Source: Flavisolibacter longurius
Lineage (GTDB): Bacteria > Bacteroidota > Bacteroidia > Chitinophagales > Chitinophagaceae
Direction of reading: 5' to 3'
Assembly: GCA_014163555.1 (NCBI GenBank)
Contig: JACJGO010000003.1
Span: 62,001-126,000 of the forward strand
Length of the DNA: 64,000 nt
In this document: piece after piece, positions 1-64,000 of the stretch
Layout of the letters: every line of letters begins with the position of its first letter
How positions within the stretch are numbered: position 1 is the stretch's first letter
Notes under the pieces: model-generated
Database searches by the model: none
What the model saw: only the letters and a program-made list of their open reading frames with translations
Told to the model about the DNA's origin: nothing
Translations under genes and position numbers: made by a program

Positions 1-2
1 TT

Positions 3-926
3 TTCCGGACTCGAAAAAACTGGATCTCATTTGCCAGTATGGCGATGATGGTTCTTTTTGTGCCCTTCCTTTATTTTTTTCTTTTCCATTATTTCTCATG
101 GTTGCTGTTGGCCGCTTTTCTGGTATATGCAATGATCATCATGGGAACGCATGGAACTATCTGGTTTCACCGCTTTGGGACACACAAGGCGTTTCGGTTC
201 AGTCATCCGTTCTGGCGGGTAGTAACACAGAACTTGGTTATCAAAACACTTCCAGAAGAAATTTATATAGTCTCTCACCATGTGCATCATTCCAAATCCG
301 ATGAGCCCGGTGATCCTTATAATGCACAGGCGGGTTTCCTGTACTGTATGCTGGCAGAGTTTAATCACCAGCGTCTTTCACAAAACCTGAGCGAAGAGGA
401 TTACAAAAAAGTGGTGCATTTTATGCGGCATACAGGAGTTGGTTTAAATGATTACCGGCAGTACCGACGCTGGGGTTCGGTGGCCTCACCGGCCTATACG
501 CTGGGCCTGTGGGCAGCGAACTGGGCTTTTTGGGGTGTCGTGTTTTATCTGATTGGAGGATTTGCACTTGTCTGCACCCTATTCAGTGCCGCCTTTTTCT
601 GGTTTGTTCTGGTGCGGGCCTTTAACTACACGGGCCATGGAAAAGGAGAAGTAAAACACGTAGAAGGGGTGGATTTTGATACCTCCAATTTGTCGGTTAA
701 CCAGTTGCGGCCAGGGCTGTTTGCCGGAGAGTGGCACAACAATCATCATCTGTATCCCGGTTCGGCCAGGGCTGGTTTTTTGGCCTACCAATTAGACCTT
801 CCCTGGATTTATATTTATACTTTATACAAGCTGGGTGCGGTGTCTTCTTACCGTGATTCAAAACAAGAGTTTTTGCGGAAGTATGTGCTGGCAAAAGCAC
901 CGGCAGCCCAGGTAGCGGGAAAATAA
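3..926 (+). CDS. Acyl-CoA / fatty acid desaturase, 5' end outside window
   Basis: This is a membrane di-iron fatty-acid desaturase, which introduces a double bond into an acyl chain. The three histidine clusters of the family are visible: HRFGTH (about residues 44-49 counted from the ATG at 39), HHVHH (about 80-84) and HNNHH (about 235). Hydrophobic stretches surround them, as expected for four membrane helices. The frame is open to the window edge, and the residues before the ATG at 39 (KNWISFAS) still look like coding sequence, so the gene probably begins outside the window and 39 is an internal Met. The substrate and the position of desaturation cannot be read from the sequence. Confidence 0.85.
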   Translation, partial: FRTRKNWISFASMAMMVLFVPFLYFFLFHYFSWLLLAAFLVYAMIIMGTHGTIWFHRFGTHKAFRFSHPFWRVVTQNLVIKTLPEEIYIVSHHVHHSKSDEPGDPYNAQAGFLYCMLAEFNHQRLSQNLSEEDYKKVVHFMRHTGVGLNDYRQYRRWGSVASPAYTLGLWAANWAFWGVVFYLIGGFALVCTLFSAAFFWFVLVRAFNYTGHGKGEVKHVEGVDFDTSNLSVNQLRPGLFAGEWHNNHHLYPGSARAGFLAYQLDLPWIYIYTLYKLGAVSSYRDSKQEFLRKYVLAKAPAAQVAGK

Positions 927-1018
927 ATGAGAAGCTATTTCGGTTATTTCTTACCGTTAAACGACCTTATGGTAGCGATTGTTTGCTCTTTTTTTGTTCA
1001 CTTTTAAAACAGATTATT

Positions 1019-1372
1019 ATGACAAATGTTTGGTCAAAGTACCTGCCCATTTTACGCATTATTTTCAAACGGGCTTTAACAGAAGAGCAGCAGTTTGCGT
1101 TGAATGTGCCTGATTTTGAACGGGCCGGATTTAAACGTAAATCCGGTTATAAGTTTTTTATCCGCCTGAAGGACGGGCGGTTGGACAATGTGCTGGTTGA
1201 TTCCCCCCTTGCTTCCTCGCTGTCATCCACGCTGCTGGAAGATGAAACCATCCGGGAACTGGTGCAAACAAACGAACTGCACATCAGCATGAATGCAAAA
1301 TTCCAGCTCACGATCAAGCACGTGCCGGAGACAGTGGTGCAACAACCCGCGGAAGACGTAGTGTCTTTATAA
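1019..1372 (+). CDS. Hypothetical protein, 117 aa
   Basis: I do not recognise this family. The predicted 117-residue protein is soluble, with no signal peptide or membrane segment. It has a basic N-terminal part (LRIIFKRALTEEQQF), then a beta-rich region (SGYKFFIRLKDGRLDNVLVDSP). The ATG at 1019 is preferred over an in-frame ATG at 983, because the extra residues (MLFFCSLLKQII) look like untranslated leader and the downstream start opens a balanced, charged protein. It lies between the desaturase and another small gene on the same strand, 38 bp from the next start, so they may be cotranscribed. Confidence 0.6.
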   Translation: MTNVWSKYLPILRIIFKRALTEEQQFALNVPDFERAGFKRKSGYKFFIRLKDGRLDNVLVDSPLASSLSSTLLEDETIRELVQTNELHISMNAKFQLTIKHVPETVVQQPAEDVVSL

Positions 1373-1410
1373 TGACTTCCGTAAGAAAAGCGATAAACAC
1401 CAACATATAG

Positions 1411-1626
1411 ATGAATCAATTCACAAAAACAATAGACGGTATTCCCTTTGTTTTCCAGGGATTTATGGAAGGGAATGACGAGGTCTGCCGGGTAACTGTA
1501 GACAATCACAATTTTAAAATGATCGTGGGCGAAAGTGGTGAGTGGGAGATCTGGCAACAGGTTCCAAACTGGATCAAGCGATTGGAAAAAGATTTGCGGG
1601 AAGCCATCGACAAGGAATATTGTTAG
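1411..1626 (+). CDS. Hypothetical protein, 71 aa
   Basis: This small soluble protein of unknown function has an acidic and aromatic composition. It reads as an antiparallel beta segment (IPFVFQGFMEGNDEVCRVTVDNH, split by turns) followed by a charged C-terminal helix (IKRLEKDLREAIDKEY). There is no signal peptide and no recognisable catalytic motif. It follows the 117-residue hypothetical gene by 38 bp on the same strand. Amino-acid composition is natural and other frames over the stretch are poorer, which supports a real gene, but no function can be assigned. Confidence 0.55.
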   Translation: MNQFTKTIDGIPFVFQGFMEGNDEVCRVTVDNHNFKMIVGESGEWEIWQQVPNWIKRLEKDLREAIDKEYC

Positions 1627-1734
1627 CGGTGCTTTGCTGCCAAACTTCTGTCAATTCAAAAGGCCGGGATTCAGTTTTGTTCTTATTTCACCGCTTAATA
1701 TCCGGCCTGGTCTCATTCAGATAAAATAAACCTC

Positions 1735-1777
1735 AATCAGCAGGATCCATTGGCTTCGTACAATGACGTTGCTGATT
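1735..1777 (+). promoter_or_regulatory. Hairpin in the 5' leader of the RRM gene
   Basis: A perfect 8-bp inverted repeat, AATCAGCA (1735-1742) and TGCTGATT (1770-1777), encloses a second pair, ATTG (1749-1752) and CAAT (1761-1764). It ends 16 bases before the RRM start codon and is followed by an A-rich stretch rather than a T-run, so it is not a terminator. A role in controlling translation of the RNA-binding protein is inference only. Confidence 0.35.
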
Positions 1778-1793
1778 TCTAAAAAAATAAAAA

Positions 1794-2111
1794 ATGAAAA
1801 ATATGAATATTTATGTAGCAAATTTTGATACCAATTGGAAAGACGAAGACCTGCGCCAGCTATTTGCACCGTATGGCGAGGTGGCTTCCGCTTCAGTAGA
1901 AATGGATCTTTTCACCGACAAGTCGAGAGGCTTTGGGTATGTGGAAATGCCGGATGAGGCCAGCGCACAAAAGGCAATTGATGCCCTGCACCAGAAAGAT
2001 GTGAACGGTAATCAACTCAATGTAAAGCAGGCTGAGGCCAAGGTAGTAAACAAAGGTTCTTATAAGGTGGGTACGGGTGGCGTGAATCCTTACCGGTTCA
2101 GGAAAAACTGA
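1794..2111 (+). CDS. RNA-binding protein with one RRM domain
   Basis: This is a single-domain RNA recognition motif protein of 105 residues, of the small bacterial type. RNP2 is seen as IYVANF near the N-terminus and RNP1 as RGFGYVEM in the middle, each with the aromatic residues that stack on RNA bases. The four-stranded RRM fold covers about residues 4-80, and a short Gly-rich tail (YKVGTGGVNPYRF) follows. Such proteins bind single-stranded RNA in the cytoplasm, and many family members are cold-induced, which was not tested here. The start could be the ATG at 1794 or the one three codons later. A hairpin sits just upstream. Confidence 0.9.
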   Translation: MKNMNIYVANFDTNWKDEDLRQLFAPYGEVASASVEMDLFTDKSRGFGYVEMPDEASAQKAIDALHQKDVNGNQLNVKQAEAKVVNKGSYKVGTGGVNPYRFRKN

Positions 2112-2304
2112 TCCGGAAAATTGATGGTTCCAATTCCTTTGTTTTTACAGAATATTGGTGATCTGGAATCAGTATAAAATAACGTGTTGTGCTTTTGCCT
2201 TTTTTGATAGTTCTTCAGAAATGATATGAATAGGAATAGGATGGCTGCTCTTTTTGCATACCAGCCTGTTCCGTACTATCAACAACCCCTTTGGTGCTAT
2301 CGCT

Positions 2305-2565
2305 TTATCGGGAAAGAATAGCATTTACACTTGCCAAACTAATTTCATTCAGGTAAATGTCCAGGGCTTCCGTATTGTCGAAACAGTGAATGCGGAGATT
2401 TTTCCTGGCGGCGCCTTCAAAAAACACCTCCGCATAAAAACCGTTTATCTGGTATAGCACCACATCAACGCAGCCCTCATGGCGAAGAAACAGGAATGTA
2501 CCACGCTGCTTGATCACATGAATCTGCTCGTCTTTTTTCAGCTTGCTAAACTCCTTCAGGGTCAT
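2305..2565 (-). CDS. Hypothetical protein, 86 aa, paralogue of the gene at 5382
   Basis: I do not know this family. It is clearly paralogous to the 84-residue protein at 5382-5636: both share the order (I)KQxGxFLxxRxE, VDxxLYQIxGFYxEVxFE and SLDIYL(K/N)(D/E)I, consistent with a small mixed alpha/beta domain. The start at 2565 (MTLKEF) aligns with the paralogue's MNIQQF, and TGTGTGTATG is conserved at both starts, so an upstream in-frame Met at 2586 is disfavoured. It is transcribed away from the stand-alone CheB gene at 3277 and from an RNA-like element at 2726-2935. The paralogue has the same arrangement. No function can be given. Confidence 0.7.
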   Translation of the reverse strand: MTLKEFSKLKKDEQIHVIKQRGTFLFLRHEGCVDVVLYQINGFYAEVFFEGAARKNLRIHCFDNTEALDIYLNEISLASVNAILSR

Positions 2566-3276
2566 ACACACAATTGATCTAAACAAGGGTGCAATTGCAG
2601 GACCGGAATTTTTAAAAGCACTTTGTTTAGTTTTCTACTCTTCGCTGTGCAATTCGTTGTACAAATTGTTTCACGCCTTCTACAACGGGCCTCCGGCAAA
2701 ACCCTTCTTTAAACAGAAGAGATAATCTGGCATTGAATTGGGCTATAGAAGAACTGTAGCCTGGTAAAGAAAGTGAACCGAAAGAATGGAAAAGAATCAG
2801 GATGGATAAAGTAAACTTTTTATTGCCGGCTTTAATCCGTTGCGCTATGTCCTGATAAATGAAAAAAAGCTTAGGATTTGTGTGTATGACTTTGTGTGGT
2901 AAAAGAAAGGTAGCCCTCTGTGGCTACTTTTTCTTTTAAGTTCGTTTGCAGTTGTCTTAGGCTCGTGACTTTCCGATCCTTCCTGCGAATCCAACAAGTG
3001 GAATTGAAATTTGATCTTACCTCACGAAAGGCTGCTTTTTTGCCAAAGATGAAACACAAGACTATTATTCATCAGACAGCCCATCGTTACCTCTCTTCAG
3101 GTGTAACCAATCAGGCCTTCAGCCACTTTGCTCTACTTGAAACTGTGCTTTTTCGGTTACCGTCGATTTGAACATGGAAGATTGGTTTGCCATTTTTTTA
3201 CCACGATCACTTCTTTTGGTTTGGAGAAACATGCAGGCTTGCCATTCAACTGGCAAAACAATTGCAGCCATATTTT
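2566..3276. other. Long intergenic region upstream of the first CheB gene
   Basis: These 711 bases separate a minus-strand small gene from the plus-strand CheB gene. The part 2726-2935 resembles 5795-5990 and ends in a terminator hairpin (annotated separately). The rest, 2936-3276, holds no convincing gene. An open frame runs upstream of the CheB start chosen here, but its product does not resemble the family. Confidence 0.6.
2726..2935 (+). ncRNA. Candidate small RNA, copy 1, ending in a terminator hairpin
   Basis: This intergenic block resembles 5795-5990. Shared features in order are CTGGCAnTG(n)ATTnGGCTATA (2727-2747), TTG..TTTAATCCG (2823-2839), TATGTnC (2846-2851), ATAAA, TGTGTnTA and the hairpin GTAGCC/GGCTAC (2910-2927), followed by TTTTT. 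TTG at 2823 and TATGTCCT at 2846 are 20 bp apart, which loosely fits a Bacteroidota promoter, so a transcript of roughly 75-80 nt from about 2858 is possible. If the whole conserved block is transcribed, the RNA is about 200 nt. A 17-codon reading frame (2886-2939) overlaps the hairpin and begins MTL, like the small paralogous protein. The 5' end is uncertain. Confidence 0.4.
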
Positions 3277-4284
3277 ATGGAAGAAAGAACAATTGATGAG
3301 CCGAAATTTATGGTTTGTGTTGGTACCTCAGCCGGCGGTATACGTGCCCTGGAAGAATTTGTAACGCAACTGGACCCCGACATGGACGCAGCCTTTTTTG
3401 TTGTGCTGCACCTTTCCCGCAAAGGCATCGGCAAGTATTTGTTTCAGCGACTACAGGAGAGTACAACCCTGCAATGCAGTATAGGAAAAAATGGTGAACC
3501 CATCCGCAAAGGGCATATCTACATTGCCCCACCCGATGAGCACCTGATCCTGGCAAAAGGCCATATCATAATTGGCAAAGGCGCACACGAAAATCGCTGG
3601 CGTCCTTCCATCAACAACCTGTTTCGTTCGGCTGCCGGCACGTACAGCGGACGGGTCATCGGCATCGTTCTCACCGGTATGCTGGATGACGGAACCTCCG
3701 GTATGGGTTCTATTAAGCGTTGCGGCGGTATCACAATTGTACAGGATCCCAATGAAGCCAACCATCCGGATATGCCGCTTTCCGTGCTCGACAATGTTGA
3801 AGTGGACCATAATGTGTCGTTGACAAAAATGGGTGAACTGTTGAAAGAAATCATCCGGGATACCGACCCGGTAGAAATAGAAGTGCCCCACGACGTAAAA
3901 GTGGAGACGGCCATTGACCAGCGAATTTCTACAAGGGTGGAGAACCTCACGCAATTTGAAAAAAGTGAGATCAATTGTCCCGATTGTGGTGGTGGTCTTT
4001 ACATTACCCAAAAGGAACATCCCACGCATTACCGCTGTCATGTAGGCCATTCGTATACCGACAGGGAATTGCTGATTCGAATGTCAGAGGGAATGGAAGG
4101 CACATTCTGGACCTCACTTCGCATGATGGAAGAACGGCGGTCATTGTTGTTGAAACTGGCTAAAAAAGACCAGGAAAGGGGTTACGATACAAGTGCTGGT
4201 CGACATCTGCATCGGGCCAAAGAAATGGAAGTGCATATTGAAAATCTAAAGCAGATTTTATTTGCGGCGACGAACGTTGACTGA
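3277..4284 (+). CDS. Stand-alone CheB-type protein-glutamate methylesterase
   Basis: This is a CheB methylesterase domain without the usual N-terminal receiver. The catalytic triad is present: Ser in GTSAGG (about residue 17), His in VVLHLS (about 45) and Asp in GMLDDGTSGM (about 140). The C-terminal third is a cysteine/histidine module, CPDCGG...YRCHVGHSYT, known from unlinked CheB-like proteins of environmental bacteria and probably metal-binding. The ATG at 3277 (MEERTIDEPKF) is chosen because the longer frame from 3187 adds sequence unlike the family. It converges on a second CheB gene and overlaps it by 27 bp. No CheA, CheY or receptor gene is nearby, so the substrate is unknown; regulation of signalling is inferred. 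Confidence 0.85.
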   Translation: MEERTIDEPKFMVCVGTSAGGIRALEEFVTQLDPDMDAAFFVVLHLSRKGIGKYLFQRLQESTTLQCSIGKNGEPIRKGHIYIAPPDEHLILAKGHIIIGKGAHENRWRPSINNLFRSAAGTYSGRVIGIVLTGMLDDGTSGMGSIKRCGGITIVQDPNEANHPDMPLSVLDNVEVDHNVSLTKMGELLKEIIRDTDPVEIEVPHDVKVETAIDQRISTRVENLTQFEKSEINCPDCGGGLYITQKEHPTHYRCHVGHSYTDRELLIRMSEGMEGTFWTSLRMMEERRSLLLKLAKKDQERGYDTSAGRHLHRAKEMEVHIENLKQILFAATNVD

Positions 4285-5322
4285 TTTCTTCGATGCCGTT
4301 TTTTCAAAACGCAAGTCTTCGCTCATAAGTTCCTGGGTAAAAACGGAATCGTGTACCACCCGTGCCCGCTTCGCAATCTCCTCTGCCTTTTCTTTGAATG
4401 GTTTGGCTGCTTCGTGCTGGCCGATGGATTTGTAATGTTGGGCAATTTGCAGCAGCAGCATGTTGGTGGCTTCCAGCGCCTGCATGGCTTCCCACAGCTT
4501 TTCTTCCACCTGCGTGGTAATGCCGGCCAATAATGTGCTGGTCGTGTATGCATGACCGGTATGACATCGAAAGCGGATCATCTCGCCTTCGTCAATGCTC
4601 ACCAAAGCGCCTTTGCATTCGGGACAGGAAAATGTTGTCAGGCTGCCCATTTCCAGAATGCCGATTTCAAAGGCATTGTCGCGGGTGGCAATAATCACTT
4701 CCATTTGGAGAAGCTCCATTTCTTCCCCGGTCAAATCCGGCCGTTTGGGTGCTGTTTGGGCTACCATGGTCAGTAAGATGCCGCCTATGGCGCTTACCGG
4801 CAGGGAATGATCTACTTCCACATACTGCATCACGTTTTTGGGCATACTGGGAAACAAGGCTTCCTCCGGGTCCTGCACAATGGCTACGCCGCCATTCCGT
4901 TTGATATTCCACATGCCCGAAGTGCCATCATCCAGCAGGCCACTCAGTACAATGCCTACGACTCTTGGGCCATAGATCAGCGCGGCCGATCGAAACAGCG
5001 CATCCACAGAGGGACGAAACCGGTTTTCTTTGGGCCCTTTGCTCACAGCAATCTTGTTGCCTTTTTCCAGTATCAGGTGATGATCGGCCGGTGCCACGTA
5101 AATCCTGCCTTTCTGAATGCTTTCACCATCGGTGGGATGCACAACCGGCAGATGGCCTGCCTTTGACAGGATGCGGGGAAGGTTGCTTTTGGTATAAGGT
5201 GAAATGTGAATGACGATAAAAATGGCGGCATTGAGGTCTTGCGGAAGTGATTTCACAAAGCCAAGTAAGGATTCGACACCACCTGCCGACGCACCGATAA
5301 CAATGATATCCCATTTTGCCAT
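4258..5322 (-). CDS. Stand-alone CheB-type methylesterase, second copy
   Basis: This 354-residue CheB-domain protein has the same architecture as its tail-to-tail neighbour. It has Ser in GASAGG (about residue 12), His in IVIHIS (about 39) and Asp in GLLDDGTSGM (about 134), then a C-terminal CPECKG...FRCHTGHAYT module and a helical, Glu/Lys-rich end. There is no receiver domain, so control by phosphorylation must come from elsewhere, if at all. Its 3' end overlaps the neighbouring CheB gene by 27 bp. The two copies are similar but clearly diverged. It is followed upstream by the small paralogous gene at 5382. Confidence 0.88.
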   Translation of the reverse strand: MAKWDIIVIGASAGGVESLLGFVKSLPQDLNAAIFIVIHISPYTKSNLPRILSKAGHLPVVHPTDGESIQKGRIYVAPADHHLILEKGNKIAVSKGPKENRFRPSVDALFRSAALIYGPRVVGIVLSGLLDDGTSGMWNIKRNGGVAIVQDPEEALFPSMPKNVMQYVEVDHSLPVSAIGGILLTMVAQTAPKRPDLTGEEMELLQMEVIIATRDNAFEIGILEMGSLTTFSCPECKGALVSIDEGEMIRFRCHTGHAYTTSTLLAGITTQVEEKLWEAMQALEATNMLLLQIAQHYKSIGQHEAAKPFKEKAEEIAKRARVVHDSVFTQELMSEDLRFEKTASKKSVNVRRRK

Positions 5323-5381
5323 GCTGATGATTCGTTGATGAATCCATAGAAAGGTACGACAATTGGTACGGAACCGTATTC

Positions 5382-5636
5382 TTACAACAGTTGCTGCAGT
5401 GCGGAGATGTTGATGTCTTTCAGGTAAATGTCCAGGGAGGCGGTATCATCAAAGCTGCGGATGGTCATGCGGTCGTTGTTCTCTGCTTCAAAATAAACTT
5501 CAACATAAAAGCCATCGATCTGGTAAAGAATAATGTCAATCCCGGCTTCATTTCGAACATGCAGAAACGCACCTTCCTGCTTGATCGCATCAATTTTTTC
5601 TTCTTTGTCAAAACGCACAAATTGCTGAATATTCAT
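5382..5636 (-). CDS. Hypothetical protein, 84 aa, paralogue of the gene at 2305
   Basis: This is the second member of the small family seen at 2305-2565. It shares IKQEGAFLHVRNE, LYQIDGFYVEVYFE and the C-terminal SLDIYLKDI, with about 40-50 percent identity by eye over its length. The start at 5636 (MNIQQF) is preferred over a Met two codons upstream because the paralogue begins there. It lies 59 bp upstream of the second CheB gene on the same strand, so the two could be cotranscribed. An RNA-like element diverges from it at 5795-5990. Function unknown. Confidence 0.7.
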   Translation of the reverse strand: MNIQQFVRFDKEEKIDAIKQEGAFLHVRNEAGIDIILYQIDGFYVEVYFEAENNDRMTIRSFDDTASLDIYLKDINISALQQLL

Positions 5637-6022
5637 ACACACGGTTGAAAAGAAAGTGGTACAAATGGAGTACCGTTATGCGTTAAACACATGGCAGCGT
5701 AATGCTTTGTTGCGGTGAGCAAGGCCGTGCACAGAAAGGATAGTTCTCTCTACAGCGGAGGTTTCGAACGATACCTGTTTCAGCGGTAAATCTAACTGGC
5801 ACTGCATTTGGCTATACCAGAGCAATACTGGGCAACACACGGTTGCGTGCAGAAGAGGGGCAAAGTGGAAATGGCTCAATCGTGTGGTTGACAGTTTTAA
5901 TCCGGACAACCTATGTTCCAATAAAGATTATTATCTGAGTGTGTAAAGGACGTGTGATGTAAGGGGTAGCCAATCGGCTACCTTTTTTTATGCACAGCAA
6001 GATACTGACTGTAAGCAGATCA
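5637..6022. other. Intergenic region holding the second RNA-like element
   Basis: These 386 bases hold no convincing gene; a minus-strand frame at 5676-5921 has an unnatural composition. The stretch 5795-5990 resembles 2726-2935 and ends in a strong plus-strand terminator hairpin. Confidence 0.6.
5795..5990 (+). ncRNA. Candidate small RNA, copy 2, ending in a terminator hairpin
   Basis: This is the second copy of the element at 2726-2935. The block ACTGGCACTGCATTTGGC begins it, TTGACAG and TTTAATCCG follow at 5888-5904, TATGTTCC is at 5912-5919, and it ends in the perfect hairpin GGTAGCC-AATC-GGCTACC (5965-5982) plus seven T. TTG and TATG are 21 bp apart, a plausible promoter. It lies about 250 bp from the start of the divergent small gene, nearly the same distance as in copy 1. 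It shares no frame of any length with copy 1, which favours an RNA over a protein, though neither is proven. Confidence 0.42.
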
Positions 6023-6274
6023 CTACGCATTCTCTATCCCCCATCCTAAATTGCGGTAATACTCTTTCAAAAACTGGCAGGGATCATCCGGATGATGAAG
6101 AATCATTTTGGAGAACCCAATCATTTGCATGGTACTGGAGATAACCGGACTGGCGGCAATGCGGCATTTTTCATTCAACGGTTCAACGCTTACATCGGCC
6201 TCGTTTCCGCTGACTATGTATGCAGAGTGAATTTTTCGAATAACAAACATAAACGGCTTCTTTCCCTTCTTCAC
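6023..6274 (-). CDS. Hypothetical protein, 83 aa
   Basis: I do not recognise this protein. It has a basic start (MKKGKKPFMFVIRK), a short beta region (AYIVSGNEADVSVEPL) and an acidic-aromatic C-terminal helix ending in FLKEYYRNLGWGIENA. There is no signal peptide or membrane segment. It is the last of three minus-strand genes after the CheB-CheR fusion, 68 bp from the one before it. The overlapping plus-strand frame has a less natural composition, so this strand is preferred, but the call is uncertain. Confidence 0.45.
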   Translation of the reverse strand: MKKGKKPFMFVIRKIHSAYIVSGNEADVSVEPLNEKCRIAASPVISSTMQMIGFSKMILHHPDDPCQFLKEYYRNLGWGIENA

Positions 6275-6342
6275 ATCATTCGTTTTAGGAAAGGTAGTCT
6301 TTTCAAAGCGTTGACTACGTTATTTTTTGCTGACTAGTTGCC

Positions 6343-6555
6343 CTATTGAAGGTTGTTACCGTTCTCTTCCGTTTGCGCATTCGACTCCTCAAAGCATACC
6401 TGCAGCTTTGTTTCAATCAACCTGATTTCATCATACAATTTTTCCAGTTGCGCAAAGGCAATTTTTTGGCGAAAGCCTTCGGACGCTTTTCGTCTTTTAT
6501 AATCGAGTTGGGCTTGCAGGTAGGCGATTTCCTGGCGAAGATCAGAATGAAACAT
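6343..6555 (-). CDS. Small coiled-coil protein, 70 aa
   Basis: This 70-residue protein is almost entirely helical and charged. Heptad-like spacing of Leu/Ile (LRQEIAYLQAQLDY, then IAFAQLEKLYDEIRLIETKL) predicts a coiled coil. There is no signal peptide. It begins 66 bp after the stop codon of the CheB-CheR-PAS gene on the same strand and may be cotranscribed with it. A role as a partner of that sensor's own coiled coil is conceivable but only a guess. The overlapping plus-strand frame is hydrophobic and unlikely. Confidence 0.5.
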   Translation of the reverse strand: MFHSDLRQEIAYLQAQLDYKRRKASEGFRQKIAFAQLEKLYDEIRLIETKLQVCFEESNAQTEENGNNLQ

Positions 6556-6621
6556 TCATCTAAAATTAAGGGTGAATACGCAAAACCAGTACCTTTTTAG
6601 GTAAGTCGTACAGAATGTTCA

Positions 6622-9558
6622 TCAATCATCCGTACCATCCGTAGGAATCTCTACACAACTCCCAATAAAACCGATAAACTTTCCATCGGGTGAATAATTG
6701 GGCCGGCCCTTGCTCAGCAACAGGCGGTGGCCTTTTCCTTTTTTAATGCGGTATTGAATTGAAAATTCTTTCTTTTTATCAAAGGCATTGTCCATTGCTT
6801 TTTTTACCCTTGCTTCATCGTCGGCATGCATTTCCTCAATCCTGTTTTTGCCAATCACTTCATCCAGCAGCACATCGCGGTATTCGAGCCAGGCCTCGTT
6901 CACAAATTCCATTTTGCGGTCGGCATCGGCCACCCAAATCATCATCGGCGAGTGGTCGGCCATGTTCCGGAACCAGGCCTCTCTCTCAGCAATCACTCTT
7001 TGCGCCTGACGGAACTCCGTAATGTCCTCGATGGCTAACAGGATCAGGTGCTCGGCGTGCAGCTTGCGCACCAGGCGCCGTGCATTCAGCATCATCACCT
7101 TTTCGCCTATGCGCGGAAACTTGTGCACCACTTCGTAATCGTTCACCTGGGAGTTACGGGGAATAATGTCTTCCAGCAATTCCTTTAATCTCGGAATGTC
7201 CCACTGGTGACTTCCCACTTCGTACAGCATCTTGCCTTCGGTTTCTTCTTCCGTTACCCGGAAGGTTTTGTAAAAGGTCAGGTTCGCATTTTTAATGCGT
7301 AAATTTTTATCCAGGATGATAAGACTTTCGCGGATGGTGGTGTAAATCGCTTCGGAATACTCCTGTATCTCGGCCAGTTGTTCGTTGCGCATCTGCAATT
7401 CCTGGTTGATGGTCAGGAGTTCTTCGTTGCTGCTTTCCAATTCTTCTTTCGAGGTTTCCAGCTCTTCGTTAATGCTTTGCAGTTCTTCATTGCTCGAAAC
7501 AATTTCTTCGTTCACCGACTGCAGTTCTTCATTGGCGGCTTCCTGCTCTTCCACCAGCGTTCGCATGTCTTCCCGCAGGGAGGTAAGTTCTTCTTCCAGT
7601 TGCCTCACCCGTTGGTCTTTCGAGGCATCGCTGCTGATCTCTTTTGTTTCAACAAAACTTTCGTTGAACGTAACAAGAAAATATTTTTCAATGCTGTCGC
7701 CCTGGTGTTTGATGGGCACAGCTTCAATGGAAATCCGTTTTAGTTTGTTGTCCGAAATATTTTCTTCCCAGGTTTTGGTTTCCGCTTCGTTCGACTTGCT
7801 GGCCTTGTGTACCAGGTTGCGCAGCTCAAAGCCCAATCCCGGGCGGGCCATTTTCAGCAGGTTCAAACTAGCTTTGCCTGGTGTGGGTTCCAGGAACAGC
7901 CCTGTGGAGCCGCGAAACTGCACAATCTCCAGGTCCTGGCTAACCACCACACTGGGTGGTGTATATTTTCGCAGCAACACACGGTCCACCATCTTGTCCA
8001 GATCAAAATCTTCGTGCTTCATCTTGGGTAGTATAGGTTGTTTGATTTCTTTTTCTGTTTCGGGACCGCGAAAGGTCATTTCAAAAAAAGCCCTGGAGAC
8101 AGCGTCTTTTTTCTTTGCATAGATCTTGTATTTTTTTTCAAGCTGCGTAAACAGGTTGGCCGATGTGCCGATGGTTTCCGATTTGCCCAGCACCAGGTAA
8201 CCGCTGTTGTTGAGCGAATAGTGAAACGTGGTCATGATCTTTTTTTGCAGCATTGGCTCCAGGTAAATGAGCAGGTTGCAGCAACTCACCAGGTCGAGCC
8301 GGGAAAACGGTGGATCTTTTAAAACGTTGTGCGTGGCAAACACACACACGTCGCGAATGCTGCGAATGATGCGGTAGCTGCCATCAATTTTGTTGAAGAA
8401 TCGGTTCAATCGTTGCGATGATACATCAGCCACTTCATCTTTTGTATAAATACCCAGGCGGGCTTTGTTCACGGCTGACTCACTAAGGTCGGTTGCAAAA
8501 ATCTGCACATCGGTGGTCGCTGCTTTCTCACCCAAGATTTCCATCATCAGAATGGCAAAGCTGTAGGCCTCCTGCCCGGTAGAGCAGGCCGGTATCCAGA
8601 TGCGTACCGGGTCGCCGGGTTCTTTTTGTTGAACGATGCGGGGCAGCAGTGTTTTTTTCAGGTAATCGCAGGCTTCGCCGTCGCGGAAAAAGGTAGTGAC
8701 GTTGATCAGCAGGTCCTGGTAAAGTTGCTGCACCTCGCTGGCATTGTGTTTTAAAAACTGCACGTAGACTTCCAGTGTGTCTTTGTCGTGAATGATCATG
8801 CGGCGGATGATGCGTCGCTTGATGGTGTTGATTTTGTACTGGCTGAAATCGGTCCCGGTCAGGCGATGGATCTGTCGGATAATATCCACCAGGTTTTCGT
8901 CGCGGTCGTTGATGGTGTCTTCGCTCAGTTCACTCAGGGCTTGCTGGTAACGTTCCTGCTGGTCGGCCAGCTTGGCCAGTTCTTCGGCAATGCGCTGGGG
9001 CGAAAGCACCAGATCCACCACGTCTTCGGCGATGGCATTTCGGGGCATGCCGTTGTATTCGGCCGTGCTGTCCTGCGCAAAGGCGATGCCCCCGCTGGCC
9101 TTGATCGACCGCAGGCCAAGGGCGCCATCCGGTACATTGCCCGAAAGCAGCACACCAATGGTTTTTTCGCGGTATTGATCCGACAGTTGTGTAAAGAAGT
9201 CATTGATGGGCTGATAGCTTTTTGTTTTGACGGGCTTCAACGAAAGCTTTAATGACCCGTCGGCCACCGCCATTTTGCGGTTGGAGGGAATTACATAAAT
9301 ATGGTTGGGAAGAATCCTGGTGGCCTCCTTTGCTTCCTGTACGGCAAGGTTGGAAACCCGTTTAAAAACCTCTACCAGGTCCGATTCGTCTTCGCCATTG
9401 GAATGTTGGAGGTAGATATAGCTCATGCCGGTGTTGTGCGGCAGGTGTTTGATCAGTTCGGAAAACGCTTCGGAGCCACCGGTGGCAGCGCCAATGGCAA
9501 CAATGGCAAACGGGTCCAGCTTTTTGCCGTCGGGTTTTTTAGGAGAAATATTTTTCAT
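6622..9558 (-). CDS. CheB-CheR-PAS fusion protein; CheB nucleophile replaced by Ala
   Basis: This 978-residue protein joins a CheB domain (about 15-190), a CheR methyltransferase domain (about 215-480), a linker, a long Glu-rich coiled coil (about 640-735, repeated S(I/V)NEE and SSNEEL units) and two PAS domains (about 740-975). It has no kinase domain. The CheB motif normally GASxGG reads GAATGG, so the catalytic Ser is Ala, although His (LQHSNG) and Asp (VPDGALG) remain. In CheR, VTTFFRD and the SAM-binding CSTGQEAYS are present, but the usual SCRN reads SCCN. Both enzymes may therefore be altered or inactive, leaving a sensor scaffold. It diverges from the giant PAS kinase at 9975, a likely functional partner. 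Confidence 0.88.
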   Translation of the reverse strand: MKNISPKKPDGKKLDPFAIVAIGAATGGSEAFSELIKHLPHNTGMSYIYLQHSNGEDESDLVEVFKRVSNLAVQEAKEATRILPNHIYVIPSNRKMAVADGSLKLSLKPVKTKSYQPINDFFTQLSDQYREKTIGVLLSGNVPDGALGLRSIKASGGIAFAQDSTAEYNGMPRNAIAEDVVDLVLSPQRIAEELAKLADQQERYQQALSELSEDTINDRDENLVDIIRQIHRLTGTDFSQYKINTIKRRIIRRMIIHDKDTLEVYVQFLKHNASEVQQLYQDLLINVTTFFRDGEACDYLKKTLLPRIVQQKEPGDPVRIWIPACSTGQEAYSFAILMMEILGEKAATTDVQIFATDLSESAVNKARLGIYTKDEVADVSSQRLNRFFNKIDGSYRIIRSIRDVCVFATHNVLKDPPFSRLDLVSCCNLLIYLEPMLQKKIMTTFHYSLNNSGYLVLGKSETIGTSANLFTQLEKKYKIYAKKKDAVSRAFFEMTFRGPETEKEIKQPILPKMKHEDFDLDKMVDRVLLRKYTPPSVVVSQDLEIVQFRGSTGLFLEPTPGKASLNLLKMARPGLGFELRNLVHKASKSNEAETKTWEENISDNKLKRISIEAVPIKHQGDSIEKYFLVTFNESFVETKEISSDASKDQRVRQLEEELTSLREDMRTLVEEQEAANEELQSVNEEIVSSNEELQSINEELETSKEELESSNEELLTINQELQMRNEQLAEIQEYSEAIYTTIRESLIILDKNLRIKNANLTFYKTFRVTEEETEGKMLYEVGSHQWDIPRLKELLEDIIPRNSQVNDYEVVHKFPRIGEKVMMLNARRLVRKLHAEHLILLAIEDITEFRQAQRVIAEREAWFRNMADHSPMMIWVADADRKMEFVNEAWLEYRDVLLDEVIGKNRIEEMHADDEARVKKAMDNAFDKKKEFSIQYRIKKGKGHRLLLSKGRPNYSPDGKFIGFIGSCVEIPTDGTDD

Positions 9559-9974
9559 CGGGAAAACATCAGTTTAATTGCGGGTGCTTTGGGAAAGAGG
9601 CAAAATGCAAACGGAAAAAATAAAAATGACCTGTCTCAGTTGAACACGTTACTTCACATTTCGATCTATTATTTGACTTCGTCATCCCGCCGTCAAGACA
9701 ACCGTAAAACACAATGAAGGTAAGAAGAAAACAGAGGCATATCCGAAGGTAACACGTTCGTTAATCATAGCTTTTGCCATTTATTCACACTGTTTTTACC
9801 CCCCCCTAAAAACATTAAAATTTTTCCTGTGGGGAAAAACGTCTTATCTTGTTTAAATAGCTGTGCTATATTGCTGTCATTACAGCAACCCCACCCTTGA
9901 AACAAGGTCTCGCATGACCTGAAAATTGATTTGTACAACCGAGAATTCACCAATCTTTTCCATCCAAAAGGAGC
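9559..9974. other. Divergent promoter region of the two large sensor genes
   Basis: These 416 bases separate the CheB-CheR gene from the PAS kinase. No gene is seen. A run of eight C (9799-9806) sits between the perfect arms GTTTTTA (9792-9798) and TAAAAAC (9807-9813). A TATATTGC at 9867 might be a -7 box for the kinase, but no matching -33 box is at the right distance. Confidence 0.5.
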
Positions 9975-12900
9975 ATGCATTTGCAAGAACTGAAGACCAG
10001 GGAAGCAGTACGGTTTGAGGAGTCCACGGAGAAAAATGTTCGGGTCTTCCTCCACGCCTCCTATTTCGAATTGAATGGTACCTGGCAATGGGAACTGGAA
10101 GCAGACGCTGTGTTTGTCAGCGATGTGATGTTTTCATTTCCGGCCGATTTTGTTGGCACCAAAGCCATATTTCATCCCGACGATAGCAGTGCCATCAAAG
10201 AACTGTTGGCAACAGAAGATACCCTGCCATCCATCTCGTTTCGCATCATCACCACCTATGGCGAAGTAAAAACAGTAACAGGCGAAAACATTACGGTTAG
10301 CCGGAGTGAAACCCCGGCGGAAACCGTGCAAAAGGAAACGGTACAAGCTGTTGTGCAGGAGCTGGAGCAGAAAGCAACCCAGCAGCACCTTCGCCTGCTG
10401 AAAGAAGTCGGCAGCCGGAGCAGTGGGGTGGCGGGCAGTGGCATCTGGTATTACAATGCCGCTTCGGCGCAAACCTGGTATGCTGATTATGTTTTTCACC
10501 TGCACGGGCTGCCGGCCCAAAGCCTGAATGCCCACCTGCGCACCTTTCATCCCTTAATTTATCCCGAAGATGCCGAACTCGTAGCGGAGTTCATGGACAA
10601 AGCGTTTGCGGAAAGAGCACCGTTGCACATCGACTATCGCATTACCGTTGGCGACAGGATCAAATGGGTCGGTTACCGGTCGCACTGGTTTTTTAGCGAT
10701 CGGGGAGAAGAGATTCTCGGGGGTATTTTCCAGGACATCACAGAACAGAAAGCAACGGAGCGTGAACTGCATAACTACAAAGCCCTTGTACAGTTTCAGC
10801 GCCAGCAGTTACTGTACGATGAGCAGCAGGTAGGCTTTGGCCATTGGCAAATTAATTTGCTGACCCGCAAAGCCACTTACTCCGATCAATACTATCGCAT
10901 TTTTGGTTTGAAGCAGCAGTCGCTGGCACCAAACATTACCACCTTTCTTCATACTATTCACCCCGATGACCGGGCACTGGTAGAAGCGCTTAACAAAAAG
11001 ATTATCTACGAACACCAGGCGCCGGATACCGAATACCGCATTGTACGGACGGATGGTAAGATTCGCCACGTGGTGCAAAAAGCAAAATTACTGACCAATG
11101 AGGGGGAACTGGTTTTTTCCGGTGTGCTGCAGGATGTAACCGTGCAGCGTATGCTGGAAAGAAAAGGGGCTGCCCTGCAGGAAACCATCTGGAAGCAAAG
11201 CGTATTGGCGCAGCAGGTGGAAGAGATGGCCTCTGTATTTTCCTGGATATACGATCCGGAAGAAGGCAGCTATACGTGGAGCGATAGCTTTTACAGGTTT
11301 GTCGGCTTTTCAAAAAACCAACCGGGCAACATCACCGAAAAGACGGTGTTTTCCATTGTCCATCCGCAAGACGCCAGTGACTTCCAGGCCAATTGGAAAA
11401 GAGCCGCACAAAAAGGGGAACCGGCCAGTTTTGGCTTTCGTTTGATGCATCGGGGAGCCGTATCGCACATGAAGGCCGTTTTCAATCATCATACGTACAA
11501 TGAGAAAACCTATTTCATTGGCACGGTGCAGGATGCGACAGCTGAACACATCCTGCAGCAGCAACTTTCGCAGCGGGTGCAACTGGCGGAAAGTCTCACC
11601 GAAAATATAGCTGACCGGGTACTGATCACGGACGTGAACAACACGGTATTGCTCTGGAACGCTGCCAGCGAAAAAGCATATGGCAGGAAGAAGACCGATG
11701 CTGTTGGCGAAAACTTTTTCGACCTTTTCCCGCACCTGAAAACCGAAGAGGAAATCCGGGTGTTTCAACGGGTGTTGCGTGGCGAACGGGTGGTGCGGCA
11801 AGCACTTTCTTCGTCAACGAGCAAAGGGTATTACAACCTTTACCTAATACCGCTTTTTACAAACAGCGAAGTGTCTGGCATTCTGCATGTGGTGCACGAT
11901 GTAACGGGAGAAGTGGAATTGCGCAAAAACCTGAATGACCGCCTGCAGCTCATCGAAAGCATTGTGCAATCGTCGGTCGACCGCATTATTGCACTGGACC
12001 GTAACCTGAATTATCTCTACTGGAATAAAAAGGCGGAAGAATATTATGGCTTGTCCAAAGAAGAGGTGATTGGCAGAAACATTTTGGAGGTATTTCCGCA
12101 ACTGGTGAATGATCCATCATATGGCGAAATCCGTCGTGCCCTGCGCGGCGAAACGGTTCACATTCCTGTCAATCTTGAACAGAAAAAATATTTTGAAACC
12201 TATCTGGTTCCCATCAAAACTACTCAGGGTGAGGTAACCTCGCTGCTGTGGATGGCCCACGACCGCACCAACGAAATGCAGGCCCAGGCCGAGCAGCACA
12301 GGGCACAGCAGGAATTGAGAGAAGAGCACCGGCGCCTGAAAGAAGCGCAGGCCATTGGGCATGTGGGAAGTTTTGAGTGGAGTGCTACGGAAGATGTCAT
12401 TTTTTGGAGCGATGAAATGTACCGCATCCATGGGCTGAAGCCGCAGCGCCAGGCGATGAACATGGAAAAAGTAGTGGCGCTTGTTCACCCCGACGACCGG
12501 GATTTTTTCACCGAAAACGTAAGGCAGTGCCGCACGATGCCCATGACCAGGAGCTTTACCCACCGCATTGTAAAAGCGGACGGCGGTATCCGGACTGTGA
12601 TGCGGCGGATACAGTCCTTTGGCGATGAAGAAGGCACGGTCACACATCTGAGCGGAACCCTGCAGGACATTACCGAACAGAAGGCCGCCGAAAAACAAAT
12701 CAGGGAACAAACACATTTCCTGCATCGTGTGCTGGAAACCAGTCCGGACATGGTCAGCATCATGGACCTGCCTTCCAAAAAAGTACAGTACCTCAACGAG
12801 GAAACCTTTGCAGCGCACGGCTTCAGTCCAAAGCAGATGCTCACCAAAAGCCGCGAAGAACTGGTCAATATCATTCATGAAGAGGACAGACCTGTTTTGG

Positions 12901-15900
12901 CTACCTATTATGAAAGCCTTGCCGTTGCTTCAGACGACGAAACGGTGACAGCCAAATACCGGGCAAAAAATAGCCGTGGGCAGTGGAAATGGTTCTTAGT
13001 ACGGGGACGGGTTTTCCAGCGGGATGAACACGGAACCGTGACACAGATCCTGAACGTGATTGAAGACATCACACAACGGGAACAAGCCCAGCTGGAACTC
13101 ATCAGACTAAAGGAACAACTGGCCCAAAAAGCCACTGACAAATACCTCACGCTTTTCAATTCCATCGATGAAGGATTTTACCTGCTTGAAGTGGAATTTG
13201 ATGAAAACGGCAAAGCCGTTGATTTTTTATATCACGAGGAAAACCCGGCCGCTGTCCGCATCATGGCCACCAGCATGAGAGGGAAGAGAATTTCCGAATT
13301 CAGCACTGGTTATGAACCGTATTGGTTCGACATTTTTGGCAGCGTAGCCCTCACTGGCGAAAGCCAGCGATTGGAACGTTATGCGGCGCCCAATCAAAAA
13401 TGGTTTAGTTTCTATGTCACCAAAATAGGCGACGAAAAGAGCCGGCAAATTGCCCTCATTTTCCAGGATATTACTGACCGCAAACAGGCCGAAGAAGCCT
13501 TGCGGGAAAGTGAGGAGCGAAAAGCATTCTTGTTAAAACTAAGTGATGTTCTGGGGCCGTTGACAGACATTGCAGCTATACAATATACCGCTTGTGAACT
13601 CTTGGCGCAGACCCTTGGCGTGTCACGGGTGTATTATGGAGAAGTAACAGACGATGATCAGCACATCGTAGTGAAAACAGGATTTGCGGCTGCAGATGAA
13701 ATGAAGATTAGTGGCACCTTTCATATGGAGAGTTTCGGACCCCAAATCATTAACGAACTTCGAAAAGGCAAGGCGCTAATTGTTGAAAATATTAGGGACA
13801 AAACAGACCTTACTGCGGAAGAGAAGGCCAATTATGCCGCCCTTTCATTGGAATCATTTGCTGTATTTTCTTTGGTAAAGAATAACCGGTTTTCTGCCAC
13901 GCTTAATATTCATAACAATACACCACGGCGCTGGAGGGAGGGTGAATTGTTTATTATGAAAGAAACGGCTGAACGGATATGGACAGCAGTACAGCGAGCC
14001 AGGGCCGAAGCAGGCCTGAAAGAGTTTACCCTGAAGCTGGAACAGCAGGTAGAAGAACGGACGGCCGATTTGCAGGAAAGCAAGGAAATTCTGCAATCGG
14101 TTTTTGATGCATCGCTTCATGCCATCATCTTGTTTGAAGCCGTGCGGAATGATAGGGGAGCAATTACTGATTACAAAGTCCTTCTCAATAATGCCGTTAC
14201 AATCAAATGGAACGGCCGCAGCCTTGTTGGTAAACTCTACGGCGAAGAGTTCCCTCACATCAGGCAGTACGGCATCTTCGACGCCTACAGCAAAGTGATG
14301 GAAACAGGAGAACCCATGACGATGGAAGTGCTTTACGAAGGAGAAGGTTTCCGGAACTGGTTTATGATATCTGCCGTCAGGTATGGTGAAAATAAATTAG
14401 TGGCAACAGCCGAAGACATTACTGAGCGAAAGAAGGCCGAGGAAGAAGTGCAAAAAAATCTTACGGTGCTGAAACAGGCCGAAGACATTGCGGCCATCGG
14501 CAGTTGGGAGTACCACGTTTCGACAGGACGTTTTAACTGGAGCGATGGCATGTACCGCTTGTTTGATTTGCCGGTAGGCTCGCTGGTGCAACCCGACGTC
14601 TACTTGCATCATGCAATAGAAGAAGACCGTTCCGCTGCCAAACGCATCTTCAAAAACCTGCAGAAGCTTCACCAGTCTTTTGAAGAACAGATACGCATAA
14701 AAACAGGCAATGGTGTTCACGACCTGAAGGTGAAAGCTACCGCAATTGCTGATGAAAATGGAACCGTGCAACGCATTGTTGGTGTGGATATGGATCTGAC
14801 CGAGATTGTACAAGCGCAGGAGCAACTTGAACAAAGCCGGCACTGGCTGGAAGAAACAGCCAAAGCGTCGCCAGATGCCATCACCATTTATGACCTGGAA
14901 AAGAAAGAGCCTGTTTATCTCAACAACTGTTTGGCGGAGTGGACCGGCAAAACGCCGGAAGAATTGGTTGCCATGGGTATTGAAGGGCGGCTGCAATTGA
15001 TCCATGCCGATGACCGGCTGAACCTGTTGCATTTTAATGAAAAAATAAAAGCGGCAGATAATAGCCAATTGCTTGTAATCGAATACCGTCTTTACCGCAG
15101 CGATAGTTCCCTTCGATGGATCCGAAACCGCTCAAAAGTATTTCAGCGGGATGCTGCCGGTAAGGTGACGCATATCTTAAGTATTCTGCAGGATGTAACG
15201 GAAGAAAAAGCGGCCGAACGGGTGATGAAAACATTGCATGCCACACTGGAGAAAAAAGCGCAGGAACTGGAAATAGCCAATGAAGAAATTACGTCGTTTG
15301 CTTTTGTGGCTACTCATGACTTGCGGGAACCCCTGCGAAAGATTCACACATTCAGCAACCTGCTGCTGACCAGCGAAAAAAACCTCTCTGATAGCGGCCG
15401 TACAGCCTTGGAAAAGCTCAACGGTTCTGTCAATCGCCTCAGCCTGCTGATCAATGATGTGCTGACCCTGACCAAAGTGCATGTGGAAAACGAAAAGCCG
15501 GCACCGGTTGATCTAAACGTTTTGGTGGAAAAGATAAAAAAGGAAATGAGTGAAAAATGGGCAGGCGCTGTCATAGAAGCTGATCGATTGCCCATACTTC
15601 TGGGCGCAGAAAACCAGTTGTTTTTCATGCTAAAAAACCTGATTGGCAACGGCATTAAATTCCAGAAGAATAACAACAAGCCCCTTATTCGCATCGGGTT
15701 TATAACAGAGGATGCCTACATAAAGCTCACCATTACCGACAATGGCATCGGCATTCATCCGGATTATCATAAAAAGATTTTTGAAATGTTCAAGCGCCTG
15801 CATAGCCGCACTGAATACGAGGGCACAGGTATGGGACTGGCCATTTGTAAAAAAATCATGGAAAAGCATGGGGGCAAAATAACGGTGGCAAGTGAACCCG

Positions 15901-15950
15901 GCCGGGGCTCCATTTTTACCTGTTGGTTTCCGCTGGCGCTATCCACATAA
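9975..15950 (+). CDS. Giant soluble multi-PAS/GAF sensor histidine kinase
   Basis: This 1991-residue protein has roughly twelve PAS or PAS-like domains in series, many closing with a (Q/E)DIT(E/D) PAC motif. One GAF domain lies at about 1180-1345, preceded and followed by PAS domains. A histidine kinase core is at the C-terminus: phospho-acceptor His near residue 1781 in the HDLREPL H-box, N-box at LIGNGIKF, then DNGIGI and GTGMGLAI of the ATP-binding domain. There is no transmembrane segment and no receiver, so it should sense cytoplasmic signals and pass phosphate to a separate regulator that is not in this window. It is transcribed divergently from the CheB-CheR-PAS gene. Ligands are unknown. 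Domain edges are by eye. Confidence 0.92.
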   Translation: MHLQELKTREAVRFEESTEKNVRVFLHASYFELNGTWQWELEADAVFVSDVMFSFPADFVGTKAIFHPDDSSAIKELLATEDTLPSISFRIITTYGEVKTVTGENITVSRSETPAETVQKETVQAVVQELEQKATQQHLRLLKEVGSRSSGVAGSGIWYYNAASAQTWYADYVFHLHGLPAQSLNAHLRTFHPLIYPEDAELVAEFMDKAFAERAPLHIDYRITVGDRIKWVGYRSHWFFSDRGEEILGGIFQDITEQKATERELHNYKALVQFQRQQLLYDEQQVGFGHWQINLLTRKATYSDQYYRIFGLKQQSLAPNITTFLHTIHPDDRALVEALNKKIIYEHQAPDTEYRIVRTDGKIRHVVQKAKLLTNEGELVFSGVLQDVTVQRMLERKGAALQETIWKQSVLAQQVEEMASVFSWIYDPEEGSYTWSDSFYRFVGFSKNQPGNITEKTVFSIVHPQDASDFQANWKRAAQKGEPASFGFRLMHRGAVSHMKAVFNHHTYNEKTYFIGTVQDATAEHILQQQLSQRVQLAESLTENIADRVLITDVNNTVLLWNAASEKAYGRKKTDAVGENFFDLFPHLKTEEEIRVFQRVLRGERVVRQALSSSTSKGYYNLYLIPLFTNSEVSGILHVVHDVTGEVELRKNLNDRLQLIESIVQSSVDRIIALDRNLNYLYWNKKAEEYYGLSKEEVIGRNILEVFPQLVNDPSYGEIRRALRGETVHIPVNLEQKKYFETYLVPIKTTQGEVTSLLWMAHDRTNEMQAQAEQHRAQQELREEHRRLKEAQAIGHVGSFEWSATEDVIFWSDEMYRIHGLKPQRQAMNMEKVVALVHPDDRDFFTENVRQCRTMPMTRSFTHRIVKADGGIRTVMRRIQSFGDEEGTVTHLSGTLQDITEQKAAEKQIREQTHFLHRVLETSPDMVSIMDLPSKKVQYLNEETFAAHGFSPKQMLTKSREELVNIIHEEDRPVLATYYESLAVASDDETVTAKYRAKNSRGQWKWFLVRGRVFQRDEHGTVTQILNVIEDITQREQAQLELIRLKEQLAQKATDKYLTLFNSIDEGFYLLEVEFDENGKAVDFLYHEENPAAVRIMATSMRGKRISEFSTGYEPYWFDIFGSVALTGESQRLERYAAPNQKWFSFYVTKIGDEKSRQIALIFQDITDRKQAEEALRESEERKAFLLKLSDVLGPLTDIAAIQYTACELLAQTLGVSRVYYGEVTDDDQHIVVKTGFAAADEMKISGTFHMESFGPQIINELRKGKALIVENIRDKTDLTAEEKANYAALSLESFAVFSLVKNNRFSATLNIHNNTPRRWREGELFIMKETAERIWTAVQRARAEAGLKEFTLKLEQQVEERTADLQESKEILQSVFDASLHAIILFEAVRNDRGAITDYKVLLNNAVTIKWNGRSLVGKLYGEEFPHIRQYGIFDAYSKVMETGEPMTMEVLYEGEGFRNWFMISAVRYGENKLVATAEDITERKKAEEEVQKNLTVLKQAEDIAAIGSWEYHVSTGRFNWSDGMYRLFDLPVGSLVQPDVYLHHAIEEDRSAAKRIFKNLQKLHQSFEEQIRIKTGNGVHDLKVKATAIADENGTVQRIVGVDMDLTEIVQAQEQLEQSRHWLEETAKASPDAITIYDLEKKEPVYLNNCLAEWTGKTPEELVAMGIEGRLQLIHADDRLNLLHFNEKIKAADNSQLLVIEYRLYRSDSSLRWIRNRSKVFQRDAAGKVTHILSILQDVTEEKAAERVMKTLHATLEKKAQELEIANEEITSFAFVATHDLREPLRKIHTFSNLLLTSEKNLSDSGRTALEKLNGSVNRLSLLINDVLTLTKVHVENEKPAPVDLNVLVEKIKKEMSEKWAGAVIEADRLPILLGAENQLFFMLKNLIGNGIKFQKNNNKPLIRIGFITEDAYIKLTITDNGIGIHPDYHKKIFEMFKRLHSRTEYEGTGMGLAICKKIMEKHGGKITVASEPGRGSIFTCWFPLALST

Positions 15951-16166
15951 GAAGTGGAGGCCATCGGCCGGCTGAGTTTATTTTTTAAGCGTGCAAAAGA
16001 TTCCGGGGAAAGATGTCTGGTTAAAAAGAAATTCTTCTCCAAAATACCTGTAGAGAAATTCGTGCAAAATTGTATTCAGCTGCTCCAATTTATACGGCAA
16101 CCGGATATGGCAAAATAGTTGAGGACTAGAAACAAGACATTTTTAAAACCTTCAACAAATTTTATT

Positions 16167-16418
16167 ATGAGACGCGTATTTTTTATGGGTAGCCTAGCAT
16201 TGATTCTTCTAAGCTGTGGCGACAGTGGAAGCAATACAGAAAGCACCGATACATCAACAACTACCAATACAACCACAGTAACCGGTACAGATCCTAGCCC
16301 CGGCACAGGGATGAGTGCTGACACCGGTGTAGGAACCGGCACCAACGCCGGCCTTGATACGGGTAGCGGCACAACTGGTACGGGTACGGGTTCGGATACC
16401 GGCCGCCTCCAACGGTAA
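16167..16418 (+). CDS. Small Ser/Thr/Gly-rich lipoprotein
   Basis: This is an 83-residue predicted lipoprotein. Its short signal peptide ends in the lipobox LLSC, followed by GDSGS, so the Cys should be lipidated after export. The mature part is almost only Ser, Thr, Gly, Asp and Asn, with repeated T-G-T and D-T-G units, and looks unstructured. The ATG at 16167 (MRRVFF) is chosen over an in-frame ATG at 16119 because it places the signal peptide at the N-terminus. A paralogue follows at 16738. The function is unknown; a flexible surface or linker protein is possible. Confidence 0.65.
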   Translation: MRRVFFMGSLALILLSCGDSGSNTESTDTSTTTNTTTVTGTDPSPGTGMSADTGVGTGTNAGLDTGSGTTGTGTGSDTGRLQR

Positions 16419-16493
16419 AGGATCGCTGAAAGGAAAAGTGCCGAAACCACTCCCCTTTCAGCTGTTACTGGTCAATGATTTACTGTTCCTCAC

Positions 16494-16532
16494 AAAGCCC
16501 TGTTTGGCGGAGTTCAAATGGGGCTTTTTTAT
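16494..16532 (+). terminator. Rho-independent terminator after the first lipoprotein gene
   Basis: AAAGCCC (16494-16500) pairs with GGGCTTT (16521-16527), with extra C/G pairing near the loop, and is followed by a T-run. It lies about 75 bp after the lipoprotein stop codon. Confidence 0.6.
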
Positions 16533-16598
16533 TCCGGAAGCCTCCTCACAAATCTCTTTCGTGAATGATAGTCGTGAAGAATACGTCAATGGTCTCTC

Positions 16599-16628
16599 TC
16601 CACTCACCACTGACCACTCACCACTCAC
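16599..16628. repeat. Degenerate tandem words of the ACCACTCACC type
   Basis: CCACTCACCACTGACCACTC and its continuation are a run of three to four imperfect 8-10 nt units. The same words, in both orientations, fill the nuoL/nuoM spacer at 53435-53500. No left arm is obvious here. Confidence 0.6.
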
Positions 16629-16737
16629 GGGTAAAAAATCCATTTGTAAGACCTCTTATCGTATCCTGGGTGCCATCCTTTGGCAGAATAGTTGAAGCAG
16701 GTAGGACGATAATCTCGACACGAATAAATTTTGATCT

Positions 16738-16980
16738 ATGAGACGATTAGTAATGATTCTTGGAATGGCCCTGTTGATGGGGAGTTGCGCCAACAATGAA
16801 AGCAGCACGACCACCGGTAATTCCGATTCGGTAACGACCACAACCACCAATACGACAACCAGTTCCGGTGCAGCCGGTACCGGGGGTGTAGGTGCCGGCT
16901 TTGGTACGGGTGGAAGCCCCACTACCGATACAGGAAAAGTAATTCGCACCGATACAAGCAGTAATCAAAATCAGCAGTAA
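16738..16980 (+). CDS. Small Thr/Ser/Gly-rich lipoprotein, paralogue of the previous
   Basis: This is an 80-residue predicted lipoprotein with signal peptide MRRLVMILGMALLMGSC, where the final Cys is the lipidation site. The mature chain has a run of Thr/Ser/Asn, then a Gly-rich part, and ends DTSSNQNQQ. It resembles the product at 16167 in length, signal and composition, and the pair probably arose by duplication. Low-complexity sequence makes homology hard to prove, and no partner or function can be given. It lies on the same strand as its paralogue, separated by a terminator, so it should have its own promoter. Confidence 0.65.
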   Translation: MRRLVMILGMALLMGSCANNESSTTTGNSDSVTTTTTNTTTSSGAAGTGGVGAGFGTGGSPTTDTGKVIRTDTSSNQNQQ

Positions 16981-17132
16981 AACTTGCTGGTCGCTGTTGG
17001 TGGCTGCGGAAAAATCTTGCAGGTTGTTATGGCCAGGGTGAATGACATCTTGTTAGCAAGCGGAAAACAAAAGGTATAACGACCGGGTGTCTTAAGTTTG
17101 GATTTGATCGTTAATTTGTTGCCCATTAAACC

Positions 17133-18149
17133 TTGGATTCACTTACCCATATCGTATTAGGGGCCTGCATCGGTGAGGCCATTGCCGGCAAGTATATGGA
17201 CAAGCGGGCCTTGTTTTACGGGGCCCTTGCGCAAAGTGTGCCTGATGTTGATTTTGTAACCGCCTTTTTTTTACACGGTGCCGAGAACGTGGTGGCGCAC
17301 AGGGGTTTTACCCACTCCATTCTTTTTGGCATCGGGGCTTCGGTTTTTCTGACCTGGCTGGTAAAAGATGTGATCCACAAAACGCCGCTTCCGCTAAAAA
17401 ATGTATTCCTGCTTTTTGCCGTGAATATTTTCACGCACCTGTTTATTGATACCTTCAATGCCTATGGCGTGGGATTGCTGGTTCCCTTCAGCGATCACCG
17501 GTTTACCTTCAACGTGCTGTTCGTTGCCGACCCGCTGTTTTCCATTGCACCTTTTGTTTCCTTCCTTTTCCTGATCTTTTTAAACAAATCGCACCGGCGT
17601 CGGGTGGCCTGGATCCGGACAGGCATCCTTGTATCGGCAATTTACTTGAGCATTGCCGTTATGAACAAGGCTATTGTCAACAGGGATGTCCGAAAAGCGT
17701 TGGTGAAGCAAGGCAAGCCCACCGAATTCTTTACAACTCCGTCGCCCTTCAATACCCTGTTGTGGTTTGTAGCTGTTAAAGACCGAGAAGGCTATCATAC
17801 GGGTTTCCGATCGGTGTTTGATAAGGGGAAAATGGACTTCACCTATTTTCCCCGGAACGAAAAGCGAACCGATACTATCGTCAACCAAAAGGACATTCGC
17901 CTGCTGAAGACCTTCGCGCATGGCTATTATACGTTTGAACAGTGGGGTGATACAGCTGTGCTGAATGTGCTGCGCTTTGGCCAGGTGGTGGGCTGGCACG
18001 ATCCGGGGCAGCCTTTTGCCTTTCATTATTTTCTTACCTATCCCGAAAAGAACGACCTCGTTGTGCAGCGGGGCCGTTTTATGCACTGGAACCGTAAAAC
18101 CATGCGGGCATTTTTCAGAAGGATGCTGGGGCTGCCCCCGTTGCCCTGA
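17133..18149 (+). CDS. YdjM-like membrane-bound metal-dependent hydrolase (DUF457)
   Basis: This 338-residue inner-membrane protein belongs to the YdjM/DUF457 family of predicted metal-dependent hydrolases. The family start MDSLTHIVLGACIGEA is present, with the metal-ligand-like HRGFTHS (about residue 60) and DVDF. Several hydrophobic helices occupy the first 180 residues, followed by a basic cytoplasmic tail. Translation seems to start at TTG (17133), since no in-frame ATG precedes the conserved N-terminus. E. coli YdjM is linked to the SOS response; whether that applies here is not known. A terminator hairpin follows directly. Confidence 0.8.
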   Translation: MDSLTHIVLGACIGEAIAGKYMDKRALFYGALAQSVPDVDFVTAFFLHGAENVVAHRGFTHSILFGIGASVFLTWLVKDVIHKTPLPLKNVFLLFAVNIFTHLFIDTFNAYGVGLLVPFSDHRFTFNVLFVADPLFSIAPFVSFLFLIFLNKSHRRRVAWIRTGILVSAIYLSIAVMNKAIVNRDVRKALVKQGKPTEFFTTPSPFNTLLWFVAVKDREGYHTGFRSVFDKGKMDFTYFPRNEKRTDTIVNQKDIRLLKTFAHGYYTFEQWGDTAVLNVLRFGQVVGWHDPGQPFAFHYFLTYPEKNDLVVQRGRFMHWNRKTMRAFFRRMLGLPPLP

Positions 18150-18163
18150 AAGGAGTTTTATTT

Positions 18164-18186
18164 CATTGGCTCCGCCAATGTTTTTT
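18164..18186 (+). terminator. Terminator after the YdjM-like gene
   Basis: A perfect 7-bp stem, CATTGGC-TCC-GCCAATG (18164-18180), is followed by six T. It lies 15 bp after the stop codon at 18149. Confidence 0.7.
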
Positions 18187-18283
18187 CGCACGGCGCGAAG
18201 GAGGTAAGGAGAAAGTCAATTGGCAATGGGCAACAGGCAATAAGCAAAAGAAAATAGTATCCTTTCCTCCTTCGCTCCGTGCG
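18187..18283. repeat. 24-bp imperfect inverted repeat at a convergent gene junction
   Basis: The arm 18187-18210 (starting CGCACGGCGCGAAGG) is the reverse complement of 18260-18283 (ending CTTCGCTCCGTGCG) with two mismatches. The 49-bp loop includes GGCAATGGGCAACAGGCAAT, a run of near-tandem 7-8 nt words. It lies between the 3' ends of the YdjM-like and phospholipase D genes. Confidence 0.75.
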
Positions 18284-18434
18284 ACCATTCTTCACTGCGC
18301 AGCAGTGTAGAATCTATTTTTAGGTGAACACAATAGATATAAATGATAGGCTTTTCGCCTCAAACTGCTGGCGGAAAAACAATGTTACAGGAGGCATCAT
18401 TGTCCTGTGTTCCCTCACTAGTAAACAAGAGATC

Positions 18435-19634
18435 TTACTCATCCTGCTTAAAATAAAATGTTCCCAGGGCCAGCATCATGCGCAGGGCATGAAAACATAA
18501 AAACCGCCAGAGTTGAGGAAGGGAAAGCAGGTTGAAGCTGTAATCTTCTTCTTTGATGCGGACGCATTTTTCCTTGATAACAGCATCAATTTCTCCTTCC
18601 AGTTCGGTTGCCAGTTCCGCATCCCGTACCAAAAGGTTGAGTTCCACGCTGGCCTGTGCACTCAGGTCATTTATGTTGTAAGAGCCTACAGTTAAAAAAC
18701 GGCTGTCCACGACCGCTACTTTTGCATGCAGCACGGTTGGCTGGTATTCGTAAATCTCGATGCCGTTGCGAAACATCCAGTTGTACAGGTAGCGTTCGGC
18801 ATGCTTTGTAAAGGCCACATCCGAGGTGCTGGCCAGAATCACTTTTACCGATACGCCCCGCTTTACGGCTTTGCTTAACCGGTTGCGCAGCGAAAGTCCC
18901 GGGAGAAAATAGCTGCATACAATGGTGATGTTGTTCCTGGCTTCCTTGAACAGCTTGTGGTAGGAAAAATAGATTTCCAGTTTGCGGCGCACCCAGTCGT
19001 TTTGCAAAACACGAACGCCAACTGCATTTTCTTTAGCAATGTAATCAAACAGGTCATGCAGTTTTTTGCGCAAGAGGTTTCGCTTGGTGCGATCACGTTC
19101 CCAGATTTTGATGCAGATATCATAGAGTTCCAGCACGGCATCACCTTCTACCAGCAGCCCCATATCCAGCCAGGCCGGCTGCCCGGGCAGGTCGTTATAA
19201 CGGTCGGCAATGTTGCTTCCGCTTACCAGTGCTTTTTGATGGTCAACAACAAAAACTTTGTGGTGAAGCCGGCGGCCAAAATAAAAATCCGATCCGCGGA
19301 ACAGGGGTTCAAAATAGCGAAAGTGAATGCCTGCCGTTTCCAGCTTTTGAATAAAATCTTTCGGTAGGGCACGGGAGGCATAACCATCGGCCATCAGGTA
19401 AACCTGCACGCCACGCCTGGCCGCCATCACCAGGTGCTCGGCCAGTGCCAGGCCGGTTTGATCGGACGAAAATATATAGGTCTGCAGGTGAATGGAATGC
19501 CGGGCCCCGTTGATCAGGCCGTGCAGCATATCAAAAAAAGGCCTGCCCCCTTTAACGAGGGTTACCTTGTTTTTCTGGCTGAACTTATCCGTAGTCCGGC
19601 CAAGCTGAATCCTGTTAAAGAAATTGGTTTCCAT
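18435..19634 (-). CDS. Phospholipase D family protein, cardiolipin synthase-like
   Basis: This 399-residue protein carries two HKD (HxKxxxxD) motifs, HHKVFVVD (about residue 125) and HAKVAVVD (about 305), each followed by GS(N/Y)N, the active-site pattern of phospholipase D enzymes. Length and motif spacing match cardiolipin synthases, which join two phosphatidylglycerols or related lipids at the membrane. Unlike classical ClsA, it has no N-terminal membrane helices, so it resembles the ClsB type. A nuclease of the same superfamily is less likely because those usually have one HKD motif. Its 3' end faces the YdjM-like gene across an inverted repeat. Confidence 0.8.
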   Translation of the reverse strand: METNFFNRIQLGRTTDKFSQKNKVTLVKGGRPFFDMLHGLINGARHSIHLQTYIFSSDQTGLALAEHLVMAARRGVQVYLMADGYASRALPKDFIQKLETAGIHFRYFEPLFRGSDFYFGRRLHHKVFVVDHQKALVSGSNIADRYNDLPGQPAWLDMGLLVEGDAVLELYDICIKIWERDRTKRNLLRKKLHDLFDYIAKENAVGVRVLQNDWVRRKLEIYFSYHKLFKEARNNITIVCSYFLPGLSLRNRLSKAVKRGVSVKVILASTSDVAFTKHAERYLYNWMFRNGIEIYEYQPTVLHAKVAVVDSRFLTVGSYNINDLSAQASVELNLLVRDAELATELEGEIDAVIKEKCVRIKEEDYSFNLLSLPQLWRFLCFHALRMMLALGTFYFKQDE

Positions 19635-19790
19635 TCCTGCTTAACAAGAAGGCAAATTAAGCGCTAAGGCCCAAACCAGCAATTTGGGGCAAATGACCTT
19701 GTTTCTGTGCCCGTTTTCCCACACCGGCAAGCCAACCCAAGCTGGTCTATTATTTGAAAGTAACTTTACGAAGCGCTTAAAAAAATCTTT

Positions 19791-20399
19791 ATGGCAAAAT
19801 ACAAAAGCGAAGATTTGCTCAACGAACTGATTGCCGATATCAACAGAATAAAAGAATCGGCCTCTTTTTTTCAGTCTTCCGATCACAACAAACTGGCCTA
19901 CAGCCCGGATAAATCCAAATGGAGCGTGGTGCAGATACTGGAGCACCTGAATGCGTACAACCGCTATTACCTCCCCCGGATGGAAAAAGAACTGTCGGTT
20001 GCCCCACAGGAAAAAAACGCCTGGTTCGCCCCGGGTTTTTGGGGTGAGAAGTTTACAAAAATGATGAAGCCCACCAACGTGTACCAGGTGAAGAATAAGA
20101 TGAAGGCAATGAAAGCCTACACCTTCAGCAACAACTTGAATATTAATACGGTGCTTCAGGAATTTTTGGGCCACCAGGATAAATTGCTGCAATTGCTGGA
20201 ACTGGCCAAAAGCAGGGACCTGAATACCATCCGCATTGGAACCACTATCACCAACCTGGTAAAACTGAAAATCGGCGATATGTTTCGCTTTCTCATTGCA
20301 CATGAGCAGCGCCACATGATCCAGGCCCGCAACATGCTGAAAGAAGTAGGCATCACCACGGAAAAGTTCCCGGTGATCCTGCAGGCGGTACCGCAATAA
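19791..20399 (+). CDS. DinB-like / YfiT-type four-helix protein
   Basis: This 202-residue cytoplasmic protein of the DinB superfamily is a four-helix bundle that often binds a metal through three His. Visible here are KWSVVQILEHLNAYNRYYLPR (about residues 43-63) and the C-terminal FLIAHEQRHMIQARNML, both typical of the family. DinB-like enzymes include thiol transferases acting with bacillithiol or similar cofactors, but many members have no known reaction, so no substrate is claimed. It ends 3 bp before the end of rimM, which lies on the other strand. Confidence 0.75.
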   Translation: MAKYKSEDLLNELIADINRIKESASFFQSSDHNKLAYSPDKSKWSVVQILEHLNAYNRYYLPRMEKELSVAPQEKNAWFAPGFWGEKFTKMMKPTNVYQVKNKMKAMKAYTFSNNLNINTVLQEFLGHQDKLLQLLELAKSRDLNTIRIGTTITNLVKLKIGDMFRFLIAHEQRHMIQARNMLKEVGITTEKFPVILQAVPQ

Positions 20400-20402
20400 A
20401 TT

Positions 20403-20918
20403 TTACTGATAGATTTGGAGTAAACCTTCGGGCAGGTCCACCACGACCTGCCCCTTTTTTTTGTCCACCTTCACAATGGTTTCTTCGTGCAGAGGAATAA
20501 AGGCTTCTTTTCCGTTCAGATCAATGCGGCAGAGTACCTGGTGGGGTTGTTCTATGACTTCAAGGATTTTTCCCAGCACCGCGCCATTCTCCACAATCTC
20601 GTAGCCCAGGAATGAAATGGGGGAGGACTTGGACGAAAACTTTTTAAAATCGGTTTCGGGTAGCCATACCTGTTTTTGTGTCAGCCTGATGGCCTGCTCA
20701 CGGGTGTTAACGCCTTCAAGCTTGATATAGATTTCCTCTTCGCTTTTGATCTTGGTGCTCTCGATAAACCAGGGCAGAAAGCTTTCTTTTTTTTCTTCTA
20801 CAAAAAGCGCCGTGAGGCCTTTGAGGGATGTTTTTTTGCCCAGGGTATGCTTGAGTACCAGTTCGCCTTTCAGGCCGAAGGTTGTCACCAGTTTTCCGAT
20901 GTTGAAGTATTCCGTCAT
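20403..20918 (-). CDS. rimM: Ribosome maturation factor RimM
   Basis: RimM binds ribosomal protein S19 and helps the 30S head mature. The 171-residue length is normal. The N-terminal RimM beta-barrel starts YFNIGKLVTTFGLKGELVLKH, and the C-terminal PRC-barrel-like half reads LGYEIVENGAVLGKILEVIEQPHQVL, then the family end IPLHEETIVKVDKKKGQVVVDLPEGLL. In many bacteria rimM follows rpsP in one operon; here the two are adjacent but divergent, 289 bp apart. A -7 box TATCTTTG lies 13 bp upstream, so the leader would be very short. Confidence 0.93.
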   Translation of the reverse strand: MTEYFNIGKLVTTFGLKGELVLKHTLGKKTSLKGLTALFVEEKKESFLPWFIESTKIKSEEEIYIKLEGVNTREQAIRLTQKQVWLPETDFKKFSSKSSPISFLGYEIVENGAVLGKILEVIEQPHQVLCRIDLNGKEAFIPLHEETIVKVDKKKGQVVVDLPEGLLQIYQ

Positions 20919-20931
20919 AAAAGCGTGGCGG

Positions 20932-20939
20932 CAAAGATA
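20932..20939 (-). promoter_or_regulatory. Possible -7 box of rimM
   Basis: On the minus strand this reads TATCTTTG, a full match to the Bacteroidota TAnnTTTG box, 13 bp before the rimM ATG. No TTTG stands 19-20 bp further upstream, so this is only half a promoter. Confidence 0.4.
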
Positions 20940-21130
20940 AGGCCGGGAGAGGCGGCCCGCTTGTCATCGCCAACTCCGAACCGTTGGCGGCAACCCTGTC
21001 TGTGCCAATCGTTTACCCGCAAGGACAAACATTCCGCAGTTTGTATGAATGGCTATAAGCCAGACACTTAGCCGCTTACAGGCATTTTTTTGCCGCTTTT
21101 GGACACAAAAAAACTTTATCAACTCTTTTA

Positions 21131-21161
21131 TTTGCTATTTTGGCAGCAACGCTTAGATTTG
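21131..21161 (+). promoter_or_regulatory. Predicted promoter of rpsP
   Basis: TTTG (21131-21134) and TAGATTTG (21154-21161) are 19 bp apart and fully match the Bacteroidota sigma-A consensus. The start site would be near 21168, giving a leader of about 40 nt before the rpsP ATG. Confidence 0.6.
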
Positions 21162-21207
21162 CACACTCAAATTTTATTGTTTCACCGCATTTAAATTTCT
21201 ATTTAAG

Positions 21208-21657
21208 ATGCCAGTTAAAATCCGGTTACAAAGACACGGGTCAAAGAAAAGACCCTTCTACTTCATTGTCGTTGCAGACGCAAGAGCTCCCCGCGATGGT
21301 AAGTTCATTCAGAAATTAGGTACCTACAACCCCCAAACGCAGCCTGCCACCATTCAGTTGGATCGTCAGCGTGCACTGGACTGGTTAGGCAAAGGCGCCC
21401 AACCTACAGATACCGTTCGGAAGATTTTATCGTACAAGGGTGTGTTGTACCTGAAGCACCTGCTTCGTGGTGTATCACTGGGCTTGTTTGATGAAGCAAC
21501 CGCAATGACGAAATTCCAGACATGGCACACTGAGCATGAAGCGCAGATCCGTCGTCGTCAGGAAGAAGCTCAACGGGAAAGAAGAGCCAGAAGAAACCCT
21601 ACTTACCAGCGCCGCGAAAGAAGACCGGCTCCAGGTGGTGCGGAATCCGAAGGATAA
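21208..21657 (+). CDS. rpsP: 30S ribosomal protein S16
   Basis: This 149-residue S16 protein of the small ribosomal subunit begins [18 protein letters not shown], the nearly invariant start of the family. The core covers about residues 1-85, with [19 protein letters not shown] and the [19 protein letters not shown] segment. As usual in Bacteroidota, the C-terminus is extended by a charged tail of Arg and Glu (about 60 residues), longer than the approximately 80-90-residue proteins of E. coli and Bacillus. It is transcribed away from rimM from a good promoter, and followed by a GC-rich terminator. Confidence 0.95.
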
Positions 21658-21684
21658 TTCATCATCCGAGACCTTCAAGTTTTT

Positions 21685-21716
21685 AAGTCCTCCGCCTTGG
21701 GCGGGGGACTTTTTTT
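21685..21716 (+). terminator. Terminator after rpsP
   Basis: AAGTCCtCCGCC pairs with GGCGGgGGACTT around a TTG loop and is followed by seven T. It is 27 bp after the rpsP stop codon and ends where the left arm of the repeat element begins. Confidence 0.75.
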
Positions 21717-21962
21717 GGCCCATGTCCCCCGGTGGGGGCACTTAGGCCGTTGTTTCATTTTCTTGGCAACATTTCCTACAGCAAAATGATTTTTATTGCT
21801 GTATAGAATTACCAGCCGCACAAGTGTGCGACGCAACGGATGCCAAATAGCAGTTCTTCCGCTTAGTACAAAAAAAGAAAAATGCCTGTTGTTGAAACAG
21901 GCATTTTTTATTGTAAGAAAAGTGTCATCGACCTAAGTTCCCCACCGGGGGACAGGGGGCCG
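21717..21962. repeat. Inverted-repeat element, copy 1, between rpsP and ffh
   Basis: Arms at 21717-21749 and 21929-21962 are imperfect reverse complements of about 33 bp (core TGTCCCCCGGTGGGG and ACTTAGG). The right arm touches the ffh stop codon. Inside are CAAGTGTGCGACGCAACGG (21821-21839), GCTTAGTAC and a bidirectional terminator hairpin. The reverse complement matches the element at 29335-29627 in the same order. Confidence 0.8.
21878..21909. terminator. Bidirectional terminator shared by rpsP and ffh
   Basis: AAAAATGCCTGTT (21878-21890) pairs with AACAGGCATTTTT (21896-21908). Each strand ends in a T-run, so it can stop transcription from both sides of this convergent junction. Confidence 0.75.
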
Positions 21963-23294
21963 TTATTTTTTCATCCCCGGCATACCTGGCATCATCCGGC
22001 CCATCGGCATCTTGTTCATCATCTTCATCATCTCCCGCATTTGTTCAAACTGCTTCATAAAAGCATTCACCTCACTGATATCCTTACCCGAACCTTTGGC
22101 AATGCGCTTACGGCGGCTGCCATTTATTTCATCGGGATTGGCCCGTTCGAAGGGCGTCATGGAGTTGATAATGGCTTCCACACCTTTAAAGGCATCGTCG
22201 CTGATATCAATGTCTTTCATCGCCTTGCCCACACCGGGAATCATGGCCATCAGGTCTTTAAGATTACCCATGCGCTTGATCTGCTCCAATTGCTGCTTAA
22301 AATCGGCAAAGTCAAACTGGTTCTTGCGGATCTTTTTTTCCAGCTTTTTGGCCTGCTCTTCGTCAAACTGGGCCTGCGCTTTTTCTACCAGGGTGGTAAT
22401 GTCACCCATGCCCAGGATACGCTGTGCCATCCGCTCGGGATAAAACACATCCAGCGTATCCATTTTTTCGCCGCTGCTGATAAACTTGATGGGTTTATCA
22501 ACCGTGTATTTAATGGAAAGAGCAGCTCCGCCGCGGGTATCACCATCCAGTTTGGTCAAAACCACGCCGCTGAAATCAAGGCGGTCATTAAAGGCTTTAG
22601 CGGTGTTTACCGCATCCTGGCCAGTCATGCTGTCCACCACAAACAGGATCTCGTTGGGATTTACAGCAGATTTTATGTTGGCTACCTCCGTCATCATCGC
22701 CTCGTCAATGGCCAGGCGACCGGCGGTATCAATAATGACTACGTTTTTGTTTTTGCCGCGGGCATCGCGAATGGCATTCTGTGCAATCTCCACCGGGTTT
22801 TTGTTTTCCAGCTCGATGTGGACATCCACACCAATCTGCTCACCCAGCACCCGCAACTGCTCCATGGCCGCAGGACGGTACACGTCAGCCGCCACCAGGA
22901 TGGGCGAAAGTTTCTTTTGTTTCTTGAGGTAATTGGCCAGTTTGGCACTGAAGGTGGTTTTACCAGAACCTTGCAGACCTGCAATGAGGATCACGGCCGG
23001 GGTACCTTTGGCATTGAACTCGGCGGCTTCGTTGCCCATCAACTCCACCAGTTCGTCCTTTACAATCTTTACCATCAACTGGCTGGGAGAGATAGCGTTG
23101 ATTACCTTTTCCCCGGTGGCCTTGTCTTTTACCTTATCGGTGAATTCCTTGGCAATTTTATAGTTTACGTCGGCATCCACCAGGGCCCGGCGAATTTCTT
23201 TTACAGTGGTGGCAACATTCAATTCGGTAATGCGGCCTTCGCCTTTGAGGTTTTTAAAGGCACCTTCTAATCTATCCTGCAATGAATCGAACAT
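21963..23294 (-). CDS. ffh: Signal recognition particle protein Ffh (SRP54)
   Basis: Ffh is the GTPase of the signal recognition particle. With 4.5S RNA it binds signal sequences on the ribosome and delivers them to FtsY. The N domain helical bundle begins MFDSLQDRLEGAFKNLKG. In the G domain the P-loop GLQGSGKTT, DTAGR and TKLDGD are clear. The M domain (about residues 300-443) is Met-rich and ends MMKMMNKMPMGRMMPGMPGM, the signal-binding part. Length (443 aa) is normal. It lies downstream of the primary sigma gene, with a hairpin in its leader. Confidence 0.96.
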   Translation of the reverse strand: MFDSLQDRLEGAFKNLKGEGRITELNVATTVKEIRRALVDADVNYKIAKEFTDKVKDKATGEKVINAISPSQLMVKIVKDELVELMGNEAAEFNAKGTPAVILIAGLQGSGKTTFSAKLANYLKKQKKLSPILVAADVYRPAAMEQLRVLGEQIGVDVHIELENKNPVEIAQNAIRDARGKNKNVVIIDTAGRLAIDEAMMTEVANIKSAVNPNEILFVVDSMTGQDAVNTAKAFNDRLDFSGVVLTKLDGDTRGGAALSIKYTVDKPIKFISSGEKMDTLDVFYPERMAQRILGMGDITTLVEKAQAQFDEEQAKKLEKKIRKNQFDFADFKQQLEQIKRMGNLKDLMAMIPGVGKAMKDIDISDDAFKGVEAIINSMTPFERANPDEINGSRRKRIAKGSGKDISEVNAFMKQFEQMREMMKMMNKMPMGRMMPGMPGMKK

Positions 23295-23325
23295 ATGGGT
23301 ATAAATATTTCTTGGTAAGTAAAAT

Positions 23326-23355
23326 GAAAAAAGTGAACATAAAAATGTTCACTTT
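23326..23355 (-). terminator. Terminator after the sigma factor gene, in the ffh leader
   Basis: A perfect 11-bp stem, AAAGTGAACAT-AAAA-ATGTTCACTTT (23330-23355), is followed on the minus strand by six T. A possible -7 box TATCTTTG (minus strand, 23368-23375) lies just upstream, so the hairpin might also sit at the very start of the ffh transcript. Confidence 0.65.
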
Positions 23356-23399
23356 AAAAAGTTGAGGCAAAGATAATGAGGATGGCTGTTGTGTAAAGT

Positions 23400-24269
23400 T
23401 TACGATCCCAAATAACTCCTTAATAAATCACTTTTCTGGTGACTTCTCAGCTTCAGGATGGCTTTGTCCTTTATCTGGCGCACCCTTTCCCGGGTAAGGT
23501 TAAAGCGTTCGCCGATATCTTCCAGGCTCAGGGGATGGTCTACCCCAATGCCGAAGAAATAGCAGATCACGTCTTTTTGTCTTTCGGTAAGCGTTTGCAG
23601 CGAACGGTCGATTTCTGTTTTCAGCGACTCGTTGTACACCAGGACACCATCGGTTTTTTCGGCGTTTTTGTTTTCCAGCACATCATACAGGGTGCTTTCT
23701 TCGCCTTCGGACAGCGGTGTGTCCATGCTCAGGTGACGGGCATTGATACCGAGAGAAGATTCCACCTCGTCGAGGTCCATACCCAAGAGGTCAGCCAGTT
23801 CTTCCGGGGATGGTTCCCGCTCAAACTCCTGCTCCAGTTGCGAAAAGGCTTTGTGAATGCGATTCGTTAATCCCACCTTATTCAGCGGTAAACGAACAAT
23901 CCGGGCTTGTTCAGCAATGGCCTGCAGAATGGATTGACGGATCCACCACACAGCGTAAGAAATGAATTTGAAACCTTTGGTTTCGTCGAAGCGTTGGGCG
24001 GCTTTAATGAGGCCGAGATTGCCTTCGTTGATCAAATCCGGAAGCGAAAGACCCTGGTTTTGGTACTGCTTGGCAACGGATACAACAAAACGCAGGTTGG
24101 CTTTTGTCAGCCGGTCCAGTGCACGTTGATCGCCTTGTTTGATGAGTGTTGCTAAGCGGACTTCTTCTTCTGGAGTGATGAGTTCAACTTTCCCGATCTC
24201 TTGCAGATACTTTTCGAGGCTTTGAGATTCACGATTGGTAATAGATTTCGTGATCTTCAATTGACGCAT
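23400..24269 (-). CDS. rpoD: Primary RNA polymerase sigma factor (RpoD/SigA type)
   Basis: This is the housekeeping sigma factor that directs RNA polymerase to TAnnTTTG promoters. The 289-residue protein is short because, as in other Bacteroidota, it lacks most of the long N-terminal region of E. coli RpoD. Region 2 is seen as [21 protein letters not shown], region 3 as [15 protein letters not shown], and region 4 as LTERQKDVI with the helix-turn-helix [20 protein letters not shown]. Met at 24269 ([11 protein letters not shown]) is the usual start; the track-like longer form from 24275 adds two residues. It is transcribed from a strong predicted promoter of its own class, which suggests autoregulation. 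Confidence 0.95.
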
Positions 24270-24335
24270 GCTCATAGGATTGATTTTGATTGGTTATTTC
24301 AAGATTGATGTTTTAAGTTTTGGTTAGATAACATC

Positions 24336-24367
24336 CCAAAATACCCATCACAGTTCTGGTACACAAA
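24336..24367 (-). promoter_or_regulatory. Predicted promoter of the primary sigma gene
   Basis: On the minus strand TTTG (24364-24367) and TATTTTGG (24336-24343) are exactly 20 bp apart, close to the consensus TTTG-N19/20-TAnnTTTG. The start would be near 24330, about 60 nt before the gene. Confidence 0.5.
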
Positions 24368-24474
24368 GCAATTGGTTTTGGTATTGCAATATCCAAATTA
24401 GGGAATAAAACTATATGAAAAAATTTTTTTCGGAAAATTTCGTTCAACGCGTTTCAAAATTGCCTGAAAAAAAT

Positions 24475-24504
24475 TTTGACCGATGCACTATTTTACTATT
24501 ATTG
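24475..24504 (+). promoter_or_regulatory. Possible promoter of the START-like gene
   Basis: TTTG (24475-24478) and TATTATTG (24497-24504) are 18 bp apart. The -7 box has one mismatch to TAnnTTTG and is followed by CA, as is common. The gene starts 28 bp downstream. Confidence 0.4.
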
Positions 24505-24532
24505 CAGCCCTTGATGGCAGTAAAAAAGCAAC

Positions 24533-24913
24533 ATGAGCAAAAAACAATTATACACGTTAGAGTACCCCGTACGTTGTTCTCCCACCATTTTATACGACTT
24601 TCTTGCTAACCCTTCGGGGCTGCAGGAATGGTTTGCCGATAAGGTGGATGAACGCGACGGTGTGTTCTATTTTTCGTGGAATGGATCGGAAGAAGAAGCA
24701 GAAGTCCTGGAAAAAGAAGAAGAAAAATTTATCCGCTTTCACTGGAGTCATGCTCCCGGCGATGAGTATTTTGAATTTCGTATTGAAAAATCTGAAGTCA
24801 CCAATCAAACGATCCTTGTGATAAAGGATTTCGCCGAAAAGCGTGATATCAAGGACCAAAGCATGCTTTGGGATCATCAGGTAAAAGACCTTTTTCACCG
24901 TTTAGGCAACTAA
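24533..24913 (+). CDS. START-like (Bet v1 fold) protein, 126 aa
   Basis: This small cytoplasmic protein has the fold of the START/AHSA1 superfamily, a hydrophobic pocket formed by a curved sheet and a long C-terminal helix. Seen here are YPVRCSPTILYDFLANPSGLQEWF (about residues 9-32), the acidic beta hairpins that follow, and the closing helix (HQVKDLFHRLGN). START_2-type proteins of this length are common in Bacteroidota; no ligand is known to me. It converges with the next gene and overlaps it by 12 bp. Confidence 0.75.
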   Translation: MSKKQLYTLEYPVRCSPTILYDFLANPSGLQEWFADKVDERDGVFYFSWNGSEEEAEVLEKEEEKFIRFHWSHAPGDEYFEFRIEKSEVTNQTILVIKDFAEKRDIKDQSMLWDHQVKDLFHRLGN

Positions 24914-25489
24914 TCCTGCTAGGTAAAGCCACGAGTTTTCCAAATTGCTTGCTGCCGTATCCCATTCGGAAAGGGACCAACGGGCAGCAATTTTTGTATG
25001 CGGTTGGTTCTGCAGAAGGGTGCTGAATTCTGCCGGGGGCAGTGCTTTTATTTCCCGGTAATTCGACGGTTCAAAATGGTGTTGCCAGGGATCGGTGTGA
25101 ACACCAACAGCGTATTGCTTTTCGGCAAGTGCAGGATAGGCTACTTCTAAACGGGGTATCGCCGCTTCCTTAAAGCGTCCCGCAAGTTGTAGCGTACTGC
25201 TGAAATAATGTCCCCACCAAAACATGCTCCGGATAAAAAACAGGTCTTCGCCCTGTGCGATGCGAGGATAGTCCAGTACTACGTAGGGCAGTCCCCGGTA
25301 GTTTTCTCCCCGGGAGATTTTGGGTGAAGAAGAATGAGACAGGATAGCCTCATAGGAGAGAAGTCGCTCCTGCAAACCGGCCAGCAAGGCAACTGTTTTT
25401 TGAATGATAGTATTTTTTGTTAAGATGATCTCTGCATTTCCAATCAGTGCGGCCTCCGAAGGGGAAAGTCTTATTTTTGAACCTTGCAT
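24902..25489 (-). CDS. Hypothetical protein, 195 aa
   Basis: I do not recognise a named family. The protein is soluble and 195 residues long, mostly helical in the first third (IQKTVALLAGLQERLLSYEAIL). A central region is rich in aromatic residues and His (MFWWGHYFSSTLQLAG, VHTDPWQHHF), and the C-terminal part also contains Trp (SLSEWDTAASNLENSW). The His/Trp-rich motifs hint at a ligand-binding or metal site but this is not proven. It overlaps the 3' end of the START-like gene and is divergent from the permease at 25506. Confidence 0.65.
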   Translation of the reverse strand: MQGSKIRLSPSEAALIGNAEIILTKNTIIQKTVALLAGLQERLLSYEAILSHSSSPKISRGENYRGLPYVVLDYPRIAQGEDLFFIRSMFWWGHYFSSTLQLAGRFKEAAIPRLEVAYPALAEKQYAVGVHTDPWQHHFEPSNYREIKALPPAEFSTLLQNQPHTKIAARWSLSEWDTAASNLENSWLYLAGLVA

Positions 25490-25505
25490 TTGCTAAAGGT
25501 ACTCC

Positions 25506-26927
25506 GTGATTAAAAAATTAGATTTACTGGTTATCAAAGCCTTTATTGGTCCGTTCATCGCCACGTTCTTTATAACGCTGCTGGTGCTCGTGATGCAGTT
25601 TTTCTGGCTCTACATCGATGATTTTGTAGGCAAGGGGCTGAGCGTGGGTCTCATCATGGAGTTTATCGGCTACCAAAGTACCTCGCTGGTTCCATTAGCC
25701 CTTCCACTGGCCGTGCTGCTTTCCTCCCTGATGACGTTTGGCAACCTGGGGGAGAGCTATGAGTTGGTGGCCATTAAATCAGCCGGCATCTCCCTGCTCC
25801 GATTTATGCGGCCCCTGTTTTTTGTGAGTGTGCTCATTAGCGGGCTCGCTTTTCTTTTTTCCAACTATATCATTCCGGTCTCGAACCTGAAAAGCCGTAC
25901 CATGTTGTCGGATATCGTGTATGCAAAGCCGGCTTTCGATCTAAAAGAAGGTGTGTTCTATGATAAGATACCCGGCTTTTCCATCAAGATCGGCAAAAAA
26001 GAAAAGAACGACAGTGTGATCCGTGACATCATCATCTATGAACAAAAAGATTACCTGCAGGATAATTTTATTGTGGCCACTAACGGCATCATGCGCATCG
26101 CCGATAACAAGCAGGACCTGGAGTTTCACCTGAAGAATGGCTGGCGGTACGAAGAACGGGGTACGTCCGGCGCACCAACAGAATACATCCGGCTTGGATT
26201 TAAAGAATACCGAAAGAGTTTTGACCTTAGCTCCTTTGGTTTGCAGCAACGTACGGCCGACAGTGTGAATAAGAACAATGCCCGAATGCTGAGCATGCGC
26301 CAGTTGAATACATCCATTGATTCGATTGAAAAAGTAAATGCAGGTATCAACGACCGGGTAAAACGGGATGTGTATGCCATGGTGGCTGCCGTCAACAATA
26401 TGGACAGCAACTGGAAGGCTGGCAGTGTAAAATTAAAAAAATCATCATTTGATGATTTTATACCCGACAGCATTGAATCTACCATTAACCAGCGGGCATT
26501 GAACAAGATTGAAAGCCTTCGCTCCGCAAGCGAATCCACTCTCACTCTTTACAAAGATCAGTCGCGGACCCTTCGGCTTTATGAGATTGAGTGGCATAAA
26601 AAGCTCACCCTTTCCCTTGCCTGCGTGGTAATGTTCCTGATTGGTGCTCCCTTGGGTTCAATTATCCGGAAAGGTGGCCTGGGAACACCGCTGGTATTTG
26701 CCATTGGCTTTTTCATGGTGTATTATTTCAGCAGCACATCGGGAGAAAAATTTGCCAAAGAAGGATCGTGGAGTATGGTCACAGGCATGTGGTTCTCTTT
26801 TCTCATTCTGATTCCCATCGGTATTTTTCTCACTTACAAAGCCATGAACGACTCCCAGGTCTTTAATAAAGATTTTTACAATCGCTGGCTCCGCAAGATT
26901 CGGTTCCTAAAAAAGGAAAAAGGATAA
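25506..26927 (+). CDS. LptF/LptG family permease (lipopolysaccharide export)
   Basis: LptF and LptG are the membrane subunits of the LptB2FG ABC transporter, which extracts lipopolysaccharide from the inner membrane and feeds it to the Lpt bridge. The 473-residue protein has about three membrane helices at the N-terminus (residues 15-130), a periplasmic jellyroll-like domain and three helices at the C-terminus, the usual six-helix topology. The start is GTG at 25506 (MIKKLDLLVIKAF). The periplasmic part is longer than in E. coli. Its LptB and partner permease are not in this window, as is common when lpt genes are scattered. Assignment as LptF or LptG is not made. Confidence 0.85.
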   Translation: MIKKLDLLVIKAFIGPFIATFFITLLVLVMQFFWLYIDDFVGKGLSVGLIMEFIGYQSTSLVPLALPLAVLLSSLMTFGNLGESYELVAIKSAGISLLRFMRPLFFVSVLISGLAFLFSNYIIPVSNLKSRTMLSDIVYAKPAFDLKEGVFYDKIPGFSIKIGKKEKNDSVIRDIIIYEQKDYLQDNFIVATNGIMRIADNKQDLEFHLKNGWRYEERGTSGAPTEYIRLGFKEYRKSFDLSSFGLQQRTADSVNKNNARMLSMRQLNTSIDSIEKVNAGINDRVKRDVYAMVAAVNNMDSNWKAGSVKLKKSSFDDFIPDSIESTINQRALNKIESLRSASESTLTLYKDQSRTLRLYEIEWHKKLTLSLACVVMFLIGAPLGSIIRKGGLGTPLVFAIGFFMVYYFSSTSGEKFAKEGSWSMVTGMWFSFLILIPIGIFLTYKAMNDSQVFNKDFYNRWLRKIRFLKKEKG

Positions 26928-27020
26928 GATTGGTTTTCTCTGTTATTGAAACAAAACCCCGTTGCCTTTCGTTCCAATCAACATGTATCGAACCCGAATA
27001 CGGAAAAGTAAAAGAATACA

Positions 27021-27075
27021 GTCATACCGATGTGTTTTATGCACAACTTTGCGCATCCGGTATGGCCGTTTTTTT
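27021..27075 (+). terminator. Terminator after the LptF/LptG gene
   Basis: GTCATACCGATG (27021-27032) pairs imperfectly with CATCCGGTATGGC (27054-27066), and a run of seven T starts at 27069. It is about 95 bp after the stop codon. Confidence 0.5.
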
Positions 27076-27109
27076 GTGATGGTGTATTTCCGTTTTTAAT
27101 CAGACAGGT

Positions 27110-28138
27110 TTGGCAGCAACCCAGCATCCCAGTACGAGCAATTTAAAACTCCAGCGCACCATTGCCCTGGTTTCATCGGCTTTGCTGATTGCCAAGTTTT
27201 GGGCCTATTACATTACGCATTCAGTAGCGGTGCTGACCGATGCGTTGGAAAGTATTGTCAACGTGGCGGCCGGGTTTATTGGTTTGTACAGTTTGTATGT
27301 GTCGGCCAAGCCAAGAGACATGGATCATCCGTACGGGCACGGCAAGGCCGAATTTATTTCGGCAGCAGTAGAAGGCACATTGGTGCTCATTGCCGGTGTT
27401 TTAATTGTTTACAATGCAGCAAAAAGCCTGCTCTACCCGGCACCCATTCAGCAGCTTGACATTGGTATTTACCTCGTAGCGGGGACTGCGGTGGTGAATT
27501 GGCTGTTGGGATTTATCTCCTTGCAACAAGGTAAGAAAAACGGCTCGCTTGCACTGGTGGCCAGCGGTAAACACCTGCAAACGGATACCTATTCCACGCT
27601 TGCTATTATCGTTGGCCTTTTGCTGATTTCTGTAACAGGCCAAATCTGGATCGATGGTGCCGTAGCCATCTGCTTTGGTATCTATATCATTTTTACCGGC
27701 TATAAGATTTTACGGGTATCCCTTGCCGGTATTATGGACGAAGCCGATATGGAACTGCTGGAAAAGATGGTGGATTTGCTGGAAAAAGCCCGCCGGGATA
27801 ACTGGGTGGACCTGCACAACCTGCGGGTGATCAAATACGGCAATGTATTGCATGTGGATTGCCATTTAACCGTGCCCTGGTACCTGAATGTGGCCCAGGC
27901 CCACGATGAAGTTGATTTTCTCGGAAAGCTGATACGGGGCGAATTCGGGGAGTCGTTGGAACTGTTTGTGCACAGCGATGGCTGCAAATATTTTCAATGT
28001 CATATCTGCAAAAAAATGGATTGCCCGGTACGGCAACATGCCTTTAAAAACATTATTGACTGGAACCTGGACAATGCCTTGCAAAATGAACGGCATGGCT
28101 ATCGCGATCTTGAAGAGCAGGAGAGACGTGAGACGTGA
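27110..28138 (+). CDS. Cation diffusion facilitator transporter
   Basis: This is a CDF (ZnT/FieF) efflux protein, which exports Zn2+, Fe2+ or similar divalent metals in exchange for protons. Around six helices lie in the first 210 residues. The metal-site Asp lie in LTDALES and TDTYST, and the HPYGHGK motif is intact. The cytoplasmic C-terminal domain is followed by a Cys cluster, CHICKKMDCPVR, in the last 50 residues, which may bind metal. No ATG is available, since a stop codon lies 33 bp upstream in frame; TTG at 27110 is the only plausible start. The end of the gene is part of the left arm of a repeat element. Confidence 0.87.
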   Translation: MAATQHPSTSNLKLQRTIALVSSALLIAKFWAYYITHSVAVLTDALESIVNVAAGFIGLYSLYVSAKPRDMDHPYGHGKAEFISAAVEGTLVLIAGVLIVYNAAKSLLYPAPIQQLDIGIYLVAGTAVVNWLLGFISLQQGKKNGSLALVASGKHLQTDTYSTLAIIVGLLLISVTGQIWIDGAVAICFGIYIIFTGYKILRVSLAGIMDEADMELLEKMVDLLEKARRDNWVDLHNLRVIKYGNVLHVDCHLTVPWYLNVAQAHDEVDFLGKLIRGEFGESLELFVHSDGCKYFQCHICKKMDCPVRQHAFKNIIDWNLDNALQNERHGYRDLEEQERRET

Positions 28139-28243
28139 AGCAGGGCAGCGTTCACAAGTTGAACCCTATCCAACTATTGTAAAACAAATTGAAAATAATT
28201 TGTTGCTTCAGTTTGACGTTTAACATCTCACGTCTCACGTTCC
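28121..28243. repeat. Inverted-repeat element, family B, copy 1
   Basis: The ends carry ACGTGAGACGTGA (28125-28137) and its reverse complement TCACGTCTCACGT (28228-28240). Inside are TTCACAAGT (28151-28159) and AACTATTGTAAAAC (28172-28185), the same core in the same order as in 33649-33790. The left arm overlaps the last codons and stop of the cation-efflux gene. Confidence 0.7.
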
Positions 28244-28276
28244 ACCCTCATCTTTGTTCTCTCAAAATCAGAAAGT

Positions 28277-28666
28277 ATGAAAACAACCACCATCTGGAAA
28301 GGCGGAACGGCTTATGAATCGTTGCAAAACGGCGCAAAAGTGGAATTGAATGCAGGCACTGGGTTTAGTCCCAAAGCTTTGCTGTTAACCGGTTTGGCCG
28401 GCTGCAGCGGCATTGATGTGGTGGAGATTCTGGAGAAGATGCGGGTGCCGTTTGCCGACCTGGAAATTGATGCCGAAGCCGAACAAACAGAAGACCATCC
28501 AAGAGTTTTCACCACCATTCATCTTACGTACAAAGTGAAAACGGAAGAAGAGAACCGGGAGAAAATCCGCAAGGCCATCGATCTTTCGCTGGAGAAGTAT
28601 TGTGGCGTAGCGGCCATGCTGAAAAAGAATTCGGCTATTGAATATTCTATCATTTTAGTAGAATAA
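28277..28666 (+). CDS. OsmC family protein (peroxide-reducing type)
   Basis: This 129-residue OsmC/Ohr-type protein belongs to a family that reduces organic hydroperoxides with two reactive Cys. The two Cys are visible, one in TGLAGCSGIDVV (about residue 42) and one in KYCGVAAML (about 115), with the conserved pattern between them. The short length matches the YhfA-like branch. It is 32 bp upstream of a peroxiredoxin on the same strand, so the two likely form a small oxidative-stress operon. The exact substrate is not known. Confidence 0.85.
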   Translation: MKTTTIWKGGTAYESLQNGAKVELNAGTGFSPKALLLTGLAGCSGIDVVEILEKMRVPFADLEIDAEAEQTEDHPRVFTTIHLTYKVKTEEENREKIRKAIDLSLEKYCGVAAMLKKNSAIEYSIILVE

Positions 28667-28698
28667 CCGTATTTTTAGAACCTAAAATTCGAAAAGAT

Positions 28699-29337
28699 AT
28701 GAGTTTACGTTTAGGCGATACAGCCCCCAATTTCCGGGCACAAACTACCGAAGGCGAAATTGATTTTCACGAATTTCTCGGTAATGGCTGGGGTGTTCTG
28801 TTTTCACATCCTGCCGACTACACACCGGTTTGCACCACCGAGTTGGGCCGCACGGCGCAACTGAAAGAAGAATTTGCCAAACGCGGTGTAAAAGTGCTGG
28901 CAGTTAGCGTTGACCCGCTGGACAAACATTTTGGCTGGCGCAACGACATCAACGAAACCCAGAATTGCAATGTTGACTTTCCCATCATTGCGGATGAAAG
29001 CAGGGATGTGGCCACGCTTTACGATATGATCCATCCCAACGCATCGGCTACGGCTACAGTGCGTTCGCTGTTTGTGATCGGGCCCGACAAGACCATCAAA
29101 CTGATGATCACGTATCCTGCTTCTACCGGACGTAATTTCAACGAAGTGTTGCGTGTAATCGATTCGCTGCAACTAACGTCGAAGCATAGCCTGGCAACGC
29201 CTGCCGATTGGAAGCAGGGCGAAGATGCCATCGTAGTGCCGGCTGTTTCTACCGAAGATGCGATGAAGAAGTTCCCGAAAGGTGTAAAGGTGATCAAGCC
29301 TTACCTGCGCTATACACCGGTGCCGGACCAGGAGTAA
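28699..29337 (+). CDS. Peroxiredoxin, Prx6-like (1-Cys type)
   Basis: This thiol peroxidase reduces hydrogen peroxide and alkyl hydroperoxides in the cytoplasm. The peroxidatic Cys lies in the family motif SHPADYTPVCTTELG (about residue 46), with a supporting Arg in ATVRSLFVIGPDK (about 126). At 212 residues with a long C-terminal domain it fits the Prx6 class. It follows the OsmC gene closely. Its stop codon TAA (29335-29337) lies inside the left arm of a repeat element that fills the spacer to the next gene. Confidence 0.9.
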   Translation: MSLRLGDTAPNFRAQTTEGEIDFHEFLGNGWGVLFSHPADYTPVCTTELGRTAQLKEEFAKRGVKVLAVSVDPLDKHFGWRNDINETQNCNVDFPIIADESRDVATLYDMIHPNASATATVRSLFVIGPDKTIKLMITYPASTGRNFNEVLRVIDSLQLTSKHSLATPADWKQGEDAIVVPAVSTEDAMKKFPKGVKVIKPYLRYTPVPDQE

Positions 29338-29627
29338 TTTCCCCTGTTCCCCTGAAGGAGAGACTTAGGCCGGTCAGACTCTTTAGTCTTCAATCAGAGA
29401 TTTGGCAATAACTTTTATGCAATAAAAAATGCCTGCGTTTAGAATGCAGGCATTTTTCTTTTTATGTACTAAGCAGAGGTGCTACTATGAATCTTCCGTT
29501 GCGTCGCACACTTCTACGTTCGGTATCGCTACTCAACAAAACAACAAAACCATTCTGCTTTCTGAAAAGCTGAACGTGCAAAAGCCTCACCGATCTAAGT
29601 CTCTCCTTCAGGGGGACAGGGGGATTA
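29335..29627. repeat. Inverted-repeat element, copy 2, between peroxiredoxin and RluA genes
   Basis: Arms at 29335-29373 and 29590-29627 are reverse complements of about 38 bp with few mismatches (core CCCCTGAAGGAGAGACTTAG). Each arm includes the TAA stop of the adjacent gene, so the element fills the whole convergent spacer. Inside are a bidirectional terminator and TCCGTTGCGTCGCACACTT (29495-29513). Copy 1 at 21717-21962 has the same parts in reverse order. Confidence 0.82.
29424..29457. terminator. Bidirectional terminator between peroxiredoxin and RluA genes
   Basis: AAAAAATGCCTGC (29424-29436) pairs with GCAGGCATTTTT (29446-29457), with T-runs on both strands. It is nearly identical to the hairpin at 21878-21909. 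Confidence 0.75.
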
Positions 29628-30350
29628 CTTTATTTGCTTACTCAACTGGTTGAGGCTTGCCCGCAAATCTTTGGGCAGCGGTGCTTCCAGCGAAATGTCT
29701 TCTCCCTCCATTCCTTTGAAGCTTAATTGTGCTGCGTGCAGCGCCAGTCGCGACAGAATCGGTCTTTCTTCGTCGGCCGCCTGCGAAAGCTTATAATCCC
29801 GTTTTATTTGCGAAATAAAAAGGGGTTTGCTGTCGCCGTACATAGGATCGCAAACAATGGGATGACCCAGGTGTTTCATATGCACCCGTATTTGGTGGGT
29901 ACGCCCTGTCAGAATGCGAAACTCCATCCAGGAATAAAAACGAAAGTTTTCCAGCACCTTGTATTCGGTAATCGATTCCTTGCCCTTGCGCCACACGGTC
30001 ATCTGGCCCTTTTTGGTGGGATGTTCGGCAATCGGTTCATTGATAACGCCTTCCCCTTCTGTTGGTTTGCCCAATACAAGGCCGTTGTAAATCTTACGGG
30101 TTTCCCTAGCTTCAAATTGTTGTGAAAGGTGCTTGTGCATTGTTTCATTCAGCGCAAAAACAACAATGCCACTGGTATCCCGGTCCAGGCGGTGAACGGT
30201 GAACACCTGGCCAAAACGCTCCAGCAACAGGCTTTTCAGCGAAACGTCCTTGCCTTCGCGGTCGGGTATTGTTAATAGGCCTGCCGGTTTATTGATCGCG
30301 ATGAATGACTCGTTTTGGAAGAGTATATGATCGTTCAGCTTAATTGCCAT
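29625..30350 (-). CDS. RluA family pseudouridine synthase
   Basis: This protein converts selected uridines in rRNA or tRNA to pseudouridine. The catalytic motif HRLDRDTSGIVVFA (about residue 55) carries the essential Asp. The 241-residue protein lacks an S4 domain at its N-terminus, starting directly with the fold (MAIKLNDHILFQNESFIAINKPAG). GRTHQIRVHM (about 153) is the second conserved family motif. The target RNA site cannot be read from the sequence. It is unlinked to other ribosome genes except the second pseudouridine synthase, 81 bp upstream on the same strand. Confidence 0.88.
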   Translation of the reverse strand: MAIKLNDHILFQNESFIAINKPAGLLTIPDREGKDVSLKSLLLERFGQVFTVHRLDRDTSGIVVFALNETMHKHLSQQFEARETRKIYNGLVLGKPTEGEGVINEPIAEHPTKKGQMTVWRKGKESITEYKVLENFRFYSWMEFRILTGRTHQIRVHMKHLGHPIVCDPMYGDSKPLFISQIKRDYKLSQAADEERPILSRLALHAAQLSFKGMEGEDISLEAPLPKDLRASLNQLSKQIK

Positions 30351-30431
30351 TCAGAAATGAGTTTGTAATTATCAAAGGAATCAGCGCAGGGATAGTCCAG
30401 CGTTTGTCTCCTTTGATCTATGAATCTGCTG

Positions 30432-31436
30432 TTATTTACCTCTACCGAAAAACTTTAGGTCCCGTACTTCTTTCTCGGTAAGGAAACGCCATTTGCCGCG
30501 GTTGACATTTTTCTTGGTCAGCCCGGCAAACACCACGCGGTCAAGCGCTTTGACATCATAGCCGAAATGTTCAAAAATGCGGCGCACCACGCGGTTGCGG
30601 CCACTGTGAATCTCCACGCCAACCTCGGTCAGGGTTTTGGCATCTGGAAACGCCAGCACATCCACATTGGCTACGCCGTCTTCCAGCGGAACCCCTTTGA
30701 GGATGGCGTCAAAATGCGCTTTCGATAAGGGCTTGTCTAACGTTACAGCATACACTTTTTTGATCTCGTTGCTCGGGTGCGTCAGCATCTGTGAGAGGTC
30801 GCCGTCATTGGTAAGCAACAACACGCCGGAGGTGTTACGGTCTAACCGGCCGACAGGGTATAACCTTGTATCGGGTGCACTTTTCAGCAGGTCCAGAACT
30901 GTTTTGCGCTGGTGCGGATCGTCGGTGGTAGTGATATAATCTTTGGGTTTGTTCAAAAGAATATAGACCAGGTCTTTCACCGGTGCAATTCTTTTTCCGG
31001 CCACCGCTACCGTATCGGTCAGCTTTACTTTGTGCCCGGGTTCAAGCACCAGTGTTCCATTCACTTTGACCTTGCCACCTTTGATCAGGTCTACCGCATC
31101 GCGACGGGAACAAACCCCGCTATGAGCGATGTATTTGTTCAGCGGCATGTCTTCATTCATGGGTTTTGCCTTCTGAACTTTAAACCTTCCTTTGGGAGCT
31201 TCAAGGTTGTATTTGGGTGCCTCGGCTCTTTTTTCCGGTTTACCAGTTTGGTCAGCTTTGGTTACACCAAAACGGGATCGGGGTGCGCTGGTCTGTTTTG
31301 CCTGTTTGGCCTGCTTGAACTGTTCTTCTCTTTCTTTTCTTGCTTCGCGTTTTTCCTTCCGGAATTCTTCTTTTTTGGCGCCGCCTTTCTTGGGGCCACC
31401 TTTGTAAAATTTCTCGAAGCCTGAGCCTTTTTTCAT
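30432..31436 (-). CDS. RsuA/RluB family pseudouridine synthase with S4 domain
   Basis: This synthase belongs to the RsuA/RluB/RluE/RluF class. An unusual Lys/Arg/Glu-rich N-terminal extension of about 95 residues precedes the S4 RNA-binding domain (MPLNKYIAHSGVCSRRDAVDLIKGGKVKVNG) and the catalytic domain with GRLDRNTSGVLLLTNDG, where the Asp is catalytic. RRIFEHFGYDVKALDRV near the end is also typical. The target is probably 23S rRNA as in RluB, by analogy only. Basic extensions like this are common in Bacteroidota homologues. It is followed on the same strand by the RluA-type gene. Confidence 0.88.
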   Translation of the reverse strand: MKKGSGFEKFYKGGPKKGGAKKEEFRKEKREARKEREEQFKQAKQAKQTSAPRSRFGVTKADQTGKPEKRAEAPKYNLEAPKGRFKVQKAKPMNEDMPLNKYIAHSGVCSRRDAVDLIKGGKVKVNGTLVLEPGHKVKLTDTVAVAGKRIAPVKDLVYILLNKPKDYITTTDDPHQRKTVLDLLKSAPDTRLYPVGRLDRNTSGVLLLTNDGDLSQMLTHPSNEIKKVYAVTLDKPLSKAHFDAILKGVPLEDGVANVDVLAFPDAKTLTEVGVEIHSGRNRVVRRIFEHFGYDVKALDRVVFAGLTKKNVNRGKWRFLTEKEVRDLKFFGRGK

Positions 31437-31473
31437 GTTGGGGAGTTTTGCTGTTTTGCAACAGGATGAAGTG

Positions 31474-31481
31474 CAAAAATA
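31474..31481 (-). promoter_or_regulatory. Possible -7 box of the RsuA/RluB gene
   Basis: On the minus strand this reads TATTTTTG, matching TAnnTTTG, 37 bp before the ATG. It abuts the terminator of the previous gene. A matching -33 box is not seen. Confidence 0.35.
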
Positions 31482-31505
31482 GAAAAGCCCCGCCGATCGC
31501 GGGGC
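31482..31505 (-). terminator. Terminator after the Spy-like gene
   Basis: On the minus strand GCCCCGC and GCGGGGC form a 7-bp GC-rich stem (31487-31505), followed by TTTTCT. It is 27 bp after the stop codon at 31532. Confidence 0.7.
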
Positions 31506-31531
31506 CTATCAATTGTTATTTTTCGAGAGGA

Positions 31532-32185
31532 TTAAAGATTTTTGTCTTTTTTCGACATGCGTTTGCCCTTCAGTTCTTCAAACTTTTTGGCTTGCTCAGG
31601 TGTCAGTACGGCTTTTCCCTGCGCCATGTACTGCTGTGCCAAGGATTGGAACTGCGTTCTTTTTTGCTCCTGTGACAGTGTATTGTTGGAACGAATTTCT
31701 TTTGATTTTGTCTGGAACTCCTGGAAGATGCCTTTTAGTTTGGTTTCCTGGTCGGCGCTCAGGTTCAGTTCTTTTTTAAAGAAGGCAGCTTGTTGACCCA
31801 TATTGCCACGTTTGCCAAATCCTTTGCCCTTTTCGCCACGTTTTCCTTTTTGTGCCCGGTCTTTCATGGTCTCACGGTTCTTCTTCATTTCTTCCTGTTG
31901 GGCAGGCGTAAGAATGGACTGGTATTGTGTTCTGTATTTTTCGTGCAGGGCTTTGCGTTGCTCCTGTGTCACGTTGCCGCTTTTTTTCAGCTCCTGCATT
32001 TCCTTGCGCTGGGCTTCGCGAAGGCTTTGCATTTTGGCTTTTTGCTCGGCAGTAAGGTTCAGGTTCTGAAAGGCCTGTTCTTTACGTTCACCTTTGCGGT
32101 GATGGTCTTTTTTTTCGGTTGTTTGTGCTTGTGATGCACCTACAAAGAGTACGATGGCTAATGCAGTAGATAAGATTTTTTTCAT
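31532..32185 (-). CDS. Periplasmic Spy/CpxP-like protein with LTxxQ repeats
   Basis: This is a 217-residue exported protein. The signal peptide is clear (MKKILSTALAIVLFVGASQAQ, cleaved near residue 21). The mature part is very basic, almost fully helical, and contains repeats near the LTxxQ signature of the Spy/CpxP family: LTAEQ, LTPAQQ, LSADQ, LSQEQ and LTPEQ. Spy is a periplasmic chaperone and CpxP an envelope-stress regulator, so a role in protecting exported proteins is possible but not shown. Its Lys/Gln content is high even for the family. It is the only gene of its transcript, with a terminator following. Confidence 0.75.
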   Translation of the reverse strand: MKKILSTALAIVLFVGASQAQTTEKKDHHRKGERKEQAFQNLNLTAEQKAKMQSLREAQRKEMQELKKSGNVTQEQRKALHEKYRTQYQSILTPAQQEEMKKNRETMKDRAQKGKRGEKGKGFGKRGNMGQQAAFFKKELNLSADQETKLKGIFQEFQTKSKEIRSNNTLSQEQKRTQFQSLAQQYMAQGKAVLTPEQAKKFEELKGKRMSKKDKNL

Positions 32186-32496
32186 AGTATAATTTATTGT
32201 CTGTTTTTAAACGGAACAATATAAAGACGAAGCCTTTCGTTCGAAGTTTAAAGAAAGTGAGTTAATTATCGTTAACCAATCTGAACTGAGATTAATTGTC
32301 TGAACCGTGATGTATGGGATAAGGAGGACTTTGAGGGATAGGTTGGAACCTGCTTTGACAAGGAATCTATTTAATGACAGACGTAAGTGTCATAGTCTAA
32401 AAAAAGAGCTGTTCGATGCGAGACACCTCGTGCACTTAGGTAAACGTTTTGATGTAACGGATTGGTGACATACCCCAAAATCCTATCCATTCAGGT
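32186..32496. other. Intergenic region between the Spy-like gene and rlmN
   Basis: These 311 bases contain no gene I can support. A short hairpin, ATGACA/TGTCAT (around 32374-32393), and a possible -7 box TATATTGT for the Spy-like gene (minus strand, 32216-32223) are the only features seen. Confidence 0.5.
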
Positions 32497-33579
32497 TCAT
32501 CCAATGCCCAGTTCAGAAGTCTTGTTTGCCAACTGGCCACAAGCCGCATCAATGTCTTTTCCCCGGCTGCGACGCAGGCGGGCATTGACTTTATTTTTGG
32601 CGAGATAATCCATAAACTCCGTCATACGTTTCTCTGTTGGCTTTTCAAATTTGGCAAAGTCGATGGGGTTGTATTCAATGATGTTCACGAGATCAGCCGG
32701 TACCTGGCGGTACACTTTGATCAGTTCATCGGCATCCTTCTGGCTGTCGTTGAAATTGTTAAAGAGGATATACTCAAGGGTGATCTCATTCTTTGTCTCT
32801 TTGTAAAAATGATTCAGCGCATCGATCAGCGCCTTCAGATTGTTGGTCTCGTTAATGGGCATGATCTCGTTTCGTTTTTGATCGTTAGCCGCATGCAGCG
32901 AAAGTGCCAACTTGAATTTTACATTGTCATCACCCAACTGGCGAATCATTTTGGCGACTCCCGCCGTTGAAACCGTGATGCGCCGCGGACTCATGGCCAG
33001 TCCCTCTTCGGCCGTAATCTTTTCAATAGCCTTTAACACATTCTTGTAGTTCAGCAACGGCTCACCCATACCCATGAACACAATGTTCGAAAGCTTTTTA
33101 CCGTAAATCCGTTCGCACTGCTGGTTGATCAGCACCACTTCATCGTAGATTTCATCAAAATCCAGGTTGCGCTTTCTTTCAATATAACCGGTAGCGCAAA
33201 AGCGGCAGCTCAGCGAACAGCCGATCTGCGAGGATACGCAGGCGGTGTAGCGGTTTTCGGTCGGAATCAGCACTCCTTCGCACAGGTGGCCCTCATGGGT
33301 AATGAATCCGGTCTTTACCGTGCCATCAGCGCTGTATTGCGTAGAGTGAACAGAAAGGGCTGGCAAGGAAAAATTCTCGCCCAACTTCTGGCGTAGCTCT
33401 TTGCTCAGGTTTGTCATGTCGGCAAAAGAATGCGCATGCTTTTGCCAAAGCCATTCCCAGACCTGCTTGACACGGAACTTTTTTTCTCCTACGGAAAGGA
33501 AAAAATCTTCCAAATCGGTATAGCTCATCTGCCGGATGTTCTGGGGAGCTTTCACCTTTGCCATTGCTGTTTCTGCCAT
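32497..33579 (-). CDS. rlmN: 23S rRNA / tRNA adenine-C2 methyltransferase RlmN
   Basis: RlmN is a radical-SAM enzyme that methylates A2503 of 23S rRNA and A37 of some tRNAs. The iron-sulfur motif reads CSLSCRFCAT (CxxxCxxC, about residue 127), and the second catalytic Cys is in AACGQLA close to the C-terminus. GMGEPLLNY and the STAGV motif are also present. Of several in-frame Met, that at 33579 (MAETAM) is chosen because a -7 box TATCTTTGCA lies directly before it, at 33584-33591. The transcript would then be almost leaderless. It is divergent from the thiolase gene. Confidence 0.93.
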   Translation of the reverse strand: MAETAMAKVKAPQNIRQMSYTDLEDFFLSVGEKKFRVKQVWEWLWQKHAHSFADMTNLSKELRQKLGENFSLPALSVHSTQYSADGTVKTGFITHEGHLCEGVLIPTENRYTACVSSQIGCSLSCRFCATGYIERKRNLDFDEIYDEVVLINQQCERIYGKKLSNIVFMGMGEPLLNYKNVLKAIEKITAEEGLAMSPRRITVSTAGVAKMIRQLGDDNVKFKLALSLHAANDQKRNEIMPINETNNLKALIDALNHFYKETKNEITLEYILFNNFNDSQKDADELIKVYRQVPADLVNIIEYNPIDFAKFEKPTEKRMTEFMDYLAKNKVNARLRRSRGKDIDAACGQLANKTSELGIG

Positions 33580-33583
33580 CGTG

Positions 33584-33591
33584 CAAAGATA
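33584..33591 (-). promoter_or_regulatory. Possible -7 box of rlmN
   Basis: On the minus strand this reads TATCTTTG, then CA, only 4 bp before the chosen start codon. No clear -33 box is seen, so the evidence is partial. Confidence 0.4.
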
Positions 33592-33648
33592 GTTTACCGG
33601 AAGGAGGTAGATGAATTTCTGCACTTATCTTGCGAGGGTTTTAACAAC

Positions 33649-33790
33649 GTGAAATGTCAAACGTAAGACAGGAAAAAGGAAGAGTTCACAGGTTTACGGG
33701 TTCACAAGTCGAGAGGCCAAACAAACTATCGTAAAACTACCGAAACGATAGTGAAACAATTGTCTCCCGTCTCCCGTTTGCCATTTCACG
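33649..33790. repeat. Inverted-repeat element, family B, copy 2
   Basis: GTGAAATGtCAAACGtaAG (from 33649) is the imperfect reverse complement of the right end (33766-33789, CCGTTTGCCATTTCAC). Within it, ACTATCGT (33725-33732) and ACGATAGT (33745-33752) are a perfect inverted repeat, and TTCACAAGT (33701) and AACTATCGTAAAAC (33724) match copy 1 at 28121-28243. Confidence 0.7.
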
Positions 33791-33803
33791 CTAAAAGTTT
33801 GCT

Positions 33804-35000
33804 ATGCGAAATGTTTATGTTATTGATGCCCTTCGTACACCGCTCGGAAAATATGGCGGTGCGCTGGCCATGGTTCGTCCCGATGATCTATTAGCGCATG
33901 CGATTCGTGAGCTACTGCAGCGAAATCCTTCTATCGACCCAAATGAAATTGAGGACGTAATAGCCGGCGATGCCAACCAGGCCGGCGAAGACAACCGCAA
34001 TGTGGCCCGGATGGCCGCGTTGCTGGCCGGATTACCAACCACCGTTCCCGGTAATACTGTTAACCGGCTCTGTGCATCGGGCCTTCAGGCAATTATGGAT
34101 GGGGCCCGCCAAATCGAATGCAACGATGCCGAACTGATCATTGCCTGTGGTGTGGAAAGTATGAGCCGGGCGCCTTTTGTAATGGCTAAGGCCAGTTCAG
34201 CTTTTCAACGATCGACGGAAATTTATGATACAACCCTAGGCTGGCGGTTTGTCAACAACAAGCTAGCGGATGTGCACTATCCCTACAGCATGGGTGAGAC
34301 TGGTGAAAATGTGGCCAAACGCTGGAACATCTCGCGGGAAGCGCAGGATACATGGGCCCTTTCCTCCCAGGAAAAATATTATGCGGCCTTAGAAGCCGGT
34401 AAGTGGAACGACGAAATTGTAGCCGTAACCGTACCCGGTGATAAGGGAACTGCGAATGTTTTTGCTACGGATGAACATCCCCGTAAAACAACACTGGAAA
34501 AACTGGCTTCGCTGAAGCCTGCTTTTGTAAAAGATGGAACGGTGACGGCCGGTAATGCAGCCGGATTGAATGATGGTGCTGCGGCCATGCTGCTGGCCAG
34601 TGAAGCGGCTGTTAAAAAATATGGACTGAAGCCTATATCCCGTGTTGTTGCATCGGCCGTTGCGGGTGTTGACCCGGCCGTAATGGGCATTGGACCGGTT
34701 CCGGCTACGCAAAAAGCACTGAAACGGGCTTCGCTTTCTGTAGCAGACCTGAATCTTATTGAGCTCAATGAAGCGTTTGCCTCGCAGGTTTTGGCCTGCA
34801 TGCAGGATCTACAACTCGATCCCGGCAAGGTAAACGTGAACGGCGGCTCCATTGCCCTGGGGCACCCCCTGGGTTGCAGTGGTGTGCGGCTTTCCACCAC
34901 TCTGGTGCATGAAATGAAGCGAAGGAAGAGCAAATATGGCCTTGCTACGATGTGTGTTGGTGTGGGGCAAGGGGCAAGCATAGTTTTTGAAAGCCTGTAA
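33804..35000 (+). CDS. Thiolase (acetyl-CoA C-acyltransferase), 3-oxoadipyl-CoA thiolase-like
   Basis: This 398-residue degradative thiolase splits a 3-oxoacyl-CoA with CoA to acetyl-CoA and a shortened acyl-CoA. The nucleophile Cys is in NRLCASGLQA (about residue 90), the second active site in GHPLGCSG (about 352) and the general base Cys in CVGVGQG (about 383). SRAPFVMAK and YDTTLGWRFVN resemble 3-oxoadipyl-CoA thiolases (PcaF/PaaJ), but no aromatic-degradation genes are nearby, so fatty-acid beta-oxidation is equally possible. It is followed after 2 bp by a lipoprotein gene, suggesting cotranscription. Confidence 0.9.
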   Translation: MRNVYVIDALRTPLGKYGGALAMVRPDDLLAHAIRELLQRNPSIDPNEIEDVIAGDANQAGEDNRNVARMAALLAGLPTTVPGNTVNRLCASGLQAIMDGARQIECNDAELIIACGVESMSRAPFVMAKASSAFQRSTEIYDTTLGWRFVNNKLADVHYPYSMGETGENVAKRWNISREAQDTWALSSQEKYYAALEAGKWNDEIVAVTVPGDKGTANVFATDEHPRKTTLEKLASLKPAFVKDGTVTAGNAAGLNDGAAAMLLASEAAVKKYGLKPISRVVASAVAGVDPAVMGIGPVPATQKALKRASLSVADLNLIELNEAFASQVLACMQDLQLDPGKVNVNGGSIALGHPLGCSGVRLSTTLVHEMKRRKSKYGLATMCVGVGQGASIVFESL

Positions 35001-35002
35001 GC

Positions 35003-35458
35003 ATGAAAGTGTTAACAGCCGGTTTTGTTTTAATGGCCGTGTTTTCGTCCTGCTTTTTTTTTAAGGACTACAAAAAATCAACATTTATCTATTCGCAGAA
35101 TGGCGCCACAACCACCATTCCACTGGTCGTACCGCGGGGATTTGTGAAGGTGGAAAATGTGGATACGGCGGGTGTGCTGCTCAAAACATTTTATTATGAG
35201 AATGGCGCCATGCTGTATGCGGCTCACGTAACTGATACGACAACCTTATTGCAGCCGATCAATATCCGGCTTCATGAACCCCAGTACCACCGCTTGGGCG
35301 GGCTGGTTTACAAAGGACAGGACCCGAATGAGTTGTTCTACAGGGAGATTCAGCAAGGGCGCCTTCGGTTTGGTTACCGCCTGGTGCCCCGTGCCTGGGA
35401 ATTGCTGTTTGACTCAGCGACCAATCATGCTTCGCTTCAAAGACCAAGAATTTTCTAA
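35003..35458 (+). CDS. Hypothetical lipoprotein, 151 aa
   Basis: I do not recognise this protein. The N-terminus is a lipoprotein signal, MKVLTAGFVLMAVFSSC, with Cys at about residue 17. The mature part is beta-rich with aromatic residues (ATTTIPLVVPRGFVKVENV), consistent with a small periplasmic or outer-membrane-attached domain. It starts 2 bp after the thiolase stop codon, so translation is likely coupled, but a functional link is not evident. The 3' end faces the Uma2 gene, 26 bp away. Confidence 0.65.
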   Translation: MKVLTAGFVLMAVFSSCFFFKDYKKSTFIYSQNGATTTIPLVVPRGFVKVENVDTAGVLLKTFYYENGAMLYAAHVTDTTTLLQPINIRLHEPQYHRLGGLVYKGQDPNELFYREIQQGRLRFGYRLVPRAWELLFDSATNHASLQRPRIF

Positions 35459-35484
35459 ATAGAGGAGAAAGGCATTCACTTAAT

Positions 35485-36060
35485 TTATTCAAACGAAACG
35501 TTCCGGTAGAGCTCTTTTATGGGGCAGGAAAAGTCAATGCTTTCAATGGTGAACCTGTCTTCCGGATTGGAGAGTTCGCGAAAGTTCCAGGTTTCATCTG
35601 CCTGTCTGGTATAGTGTTCCACCATGTATTCAAGCGATGAAAGCAGCAGGTATTCTTTCAGCGACGGAATGTTTCGGTATAATTTAAACTTTTGCCCCCG
35701 GTCATACAATTGTGTGCTTTCAGAAAGCACTTCTATAATCACAACCGGATTGGTGATGGTGTCGTTGCGGTCCTGCCATTTCTGGGGTTCACCGCAAACA
35801 ATGCTGATGTCGGGATAGGTAAAAAGCGAATTGGCTTCGTTATGCACTTTGAGGTCGCTGGGGAAGACCTGGCAATTTTTCTCCCTGAGAAAATAATTGA
35901 TCTCGCTAACCGTATTGCTCACAATCTGGTTATGCGCTATCGTTCCGCCAGCCATCGCAAAAATTTCTCCCCGGTAATATTCGTGCTTTTCCTCTGCCGT
36001 TTCTTCCAGGGAGAGGTAATCTTCAATGCTGATGTATTTTATAGCGGGAACAGCGCTCAT
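35485..36060 (-). CDS. Uma2 family (DUF820) nuclease-fold protein
   Basis: This 191-residue protein belongs to the Uma2 family, a PD-(D/E)XK nuclease fold widespread in cyanobacteria and Bacteroidota, mostly of unknown role. The core is visible: EEKHEYYRGEIFAMAGGT (about residues 22-39), PDISIVCG (about 86) and IEVLSEST (about 112), followed by YDRGQKFKLYR. The acidic residues and Lys expected for a metal-dependent active site are in place. Whether it cuts DNA is unknown. The ATG at 36060 (MSAVPAIK) is chosen since it is just downstream of a full promoter whose -33 box lies in the end of hisS. Confidence 0.85.
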   Translation of the reverse strand: MSAVPAIKYISIEDYLSLEETAEEKHEYYRGEIFAMAGGTIAHNQIVSNTVSEINYFLREKNCQVFPSDLKVHNEANSLFTYPDISIVCGEPQKWQDRNDTITNPVVIIEVLSESTQLYDRGQKFKLYRNIPSLKEYLLLSSLEYMVEHYTRQADETWNFRELSNPEDRFTIESIDFSCPIKELYRNVSFE

Positions 36061-36071
36061 GCTCTTTTTTT

Positions 36072-36103
36072 CAAATTTACAATTTCCGGTGCCCTCAGGC
36101 AAA
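36072..36103 (-). promoter_or_regulatory. Predicted promoter of the Uma2 gene
   Basis: On the minus strand TTTG (36100-36103) and TAAATTTG (36072-36079) are exactly 20 bp apart, a full match to the consensus. The -33 box lies within the final codons of hisS. Confidence 0.6.
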
Positions 36104-37471
36104 CGGAAAGCTGGCCAACTCCTCGAACGCAATCTTCTGCTGCTGGCCGTTTCGCAGGTCTTTTACTACGGCCTGCTTCTCTGTTACTTCAGCAGAACCA
36201 ATGATCACGATAAACGGAATGTTTTTTTTCTCTGCATATTTAAACTGCTTGTCAAACTTTTGGGCTTCGTGAAAAATCTCCGCGGCGATGCCGGCTTGCC
36301 GCACCTGCTGCAGAAGGCCGTATGCGATTCTGCTTTCTTCTTCGCCGAGGTTGAAAAACAAAACTTTTGTTCCTTGCGCTACTGTTTGTGGAAAGCGGTC
36401 CAGTTCTTCCAGCACATCATAAATTCTGTCCACACCAAACGAGATACCGACACCCGGAATATTTGGTACACCGAACAAGCCCGTAAGGTCATCGTACCGG
36501 CCGCCGCCGCCAATGCTGCCCATTTTTACACCGACGGCTTTGATCTCGTAAATGGTGCCCGTGTAATAATTCAATCCCCTGGCCAGGGTAGGATCGATAA
36601 TGATCTTGTTAACAGTGCTGATGTCTTTTGTTTGGGAAAGAACGTAGCGCAATTCGTTCAACCCCGTTGTTCCGGTTTCATTATCGCCAAAAAGTGTTTG
36701 CAGGTCTGAAAGTATGATGTCATTGTCGCCACTTTTTTCAGCAATCTGCAGGTAGTTGGCAATGATGGTGATTTGTTCTTCTGTCAGCCCTCTTTGTGTC
36801 AACTCTTCTTTTACTTTTTCGAGACCGATCTTGTCCAGCTTGTCGATAGCGATGGTGATGTCCATCATCTTTTCGCTGCCGCCGGCAAGGGCAGCTAGCG
36901 CCGCCAGGATCTTGCGGCTGTTGAGGCGAATTTCCACCGGGATGTTCAACTGTTCAAACACGCTGGAATAGATGTTGGTGAGTTCAATTTCATTCAACAG
37001 GGAACGACTACCTACTACATCCGCATCGCACTGGTAAAACTCACGGTAGCGTCCCCGTTGTGGCCTGTCGGCCCGCCACACCGGCTGCACCTGGTAACGT
37101 TTGAACGGAAACGCTAGTTGCCCGTGGTTCATGGCTACATAGCGGGCAAAGGGAATGGTGAGGTCATATTTCAGGGCTCGTTCTGTGAGGTTCTTATCGT
37201 TTTTTCCTTGCAGCACATTTTCAAAAGCCGCCTTTGATTTTTCAAGGTTTTTCGGATCACCCAAACCATTGTTCAGGATTTTAAATATCAGCTTGTCGCC
37301 TTCTTCGCCATACTTGCCCATCAGGGTTTCCAGGTTTTCCATCGCCGGTGTTTCCAACGGCTGAAATCCATAAAGTTCAAAAACAGCTTTGATGGTGTTG
37401 AGAATATACTGGCGTTTGCGCACAACGTCGGGACCAAAATCACGGGTGCCTTGCGGGAGAGAGGGTTTCAT
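36095..37471 (-). CDS. hisS: Histidyl-tRNA synthetase
   Basis: HisRS, a class II aminoacyl-tRNA synthetase, charges tRNA-His in the cytoplasm. The 458-residue protein has the class II motif 2 in RPQRGRYREFYQCD (about residue 118), the histidine-specific ARGLNYYTG (about 284) and motif 3 in SFGVDRI (about 350). The C-terminal anticodon-binding domain fills the last 100 residues. ARGLNYYTG has Asn where many bacteria have Asp, a variation I associate with Bacteroidota. It is transcribed between the phosphatase and Uma2 genes on the same strand. Confidence 0.95.
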   Translation of the reverse strand: MKPSLPQGTRDFGPDVVRKRQYILNTIKAVFELYGFQPLETPAMENLETLMGKYGEEGDKLIFKILNNGLGDPKNLEKSKAAFENVLQGKNDKNLTERALKYDLTIPFARYVAMNHGQLAFPFKRYQVQPVWRADRPQRGRYREFYQCDADVVGSRSLLNEIELTNIYSSVFEQLNIPVEIRLNSRKILAALAALAGGSEKMMDITIAIDKLDKIGLEKVKEELTQRGLTEEQITIIANYLQIAEKSGDNDIILSDLQTLFGDNETGTTGLNELRYVLSQTKDISTVNKIIIDPTLARGLNYYTGTIYEIKAVGVKMGSIGGGGRYDDLTGLFGVPNIPGVGISFGVDRIYDVLEELDRFPQTVAQGTKVLFFNLGEEESRIAYGLLQQVRQAGIAAEIFHEAQKFDKQFKYAEKKNIPFIVIIGSAEVTEKQAVVKDLRNGQQQKIAFEELASFPFA

Positions 37472-37475
37472 GAAA

Positions 37476-37512
37476 GTTTACAGTTTACAGGTCAAAGATT
37501 GCAGTTGAGAGG
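37476..37512. repeat. Short tandem words in the hisS leader
   Basis: GTTTACAGTTTACAGGTC is a near-tandem duplication, then GTTGAGAGGCAAAGAC. Both resemble the internal part of the family B element at 33649-33790 (GTTTACGGG and GAGAGGCCAAAC). It sits between the phosphatase and hisS genes. Confidence 0.45.
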
Positions 37513-37523
37513 CAAAGACATTT

Positions 37524-37991
37524 TCAAATTTTCACATTAGCATATTTGCTGATTATCTGCTCGCAGGTTTCATCAATCAGTTTATACACGTCGTGATAAC
37601 CCGGTTCGGTACCGTACCAGGGATCGGGAACAGAAGCATTTTTCCCCGGGTGCAATTCGTTTAAGAACAGGTCCACTTTTGCCGGGTTCCACTTTTCTTT
37701 GGCAATGCGGCGCATATCGTCCATTACGTCATCTGCCATGGCATAGATCTTATCATAGCGATCGAAATCTTCTTTCACAAAACGCCTGGCCTTTTGTTCA
37801 CAAATATCAATGCCATTGAGCCTCGCTACTTTTTGCGACAGGTGATGCGGCGCTTCACCAACATGGTAACCATTGGTGCCGGCGCTTTCAACCGTCCAGT
37901 CAAGACCCGCCTGTTTTGCCTTGTGCCGGAGCACACCTTCTGCCAAAGGGCTGCGACAAATATTTCCTAAACACACCATCAGAATTTTCAT
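37524..37991 (-). CDS. Low-molecular-weight protein-tyrosine phosphatase
   Basis: This is a 155-residue cytoplasmic phosphatase. The P-loop VCLGNICRSPLAEG (about residues 6-19) holds the nucleophile Cys and the Arg of CX5R, and the general acid Asp lies in VPDPWYG (about 120). Such enzymes act on phosphotyrosine proteins, for instance in exopolysaccharide control, but no tyrosine kinase is nearby. ATG at 37991 (MKILMVC) is chosen; a longer in-frame start at 38045 lies upstream of a -7 box TACTTTTG (38011-38018) and would not be transcribed from it. Confidence 0.9.
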   Translation of the reverse strand: MKILMVCLGNICRSPLAEGVLRHKAKQAGLDWTVESAGTNGYHVGEAPHHLSQKVARLNGIDICEQKARRFVKEDFDRYDKIYAMADDVMDDMRRIAKEKWNPAKVDLFLNELHPGKNASVPDPWYGTEPGYHDVYKLIDETCEQIISKYANVKI

Positions 37992-38010
37992 CGTCCAGTT
38001 TTTTGCTGCG

Positions 38011-38018
38011 CAAAAGTA
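38011..38018 (-). promoter_or_regulatory. Possible -7 box of the phosphatase gene
   Basis: On the minus strand this reads TACTTTTG, the same as in the tRNA-Pro promoter, 19 bp before the ATG. The -33 box is weak. It supports the shorter start. Confidence 0.4.
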
Positions 38019-38098
38019 AGCCATTGGCTGCGGAAAGAATTTCACTGCAGTTTATGGAATGTTTTCGGGCGGTTCATCTCAACTGAAAACAACACACC

Positions 38099-38905
38099 AT
38101 GACCAGCCAGCAAATTTTATCTTCCGATGTAATCGACATTCTTTTTGAACATCGCAACAAACAGTATGGCGCCTATCGACTGCGCAAAGACTATCCAAGA
38201 GAATTAGGGAAAGCCGTAGTGATGGCCGTTAGTTTTGTTTTTCTGCTCGTGTTTTTTATTCGGCCTTCGGCGGCAGAAAACTTTGTAAAACCGGAAGACG
38301 GCAAAGTTGTTACCGTACAACAGATAGCGCCGCGGGAAGAAAAAAAGCCGGAACCGCAACAGCAAAAAAAGCAAATACCGAAAGAACCCGTAAGGCAGGT
38401 AAAGGCAATTGACCAGTTTAAATTCGTTAAGAAAGATGTGGTTGATCCGGTACCTACGCAGGACATGATGCTGAAAGCTGCCATCTCTGATATCAACACT
38501 GCCGGCACGGAGGTGGGTAATTTGCAACCGACCCTGATGCCCGAAACAAAAGGATCTGGAAATGGAATGGAAAAAGAACCCGCACCGGCAAAGGAACTCA
38601 TTCCAGATAAGCAACCCCAGTTTCCCGGTGGCGTACAGGCCTGGGCCGCTTTCCTGGGCCGGCATCTGGTTGCTCCCGAGCCGCTGGAAAGTGGCGAAAA
38701 ACGTACGGTGATGATTCGGTTTTATGTAGCAGAAGACGGCGGTATCACCAATTTCCAGGTCGTGCAATCGGCTGGTACAGCCTTTGACAATGAAGTGATT
38801 CGGGTACTCCGCAAGATGCCGAAATGGACACCGGCCATACAGGGTGGCCGGCCTATCCCGGTAAGTTTCACCCAACCGGTGACCTTTGTAGGAGTAGAAG
38901 ACTAA
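38099..38905 (+). CDS. TonB-family energy transducer
   Basis: This 268-residue TonB protein couples the proton motive force from ExbB/ExbD to outer-membrane receptors. The cytoplasmic N-terminus carries the Bacteroidota motif DVIDILFEHRNKQYGAYRLRKDYP (split here at IDILFEHRNKQYGAYRLRKD). One membrane helix follows (about residues 40-56), then a Lys/Pro/Glu-rich periplasmic spacer, and the TonB_C domain (about 185-268) with QFPGGVQAW and a PV(S)FTQPVTF end. It is a paralogue of the TonB at 60275. It opens a group of four plus-strand genes that ends in a TPR protein. Confidence 0.9.
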   Translation: MTSQQILSSDVIDILFEHRNKQYGAYRLRKDYPRELGKAVVMAVSFVFLLVFFIRPSAAENFVKPEDGKVVTVQQIAPREEKKPEPQQQKKQIPKEPVRQVKAIDQFKFVKKDVVDPVPTQDMMLKAAISDINTAGTEVGNLQPTLMPETKGSGNGMEKEPAPAKELIPDKQPQFPGGVQAWAAFLGRHLVAPEPLESGEKRTVMIRFYVAEDGGITNFQVVQSAGTAFDNEVIRVLRKMPKWTPAIQGGRPIPVSFTQPVTFVGVED

Positions 38906-38939
38906 AAATTGGCTAACTTGCCAAACCCAACAATTTGAT

Positions 38940-39179
38940 ATGATTGAAGAATTTCAGGAGAAACAGCGCAAGCAACGAAGCAAGGTGCGGTCAACAGTGG
39001 ATTATTCGATGGGCTCCGTGTTTTTGCTTCTTGGAATTTATTTTCTGGTTTACGAAAAATTGGGCCTGACCCTTTTGGACCGCGAACCTTCCAGTATTGA
39101 TTATTTCATTGGGGCTATGTTTGTTCTTTACGGCGGCTGGCGTATTTACCGGGGGTATAAAAAGAATTATTTCAGATGA
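38940..39179 (+). CDS. Small membrane protein, 79 aa
   Basis: This is a 79-residue protein with two predicted membrane helices (SMGSVFLLLGIYFLVYE and DYFIGAMFVLYGGWRIY) and a charged N-terminus (EEFQEKQRKQRSKVRST). No family is recognised. It lies 34 bp downstream of the TonB gene and overlaps the next gene by 4 bp (its stop shares bases with the ATG at 39176), so the two are translationally coupled. It may be an accessory membrane part of the TonB/PstS-like system. Confidence 0.65.
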   Translation: MIEEFQEKQRKQRSKVRSTVDYSMGSVFLLLGIYFLVYEKLGLTLLDREPSSIDYFIGAMFVLYGGWRIYRGYKKNYFR

Positions 39180-40087
39180 GAATAGTGTGGAGTGGGTTGT
39201 TGGCAGCCTTTGGACTGATGCTCCTTGGCAGTTGCGGCAATCAGGCTGCTGAAACTACCGGCAGCCGGTTCGACAGCGGAACGCTTTATATTAGTTGCGA
39301 CGAAAGTTTTAAGCCGGTAATTGATGCCCAGGTGCAGGTTTTTCAGAACGATTATCCAAAAACAAAAATCGTTGTGCATTACAAGCCCGAGGTAGATTGT
39401 TTGCGTGATTTCCTGGTGGACTCTATCCGGATGGTGATTGTCACGCGGTCTTATACACCCGGTGAAAAACGACTCATCGCTGATTCTTTAAAGCTGGATA
39501 CGGATTACGCTACAGTTGCCTACGACGCCATTGCCGTAGTGGTGCACCCTCAGGCGACCGACTCTCTTTTCACGATGGCGGAAATCAGAGACCTGCTTTC
39601 CGGAAATTCTAAGAAAAACCTAATTCCGGTACTGGACGGGGTGAAGGCAACAAGTACGGTGCGGTTTATGTTAGATTCAGTGCTTCGCAATCAACCTCTT
39701 GGAAAAAACGTAGTGGCGGCCAACAGCAGCCGTGAGGTGATAGATTATGTTGCCCGAACGCCCATAGCCATTGGATTTGTAGGCAGTTCATGGATTGGAA
39801 ATATAGATGACACAGCACAAGTAAACCAGTTAAACAAAGTTCGGCTGGCCCGGGTAGAAAGTACTGATAGTACCGGTGGGTTTGTTTTACCCGTGCAGTA
39901 CCTGATTTACACCCGAACCTACCCGATGATCCGCAGTTTGGTTTATGTACAAAAAGGAAAACAACAGGGAATTGCCGGAAGCTTGGCTAATTTTTTGCGA
40001 AACGATCGAGGTCAGTTAATTTTCAGGCGCTCTTACCTGTTTCCGGCTATCCGGCCCTTTTATATGCGGGATGCACAAACAGAGTGA
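39176..40087 (+). CDS. PstS-like substrate-binding lipoprotein
   Basis: This is a 303-residue predicted lipoprotein, with lipobox LLGSC at about residue 21. The mature part resembles phosphate-binding PstS-type type II periplasmic binding proteins: LYISCDESFKPVIDAQ, then FLRDFL-like helices, AYDAIAVVVHPQATDSL and the closing ADNRG-like QLIFRRSYLFPAIRP. No PstCAB genes are near, and in this phylum such genes are often found with TonB and TPR genes, suggesting a role in the TonB system rather than phosphate uptake. The ligand is unknown. It overlaps the preceding gene by 4 bp. Confidence 0.75.
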   Translation: MRIVWSGLLAAFGLMLLGSCGNQAAETTGSRFDSGTLYISCDESFKPVIDAQVQVFQNDYPKTKIVVHYKPEVDCLRDFLVDSIRMVIVTRSYTPGEKRLIADSLKLDTDYATVAYDAIAVVVHPQATDSLFTMAEIRDLLSGNSKKNLIPVLDGVKATSTVRFMLDSVLRNQPLGKNVVAANSSREVIDYVARTPIAIGFVGSSWIGNIDDTAQVNQLNKVRLARVESTDSTGGFVLPVQYLIYTRTYPMIRSLVYVQKGKQQGIAGSLANFLRNDRGQLIFRRSYLFPAIRPFYMRDAQTE

Positions 40088-40150
40088 ACTTTAACAACTA
40101 GTGATTAAGCGAAAGCAGATAATTTTAAATCTTAAAAAGAAAATCGAAAA

Positions 40151-41800
40151 ATGAAGAAGTCAGCAATTGTTTTATTCTTCGCTGCAATGTTCTCCTTCCA
40201 GGCCATGGCGCAATCCGTGCAGGAAGGTGTGTCGCACTGGTATGCCGAAAGATACCAGAGTGCCCGTCAGACATTTGAGAAACTGACGGCTGCCAATCCC
40301 AATAATCTTGAAGCAGTTTACTGGTTAGGACAAACAATGCTGGCTCAGGACGATGTGGCTGGTGCAAGAGCTTTGTACCAGAAAACACTTTCTGCCAACG
40401 GCAATGCTCCTTGGATTTTGGTAGGAATGGGACATGTAAACCTGCTGGATGGCAAAGCTGCGGAAGCCCGCCAGATGTTTGACGCTGCCATTACTGCCAG
40501 CAAAGGCAGAAAGGCCAATGATCCAAACATACTGACTGCAGTGGGCCGCGCCAATGTAAATGCTTACAGCGATCAGAAAAAGCTTGGCGACCTGGATTAC
40601 GCCATTTCCAAACTGAACGAAGCGGCGCAGGTGGCTCCCACCAACCAGGATATCTTCGTGGTATTGGGTAACGCTTACCGGAAAAAGCACCAGGGCGGTG
40701 ATGCCGTTCAGGCTTACCGCAAAGCAGGTAACTATGCTCCGGCCCTGTATCGTGTAGCTTCTCTGTACCAGTCGCAGCGCAACTGGGATGTGGTAACCGA
40801 AAACCTGAATTCAGCCATTGCCGCTGATCCGAAGTTTGCCCCTGCTTTTTACGATCTGTATTATTACAACCTGTTGTACAAAAAAGATTTTACAGCCGCT
40901 GCTGATTTCGCCAACAAGTTTATTGGTGTAGCCGATCAGAGTGCTGAAAACCTCTACCTGAAAGCGCAAACGGAGTTTGTACAGGAAAAATTTACTGATG
41001 CCATCGGAACAGCCCGGCAGATCATTTCCGGTACCAACAACAATCCGCGTCCCCGTGTTTATCGTCTTTTGGCCAACAGTTTTCTGCGGACAAAAGACAC
41101 AGCCAGTGCCTGCACCAACGCCAACCTGCTGATTGAAAAAGCAAAAGGGGAGGACCTGTATGGTACCGATTATATCCTGCATGCCACTTCTTGCGGAAAA
41201 GGAAATCCTGATCTGGTTCGTGCAGATATTGCCAAAGCGGTACAAATGGACAGCGTTCTTTCCCGCCAGATTGAAATGCTGAACGAGGCCATTGAAAATG
41301 CACAGGCCAATAACAACAAAATCCTGGAAGGTGAGCTTCGCCTGATGTCGTACGAGCTCCGGAATGCCCAGGGCCGTGCGTCGAAAGACGAGTTGATCAG
41401 CTATGTTGCAGTACCGCTTTACCTGGGTGGTAACTATGAGAAGTCTGACAGCATTGCACAGGTATATTCTACCGCATCTCCCGACAGCATTCACGGCTAT
41501 TATTGGAGTGCTCTGGCAAGGACCGCTATTGACACCAATATGCAACAAGGTATAGCTATGCCTATGTGGGATAAAGTGCTGACCATTGCCGAAGGCAGCA
41601 AGGAGCGTTTCTCCAACCAGGGTGTAAGAGCCGCCACATCGCTGGCTGTTTACCACACCAACATTAAGGCCGACAGAGCAACGGCGCTGACCTACGTAAC
41701 CCGCGGGCTGGCTTTTGATCCGGCTAATGAAAACCTCCTGAATATTCAAAAAGTACTTACTCAGGCAGCCAAACCGGCACCGCGAGGGAAGAGTAAATAG
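40151..41800 (+). CDS. Secreted tetratricopeptide-repeat protein
   Basis: This is a 549-residue exported protein. A signal peptide (MKKSAIVLFFAAMFSFQAMAQ) is followed by TPR-type helix pairs, for example HWYAERYQSARQTFEKLTAANPNN and NLEAVYWLGQTMLAQDDVAGA (residues about 27-75), continuing to about 500. TPR domains bind other proteins, so a scaffold role in the envelope is likely. It closes the TonB/PstS-like group, 63 bp after the lipoprotein gene, and is followed by a terminator. Similar proteins in Bacteroidota are found next to TonB clusters; the partner is not known. Confidence 0.85.
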   Translation: MKKSAIVLFFAAMFSFQAMAQSVQEGVSHWYAERYQSARQTFEKLTAANPNNLEAVYWLGQTMLAQDDVAGARALYQKTLSANGNAPWILVGMGHVNLLDGKAAEARQMFDAAITASKGRKANDPNILTAVGRANVNAYSDQKKLGDLDYAISKLNEAAQVAPTNQDIFVVLGNAYRKKHQGGDAVQAYRKAGNYAPALYRVASLYQSQRNWDVVTENLNSAIAADPKFAPAFYDLYYYNLLYKKDFTAAADFANKFIGVADQSAENLYLKAQTEFVQEKFTDAIGTARQIISGTNNNPRPRVYRLLANSFLRTKDTASACTNANLLIEKAKGEDLYGTDYILHATSCGKGNPDLVRADIAKAVQMDSVLSRQIEMLNEAIENAQANNNKILEGELRLMSYELRNAQGRASKDELISYVAVPLYLGGNYEKSDSIAQVYSTASPDSIHGYYWSALARTAIDTNMQQGIAMPMWDKVLTIAEGSKERFSNQGVRAATSLAVYHTNIKADRATALTYVTRGLAFDPANENLLNIQKVLTQAAKPAPRGKSK

Positions 41801-41829
41801 GAAAGAAAATAGGATGTAAAATACTAATA

Positions 41830-41858
41830 AAGCCCCCTCGTAAAAGGGGGCTTTTCTT
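41830..41858 (+). terminator. Terminator between the TPR gene and nuoA
   Basis: AAGCCCCCT (41830-41838) pairs with AGGGGGCTT (41845-41853), and TTCTTTT follows. It separates the TonB/TPR group from the complex I operon. Confidence 0.8.
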
Positions 41859-41905
41859 TTGTACCAGCCTCTGGAAATTAATCGTACTTATTGATTATCC
41901 TAACT

Positions 41906-41913
41906 TATTTTTG
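41906..41913 (+). promoter_or_regulatory. Possible -7 box of the nuo operon
   Basis: TATTTTTG matches TAnnTTTG, 20 bp before the nuoA start chosen here. No TTTG stands at the expected upstream position, so this is a weak call. Confidence 0.35.
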
Positions 41914-41932
41914 CCTGCCATTTTGGAAAACT

Positions 41933-42343
41933 ATGTTTACACTTCTTCAATCAGATCTCAGCAGAGCCGTATCAGATGTGAACAGTGCCACGAGTTGGCT
42001 GCCGATTGCCTTCCAGTTTTTGTTTGCATTTGGTATGATTGGCACCCTTATGGTGGTGACTCACCTGCTGGGTCCCAAACGCCAAACCACGGATAAACTG
42101 CAGACTTTTACCTCTGGTATCAAAAGCCACGGTGAAGCCCGCCAGCCCATGGCGATCAAATATTTCCTGGTTGCTATCCTGTTCGTGTTGTTTGATGTGG
42201 AGATCATTTTCTTTTACCCCTACGCGGTAAATTTTAAAGAGCTGGGTTGGAGTGGTTTTTGGGCCGTGTTTATGTTTGTTTCGTTCTTTCTTTGCGGGTT
42301 TATCTACATCGTCAAGAAAGGAGCGCTAAAATGGGAGGATTAA
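41933..42343 (+). CDS. nuoA: NADH-quinone oxidoreductase subunit A
   Basis: NuoA is a small membrane subunit of complex I. Three helices are predicted, at about residues 24-46, 82-104 and 108-128. The conserved KYFLVAILFVLFDVEIIFFYPYA (about residues 84-106) is the signature of the family and links the membrane and peripheral arms. ATG at 41933 (MFTLLQ) is preferred over one at 41891, which lies upstream of the possible -7 box. It opens the nuoA-N operon, preceded by a terminator. Confidence 0.93.
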   Translation: MFTLLQSDLSRAVSDVNSATSWLPIAFQFLFAFGMIGTLMVVTHLLGPKRQTTDKLQTFTSGIKSHGEARQPMAIKYFLVAILFVLFDVEIIFFYPYAVNFKELGWSGFWAVFMFVSFFLCGFIYIVKKGALKWED

Positions 42344-42344
42344 T

Positions 42345-42421
42345 GGGATAATGCGATAATGTGCTAATTAAAATCAGGCAAGGACATCATCAAATTATCA
42401 AATTGTCAAATTATCAAATTA
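42345..42421. repeat. Degenerate AATTATC-type words, nuoA/nuoB spacer
   Basis: GATAATGCGATAATGTGCTAATTA (within 42347-42370) is followed by three to four TCAAATTATCAAATTGTCAA-type units (42388-42421), which are near complements. The same words fill the nuoD/nuoE spacer. The spacer can fold into an imperfect hairpin. Confidence 0.65.
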
Positions 42422-42427
42422 CGTAGT

Positions 42428-43012
42428 ATGGCTCGTCCGGTTGAATATAATATCAAAGAAAAACCCCTCGAAAGGGATATCAGTATTGTGGATATGCCTG
42501 ATGGGCACCAGGGTGAAGGATTTTTTGCTACCAAGCTGAGTGATGTGGTGGGATTGGCAAGAAAGAACTCGCTTTGGCCCCTGCCGTTTGCCACCAAGTG
42601 CTGCGGTATCGAATTCATGGCAACCATGGCTTCGCACTACGACCTGGCCCGATTTGGCAGTGAACGCTTGGGTTTTTCGCCCCGTCAATGCGACCTGTTG
42701 ATGGTAATCGGTCTTATTTCTAAAAAAATGGCCCCGGTTATCAAGCAGGTGTATTTGCAAATGGCGGAGCCCCGGTGGGTGATGGCCATAGGCGCCTGTG
42801 CTTCCAGCGGCGGTATTTTTGATACCTACAGCGTTTTGCAGGGAGTGGACCAGGTGATCCCGGTGGATGTGTACGTTCCAGGTTGTCCGCCCCGGCCGGA
42901 AGCCATCCTGGATGGATTTATGAAAGTGCAGGATCTGGTGGGCAAAGAAAGCCTGCGCAGAAGAGGCAGTGAGCATTATCAGAAACTTTTGGCGAGTTAC
43001 GGAATACAGTAG
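42428..43012 (+). CDS. nuoB: NADH-quinone oxidoreductase subunit B
   Basis: NuoB carries the N2 iron-sulfur cluster, the last electron carrier before quinone, at the junction of the two arms. The Cys ligands are visible: tandem CC in TKCCGIEFMA (about residue 58), GACASSGG (about 123) and VPGCPPRPEAI (about 155). The 194-residue length is normal. It is preceded by an AT-rich repeat spacer and followed by a 81-bp spacer with AGCTC-type words. Confidence 0.97.
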   Translation: MARPVEYNIKEKPLERDISIVDMPDGHQGEGFFATKLSDVVGLARKNSLWPLPFATKCCGIEFMATMASHYDLARFGSERLGFSPRQCDLLMVIGLISKKMAPVIKQVYLQMAEPRWVMAIGACASSGGIFDTYSVLQGVDQVIPVDVYVPGCPPRPEAILDGFMKVQDLVGKESLRRRGSEHYQKLLASYGIQ

Positions 43013-43013
43013 A

Positions 43014-43090
43014 AGCTATGAGCCGTGAGCTTTGAGCCCCGGGCATTTTGCTCTGCTCACAGCTCGCAGCTCAAGGCTAAAAGCTCAAAA
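43014..43090. repeat. Degenerate AGCTC-type words, nuoB/nuoC spacer
   Basis: Left words (GAGCCGTGAGCTTTGAGC, 43020-43037) and right words (GCTCACAGCTCGCAGCTCA, 43055-43073, continuing to 43090) are near complements of each other. Each arm is a run of 7-9 nt units. The same family recurs at nuoF/G, nuoG/H and nuoK/L. Confidence 0.7.
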
Positions 43091-43093
43091 ATT

Positions 43094-43663
43094 ATGGCTT
43101 TAAGCAACGATTTCATCAAACAAAAACTGACAGATCGCTTTGGCGAACAGGTTTCCAATTTTGAGGAACCTTATGGGATGCTGACCTTTGAAGTGACCAA
43201 AGACCTGAATCTGGATGTGCTGCAATATTTATACGAAGACCCGCAGTTATCCTTTCAATTTCTCACTGATTTAACCGCTGTGCATTATCCTGCTTACAAA
43301 GGCCGGGAGATTGCGGTTGTTTATCACCTGCACAACCTGGTGGAAAATTGTCGCATTCGCTTTAAAGTGTTTGCACCCATCGAACAGCCGGATGTTTTCA
43401 GCGCTACGAAAGTTTTTGAAGCGGCTAACTGGCTGGAGCGGGAAGCGTATGATTTCTTCGGGGTTAATTTTGTGAACCATCCCAACCTGCGCCGTATTCA
43501 GAACGTGGACGAGATGGATTATTTCCCACTGCGGAAAGAATATCCGTTGGAGGACCAAACAAGACTTGACAAAGACGATGAAATGTTCGGTCGGGGTGGA
43601 AGTTTTGATTTCGGTAACCGGAATGAAGACGGGTCGCCGCGAACGATTCCGGAAAGTTTATAA
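43094..43663 (+). CDS. nuoC: NADH-quinone oxidoreductase subunit C
   Basis: NuoC is a peripheral-arm subunit that, with NuoD, forms the quinone-binding region. The 189-residue protein has the family motif ANWLEREAYDFFGVNFVNHPNLRRI (within about residues 115-140) and the acidic C-terminus. It is separate from NuoD, not fused as in E. coli. ATG at 43094 (MALSNDF) is chosen; an upstream in-frame start at 43025 lies inside the repeat spacer and would add unlikely sequence. Confidence 0.95.
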   Translation: MALSNDFIKQKLTDRFGEQVSNFEEPYGMLTFEVTKDLNLDVLQYLYEDPQLSFQFLTDLTAVHYPAYKGREIAVVYHLHNLVENCRIRFKVFAPIEQPDVFSATKVFEAANWLEREAYDFFGVNFVNHPNLRRIQNVDEMDYFPLRKEYPLEDQTRLDKDDEMFGRGGSFDFGNRNEDGSPRTIPESL

Positions 43664-43722
43664 AAGGAATTTAGTGCCGAAAGCAGGAAATCAATCCTAA
43701 CAAAAAAGCTGACTAATTATTC

Positions 43723-44952
43723 ATGTCTACGACAGATAAAAATATCATTCTTCCGGAAGGAAACATTGGAACCGGAACCACCCGCATCAACCTGGGACCG
43801 ACACACCCGGCCACGCATGGCGTATTTCAAAACATCCTGGAACTGGATGGTGAGAAGATTGTTTCTACCGAAATAACGATTGGTTATGTGCACCGGGCTA
43901 TTGAAAAGATTGCCGAGCGCAGACCACTTTACCAAATTACCCCGCTTACCGACCGGTTAAACTATTGTTCGTCGCCCATCAACAACATGGGTTGGCACAT
44001 GACCTGCGAGAAGCTGCTGGGCATCAAAACGCCAAAGCGGGTTGACTATCTCCGCGTTATTATCATGGAACTGGCCCGGATTGCCGATCACCTGATCTGC
44101 AACGGCGTAATGGGTGTGGACACAGGAGCTTTCACCGGATTCCTGTACCTGATGCAATACCGCGAGCTTATCTACGAGATCTGGGAGCAGGTATGCGGTG
44201 CCCGCCTGACGACCAACATTGGTCGGATTGGTGGTTTCGAACGCAACTTCAACAACATTGCTTTTGAAAAGCTTGAGCGGTTCTTGGCCGAATATCCCAA
44301 AGCCCTGAAAGAGTTTGAAGACCTGTTTTTACGCAACCGCATTTTCATGGAGCGTACCATGGGTGCCGGTCCTATCAGTGGCGAGAGAGCCCTGAACTAT
44401 GGTTTTACCGGGCCTAACCTCCGCGCTGCTGGTATTGATTACGACGTGCGGGTGCATTCGCCTTACAGCAGTTACGAAGATTTTGATTTTGTGATCCCAA
44501 CCGGTACTACGGGTGATTGCTACGACCGCTTTTTGGTGCGCCAGCAGGAAATGTGGGAATCGCTGAAGATTATTGAGCAGGCTTACCGCAAGGTGCAGGA
44601 GTTCAAGGGAGCAGAAGCGGAAGTGTTTCATGCCGATGTGCCGGAATACTACCTGCCGGAGAAAAAAGATGTGTACACCAAAATGGAGGCGCTCATCTAT
44701 CACTTCAAAATTATTATGGGTGAAGTGAATATGCCTCCCGGTGAAGTGTACCATTCGGTGGAAGGCGGCAACGGTGAACTGGGTTTTTACCTGATCAGCG
44801 ATGGTGGCCGAAGCCCCTACCGTCTGCACCTTAGGAGACCTTGTTTTATTTATTACCAGGCATTTGAAGAGCTGATCAAAGGCAGCATGCTGAGTGATGC
44901 CATTATTGTTATGTCATCACTCAACCTGATTGCAGGGGAGATGGATGGGTAA
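43723..44952 (+). CDS. nuoD: NADH-quinone oxidoreductase subunit D
   Basis: NuoD, the 49-kDa homologue, contributes the quinone-binding cavity and is related to the large subunit of [NiFe] hydrogenases. Seen here: GPTHPATHGVFQ (about residue 25), the loop RGGFERNF-like IGGFERNFNN and the terminal NLIAGEMDG in place of the usual DxxxGExDR. Length 409 is normal. It follows nuoC by 59 bp and precedes an AATTATC-rich spacer. Confidence 0.97.
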   Translation: MSTTDKNIILPEGNIGTGTTRINLGPTHPATHGVFQNILELDGEKIVSTEITIGYVHRAIEKIAERRPLYQITPLTDRLNYCSSPINNMGWHMTCEKLLGIKTPKRVDYLRVIIMELARIADHLICNGVMGVDTGAFTGFLYLMQYRELIYEIWEQVCGARLTTNIGRIGGFERNFNNIAFEKLERFLAEYPKALKEFEDLFLRNRIFMERTMGAGPISGERALNYGFTGPNLRAAGIDYDVRVHSPYSSYEDFDFVIPTGTTGDCYDRFLVRQQEMWESLKIIEQAYRKVQEFKGAEAEVFHADVPEYYLPEKKDVYTKMEALIYHFKIIMGEVNMPPGEVYHSVEGGNGELGFYLISDGGRSPYRLHLRRPCFIYYQAFEELIKGSMLSDAIIVMSSLNLIAGEMDG

Positions 44953-45035
44953 TGTGCTAATTAGCCAATGTGATAATTTGATAATAATGAAAACAAACAA
45001 TTATCGAATTATCAGATTATCAAATTATCGAATTA
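44950..45035. repeat. Degenerate AATTATC-type words, nuoD/nuoE spacer
   Basis: TAATGTGCTAATTAGCC and GATAATTTGATAATAATG (44952-44988) face right words AATTATCGAATTATCAG and ATTATCAAATTATCG (45001-45035). Arms are near complements. The word family matches the nuoA/nuoB spacer, including AATGTGCTAATTA in both. Confidence 0.7.
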
Positions 45036-45039
45036 GAAA

Positions 45040-45537
45040 ATGAAGTTTTCAGACGAAAAACTAAAGAAAGTCCACGAGATCGTTGCCCGCTACCCCGAGG
45101 GAAAGCAGAAGAGTGCCCTCATTCCGGTGCTTCACCTGGCGCAGGAAGAAAATGGCGGCTGGCTGAGTGCCGAAGCTATGGATTACGTGGCCGAACTGCT
45201 GCAACTAAAATCGATTGAAGTATATGAGGTAGCAACTTTCTACAGCATGTACAACCTGAAGCCGATCGGCCGGTACCTTTTTGAAGTTTGCCAGACGGGG
45301 CCTTGCATGGTGCGGGGCAGTGATGATATCATTGCTTATATAAAAGAAAAACTGGACATCGGGGTGGGTGAAACCACCAAAGATGGCATGTTTACCCTGA
45401 AAACGGTGGAGTGCCTGGGCGCTTGCGGTTATGCACCGATGATGCAGTTGGGCAAGTTTTACAAGGAGCACCTGACCCGTGAAAAAGTAGACCAGATCAT
45501 TGAAGAATGCCGTCGCACAGCGGCCGCTCAAAACTGA
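45040..45537 (+). CDS. nuoE: NADH-quinone oxidoreductase subunit E
   Basis: NuoE is the 24-kDa homologue with the N1a [2Fe-2S] cluster. The four Cys are visible: two in VCQTGPCMVRG (about residues 84-89) and two in ECLGACGYAPM (about 127-131). The thioredoxin-like fold and 165 residues are normal. Its stop codon TGA overlaps the start of the next gene (TGATG), so the DUF4440-like gene is translationally coupled to it. Confidence 0.96.
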   Translation: MKFSDEKLKKVHEIVARYPEGKQKSALIPVLHLAQEENGGWLSAEAMDYVAELLQLKSIEVYEVATFYSMYNLKPIGRYLFEVCQTGPCMVRGSDDIIAYIKEKLDIGVGETTKDGMFTLKTVECLGACGYAPMMQLGKFYKEHLTREKVDQIIEECRRTAAAQN

Positions 45538-45974
45538 TGAAGAAAGCAATTCTTATACTGACCTTTTTTTGCAGCGTTACCCTTGCCTGGGCACAATCCA
45601 GGCAGGAGAAAGAACTTATTGAAAGAACGTATCTGCTGAGCCGAACGGTTTTTGGTACAAAGGATAGTAAAACGGTGGAAGACCTGTTTGCCAAAAAAGC
45701 AAGCTATGGTCATTCCAGCGGAAAGATCGAAACACGGGAAGAGGCCATTGCAGGTATCACCGGCAACAAATCTATCTACGTCGATACGGCGGTTAGTCAG
45801 ATCAGTGTGATTTCGGCCGATGACGATGTGGCCATTGTTCGTCACCAGTTTAAGGCGAATGAGAAAAAAGCTGATGGAACCGTGTCGCCGCTCAACCTGG
45901 CCCTCATGCTGGTGTGGGTAAAAGAAAAAGGCAAGTGGCGCCTGATGGGAAGACAGGCCGTCAGGCTTTCATAA
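45537..45974 (+). CDS. Secreted DUF4440 / SnoaL-like protein inside the nuo operon
   Basis: This is a 145-residue exported protein with a signal peptide (MKKAILILTFFCSVTLAWAQ). The mature domain resembles the DUF4440/NTF2-like (SnoaL) superfamily: HSSGKIETREEAI, VAIVRHQFKANE and a C-terminal LVWVKEKGKWRLMGRQAVRL. It is not a complex I subunit. It starts within the nuoE stop codon and ends 61 bp before nuoF, and it has no terminator, so it is translated as part of the operon. NTF2-like domains bind small ligands; the role is unknown. Confidence 0.8.
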   Translation: MKKAILILTFFCSVTLAWAQSRQEKELIERTYLLSRTVFGTKDSKTVEDLFAKKASYGHSSGKIETREEAIAGITGNKSIYVDTAVSQISVISADDDVAIVRHQFKANEKKADGTVSPLNLALMLVWVKEKGKWRLMGRQAVRLS

Positions 45975-46035
45975 CATAGAAAAACGAAAAGGTCAGGAGT
46001 TGCGAGATGTTGACTTTTGACTTTCAACTTGATAA

Positions 46036-47391
46036 ATGGGCAAAAAATTATTATTAGAAAACGCACATATCGAAAACATCCGTTTGTATGATGTTTATCG
46101 CAGGCACGGTGGGTATGCGGCCGTGGAAAAAGCCTTTAAAATGGCACCTGCCGATATTGTGGAAGAAGTAAAGAAGAGCGGCCTGCGGGGTCGTGGCGGC
46201 GCCGGTTTCCCTACCGGTATGAAGTGGAGCTTTCTGGCCAAGCCGGAAGGAGTTCCCCGTTACCTCGTTTGCAATGCCGATGAATCAGAGCCGGGTACTT
46301 TCAAGGATCGTTACCTGATGGAGTTTATTCCGCACCTGCTGATTGAAGGCCTGATCATTTCTTCGTTTGCACTTGGTTCCAACAGCACATATATCTATAT
46401 CCGCGGCGAATATGCCTGGATCGTTGATATCCTGGAACAGGCCATAGCCGAAGCAAAAGGGGCCGGCTTCCTTGGAAAAAATATTCTGAACACCGGCTTC
46501 GACTGTGAGATTTATGTGCAGCGTGGCGCCGGTGCCTATATCTGCGGCGAAGAAACTGCCCTGCTGGAATCGCTGGAAGGCAAGCGTGGCAATCCGCGTA
46601 TCAAACCGCCGTTCCCGGCTGTAAAAGGTTTGTACGGTTGTCCAACAGTGGTCAACAACGTAGAAACCCTTGCAGCCGTTGTTCCCATTATCAATATCGG
46701 TGGCGAAGAATACGCAAAGTTTGGCGTGGGCAAATCCACTGGTACCAAACTGATTTCTGCCTGCGGCAATATCAACAGGCCTGGTATTTACGAAATTGAT
46801 ATGACCATTTCTGTAGAAGAATTTATCTACAGCGATGAATATTGCGGCGGTATCCCGAACGGGAAACGCCTGAAAGCCTGTATTCCCGGAGGGTCATCCG
46901 TTCCTATTCTGCCGGCCAATCTTTTGTTGAAAACAGCCAAAGGCGAACCGCGGATGATGACCTACGAAAGCCTGGCCGATGGTGGTTTTGCCACCGGCTC
47001 CATGATGGGTTCGGGCGGCTTTATTGTGCTGGATGAAGACCAGTGCGTGGTCCGTCACACCATGACGCTGGCCCGCTTTTATCGTCACGAAAGCTGCGGG
47101 CAATGTTCACCCTGCCGCGAAGGAACGGGCTGGATGGAAAAGATCCTGAACAATATTGAAAACGGGAAGGGTAAGATGAGTGACATCGACCTGTTGTGGG
47201 ATATTCAAAGCAAGATCGAAGGCAATACCATTTGCCCGCTGGGCGATGCGGCCGCATGGCCGGTGGCTGCTGCCATTCGTCATTTCCGTGATGAATTTGA
47301 GTGGCACGTAACCAACCCCGACGAGGCATTAACAAGAAACTTTGGACTGGCCCATTATGCCGATCCGATAGAAGTGGCGGCAACGCCGTGA
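46036..47391 (+). CDS. nuoF: NADH-quinone oxidoreductase subunit F
   Basis: NuoF binds NADH and FMN and carries the N3 [4Fe-4S] cluster. The FMN site is visible in GLRGRGGAGFPTGMKW (about residue 52), with NADESEPGTFKDR (about 82) and GAGAYICGEETALL (about 165). The cluster Cys lie in ESCGQCSPCREGTGWM (about 355) with a further Cys near 400 (NTICPLGDAAA). Length 451 is normal. It follows the inserted gene by 61 bp. Confidence 0.97.
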   Translation: MGKKLLLENAHIENIRLYDVYRRHGGYAAVEKAFKMAPADIVEEVKKSGLRGRGGAGFPTGMKWSFLAKPEGVPRYLVCNADESEPGTFKDRYLMEFIPHLLIEGLIISSFALGSNSTYIYIRGEYAWIVDILEQAIAEAKGAGFLGKNILNTGFDCEIYVQRGAGAYICGEETALLESLEGKRGNPRIKPPFPAVKGLYGCPTVVNNVETLAAVVPIINIGGEEYAKFGVGKSTGTKLISACGNINRPGIYEIDMTISVEEFIYSDEYCGGIPNGKRLKACIPGGSSVPILPANLLLKTAKGEPRMMTYESLADGGFATGSMMGSGGFIVLDEDQCVVRHTMTLARFYRHESCGQCSPCREGTGWMEKILNNIENGKGKMSDIDLLWDIQSKIEGNTICPLGDAAAWPVAAAIRHFRDEFEWHVTNPDEALTRNFGLAHYADPIEVAATP

Positions 47392-47392
47392 T

Positions 47393-47450
47393 AAAAGGCT
47401 GCGAGCTACGAGCAAATGCCTCGGCTCAAAGCTCATAGCTCAAAGCTGAA
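47393..47450. repeat. Degenerate AGCTC-type words, nuoF/nuoG spacer
   Basis: GGCTGCGAGCTACGAGC (47397-47413) on the left and GGCTCAAAGCTCATAGCTCA (47422-47441) on the right are near complements, each a run of 8-9 nt units. It fills nearly the whole spacer. Confidence 0.7.
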
Positions 47451-47457
47451 TTAGACT

Positions 47458-48627
47458 ATGGCTGAAGAAAAGAAACTGTTTAAGGTTACGATCGATAACA
47501 TCACCACCGAAGTGGAGCCGGGTACCACCATCCTGATGGCGGCCCGAAAAATTGGTGGTGATATTGTACCGCCTACCATGTGTTACTACAGCAAGCTGCA
47601 AAACACAGGTGGGTATTGCCGTACCTGTTTGGTAAGAGTTGCTGCCGGTTCTACAGCGGATCCCCGCCCCATGCCCAAGCTGGTGGCAAGCTGCCGCACG
47701 GCAGTAATGGACGGGATGATCGTAGAAAACATTACGAATCCTGCCGTTCTGGAAGCTCGCAAAGGTGTGGTAGAGTTCCTGCTGCTGAACCATCCGCTGG
47801 ATTGCCCGGTGTGCGACCAGGCCGGTGAGTGTGATCTGCAGGACCTGAGCTACGAACACGGTACCGAGGGTACCCGCTATGAATTCAAGCGCAGAACATT
47901 CGAACGTATCGATATTGGGCCCTACATTCAATTGCACATGACCCGTTGCATTCTTTGCTACCGTTGCGTGCACACTGCCAACCAGATTGCCGGCAACCGC
48001 GATCATGGTGTCCTAGATAGGGGCGAACATGCGCAGATTGCAACGTATATACAGAAGTCATTGGAAAGCCCAATGATCGGCAACGTCATTGACGTTTGCC
48101 CGGTGGGTGCTTTGACCGACAGAACCTTCCGCTTTAAAAACCGGGTTTGGTTTACCAAGCCGGTAGAGGCCCACCGCGACTGCCCGCATTGCAACGGAAA
48201 GGTTCGCTTATGGATGCGGGGCGATGATGTGCTGCGTGTTACAGCCCGCAAAGACCAGTGGGGCGAAGTAGAAGATTGGATCTGTAACGAATGTCGTTTT
48301 GAAAAGAAAAAAGTTAGCGATTGGGTGATTGAAGGACCTACCAAATTGAACAGGCATTCAGTTATCAATGCTGGCCATTATGTAAATGTGGTTACACCGA
48401 AAGAAACCCTGAAAGAGGTGATGGGTGGCCGCGATCCGAAACGGTTGCTGGATATCAAATCAATCACGGATGTAAACCAAGTGGACCTGGATACCCTTCC
48501 CGGACCTGCCACCAGCGCTACGTTCAATGGCAATCCAAACGCGGTAGGCACGAACATAACGGATGTGAAAAATGGACAGGGTAGAAACCTGGCCGGGACG
48601 GACAGCACCAACCCGAACACACCGTAA
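47458..48627 (+). CDS. nuoG: NADH-quinone oxidoreductase subunit G, short form
   Basis: NuoG carries iron-sulfur clusters N1b, N4 and N5. The N-terminal [2Fe-2S] Cys are in MCYYSKLQNTGGYCRTC (about residues 40-56) and around CRT. HPLDCPVCDQAGECDLQ and CILCYRCVHTANQI follow. A CPHCNGKV...CNEC pair follows near 240-280. At 389 residues it lacks the large molybdopterin-type domain of E. coli NuoG (about 900 aa), which I believe is usual in this phylum. Pro/Asn-rich residues end the protein. Confidence 0.93.
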   Translation: MAEEKKLFKVTIDNITTEVEPGTTILMAARKIGGDIVPPTMCYYSKLQNTGGYCRTCLVRVAAGSTADPRPMPKLVASCRTAVMDGMIVENITNPAVLEARKGVVEFLLLNHPLDCPVCDQAGECDLQDLSYEHGTEGTRYEFKRRTFERIDIGPYIQLHMTRCILCYRCVHTANQIAGNRDHGVLDRGEHAQIATYIQKSLESPMIGNVIDVCPVGALTDRTFRFKNRVWFTKPVEAHRDCPHCNGKVRLWMRGDDVLRVTARKDQWGEVEDWICNECRFEKKKVSDWVIEGPTKLNRHSVINAGHYVNVVTPKETLKEVMGGRDPKRLLDIKSITDVNQVDLDTLPGPATSATFNGNPNAVGTNITDVKNGQGRNLAGTDSTNPNTP

Positions 48628-48820
48628 TGAACAGCAGAACAGACGAACAAGGAGCAAAGGAAAAGTGAAGCAAAGATCGGAGAGTGGCGAATAGAATTAC
48701 CTTACGTACAAGTGTGCGACGCAACAAAAGTTGAATAGTAGCACCCGAGTTGACAAACAAAAAAAGAAGCTTCAAGTGAAAAGCGATCGGCTTGCAGCTT
48801 GCAGCTAACAGCTAATAGCT
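48628..48820. repeat. nuoG/nuoH spacer: element fragment plus AGCT-type words
   Basis: GTACAAGTGTGCGACGCAAC (48706-48725), then GTTGAATAGTAGCACC, matches the core of the elements at 21717-21962 and 29335-29627, but without arms or hairpin. TTGCAGCTTGCAGCTAACAG (48790-48809) is a tandem AGCT-type run next to nuoH. At the left, GAACAGCAGAACAGACGAAC is a loose repeat. Confidence 0.65.
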
Positions 48821-49867
48821 ATGTTACTACAAATTGATTGGTTTCTTATTCTGGAAAAATTTATCCTGATCGCCGTGATCGTTACCACGGCGCTGGTGGT
48901 AGCGATGTACAGCACCTATGCCGAACGGAAAGTTGCTGCGTTTTTGCAGGACAGGGTTGGTCCCGACCGTGCCGGTCCGTTTGGATTGCTGCAGCCGATG
49001 GCCGACGGTGTCAAGCTGTTCATGAAAGAAGAGATCATTCCGCTCACTTCCAGCAAAACCCTGTTTATAATGGGGCCGTTGCTGGCAATGATCACCGCTA
49101 CCATGACAAGCGCTGTCATTCCCTGGGGATGGACCATTGATGTTGCCGGCCGGCAGGTGCCGCTGCAGGTTGCCGATATCAACATCGGTATTCTTTACAT
49201 TTTTGGTGTCGTGAGTTTAGGTGTGTATGGTATTATGATCGGTGGCTGGGCCTCCAACAATAAATTTTCGCTCCTGGCTGCGATTCGTGGTGCTTCGCAG
49301 ATGATCTCTTACGAACTGGCCATGGGTCTTTCGTTAATTGCCGTGTTGATGCTGGTAGGTGATCTGCGGATGAGCACCATCGTTACCCACCAGGTAGAAA
49401 ATGGCTGGAACATTATCTACCAGCCTCTTGGTTTCCTGATCTTCTTAATCTGTTCGCTGGCTGAATGTAACCGAACACCATTTGACCTTCCGGAGGCCGA
49501 AAACGAGTTAAACTTTGGTTATCACCAGGAATATTCGTCCATGAAGCTGGGTTTTTACCTTTTTGCCGAATACATCAACATGTTCATCAGCGGTGTTATC
49601 ATGGCTACCCTTTATTTTGGCGGGTATGATATTCCGTTTATCGATGAAGTAGGTATGTGGGGCAACCAGTGGTGGGTTGGATTGATCGGCTTTGCCGTAT
49701 TGATGGCGAAAGCATTCTTTTTCATCTTTCTGTTCATGTGGATCCGCTGGACCATTCCACGTTTCCGCTTCGACCAGTTGATGAACCTGGGCTGGAAAGG
49801 GCTTTTGCCCCTGGCGCTGGGCAATATGCTGTTAACGGCAGTGATCGTTTTACTGCTGAATAAATAA
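48821..49867 (+). CDS. nuoH: NADH-quinone oxidoreductase subunit H
   Basis: NuoH is the membrane subunit next to the quinone chamber, with eight to nine helices. Family motifs are clear: YAERKVAAFLQDRVGPDRAGP (about residues 32-52), LRGASQMISYELAMGLS and the loop NRTPFDLPEAENELNFGYHQEYSSMK (split across about 221-247), which contains the conserved acidic residues near the quinone site. Length 348 is normal. It follows a 193-bp repeat-rich spacer and is 71 bp before nuoI. Confidence 0.96.
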   Translation: MLLQIDWFLILEKFILIAVIVTTALVVAMYSTYAERKVAAFLQDRVGPDRAGPFGLLQPMADGVKLFMKEEIIPLTSSKTLFIMGPLLAMITATMTSAVIPWGWTIDVAGRQVPLQVADINIGILYIFGVVSLGVYGIMIGGWASNNKFSLLAAIRGASQMISYELAMGLSLIAVLMLVGDLRMSTIVTHQVENGWNIIYQPLGFLIFLICSLAECNRTPFDLPEAENELNFGYHQEYSSMKLGFYLFAEYINMFISGVIMATLYFGGYDIPFIDEVGMWGNQWWVGLIGFAVLMAKAFFFIFLFMWIRWTIPRFRFDQLMNLGWKGLLPLALGNMLLTAVIVLLLNK

Positions 49868-49938
49868 ATGATTTTTAAACAACGGATGGAGCAGAACGGC
49901 TAATTTTGCGGCCGTTAAAAGAAGAAGGGGAAAAGACG

Positions 49939-50487
49939 ATGCAAGCATTAACAAACAGAAAAACAGTGGTGGAGCGAAAGCCAATGACCCTGGCTGAAAA
50001 GTTGTACCTGCCGGCGATCTTCAAAGGCATGGGTATTACGTTCTCACACTTGTTCAAAAAAGCACCTACGATCAGATACCCGGAAGAAAAACGTCCTTTC
50101 GCTGATGTTTTCCGTGGATTGCATATCCTGAACAGGGACGAAGAAGGCCGCGAACGCTGTACGGCCTGCGGCCTTTGTGCGGTAGCCTGTCCGGCCGAAG
50201 CCATCTCGATGGAAGCGGCTGAGCGCCAAACGGGTGAAGAAAACTTGTACCGGGAAGAAAAATATGCCGCCAAGTATGAGATCAACATGCTGCGTTGCAT
50301 TTTCTGCGGCTTGTGCGAAGAGGCTTGCCCCAAGGATGCCATTTACCTGACAAAAACAGTTGCGCCGGCAAACTACGGCCGCAAAGGTTTTATTTATAAA
50401 AAAGAAGATTTACTGATTCCAAACCCGGTAACAGACCCGGAAGGCTATAAAGAAGCCGTGGGTACGTTCAACACAAAACCGGAATAA
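49939..50487 (+). CDS. nuoI: NADH-quinone oxidoreductase subunit I
   Basis: NuoI carries two [4Fe-4S] clusters, N6a and N6b. Both ligand sets are visible: CTACGLCAVACPAEAI and CIFCGLCEEACPKDAI, in the middle of the 182-residue protein. ATG at 49939 (MQALTNRK) is chosen over an upstream in-frame ATG at 49906, which adds a charged, unrelated leader. It is 16 bp before nuoJ, so translation is likely coupled. Confidence 0.96.
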   Translation: MQALTNRKTVVERKPMTLAEKLYLPAIFKGMGITFSHLFKKAPTIRYPEEKRPFADVFRGLHILNRDEEGRERCTACGLCAVACPAEAISMEAAERQTGEENLYREEKYAAKYEINMLRCIFCGLCEEACPKDAIYLTKTVAPANYGRKGFIYKKEDLLIPNPVTDPEGYKEAVGTFNTKPE

Positions 50488-50503
50488 AAATAGAACCTAC
50501 TGC

Positions 50504-51085
50504 ATGGGTATTACGCAAATACTATTCTGGGCGCTGACAGCAATGGCCCTCTTCAGCGCACTGCTGGTGGTTACCAGCAAAAATCCGGTGTACAGTGTAT
50601 TGTGGCTGATTGTTACGTTCTTCACGATTTCAGGACATTACTTGCTCCTGAATGCGCAGTTCCTGGCTATTGTGAACATCATCGTTTATGCCGGCGCCAT
50701 TATGGTGCTGTTTCTGTTTGTGATCATGTTGATGAACCTGAGCAAAGAAACGGAGCCCCAAAAGAACAAATGGATGAAAATGGCTGGTGCTGTAGCCGGA
50801 GGAAGTTTGTTGCTGGTGTTGGTAGCGGCCCTGCGTACGACAGAATCCAGAATGACGGAGTTGGGAAGCGGCGACATTGGCCTGATCCAAAACTTGGGCC
50901 GCGTATTGTTCACCGAGTATGTGGTACCGTTTGAGATCGCCAGTATCCTGTTTTTAAGTGCCATGATCGGTGCCGTGGTGATCGGCAAAAGGGAAAAGCA
51001 GGTGATTGAAGATGAAATTCTGGATGCCGAAGTGGTGCAATCCGAAATACACGAAACTGAAACCGCCGGATACCTGAAGCAGTAA
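50504..51085 (+). CDS. nuoJ: NADH-quinone oxidoreductase subunit J
   Basis: NuoJ is a membrane subunit with about five helices, including the discontinuous third helix involved in proton transfer. The family motif [28 protein letters not shown] (about residues 47-74) is intact. Length 193 fits. The C-terminal tail is charged and less conserved. It has 16-bp spacers on both sides, to nuoI and nuoK, and no repeat sequence. Confidence 0.95.
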
Positions 51086-51101
51086 CTGTTACAATTTTAT
51101 T

Positions 51102-51431
51102 ATGGACATCAAGTATTATATCTTTCTTTCAATCGCCTTGTTTGTCATTGGCATTGTAGGGGTGCTTACCCGCCGCAATGCCATCATCATATTTATGTGT
51201 ATTGAGCTGATGCTGAACTCCGTTAACCTGCTGTTGGTGGCGTTCTCCAAAATGCATCACCTGGCTGGAGCCGCTGCCAACCCAACGGCAGGCACCGATG
51301 GGCAGTTGTTTGTATTCTTTATTATGGTAGTGGCGGCTGCAGAGGTCAGCGTGGGACTGGCCATTATTGTGATGCTCTTCCGCAATACGCATTCCGTTGA
51401 TGTGAACTTTTTAAACAGACTAAAACACTAA
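51102..51431 (+). CDS. nuoK: NADH-quinone oxidoreductase subunit K
   Basis: NuoK is a small three-helix subunit, homologous to MrpC of antiporters. The conserved Glu lie in [13 protein letters not shown] (about residue 33) and [17 protein letters not shown] (about 75), both involved in proton translocation. At 109 residues it is normal. It begins 16 bp after nuoJ and is followed by an 80-bp spacer of AGCTC-type repeat words. Confidence 0.96.
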
Positions 51432-51501
51432 AACAGCTTAGAGCTGCGAGCTTTGAGCTTCGAGCCATTAGGCTCACAGCTCACAGCGAATGGCTCACAG
51501 C
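51432..51501. repeat. Degenerate AGCTC-type words, nuoK/nuoL spacer
   Basis: TTAGAGCTGCGAGCTTTGAG and CTTCGAGCC (51438-51467) face GGCTCACAGCTCACAGCGAA and GGCTCACAGC (51471-51501). Arms are near complements. The TTG often read as an upstream nuoL start lies at the right edge, so that start is unlikely. Confidence 0.7.
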
Positions 51502-51511
51502 TTTGCTCAAC

Positions 51512-53431
51512 ATGAAGAACTTAATTTTACTCATTCCGCTGCTGCCGTTCCTGGGCTTTTTGATCAATGGATTGGGCCGGAAATATTTATCCAAAGGAGT
51601 GATCGGTACTATTGGCAGTGGTGTAATCCTGGGTTCATTTGCCATTAGCTTGTATGTGTTTTTTAATCTGGATGCGTTTACCGGCGAACGGGCCATTTCT
51701 TCCAGTGCCCGCATCCTAGGCAATCCTGTTATCCGGTATTTTGATTTTATCCGTGTCGGTAACTTCCGTGTACCGTTTGCCTTCCAGATCGACCAGCTTT
51801 CCACCCTGTTTCTCCTGATCATTACCGGCGTTGGTTTCCTGATTCATGTTTATTCAACGGCTTACATGCACGAAGAAAAACGGGAGCATTTCGGTCGCTA
51901 TTTTGCTTACCTGAACCTGTTTGTGTTTTCGATGCTGCTGCTGGTAATGGGTGCCAACTTCGTTATCATGTTTATTGGTTGGGAAGGCGTTGGTCTTTGT
52001 TCCTACCTGCTGATCGGTTACTGGTTTAAGAATATAGATTATACCAAAGCGGCAAAAAAAGCTTTTGTGATGAACCGCATTGGTGACCTTGGCTTTTTAC
52101 TGGCCGTGTTCTGGCTGATTGCCAAACTGGGTACCGTAAGTTACGCCGATGTGTTTACCACAGCCGCTCTTGACCGTTTATCGTCAACAGATTTGATTGG
52201 AATTACCCTGCTGCTGTTCTTGGGTGCGACGGGTAAAAGTGCACAGATCCCGCTGTACACCTGGCTGCCCGATGCGATGGCGGGTCCTACACCGGTATCA
52301 GCCCTGATCCATGCTGCTACGATGGTTACTGCTGGTATTTACATGATTGCCCGCAGCAATGTGCTGTTTACGGCAGCCCCGGTAACCCTTACTGTTATTG
52401 CCATTATTGGAGCCGCAACAGCCTTGTTGGCAGCTACCATTGCCCTTCGGCAAAACGATATTAAAAAAGTACTGGCCTATTCTACCGTCAGCCAGTTGGG
52501 ATATATGTTTCTGGCACTGGGAACCGGCGCTTATGTGGCCGCTGTTTTCCATGTGATGACGCATGCCTTTTTTAAAGCCCTGTTGTTCCTTGGTTCGGGT
52601 TCGGTCATTCATGCCGTAAGCGGCAACCAGGACATCCGAACAATGGGTGGCCTGCGCAAAAAACTGCCGGTAACTTATGCTACCTTCCTCGTTGCTTGTT
52701 TGGCTATTGCCGGTATTGCGCCGCTGAGTGGTTTTTTCTCAAAAGATGCTATCCTCCTCAGTGCATTTGATACCAACAAGATCTTGTATGCAGTGGGACT
52801 TTTCACCGCTGCGCTGACAGCATTTTATATGTTCAGACTTCTCTTCATCACATTCGGCGGAACCTTCCGCGGAACGGAAGAGCAAAAGCATCACATTCAT
52901 GAAAGCCCTGCCGCTATGACCATTCCGTTGATTGTTTTGGCCGTGCTTTCAATTATAGGCGGTTGGATCGGCATTCCTGCCTTGTTCATGGAAGGCGGTG
53001 ACCGTCTCTCTGAATATTTAGGACCGGTTGTAAAGTCAAAGGCAATTCACGTTGACCACGCTACGGAATGGATACTGGTAGCCTTGACAACGGTGATTGC
53101 GCTGGTGGCCATTATCATTGCATATACCCGTTACCGCAACTACCGCGAAGAAAAGGAAACCGGTTTTACACGTGCATTGGAGAACAAGTGGTATGTAGAT
53201 GAATTGTATGATGCGGTGATCGTTCGTCCGCTCAACCGCTTTGGTGGATTTGTGCACACCTTTATTGAAAAGGGTACGATCGATGCCATGGTGAATGGCG
53301 TTGGCCGGTTGGTAAATTATGGCGGTCGCCAGTTGCGCTGGTTGCAAAGCGGACAGGTAGGGAATTATGTGCTGCTGATGGTGATCAGTATGGTACTGTT
53401 GTTCCTGCTGCAATTCTTTTTGAGAAAATAA
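51512..53431 (+). CDS. nuoL: NADH-quinone oxidoreductase subunit L
   Basis: NuoL is the distal proton-pumping subunit, with about 16 helices and a long amphipathic lateral helix near the C-terminus. Family motifs are visible: [16 protein letters not shown] (about residue 150), [33 protein letters not shown]-like sequence (about 250) and [17 protein letters not shown]. ATG at 51512 (MKNLILL) is preferred over the TTG nine bases upstream. Length 639 is normal. Confidence 0.95.
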   Translation: [639 protein letters not shown]

Positions 53432-53434
53432 AAA

Positions 53435-53500
53435 GGTGAGGGGTGAGTGGTCAGTGGTGAGTACATCTTTTTAAACTCACTATTCACCATTCACCACTGA
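53435..53500. repeat. Degenerate GGTGAGTGGT-type words, nuoL/nuoM spacer
   Basis: GGTGAGGGGTGAGTGGTCAG and TGGTGAGTA (53435-53463) face ACTCACTATTCACCATTCAC and CACTGAC (53475-53501). Arms are near complements. The same words occur at 16599-16628. Confidence 0.7.
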
Positions 53501-53518
53501 CGCAGAACTAATGATATT

Positions 53519-55003
53519 ATGATTGTTTTATCCCTTTTTCTGGTTCCACTGCTTGGCGGCTTGGTTTCCTTTTTTATAAAGGAGGAAAAAGCCGTTCGCA
53601 CCTGGGCGTTTGTTGTTTCGCTGGTGACGATGGCACTGGCAGTTGCCGGAGCCCGTTTTTTTTCGTCACCGGACGCCCTGCAGTTTTCCGCTTCCTGGAT
53701 GGGTGCACTCAATTCCAGCTTTTCACTGCAACTGGATGGCATGGCAAAACTGCTTTGTCTTTTAACCGGCATTGCATACCCTGTTATATTCTTTTCTACC
53801 TGGAACACGGCTTACCGCAAGCCGCATAATTTTTTTGGCCTCATGCTGCTGGCGCAAGCCGGCCTAATGGGTGTATTCACCTCCATGGATGCACTGCTGT
53901 TTTATTTCTTTTGGGAATTGGCTCTGATACCGGTTTATTTTCTTTGCTCGGGCTGGGGTGGCGAAAGAAGAATCCCGGTTACGTTCAAATTCTTCATTTA
54001 TACGTTCACCGCTTCGGTGCTGATGCTGATCGGTCTTCTTTACCTCTATTTTCAAACACCCGATCGTTCATTCTCTATTGAATCATTTTATGCACTGGCC
54101 AGCCAGGGCAACTGGAATCAAACCCTTGCTTTTTGGTTACTGTTTGCTGCCTTTGCTGTAAAAATGCCGGTGTTCCCGTTTCATACCTGGCAGCCCGATA
54201 CCTACGAGCAATCGCCCAACGCAGTGACCATGGTGCTGAGCGGCCTGATGGTAAAAATGGGTGTGTATGGTATGATTCGATGGGTGCTTCCTGTAACAGC
54301 CACCGCTGCGTATTCCTGGGGTGATGTGGCATCGACACTGGCTGTGATTGGTATTATTTACGCTTCTATTCTGGCCATACAGCAAAATGATTTAAAGCGA
54401 CTGATCGCTTATTCATCCATTGCACACATTGGCATTATGGCCCTTGCCATTTTTGCCGAAACCCAAATGGCCCTGCAAGGTGTCATGATGCAGATGTTCA
54501 ACCACGGTGTGAACATCATTGGACTGTGGATTGTGGTGGAAATGATCGAGCGGCAATTTGGTACCCGCAAACTTTCCGAATTGGGTGGGATTGCTGCCAA
54601 AGCGCCAGCCCTGGCAACCTTGCTGGTGATCATGGCCTTTGCCAATATTTCGCTGCCGCTGACCAATGCGTTTGTAGGGGAATTCCTGATGTTCGCCGGC
54701 ATTTTTACGTCCACCTTCAGCAAGTACAATTTTGTGTTTACCACGCTGGCCCTGTTGAGCATTATCCTGGCCGCTGTGTACACGTTAACGATGATACAGA
54801 AAGTATTTTTTGGTCCGGTAAACGAACGTACGGCCAATGCCGTGGATATCCGGTTGAATGAAAAGCTGGCGTTAAGCGCATTGGTGGTCATCATCTTTGC
54901 TTTTGGCGTATATCCGCAGCCCCTGCTGACGATTACCAGCGAATACACAGAAGCCATTATCAATAATTCAACAAGGGTGTTGACCCAAACCTTGAACAAA
55001 TAA
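53519..55003 (+). CDS. nuoM: NADH-quinone oxidoreductase subunit M
   Basis: NuoM is an antiporter-like proton-pumping subunit with about 14 helices. The conserved motifs are FYFFWELALIPVYFL (about residue 125; the Glu is essential in homologues), HTWQPDTYEQSPNAVTMVLSG (about 222) and LIAYSSIAHIGIM (about 296). Length 494 is normal. Its stop codon is one base before the nuoN start, so the two are tightly coupled. Confidence 0.96.
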   Translation: MIVLSLFLVPLLGGLVSFFIKEEKAVRTWAFVVSLVTMALAVAGARFFSSPDALQFSASWMGALNSSFSLQLDGMAKLLCLLTGIAYPVIFFSTWNTAYRKPHNFFGLMLLAQAGLMGVFTSMDALLFYFFWELALIPVYFLCSGWGGERRIPVTFKFFIYTFTASVLMLIGLLYLYFQTPDRSFSIESFYALASQGNWNQTLAFWLLFAAFAVKMPVFPFHTWQPDTYEQSPNAVTMVLSGLMVKMGVYGMIRWVLPVTATAAYSWGDVASTLAVIGIIYASILAIQQNDLKRLIAYSSIAHIGIMALAIFAETQMALQGVMMQMFNHGVNIIGLWIVVEMIERQFGTRKLSELGGIAAKAPALATLLVIMAFANISLPLTNAFVGEFLMFAGIFTSTFSKYNFVFTTLALLSIILAAVYTLTMIQKVFFGPVNERTANAVDIRLNEKLALSALVVIIFAFGVYPQPLLTITSEYTEAIINNSTRVLTQTLNK

Positions 55004-55004
55004 T

Positions 55005-56372
55005 ATGAACGCATTACTTCTTTCAGCTGTTTCCGGTGTGATTATGATGTTCAGCGGTTTTGCGCTGAGCCGCGGTGCTGTTCGAACGCTTGCCCAAGTG
55101 CTCCTGGCACTGATTGTTGTATCGACCGCATTGGAATTAAGAGGCGTTTCTTTTTTCGATATCAATACAAAAGGCATGTTGTCATTCGACAATTTTGCCC
55201 TGCTCTTCTCGCTGATTGCTGCCCTTTGCACGCTGGTGTTTACCCTGCTTTCCGGCAAAGACATGGAAAGGGTAGGAAAAAGTTATTCCGATTATTTTGC
55301 CTTGATCTTTTTTATCCTGGCAGGCATCGTGATCTCTTCTTCGTTTCAGTCGCTGCTGCTGTTGTTCCTTGGTATCGAGATCATTTCCATCCCACTTTAT
55401 ATTCTTGCCGGAACAGATAAACACAATCTAAAAAGCAACGAAGCCAGCCTGAAATATTTCCTGATGGGATCTTTCTCTACCGGCTTGCTGCTGATGGGCA
55501 TTGCATTGGTGTATGGCGCCACCGGAACCTTTAGCACGGTGAACATGAGTGTTTCTACAGAAAGCATACCCGTGCTTTTTTTAGCCGGATTGCTCCTGCT
55601 GATGTTCGCCATTTCATTCAAAGCTTCAGCTGCGCCGTTCCATTTCTGGACACCAGATGTGTATGACGGTTCTCCTACAGTGTTTACCTCCTTCATGGCC
55701 ACGGTGGTGAAGGCGGCCGTTTTCATAGCTTTTATGCGTCTTTTTTCCACCGCATTTCATGAAATCAGCGCCGAGTGGAAGCTGATCGCGGCGATTATTG
55801 TAGCCACTACTTTGTTTATCGGAAACATTACAGCCGTTTTCCAGCAAAGCGTAAAACGGATGCTGGCATATTCTTCCATTGCGCAAGCCGGCTTTATGAT
55901 GCTGGCCATTTATACGCTGACGGTAGAGGCAAGAGAAGGACTGATTCTCTATGGAACGGCTTATTCCCTGGCAACCATCGGCATCTTTGCCGTACTGGCC
56001 AAAATGCCCGATCAAACGTTTGATGGCTTTAACGGGTTTGCACGGCAGCAACCCTTGATTGCCGCTACACTGGTGATTTTTTTGCTATCGCTGGCAGGAA
56101 TTCCATTAACAGCTGGTTTTCTTTCCAAGTTTTATATGCTGAAAGCAACGGTGGCTGTAGGCAATATAGGACTGGCCATCTTTGCCGTATTAATGGCAGC
56201 CGTTTCGGTTTATTATTATTTCCGGTTGATACAGGCCATGTATTTTAAAGACGGTACTGCAACTGTTGGGAATGTGAGTGCTGCTTTTAAAATAACCCTC
56301 ATGGCAGTTGCGGTGATAACCATTGTGCTTGGTGTTTATCCCAACCTGCTCTTGTACTGGCTTTATTTTTAA
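55005..56372 (+). CDS. nuoN: NADH-quinone oxidoreductase subunit N
   Basis: NuoN is the third antiporter-like subunit. Motifs are LLLFLGIEIISIPLYIL (about residue 120), FKASAAPFHFWTPDVYDGSPTV (split near 205-226) and RMLAYSSIAQAGFMMLAI (about 285). Length 455 is normal. It is the last complex I gene; a terminator at 56435-56464 lies in the following spacer, which also carries another word-type inverted repeat. Confidence 0.95.
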   Translation: MNALLLSAVSGVIMMFSGFALSRGAVRTLAQVLLALIVVSTALELRGVSFFDINTKGMLSFDNFALLFSLIAALCTLVFTLLSGKDMERVGKSYSDYFALIFFILAGIVISSSFQSLLLLFLGIEIISIPLYILAGTDKHNLKSNEASLKYFLMGSFSTGLLLMGIALVYGATGTFSTVNMSVSTESIPVLFLAGLLLLMFAISFKASAAPFHFWTPDVYDGSPTVFTSFMATVVKAAVFIAFMRLFSTAFHEISAEWKLIAAIIVATTLFIGNITAVFQQSVKRMLAYSSIAQAGFMMLAIYTLTVEAREGLILYGTAYSLATIGIFAVLAKMPDQTFDGFNGFARQQPLIAATLVIFLLSLAGIPLTAGFLSKFYMLKATVAVGNIGLAIFAVLMAAVSVYYYFRLIQAMYFKDGTATVGNVSAAFKITLMAVAVITIVLGVYPNLLLYWLYF

Positions 56373-56374
56373 GC

Positions 56375-56520
56375 GTAGCGAGTAATTAACAGCAAGTAGC
56401 AAGTAGCCTTTATTTCGAAAAACTATTTTTTTATAAACCTTCTGAGCAATCAGGAGGTTTTTTTATGGAAGGAAATAGCGTAAAGTGGCTACTGGCTATT
56501 CGCCACTCACTACTTGCTTT
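56375..56520. repeat. AAGTAGC-type inverted words around the nuo terminator
   Basis: Left words (CAGCAAGTAGCAAGTAGCC, 56390-56408) and right words (GGCTACTGGCTATTCGCCAC, CACTACTTGC, 56483-56516) are near complements. The terminator hairpin at 56435-56464 lies in the loop. Confidence 0.65.
56435..56464 (+). terminator. Terminator of the nuo operon
   Basis: AAACCTTCTGA (56435-56445) pairs with TCAGGAGGTTT (56450-56460) around GCAA, with a T-run to 56464. It lies about 60 bp after nuoN. Confidence 0.75.
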
Positions 56521-56547
56521 CTCTTCTGGCCTATCTTCGGTTTCTGC

Positions 56548-57819
56548 ATGAGGAAGGCCGATATACTTACACTTTCAATCCGAACAATCCGCAGCAATAA
56601 ACTGCGTAGTGCTATTACCATTGCCATTATTGCATTGGGAATAACGGCCTTGGTAGGAATCATCACAGCTATTCAGGCCATGAACCAAAAGCTGACTGAA
56701 AGCTTTTCTACTATGGGAGCTAACGGATTTACGATCCGTTTTAAGGAACGTAGCTTTCGGGTAGATAACCGGAGAAATGAAACGGAAATCAGCAGAAGAG
56801 GTGCCCGGCAGGAAAAACGATCTAACCTGGGACAACGCATTACGCAGAAGCAGGCAGAAGCCTTCCGTGAAATATTTACCTATCCGGCTACAGTTGGTCT
56901 TTCCACGTTTAGCGGCAGTATGTTCAGCGTGGCTACCTCGGCCAAACGACTGAACCCAACCGTTTCGCTGTTTGGGGTAGATGAAAATTATCTTGAATTG
57001 AATGGAGTAGAACTTGCTGCCGGCAGAAATTTTATCCGACAGGAAATAAGATCGGGGGCAGAAACCTGCCTGCTTGGCCATGATGTAGCGGAGAAACTTT
57101 TTGGCGAAAACACCTACCTGGCTGTTGGCAAGGAAGTGCGGATTCAAAACAAGTTGTACCGTGTGATTGGAGTACTGAAAAGCAGGGGTTCGTTGTTTGG
57201 ATTCAGCCGGGATAACATTGCGCTGGTGGGGTATAAAAACCTGGTGCGGAATTTCCGTTTCAATACTTTTCTCATTGGTGTAAAGGCACAAAACCTTTCG
57301 CGGGTGGAAGAAGCGATGGGAGAGGCAGAGGGTACTTTCCGGCAGGTGCGAAAGCTATCGGTGACGGAAGGCAGTAATTTTTTGCTGGAACGCAACAACA
57401 GTCTGGCGCAAAGGGCCATCAACAGCTTACGGTATATCACCATTGCTGTTACGCTGATTGGCTTTATTACGTTGATTGGCGCAGCTATTGGGTTGATGAA
57501 TATAATGCTGGTATCTGTTGCCGAACGCACAAAAGAAGTGGGGCTGCTCAAAGCCATTGGAGCCAAGAAAGCTTCCATACGATTTCAGTTCTTAAGCGAG
57601 GCTGTTTTGATCAGCATTATCGGTGCCTTGATCGGCATTGGATTGGGAATTGCACTGGGCAATCTGTTTGGTCTTCTGCTGCAAACAAATTTTGTTGTTC
57701 CCTGGAACTGGATTGTCTATGGTGTTATCATCTGCACGGTGGTTGGCCTTGTTGCCGGAATCTATCCGGCCCTGAAAGCCGGCAATCTCAATCCCATAGA
57801 GGCTTTGCGCTATGAATAG
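56548..57819 (+). CDS. MacB-like ABC transporter permease
   Basis: This 423-residue protein is of the FtsX/MacB superfamily: one N-terminal membrane helix (about residues 20-42), a large periplasmic domain (MacB_PCD, about 45-270) and three helices at the C-terminus (about 295-410). EVGLLKAIGAKKASIRFQFL (about 330) is the coupling-helix region seen in MacB/LolC/E-type permeases, and NLNPIEALRYE is the typical end. Its ATPase is not adjacent. ATG at 56548 (MRKADIL) is chosen because it follows the repeat spacer. The substrate is unknown; lipoproteins or antimicrobial compounds are transported by relatives. Confidence 0.88.
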   Translation: MRKADILTLSIRTIRSNKLRSAITIAIIALGITALVGIITAIQAMNQKLTESFSTMGANGFTIRFKERSFRVDNRRNETEISRRGARQEKRSNLGQRITQKQAEAFREIFTYPATVGLSTFSGSMFSVATSAKRLNPTVSLFGVDENYLELNGVELAAGRNFIRQEIRSGAETCLLGHDVAEKLFGENTYLAVGKEVRIQNKLYRVIGVLKSRGSLFGFSRDNIALVGYKNLVRNFRFNTFLIGVKAQNLSRVEEAMGEAEGTFRQVRKLSVTEGSNFLLERNNSLAQRAINSLRYITIAVTLIGFITLIGAAIGLMNIMLVSVAERTKEVGLLKAIGAKKASIRFQFLSEAVLISIIGALIGIGLGIALGNLFGLLLQTNFVVPWNWIVYGVIICTVVGLVAGIYPALKAGNLNPIEALRYE

Positions 57820-58014
57820 AAATAAAATTTCACCACCTGATTGTCTCTAAAAAAGACTGAACCCCTTAACTTTAACGCTCTGGGATTGCAGTTGTCAACG
57901 ATTGGTTCATAAAAAAAAAAATCGAGGCAAACATTCGATTGATTTTTTTCAGTAGAATTGTGCAATCAACAACGCAATTTTTTCTTAAAATTTAAAATTT
58001 AAAAATTTACAATC

Positions 58015-58878
58015 ATGGCAGAGTCTAGACCGACTGCAACATCAAACGTGAAGGCGACAACATCAGTTCAAGCGAAGAAATCAAGCAATGCCATTTCGTG
58101 GCTGGCTCCCATCATTTGTGTTATTGCCGGGTATGTTATCTGGCGCTACATTTTTGGTAATGCCGACGGATTTACACAGCCGGATCCTGCGGGTGGTTTC
58201 TGGCCTGCGCACAAAGGCCCCAAAACCGCTATCAATGGTATCTATGAAGGTGGTATCATCGTACCTCTCCTGATTGGAATGTTATTAATGGTTATCGTGT
58301 TTTCTATCGAGCGTTTTCTGACAATCAGCAAAGCCCTTGGAAAAGGAAATATCTCTGACTTTATCCGCAAAGTACAATATCACCTGGCTAACCGCAATGT
58401 TGATGCCGCCCTGGCTGAGTGCGACAAGCAGCGTGGTTCTGTAGCCAACGTAATGAAGGCCGGTTTGCGTCGTTACAAAGAAATGATCGACAACAACGAA
58501 TTTAACATGGAGCAGAAAGTAGCTTCCATCCAGCAGGAAGTTGAAGAAGCAACTGCCCTGGAACTGCCAATGCTGCAAAAGAACCTCGTGTTTCTTTCTA
58601 CCATTACTTCGGTAGGTACCCTGGTAGCCCTGTTGGGTACGGTAATGGGTATGATCCGTTCGTTCTCGGCCCTTGGTGCAGAAGGTGGTGGCGGTAATGC
58701 AGGTGCCCTGGCGCAAGGTATCTCTGAGGCCCTGTATAACACAGCCATCGGTATCGGTACCTCGGCCCTGGCTCTTGTGATGTATAACATCTTCACAACA
58801 AGAATTGACAGCATTACTTACGGTATTGACGAATCAGGATTTACTTTAACACAGTCTTTTGCTTCTTTGTACAAATAA
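58015..58878 (+). CDS. exbB: MotA/TolQ/ExbB proton channel family protein
   Basis: This is the ExbB-type subunit that harnesses the proton motive force for TonB. The 287-residue protein has three membrane helices, at about residues 27-47, 79-103 and 196-216 with the last near 235-255. LVFLSTITSVGTLVALLGTVMGMIRSFSAL (split around 190-220) is the core family motif. It begins an exbB-exbD-exbD-tonB operon. The sequence just before it (57990-58014) is rich in AATTTAAA-type words but no clear promoter was found. Confidence 0.92.
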   Translation: MAESRPTATSNVKATTSVQAKKSSNAISWLAPIICVIAGYVIWRYIFGNADGFTQPDPAGGFWPAHKGPKTAINGIYEGGIIVPLLIGMLLMVIVFSIERFLTISKALGKGNISDFIRKVQYHLANRNVDAALAECDKQRGSVANVMKAGLRRYKEMIDNNEFNMEQKVASIQQEVEEATALELPMLQKNLVFLSTITSVGTLVALLGTVMGMIRSFSALGAEGGGGNAGALAQGISEALYNTAIGIGTSALALVMYNIFTTRIDSITYGIDESGFTLTQSFASLYK

Positions 58879-58940
58879 GAAGCATCCTGTTTATGGAATA
58901 AATGAATGATTTGCGTCTCAATAAAAAATCTGATTAGTAT

Positions 58941-59615
58941 ATGCCAAGTGTAAAAATGCCTAAAAAAAGCACGGATACGGACATGACTCCCTTTGTGGAC
59001 GTGGCCTTTATCCTGTTGACTTTCTTTATCATGGCAACAAAGTTCAAGCCGCCGGAGCCGTTGACCATCACAACCCCGCAGTCCGTATCTTCTGCTAAAC
59101 TGGAAGAAAAAGATGCGTTGATGATTTCATTTGATTCGGCCGGCAGAGTGTTTCTGAACGTAAACCTGTTAAAGGACGAGGACAAAGATTTAAAGCGGGA
59201 CTTCATTGAACGTGTTAACAACGAGGCTAAAATTGGCCTTACGGAAGCTGAAATTCAGAAGTTCGTTAACAACTCAATGATTGGTTCTCCTTTAAGTGAC
59301 CTCAAAGCGGTGATGTCTCGTCCTGCCAGTGAATGGGAAAAAATTCGGCAAAAAGGGATACCTGTGGATTCAGCCAATAATGAGTTGGCCCGCTGGATGG
59401 GTGCTGCCCGTCAGTCTTTTGGAGCTCGCCAGATTGATGTCATGATCAAAGGTGACAACAATGCCCGGTACCCGGATTTTAAAGGTGTAATCGAAGCCTT
59501 GCGCACCAATGAAATGTTCAAGTACAAGCTCATCACCGATCCCAGAGGTGTTCCAGTAGGTACTGAGCTGTATAAGATCAGGCAAGCTGGAGGTGGTCAA
59601 GAATCTGATTCCTAA
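58941..59615 (+). CDS. ExbD/TolR-type biopolymer transporter, first copy
   Basis: This 224-residue ExbD-type protein has a single membrane helix (about residues 18-36). The conserved membrane Asp lies in MTPFVDVAFILLTFFIMAT (about residue 18), and the periplasmic domain continues with a central insertion, longer than in the second copy. It works with ExbB and TonB to energise outer-membrane transport. It is 62 bp after exbB and 17 bp before the second ExbD gene. Two ExbD genes in tandem are usual in Bacteroidota. Confidence 0.92.
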   Translation: MPSVKMPKKSTDTDMTPFVDVAFILLTFFIMATKFKPPEPLTITTPQSVSSAKLEEKDALMISFDSAGRVFLNVNLLKDEDKDLKRDFIERVNNEAKIGLTEAEIQKFVNNSMIGSPLSDLKAVMSRPASEWEKIRQKGIPVDSANNELARWMGAARQSFGARQIDVMIKGDNNARYPDFKGVIEALRTNEMFKYKLITDPRGVPVGTELYKIRQAGGGQESDS

Positions 59616-59632
59616 CAATTAAAAATTAAATT

Positions 59633-60217
59633 ATGGCATCAATAGATAGTGGTGGTGGCGATAGTGGTCATAAGAAAGGGCCTGGGGTCAAAAAGGCCAA
59701 AAAACTTTCTACCCGCATTGATATGACTCCGTTGGTGGACTTAGGGTTCCTGCTCATCACCTTCTTTATCTTCACGGCAACGATGAGTACGCCCAACACC
59801 ATGCGCCTGATCATGCCGAAAGATGAAAAAGATCCGGAAAAGCAAACAGAAGTAAAAGAATCTTCTGCGTTGACGATCCTGATGGGTAAAGACAACAACG
59901 TATTTTATTACGAAGGTCAATTGGAAGGAGATGGTTCTAACTTCAATAGCACCACTTACAAGGATCTTCGCAAAGTGATCCAAGACAAAAGAACCGCGGT
60001 TATGCAGCAGGGAAGATCCCTCGGGCATCACCCCGATTCACTGGATAAGGACCTCGTAGTTGTAATTAAGCCCAATTCGGAGGCTACGTATAAAAATACT
60101 GTAGACGTATTAGATGAGATGACAATTAACGGGATTAAGCGTTTTGCCATTGTTGACATTTCGGATGCGGAAAAGCAAGCTATTGCTATAACCCAGGCCG
60201 GAAGCCCAGCGCAATAA
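59633..60217 (+). CDS. ExbD/TolR-type biopolymer transporter, second copy
   Basis: This is a 194-residue ExbD-type protein. The motif RIDMTPLVDLGFLLITFFIFTA (about residues 26-46) contains the conserved Asp and the membrane helix. The N-terminus is Gly/Ser/Lys-rich. The periplasmic domain ends DMTINGIKRFAIVDI. It differs from the first copy in length and in the residues around the Asp, so the two may form a heteromer. It is 57 bp before the TonB gene. Confidence 0.92.
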   Translation: MASIDSGGGDSGHKKGPGVKKAKKLSTRIDMTPLVDLGFLLITFFIFTATMSTPNTMRLIMPKDEKDPEKQTEVKESSALTILMGKDNNVFYYEGQLEGDGSNFNSTTYKDLRKVIQDKRTAVMQQGRSLGHHPDSLDKDLVVVIKPNSEATYKNTVDVLDEMTINGIKRFAIVDISDAEKQAIAITQAGSPAQ

Positions 60218-60274
60218 GGAGCAATATTTGTGGAAACGTTATTGAAAACGCATCTAATTACAAATAACTGAAAC

Positions 60275-61108
60275 ATGGAAGCAAACAAGATTTTACAGGC
60301 TGATCTGCTTGATCTTCTCTTTGAAGACCGTAACAAAGAATACGGTGCTTATGAACTGCGGAGAAAGTATAACAAGCGTATCACCTTAGCACTTACCATC
60401 ACGGCAACGGTTGCCGCTCTGATTGTAGGCGCTACATTCCTTTCGAAGGCCTTAGGCCCCAGCGAGGACGCAATTGTAGAGGTTCGGGACGTTGTGGTGG
60501 AAAACATTCAGGAGGAAGCGCCACCGCCACCGCCACCACCGCCGCCACCACCAAAGGCTCCACCGCCACCACCCCAACTGGAGACAGCGAAGTTTACACC
60601 TCCTGTTATCAAGAAGGATGAAGAGGTGAAGCAGGAAGAAATTCCCCCCATCGAAAAGCTGGAAGAAGTAGTGGTAGCCGATAAAACACAGGAAGGTCTG
60701 AAAGGACCAGATATCCTTGCCCCACCCGTGGTGGATAAAGGAACGCAGGTAGTAGAAGTAAAACCTGTAGAAGATGAAAACAAGGTATTTGAAAAGGTAG
60801 AAATTGAAGCCAGCGTAAACATCAACCAATGGCGCCGTCACCTGGAAAGCCAGTTGCAGCGTTACATTGAGGATGCTGCCAGCTCCGGAATGACACCAGG
60901 TACTTACACTGTAAACGTTCGTTTCCTTGTAGAAAGAGACGGAAGCATCACGGATGTAAGATCCCTGAACGATCCCGGTTATGGTCTTGGTCAGGGTGCC
61001 GTTGAAACCGTAAAACGCGGTCCGAAATGGAACCCGGGTGAGCAGAACGGTCGTAAAGTACGTTCGTATCACACCCAGCCGATTACCTTTGTGATTCAGG
61101 AAATGTAA
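60275..61108 (+). CDS. TonB-family energy transducer with proline-rich spacer
   Basis: This 277-residue TonB has a cytoplasmic N-terminus LLDLLFEDRNKEYGAYELRRKY (split at DLLFEDRNKEYGAYELRR), one membrane helix (about residues 35-55), a run of prolines (PPPPPPPPPPP near 80-95) spanning the periplasm, and the TonB_C domain (about 190-277) ending SYHTQPITFVIQEM. It resembles the TonB at 38099 in layout. It ends the exb operon, 20 bp before a terminator and 71 bp before mnmE. Confidence 0.92.
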   Translation: MEANKILQADLLDLLFEDRNKEYGAYELRRKYNKRITLALTITATVAALIVGATFLSKALGPSEDAIVEVRDVVVENIQEEAPPPPPPPPPPPKAPPPPPQLETAKFTPPVIKKDEEVKQEEIPPIEKLEEVVVADKTQEGLKGPDILAPPVVDKGTQVVEVKPVEDENKVFEKVEIEASVNINQWRRHLESQLQRYIEDAASSGMTPGTYTVNVRFLVERDGSITDVRSLNDPGYGLGQGAVETVKRGPKWNPGEQNGRKVRSYHTQPITFVIQEM

Positions 61109-61127
61109 TCAAATTCAACCTCGTTAT

Positions 61128-61160
61128 AAATCCCTCTGCTTGCAGAGGGATTTTTCTTTT
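61128..61160 (+). terminator. Terminator of the exbB-tonB operon
   Basis: AAATCCCTCTGC (61128-61139) pairs perfectly with GCAGAGGGATTT (61142-61153) around TT, followed by a T-run to 61160. Confidence 0.8.
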
Positions 61161-61179
61161 TCGGCCTATACCTTTGGCT

Positions 61180-62565
61180 ATGAGTTTACACCTTTCGGGC
61201 TGGGACGATACCATTGTGGCCTTGGCCACGCCGCCCGGCCTTGGCGCCCTGGGCATTTTACGCCTGAGCGGAAAGAATGCAATTGAGATCGTTGATGCAC
61301 TTTTCCCATCCAAACAGCTTGCCTTTCAGCTCTCTCACACCTTGCATGTTGGGCTGCTGAAAAACGGAGATGTGGTATTGGATGAAGTGGTTGTGTCTTT
61401 ATACAAATCTCCCCGCTCTTATACCGGAGAAGATATTGTAGAGATCAGTTGTCATGGATCGCCTTTCATTCATCAGCAGGTAATCAATGCCTGTATAGAA
61501 AAAGGGGCACGGCTGGCCAAGCCTGGTGAGTTTACACAGCGGGCTTTTCTGAATGGCAAACTCGATCTGACGCAGGCCGAAGCAGTGGCCGATTTGATTG
61601 CCAGTAATACGGCCGCTTCGCATCAGACAGCCCTACAGAACATCCGTGGCGGGTTTTCGCATTCCCTGAAAGATCTTCGGGAGCAATTAATCCGCTTTTC
61701 GGCCCTCATTGAACTGGAACTTGATTTTTCGCAGGAGGATGTAGAGTTTGCCGACCGCACCCAATTAAAGGGACTGGTGGGAAATGCTAGGACTCATACG
61801 CAGCAATTGTTGCAATCCTTCCAGCTAGGGAATGTCATCAAGAACGGCGTTAGTGTGGCAATTATTGGCAAGCCAAATGCCGGTAAATCCACACTGCTGA
61901 ATACATTGCTGAATGAAGACAGGGCGATTGTAAGCGATATCCCCGGTACAACCCGTGATACGATAGAAGAGGTGATCAATATTGATGGAATCCTGTTTCG
62001 ACTGATAGACACTGCGGGCATTCGAACGCATACCACCGATACGATTGAATCGGTTGGTATTGAAAAAAGCCTGGCAAAAATGCGTGGGGCGGACGTAGTT
62101 ATTTATCTTTTTGATGTAAACGAAACAGAGCCCGCCGAGTTGGAAAAAACAATCCGGGAGATGAAGGAGCAGGGGATCGAGTTTTTGCTGGTGGCCAACA
62201 AGTCTGACCTTGTAGATGAAGTCGCGGTCCGGCAAAAGTTCTCAATGATTGCCGGTGTGCTCTTTATCTCTGCCAAATCCGGTGCACACCTTGATGTATT
62301 GAAAGAAAAAATGGTGGATGCAGTTTTGCAGGACCGTGTGCAGGGCGAAAGCGTTATTGTGACCAACGCCCGGCATTTTCATTCCCTGCAGGAAGTTGAC
62401 AAGTCGCTAGCAGAAGTGGCAGCGGGTTTAGAGACCGGCATCCCCGGCGATCTTTTGGCGCTGGACATTCGCCGCTGTCTGCACTACCTTGGCATCATTA
62501 CCGGTGAAGTCAGTAACGATGATTTGCTGGATTATGTGTTTAGTAAATTTTGTATCGGGAAATAG
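61180..62565 (+). CDS. mnmE: tRNA modification GTPase MnmE (TrmE)
   Basis: MnmE, with MnmG, makes the 5-carboxymethylaminomethyl group on the wobble uridine of some tRNAs. The 461-residue protein has the tetrahydrofolate-binding N-terminal domain (ATPPGLGALGILRLSG), the helical domain and the inserted GTPase domain: P-loop GKPNAGKST (about residue 225), DTAGIR (about 277) and ANKSD (about 340). It ends with the CIGK motif of the family (FCIGK). ATG at 61180 (MSLHLSG) is used, 27 bp after the exb terminator stem. Confidence 0.95.
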   Translation: MSLHLSGWDDTIVALATPPGLGALGILRLSGKNAIEIVDALFPSKQLAFQLSHTLHVGLLKNGDVVLDEVVVSLYKSPRSYTGEDIVEISCHGSPFIHQQVINACIEKGARLAKPGEFTQRAFLNGKLDLTQAEAVADLIASNTAASHQTALQNIRGGFSHSLKDLREQLIRFSALIELELDFSQEDVEFADRTQLKGLVGNARTHTQQLLQSFQLGNVIKNGVSVAIIGKPNAGKSTLLNTLLNEDRAIVSDIPGTTRDTIEEVINIDGILFRLIDTAGIRTHTTDTIESVGIEKSLAKMRGADVVIYLFDVNETEPAELEKTIREMKEQGIEFLLVANKSDLVDEVAVRQKFSMIAGVLFISAKSGAHLDVLKEKMVDAVLQDRVQGESVIVTNARHFHSLQEVDKSLAEVAAGLETGIPGDLLALDIRRCLHYLGIITGEVSNDDLLDYVFSKFCIGK

Positions 62566-62668
62566 GGAAGATATCCCGAATCTTCAGATTCAATACCACA
62601 GAATCTACAAAGGAATTATGCCTAACTAGAATCCGCAAAAGATTCTTTCAAAAATACTTCAAAGCGTT

Positions 62669-62700
62669 TTTGTTCAAGTAGATGGATTCCTTTACTTTTG
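62669..62700 (+). promoter_or_regulatory. Predicted promoter of the tRNA-Pro gene
   Basis: TTTG (62669-62672) and TACTTTTG (62693-62700) are exactly 20 bp apart, a full match to the consensus, followed by CA. The tRNA begins 52 bp downstream. Confidence 0.7.
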
Positions 62701-62752
62701 CACCCTCCTTTATAAAAGGCCTTGTTTATCGAGGGATTTTTGTAAGAAGGTC

Positions 62753-62826
62753 CGGGAAGTAGCGCAGGCCGGTAGCGCACCTGGTTTGGGACCAGGGGGT
62801 CGCAGGTTCGAATCCTGTCTTCCCGA
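62753..62826 (+). tRNA. tRNA-Pro (anticodon UGG)
   Basis: This 74-nt gene folds into a cloverleaf. The acceptor stem is CGGGAAG/CTTCCCG, with C1-G72, which is typical of proline tRNAs. The D loop has GCGCAGG, the anticodon stem is CCTGG/CCAGG with loop TTTGGGA (anticodon TGG), and the T arm reads GCAGGTTCGAATCCTGT. The discriminator is A and CCA is not encoded. A full promoter precedes it and a terminator follows. Confidence 0.95.
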
Positions 62827-63181
62827 CAAGCAACATGCAGGAGTTACAGTAATGTAACTCCTTTTTTATTTTCTCCTTTGTCCTCCAAACCAAATCAACA
62901 CCGCTTTTTGTTCAGCTTTTCGCTTCCTCTGCCTTATCTTCAAATGAATGGCTGGGGTGTAACAGGAAATTGCATTGCTTTCAGGAAATTCGCTGGCGAA
63001 AGTTTTGCAGGCAAACGGAGTAATAGATACATTTTCAATCCGAAGGCCTGTGAAAGAATTAATTTTTATTGTTTGAAAACCGGATAAAATAATCCTGTGA
63101 TGTTGGCGAGAGAGTGCGAAAGGCAGCGGTTTTCAATTGGCTAAACCCGGTTGTGAAGCAGCTTTTCCAACCGGATCAAAA
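62827..63181. other. Intergenic region between tRNA-Pro and the MrpA gene
   Basis: These 355 bases contain a terminator (62840-62867) and no supported gene; a frame at 62878-63087 has a random composition. The last 90 bases before the MrpA start are G-rich, but no riboswitch or promoter could be recognised. Confidence 0.5.
62840..62867 (+). terminator. Terminator after tRNA-Pro
   Basis: GGAGTTAC (62840-62847) pairs with GTAACTCC (62854-62861), followed by six T. It is 14 bp after the tRNA end. Confidence 0.75.
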
Positions 63182-64000
63182 ATGGTTTGCATGTTAGTAG
63201 CGGTACTTTCCGGATTTATTGTTGCTTCATTTGTTCCCTTCCTCGGTAAGCTCCTGAGGGGACGAGGATCGGTTCTTCTGACCGTGCTTCCACTCTGTTT
63301 GTTTATTTATTTTCTGACGTTTCTTCCGAAAGTATCGCTTCAACAAAATACGCTTGTTTCCTATGACTGGATACCGTCCATGGGAATCAACTTTAGCTTC
63401 CTGGTTGATGGCCTTTCACTTCTTTTTGCCCTGATGATCACCGGCATCGGCACCCTTGTTTTTTTATATACCTCGGCATATATGAAGGGCGACCGTTACC
63501 TCGACAGGTTTTACGGTTATCTCTGCCTGTTTATGGGCGCCATGCTGGGTATGGTACTTTCAGACAATATCTTTTCTCTCTTTGTCTTTTGGGAACTTAC
63601 CAGCATCAGCTCTTTTTTTCTGATTGGCTATGACAATGAAAACAAGGAATCGCGAAAGGCAGCGCTGATATCCCTGGCGATTACCGGCCTGGGCGGATTC
63701 TTACTGCTGGCAGCATTTGCCCTTCTCGCCACGGTTTCCGGAACCTATTCCATCAGCGAAATGATAGGATCGGCTGCCGTTTTGAAATCCCATGGCCTGT
63801 ATCTTCTCATTGTCATCTTTCTTTTTTTGGCAGCCTTTTCCAAATCCGCTCAATATCCGCTGCACTTCTGGCTGCCTGGCGCAATGAAGGCGCCTACTCC
63901 GGTTTCCACCTACCTGCACTCAGCCACCATGGTCAAGGCGGGTATTTATTTGCTGGCCCGCTTTACACCAGTGCTTGGCGATGTGCCGGTATGGAACAAT
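63182..64000 (+). CDS. MrpA-type Na+/H+ antiporter subunit A, 3' end outside window
   Basis: This open frame runs to the window end and gives 273 residues. It is homologous to MrpA/MnhA, the large subunit of multi-subunit Na+/H+ antiporters and a relative of NuoL. Motifs are LVDGLSLLFALMITGIGTLVF (about residue 80), FWELTSISSFFLIGYDNE (about 138, with the conserved Glu) and YPLHFWLPGAMKAPTPVSTYLHSATMVKAG (split across about 222-253). Start at 63182 (MVCMLVAV) or the Met at 63191. FWELTSISSF is the MrpA form, not the NuoL form. It lies next to complex I only by position. Confidence 0.85.
   Translation, partial: MVCMLVAVLSGFIVASFVPFLGKLLRGRGSVLLTVLPLCLFIYFLTFLPKVSLQQNTLVSYDWIPSMGINFSFLVDGLSLLFALMITGIGTLVFLYTSAYMKGDRYLDRFYGYLCLFMGAMLGMVLSDNIFSLFVFWELTSISSFFLIGYDNENKESRKAALISLAITGLGGFLLLAAFALLATVSGTYSISEMIGSAAVLKSHGLYLLIVIFLFLAAFSKSAQYPLHFWLPGAMKAPTPVSTYLHSATMVKAGIYLLARFTPVLGDVPVWNN

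Follow-up and report, generated by a model that had tools for sequence, protein, structure and literature searches.

Our analyses have identified a module of about 245 bp between the convergent genes rpsP and ffh (positions 21717–21961, read directly), which is probably a MITE-like element that carries a terminator as a passenger and has a second dispersed repeat nested within it. This module, referred to here as copy 1, is one of two in the window (the whole stretch of 64,000 nucleotides that was analysed), where an arm model trained partly on the window's own arms finds exactly four arms, two per copy, with E-values of 5e-11 to 3e-8 (Table 1). The left arm of copy 1 (model match 21716–21751, E 5e-9) directly adjoins the T-run of the terminator of rpsP, a gene with orthologues in 27 of 29 relatives, and the right arm reads GGCCCCCTGTCCCCCGGTGGGG-AACTTAGGTC on the minus strand. 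The initial annotation had described inverted arms of about 33 bp, which are confirmed at both ends of the module, and had placed the right arm at the ffh stop codon (21963–21965), to which it is adjacent with one base in between. The T-run end of the core unit lies at 21876 and its central motif, CAAGTGTGCGACGCAACGG, at 21821–21839; the core model matches 21790–21886 with an E-value of 1.5e-26, its training set including in part copy 1 itself. Copy 2 (29338–29624) consists of the same parts, with its core on the plus strand and its arms of type B, which agrees with the copy annotated near 29335–29627 in the opposite orientation; its left arm starts immediately 3' of the stop codon of a peroxiredoxin-like gene ending at 29337. 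The third core of the window has a counterpart in the close congener G380 (L051/L357).

Table 1. Positions of the module copies, their neighbouring genes and the armless core in the window.
Feature	Positions	Strand	Basis
rpsP (ribosomal protein S16-type), left neighbour of copy 1	21208–21657	+	ORF
rpsP intrinsic terminator, outside the copy 1 module	21685–21711	+	terminator scan
Copy 1 left arm, type A, GGCCCATGTCCCCCGGTGGGGGCACTTAGGCCG	21717–21749	+	read directly
Copy 1 core unit, second repeat family	21796–21876	-	core model and borders from the 359-copy profile
Copy 1 bidirectional hairpin terminator (predicted), 13-bp stem, 5-nt loop	21878–21908	both	terminator scan (minus), folding
Copy 1 right arm, type A	21930–21961	-	read directly; model match 21927–21961, E 5e-11
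ffh, right neighbour, convergent	21963–23294	-	ORF
Copy 2 left arm, type B	29338–29372	+	read directly, arm model
Copy 2 bidirectional hairpin terminator (predicted)	29425–29457	both	sequence, folding
Copy 2 core unit	29459–29539	+	core model match 29449–29545, E 1.9e-25
Copy 2 right arm, type B	29590–29624	-	abuts stop codon at 29625
Third core of the window, without arms	48684–48771	-	core model, E 2.6e-19

The hairpin of copy 1, with the stem strands AAAAATGCCTGTT (21878–21890) and AACAGGCATTTTT (21896–21908), folds on both strands at -15 to -18 kcal/mol. The initial annotation took it to terminate transcription from both sides, and the two sides fare differently. The minus-strand side is called by the terminator scan as a terminator with a long T-tract, and the hairpin with TTTTTCTTTTTTT is the sole terminator that the scan finds on the ffh side; the plus-strand side has T6 only, mostly within the stem, and rpsP possesses a separate terminator of its own ahead of the module, so that copy 1 adds little there. 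Judged from its sequence, it is plausible that the hairpin terminates both strands, more weakly on the rpsP side. In most arm modules the hairpin has a stem of about 10 bp or more and both strands fold, and paired stem changes keep it intact (viz. GCATGT/ACATGC in L004 and GCCCG/CGGGC in L016). The usual bidirectional intrinsic terminators between convergent genes likewise have a G+C hairpin with an A-tract before and a T-tract after it, but the module hairpin differs from them in being carried by a dispersed repeat.

When copy 1 is used as a DNA query it yields 74 matches in its own 5.66-Mb genome, the better ones with about 72–83% identity over up to 200 bp, and these matches resolve into two separate repeats, the arms and the core. 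The arm model, which was built from 43 arms, counts 62 of them in the genome of the window, 60 in G380, between 14 and 127 in each of G373, G375, G004, G381, G377, G378 and G379, 10 in G382, 3 in G372 and a single one in G104; it finds none in two genomes of other genera, and within the sample searched the arm family is confined to the genus of the window. At least 20 modules can be read with both arms in the window's genome, and the 19 paired-arm copies that were tabulated are non-coding and 217–357 bp long. Neighbouring arms less than 3 kb apart are convergent in 29 cases versus 2 divergent ones. The two arms of a copy are of identical type in 21 of 21 copies (chance about 7e-7 if the arms were independent), which points to pairwise exchange or a joint origin. 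Convergent junctions hold 13 of 20 modules (11 according to the caller, plus L001 and L003, reassigned by eye because of caller error), versus 27 of 186 neighbouring gene pairs (14.5%; P about 4e-7, binomial), and none of the 20 is divergent by eye, L015 having been called divergent and read as co-directional. Many copies have an arm that starts 0–2 bp from a stop codon. Target-site duplication is absent around the module, the flanks of 20 copies having a match length of 3.50 versus 3.47 between unrelated copies. The search for further copies that the initial annotation proposed yields many in the genome and its relatives, those in the genome mostly at convergent junctions; these numbers, and the congener junctions that lack the module, bear out its claim of a repeated, mobile or re-forming end-of-gene module, and the opposing notion that only these copies exist fails.

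Comparison with congeners indicates that the modules are dynamic, as seen from empty sites, swapped interiors, an inversion and a mosaic. The rpsP–ffh junction holds the module in the window's genome and in G380 (a true orthologue of copy 1, 96% identical over 197 bp) and none in G373, and in G381 and G377 arm modules without the core stand behind rpsP; at a second junction a few bases in G375 correspond to about 285 bp in the window's genome. When cores were matched to G380 via their flanking genes, ten junctions with a module here had no matched core in G380, and those read hold mostly plain sequence or other dyad families. L013, L015 and others are empty sites in G380, and three of the ten junctions (L008, L011 and L022) carry arms of the same family around a different interior, the interior having been swapped between conserved arms in L008 versus L438 and L022 versus L429. 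At several junctions the two species carry unlike subfamilies, such as type B in the window's genome where G380 has type A. The arm module L028/L331 has an orthologous interior (88%, above any paralogue) that is reversed relative to both flanking genes; this represents an in-place inversion, and it is the sole solid case, two further junctions of opposite orientation holding non-orthologous copies. The G380 copy L321 is a mosaic, in which the right half is 96% identical to its orthologue here and the left half only 68%, this left half being 93% identical to another G380 copy. The six cores listed on contig C4 of G380 match, in order, six cores on C32 of the window's genome (four of the places lie in aligned stretches, the other two being inferred from order or flank matching), and this common order implies that many insertions predate that split. 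At the orthologous junctions L435, L441, L427 and L426, congeners have other dyad families, viz. GCAGAGAA dyads, GATTTGTAGGATT arms and CCTCACCCCGGCC arms. Several module families thus seem to take turns in occupying the intergenic regions.

The core was described by the initial annotation as a conserved component of the module, but it does not belong to one fixed module: it is a non-palindromic repeat of about 80 bp, separate from the arms and more widely spread, and many of its copies lack these arms. The window's genome has 57 copies at E<0.001 and one congener at least 150; a core 16-mer with up to one mismatch has 46 matches in the genome versus 0 for its reversed control, and the repetition of the core is far beyond chance. 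Among 117 genomes of the family, the Chitinophagaceae, 73 carry the core, and exact matches to the 16-mer number 0 to 1,377 per genome (the reversed control giving 0 in every genome), and genomes of other families of the order have a single exact match. Most named genomes with core matches belong to the Chitinophagaceae (viz. Foetidibacter, Limnovirga, Flavisolibacter, Niastella, Hydrotalea, Segetibacter and others), and the distribution is patchy within the genus, with 28 exact matches in the window's genome, 122 in G004 and none in G104. An alignment of 359 copies puts the ends of the unit at about -39 and +41 relative to the motif TTGCGTCGCACwCTTGTrCG, with a T-run at its start and near-invariant positions in a central motif of 15–20 bp. 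The same alignment gives no meaningful RNA consensus fold (three pairs, -0.18 kcal/mol), no covariation and no pairing of the two halves with each other, the last of which speaks informally against an integron attC site. Core copies are mostly intergenic, no target-site duplication was found around them, and the matches listed for the complete genome G004 (71 plus, 79 minus) show no clear trend by strand or origin. Close pairs in dense genomes are convergent (tail to tail) in 34 of 36 cases, divergent in 2 and tandem in none.

Some core copies retain both ends but have a hairpin or a different insert in place of the middle. Such copies (L363 at G000:C5:40118-40251, L364 at G380:C7, L366–L374 in G375, L378 and L381) carry long hairpins or inserts of the CTGACGAAGGAAGG type, and their left and right ends resemble direct repeats of each other. 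Across 23 orthologous core pairs, identity is 322 of 345 bases (93%) at the central 15 positions and about 70% in the flanks, a contrast that is no more than suggestive, as the pairs were found partly by the motif itself; on this pattern the motif could be bound by something, or the copies could be refreshed by exchange. A short peptide gene was rejected as an account of the core on an informal reading, the frames differing among copies and second codon positions varying. Core pairs were likewise rejected as the ends of gene cassettes, the longer '+-' intervals in dense genomes holding ordinary genes (queA and an ABC ATPase, as we take them to be).

These observations are best accommodated by the MITE-like module with a passenger terminator and a nested repeat. 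Copy 1 belongs to a family of miniature inverted repeats, non-coding and restricted to the genus in the sample searched, that settles behind gene ends, chiefly convergent ones, with one copy of the family-wide core of about 80 bp inside it. The module's hairpin is predicted to stop transcription from both sides, which would make the module harmless or mildly useful at such places; termination may be the reason why it is tolerated behind genes, and it may benefit the host. Modules are gained and lost between species and copies trade parts, as seen in the interior swaps, the mosaic and the single arm type per copy, and new copies may arise through a trans-acting enzyme, through recombination or template switching between repeats, or through both. 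Recombination or template switching between copies would account for the inversion, the mosaic and the swaps, and leaves first insertions unexplained. A classical MITE, derived from a single insertion sequence, non-autonomous, and dependent on that element's transposase to recognise the arms as terminal inverted repeats, would also be short and non-coding with inverted arms of about 33 bp, dozens of copies and clean absence from orthologous junctions. The unrelated interiors and even cargo genes within arms are unlike a simple deletion derivative, however, and no transposase was found in the three long arm pairs read, no arms were found beside the Y1 genes checked, and 20 copies are without target-site duplication. 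Some mobile families make no such duplication, so that this last point only lowers the case for MITE membership, and on balance we regard a classical MITE as possible but doubtful.

It is quite improbable that the repeats are of the REP/REPIN type, moved by a RAYT (Y1, HUH) transposase. The inverted dimers of the core in dense genomes and the absence of target duplication, as in IS200/IS605 elements, are in keeping with such an origin, but the core has neither a conserved hairpin nor covariation, and the core-bearing genomes G052, G037 and G328 have no Y1 gene. At the four Y1 loci of the window's own genome the core model gives nothing significant (best E 0.18), no arm lies within 1.5 kb of 34 Y1 loci, and the Y1 loci of other genomes, some of them core-dense, have cores scattered in their vicinity that form no consistent pair on either side. 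The Y1 transposases read in the window's genome and in G380 sit inside double-hairpin inverted repeats of their own, not inside arms or cores. A Y1/RAYT transposase was rejected as the mobiliser on the Y1-free core genomes and the lack of a link with arms or core at the Y1 loci checked. Convergent selection for terminators, with no mobile DNA and the likeness arising from function, agrees with the bias for convergent junctions and the compensatory stem changes; this reading is highly improbable, as the homology of arms, spacers and core goes well past the needs of a terminator, and congeners have or lack entire modules at a given junction. Homology outside the hairpin and this presence or absence at orthologous junctions largely refute it. 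For the core itself, a family-wide site for protein binding, uptake or recombination, akin to a DNA uptake sequence and spread by biased recombination and not by transposition, would fit the near-invariant motif within the longer unit, the copy numbers, which in some genomes run from hundreds to about 1,400, and the retention of the motif in orthologous pairs, with the bias stated above; it is unlikely in view of conservation across the whole unit of about 80 bp, the mostly intergenic location, the range from 0 to 122 exact matches within one genus, and the lack of any match in the plasmid and phage collections that were searched. DNA uptake sequences are about 10–12 bp long and often lie in coding DNA. 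We also raise, as a reading that is rather unlikely, that the core is an undescribed genome-wide class of element, viz. a non-palindromic intergenic unit of about 80 bp with halves like direct repeats around a replaceable middle, which in some Chitinophagaceae has reached a density of up to one copy per 4 kb, and that it drives, together with several arm families, the exchange of whole intergenic regions between species.

The closest known systems each share some of the properties of the MITE-like module and its core. Small inversions of hairpin-flanked spacers are found in chloroplast genomes, and there too the segment enclosed by inverted arms 3' of genes changes its orientation without moving; the present case differs in its bacterial chromosome, its longer arms and spacer, the swapping of its interior and its one solid example. 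We know of no sequence relation between the module and Correia/NEMIS, RUP, ERIC or YPAL. Correia/NEMIS of Neisseria and the MITEs RUP, ERIC and YPAL are short, non-coding elements with inverted arms that lie beside genes (in part after PMC3733652), and the module resembles them in these features and in its predicted capacity to act on transcripts; unlike them it has no target duplication, its interiors are exchangeable, a second repeat lies inside it and its arms abut stop codons. REP/REPIN and 'TIRtron' repeats go with tyrosine transposases (PMC3733652); the core is like them in its high copy number, intergenic location, inverted dimers and lack of target duplication, and unlike REP/REPIN in that it has no tagged hairpin (GTAG or CGTC), that none of the Y1 genes checked lies between core pairs or arms, and that some genomes with the core have no Y1 gene. 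Rickettsia palindromic elements are inserted in frame in genes (PMC3733652), and in this genus translation can similarly run through an arm to form the end of a protein (UvrC and tryptophan 2,3-dioxygenase), but the two differ in sequence, in the paired arms and in the predicted internal terminator. In anatomy the module comes nearest to MITEs that have terminator activity, and the core dimers resemble REPIN organisation. Of the features that define MITEs and REPINs, target duplication and the hairpin tag are absent, and no transposase turned up in the arm pairs and Y1 loci read. Rfam has no match over the gathering score at the module, and the open literature, with subscription papers outside the search, has no paper on the core motif or on such repeats in Chitinophagaceae. 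No name was found for either repeat, the core family being the more surprising of the two.

If the preferred reading is right, the intergenic spaces of Chitinophagaceae would not be slowly drifting filler, and a small set of interchangeable repeat modules would replace them again and again; these modules would bring their own stop signals, would sometimes rewrite protein ends, and would help explain misannotated gene ends in these genomes. The presence of up to about 1,400 core copies per genome with no known mobiliser is a directly attackable problem, because congeners with more than 100, with dozens and with almost no copies exist side by side.

Several further observations were made in the course of these analyses. 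Downstream of uvrC (L011, L433 and L437), about 60 bp (GGGCTGGATAGAAATCCTGCCCCGTTTTAAAATCCAATATCCTATGAAAAACCGAGG) are nearly identical in three species, with no Rfam family over threshold. The repeats flanking Y1 genes (L077 1337-2043, L483 1314-2051) are double hairpins of about 50 bp, AAGCCC..GGGCTT plus ACCGG..CCGGT; they form a different family from the arms and are also intergenic elsewhere. No core match was found in plasmid and phage collections, and two viral-contig records from IMG/VR (L255 and L256) have core copies and may derive from a prophage or from the host. At L011 (about 1486-1772), L470 and L303 (2225-2269) arms are translated and form the ends of proteins: UvrC ends in ...HFEGEGPLSPSGET, the tryptophan 2,3-dioxygenase of G380 starts with ...LSSPTGGQGA..., and RimM of G377 behaves likewise. 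Longer arm pairs are rare and occur in congeners; the three that were read enclose proteins of 128 aa and 201 aa and, in one case, an ordinary gene, with a transposase in none of them. In L465 (G380:C2:135901-136673) and L466 (G377:C13:14703-15514) the arms stand 740–780 bp apart around small cargo genes, whose products are by eye of membrane type (128 aa) and lipoprotein-like (201 aa).
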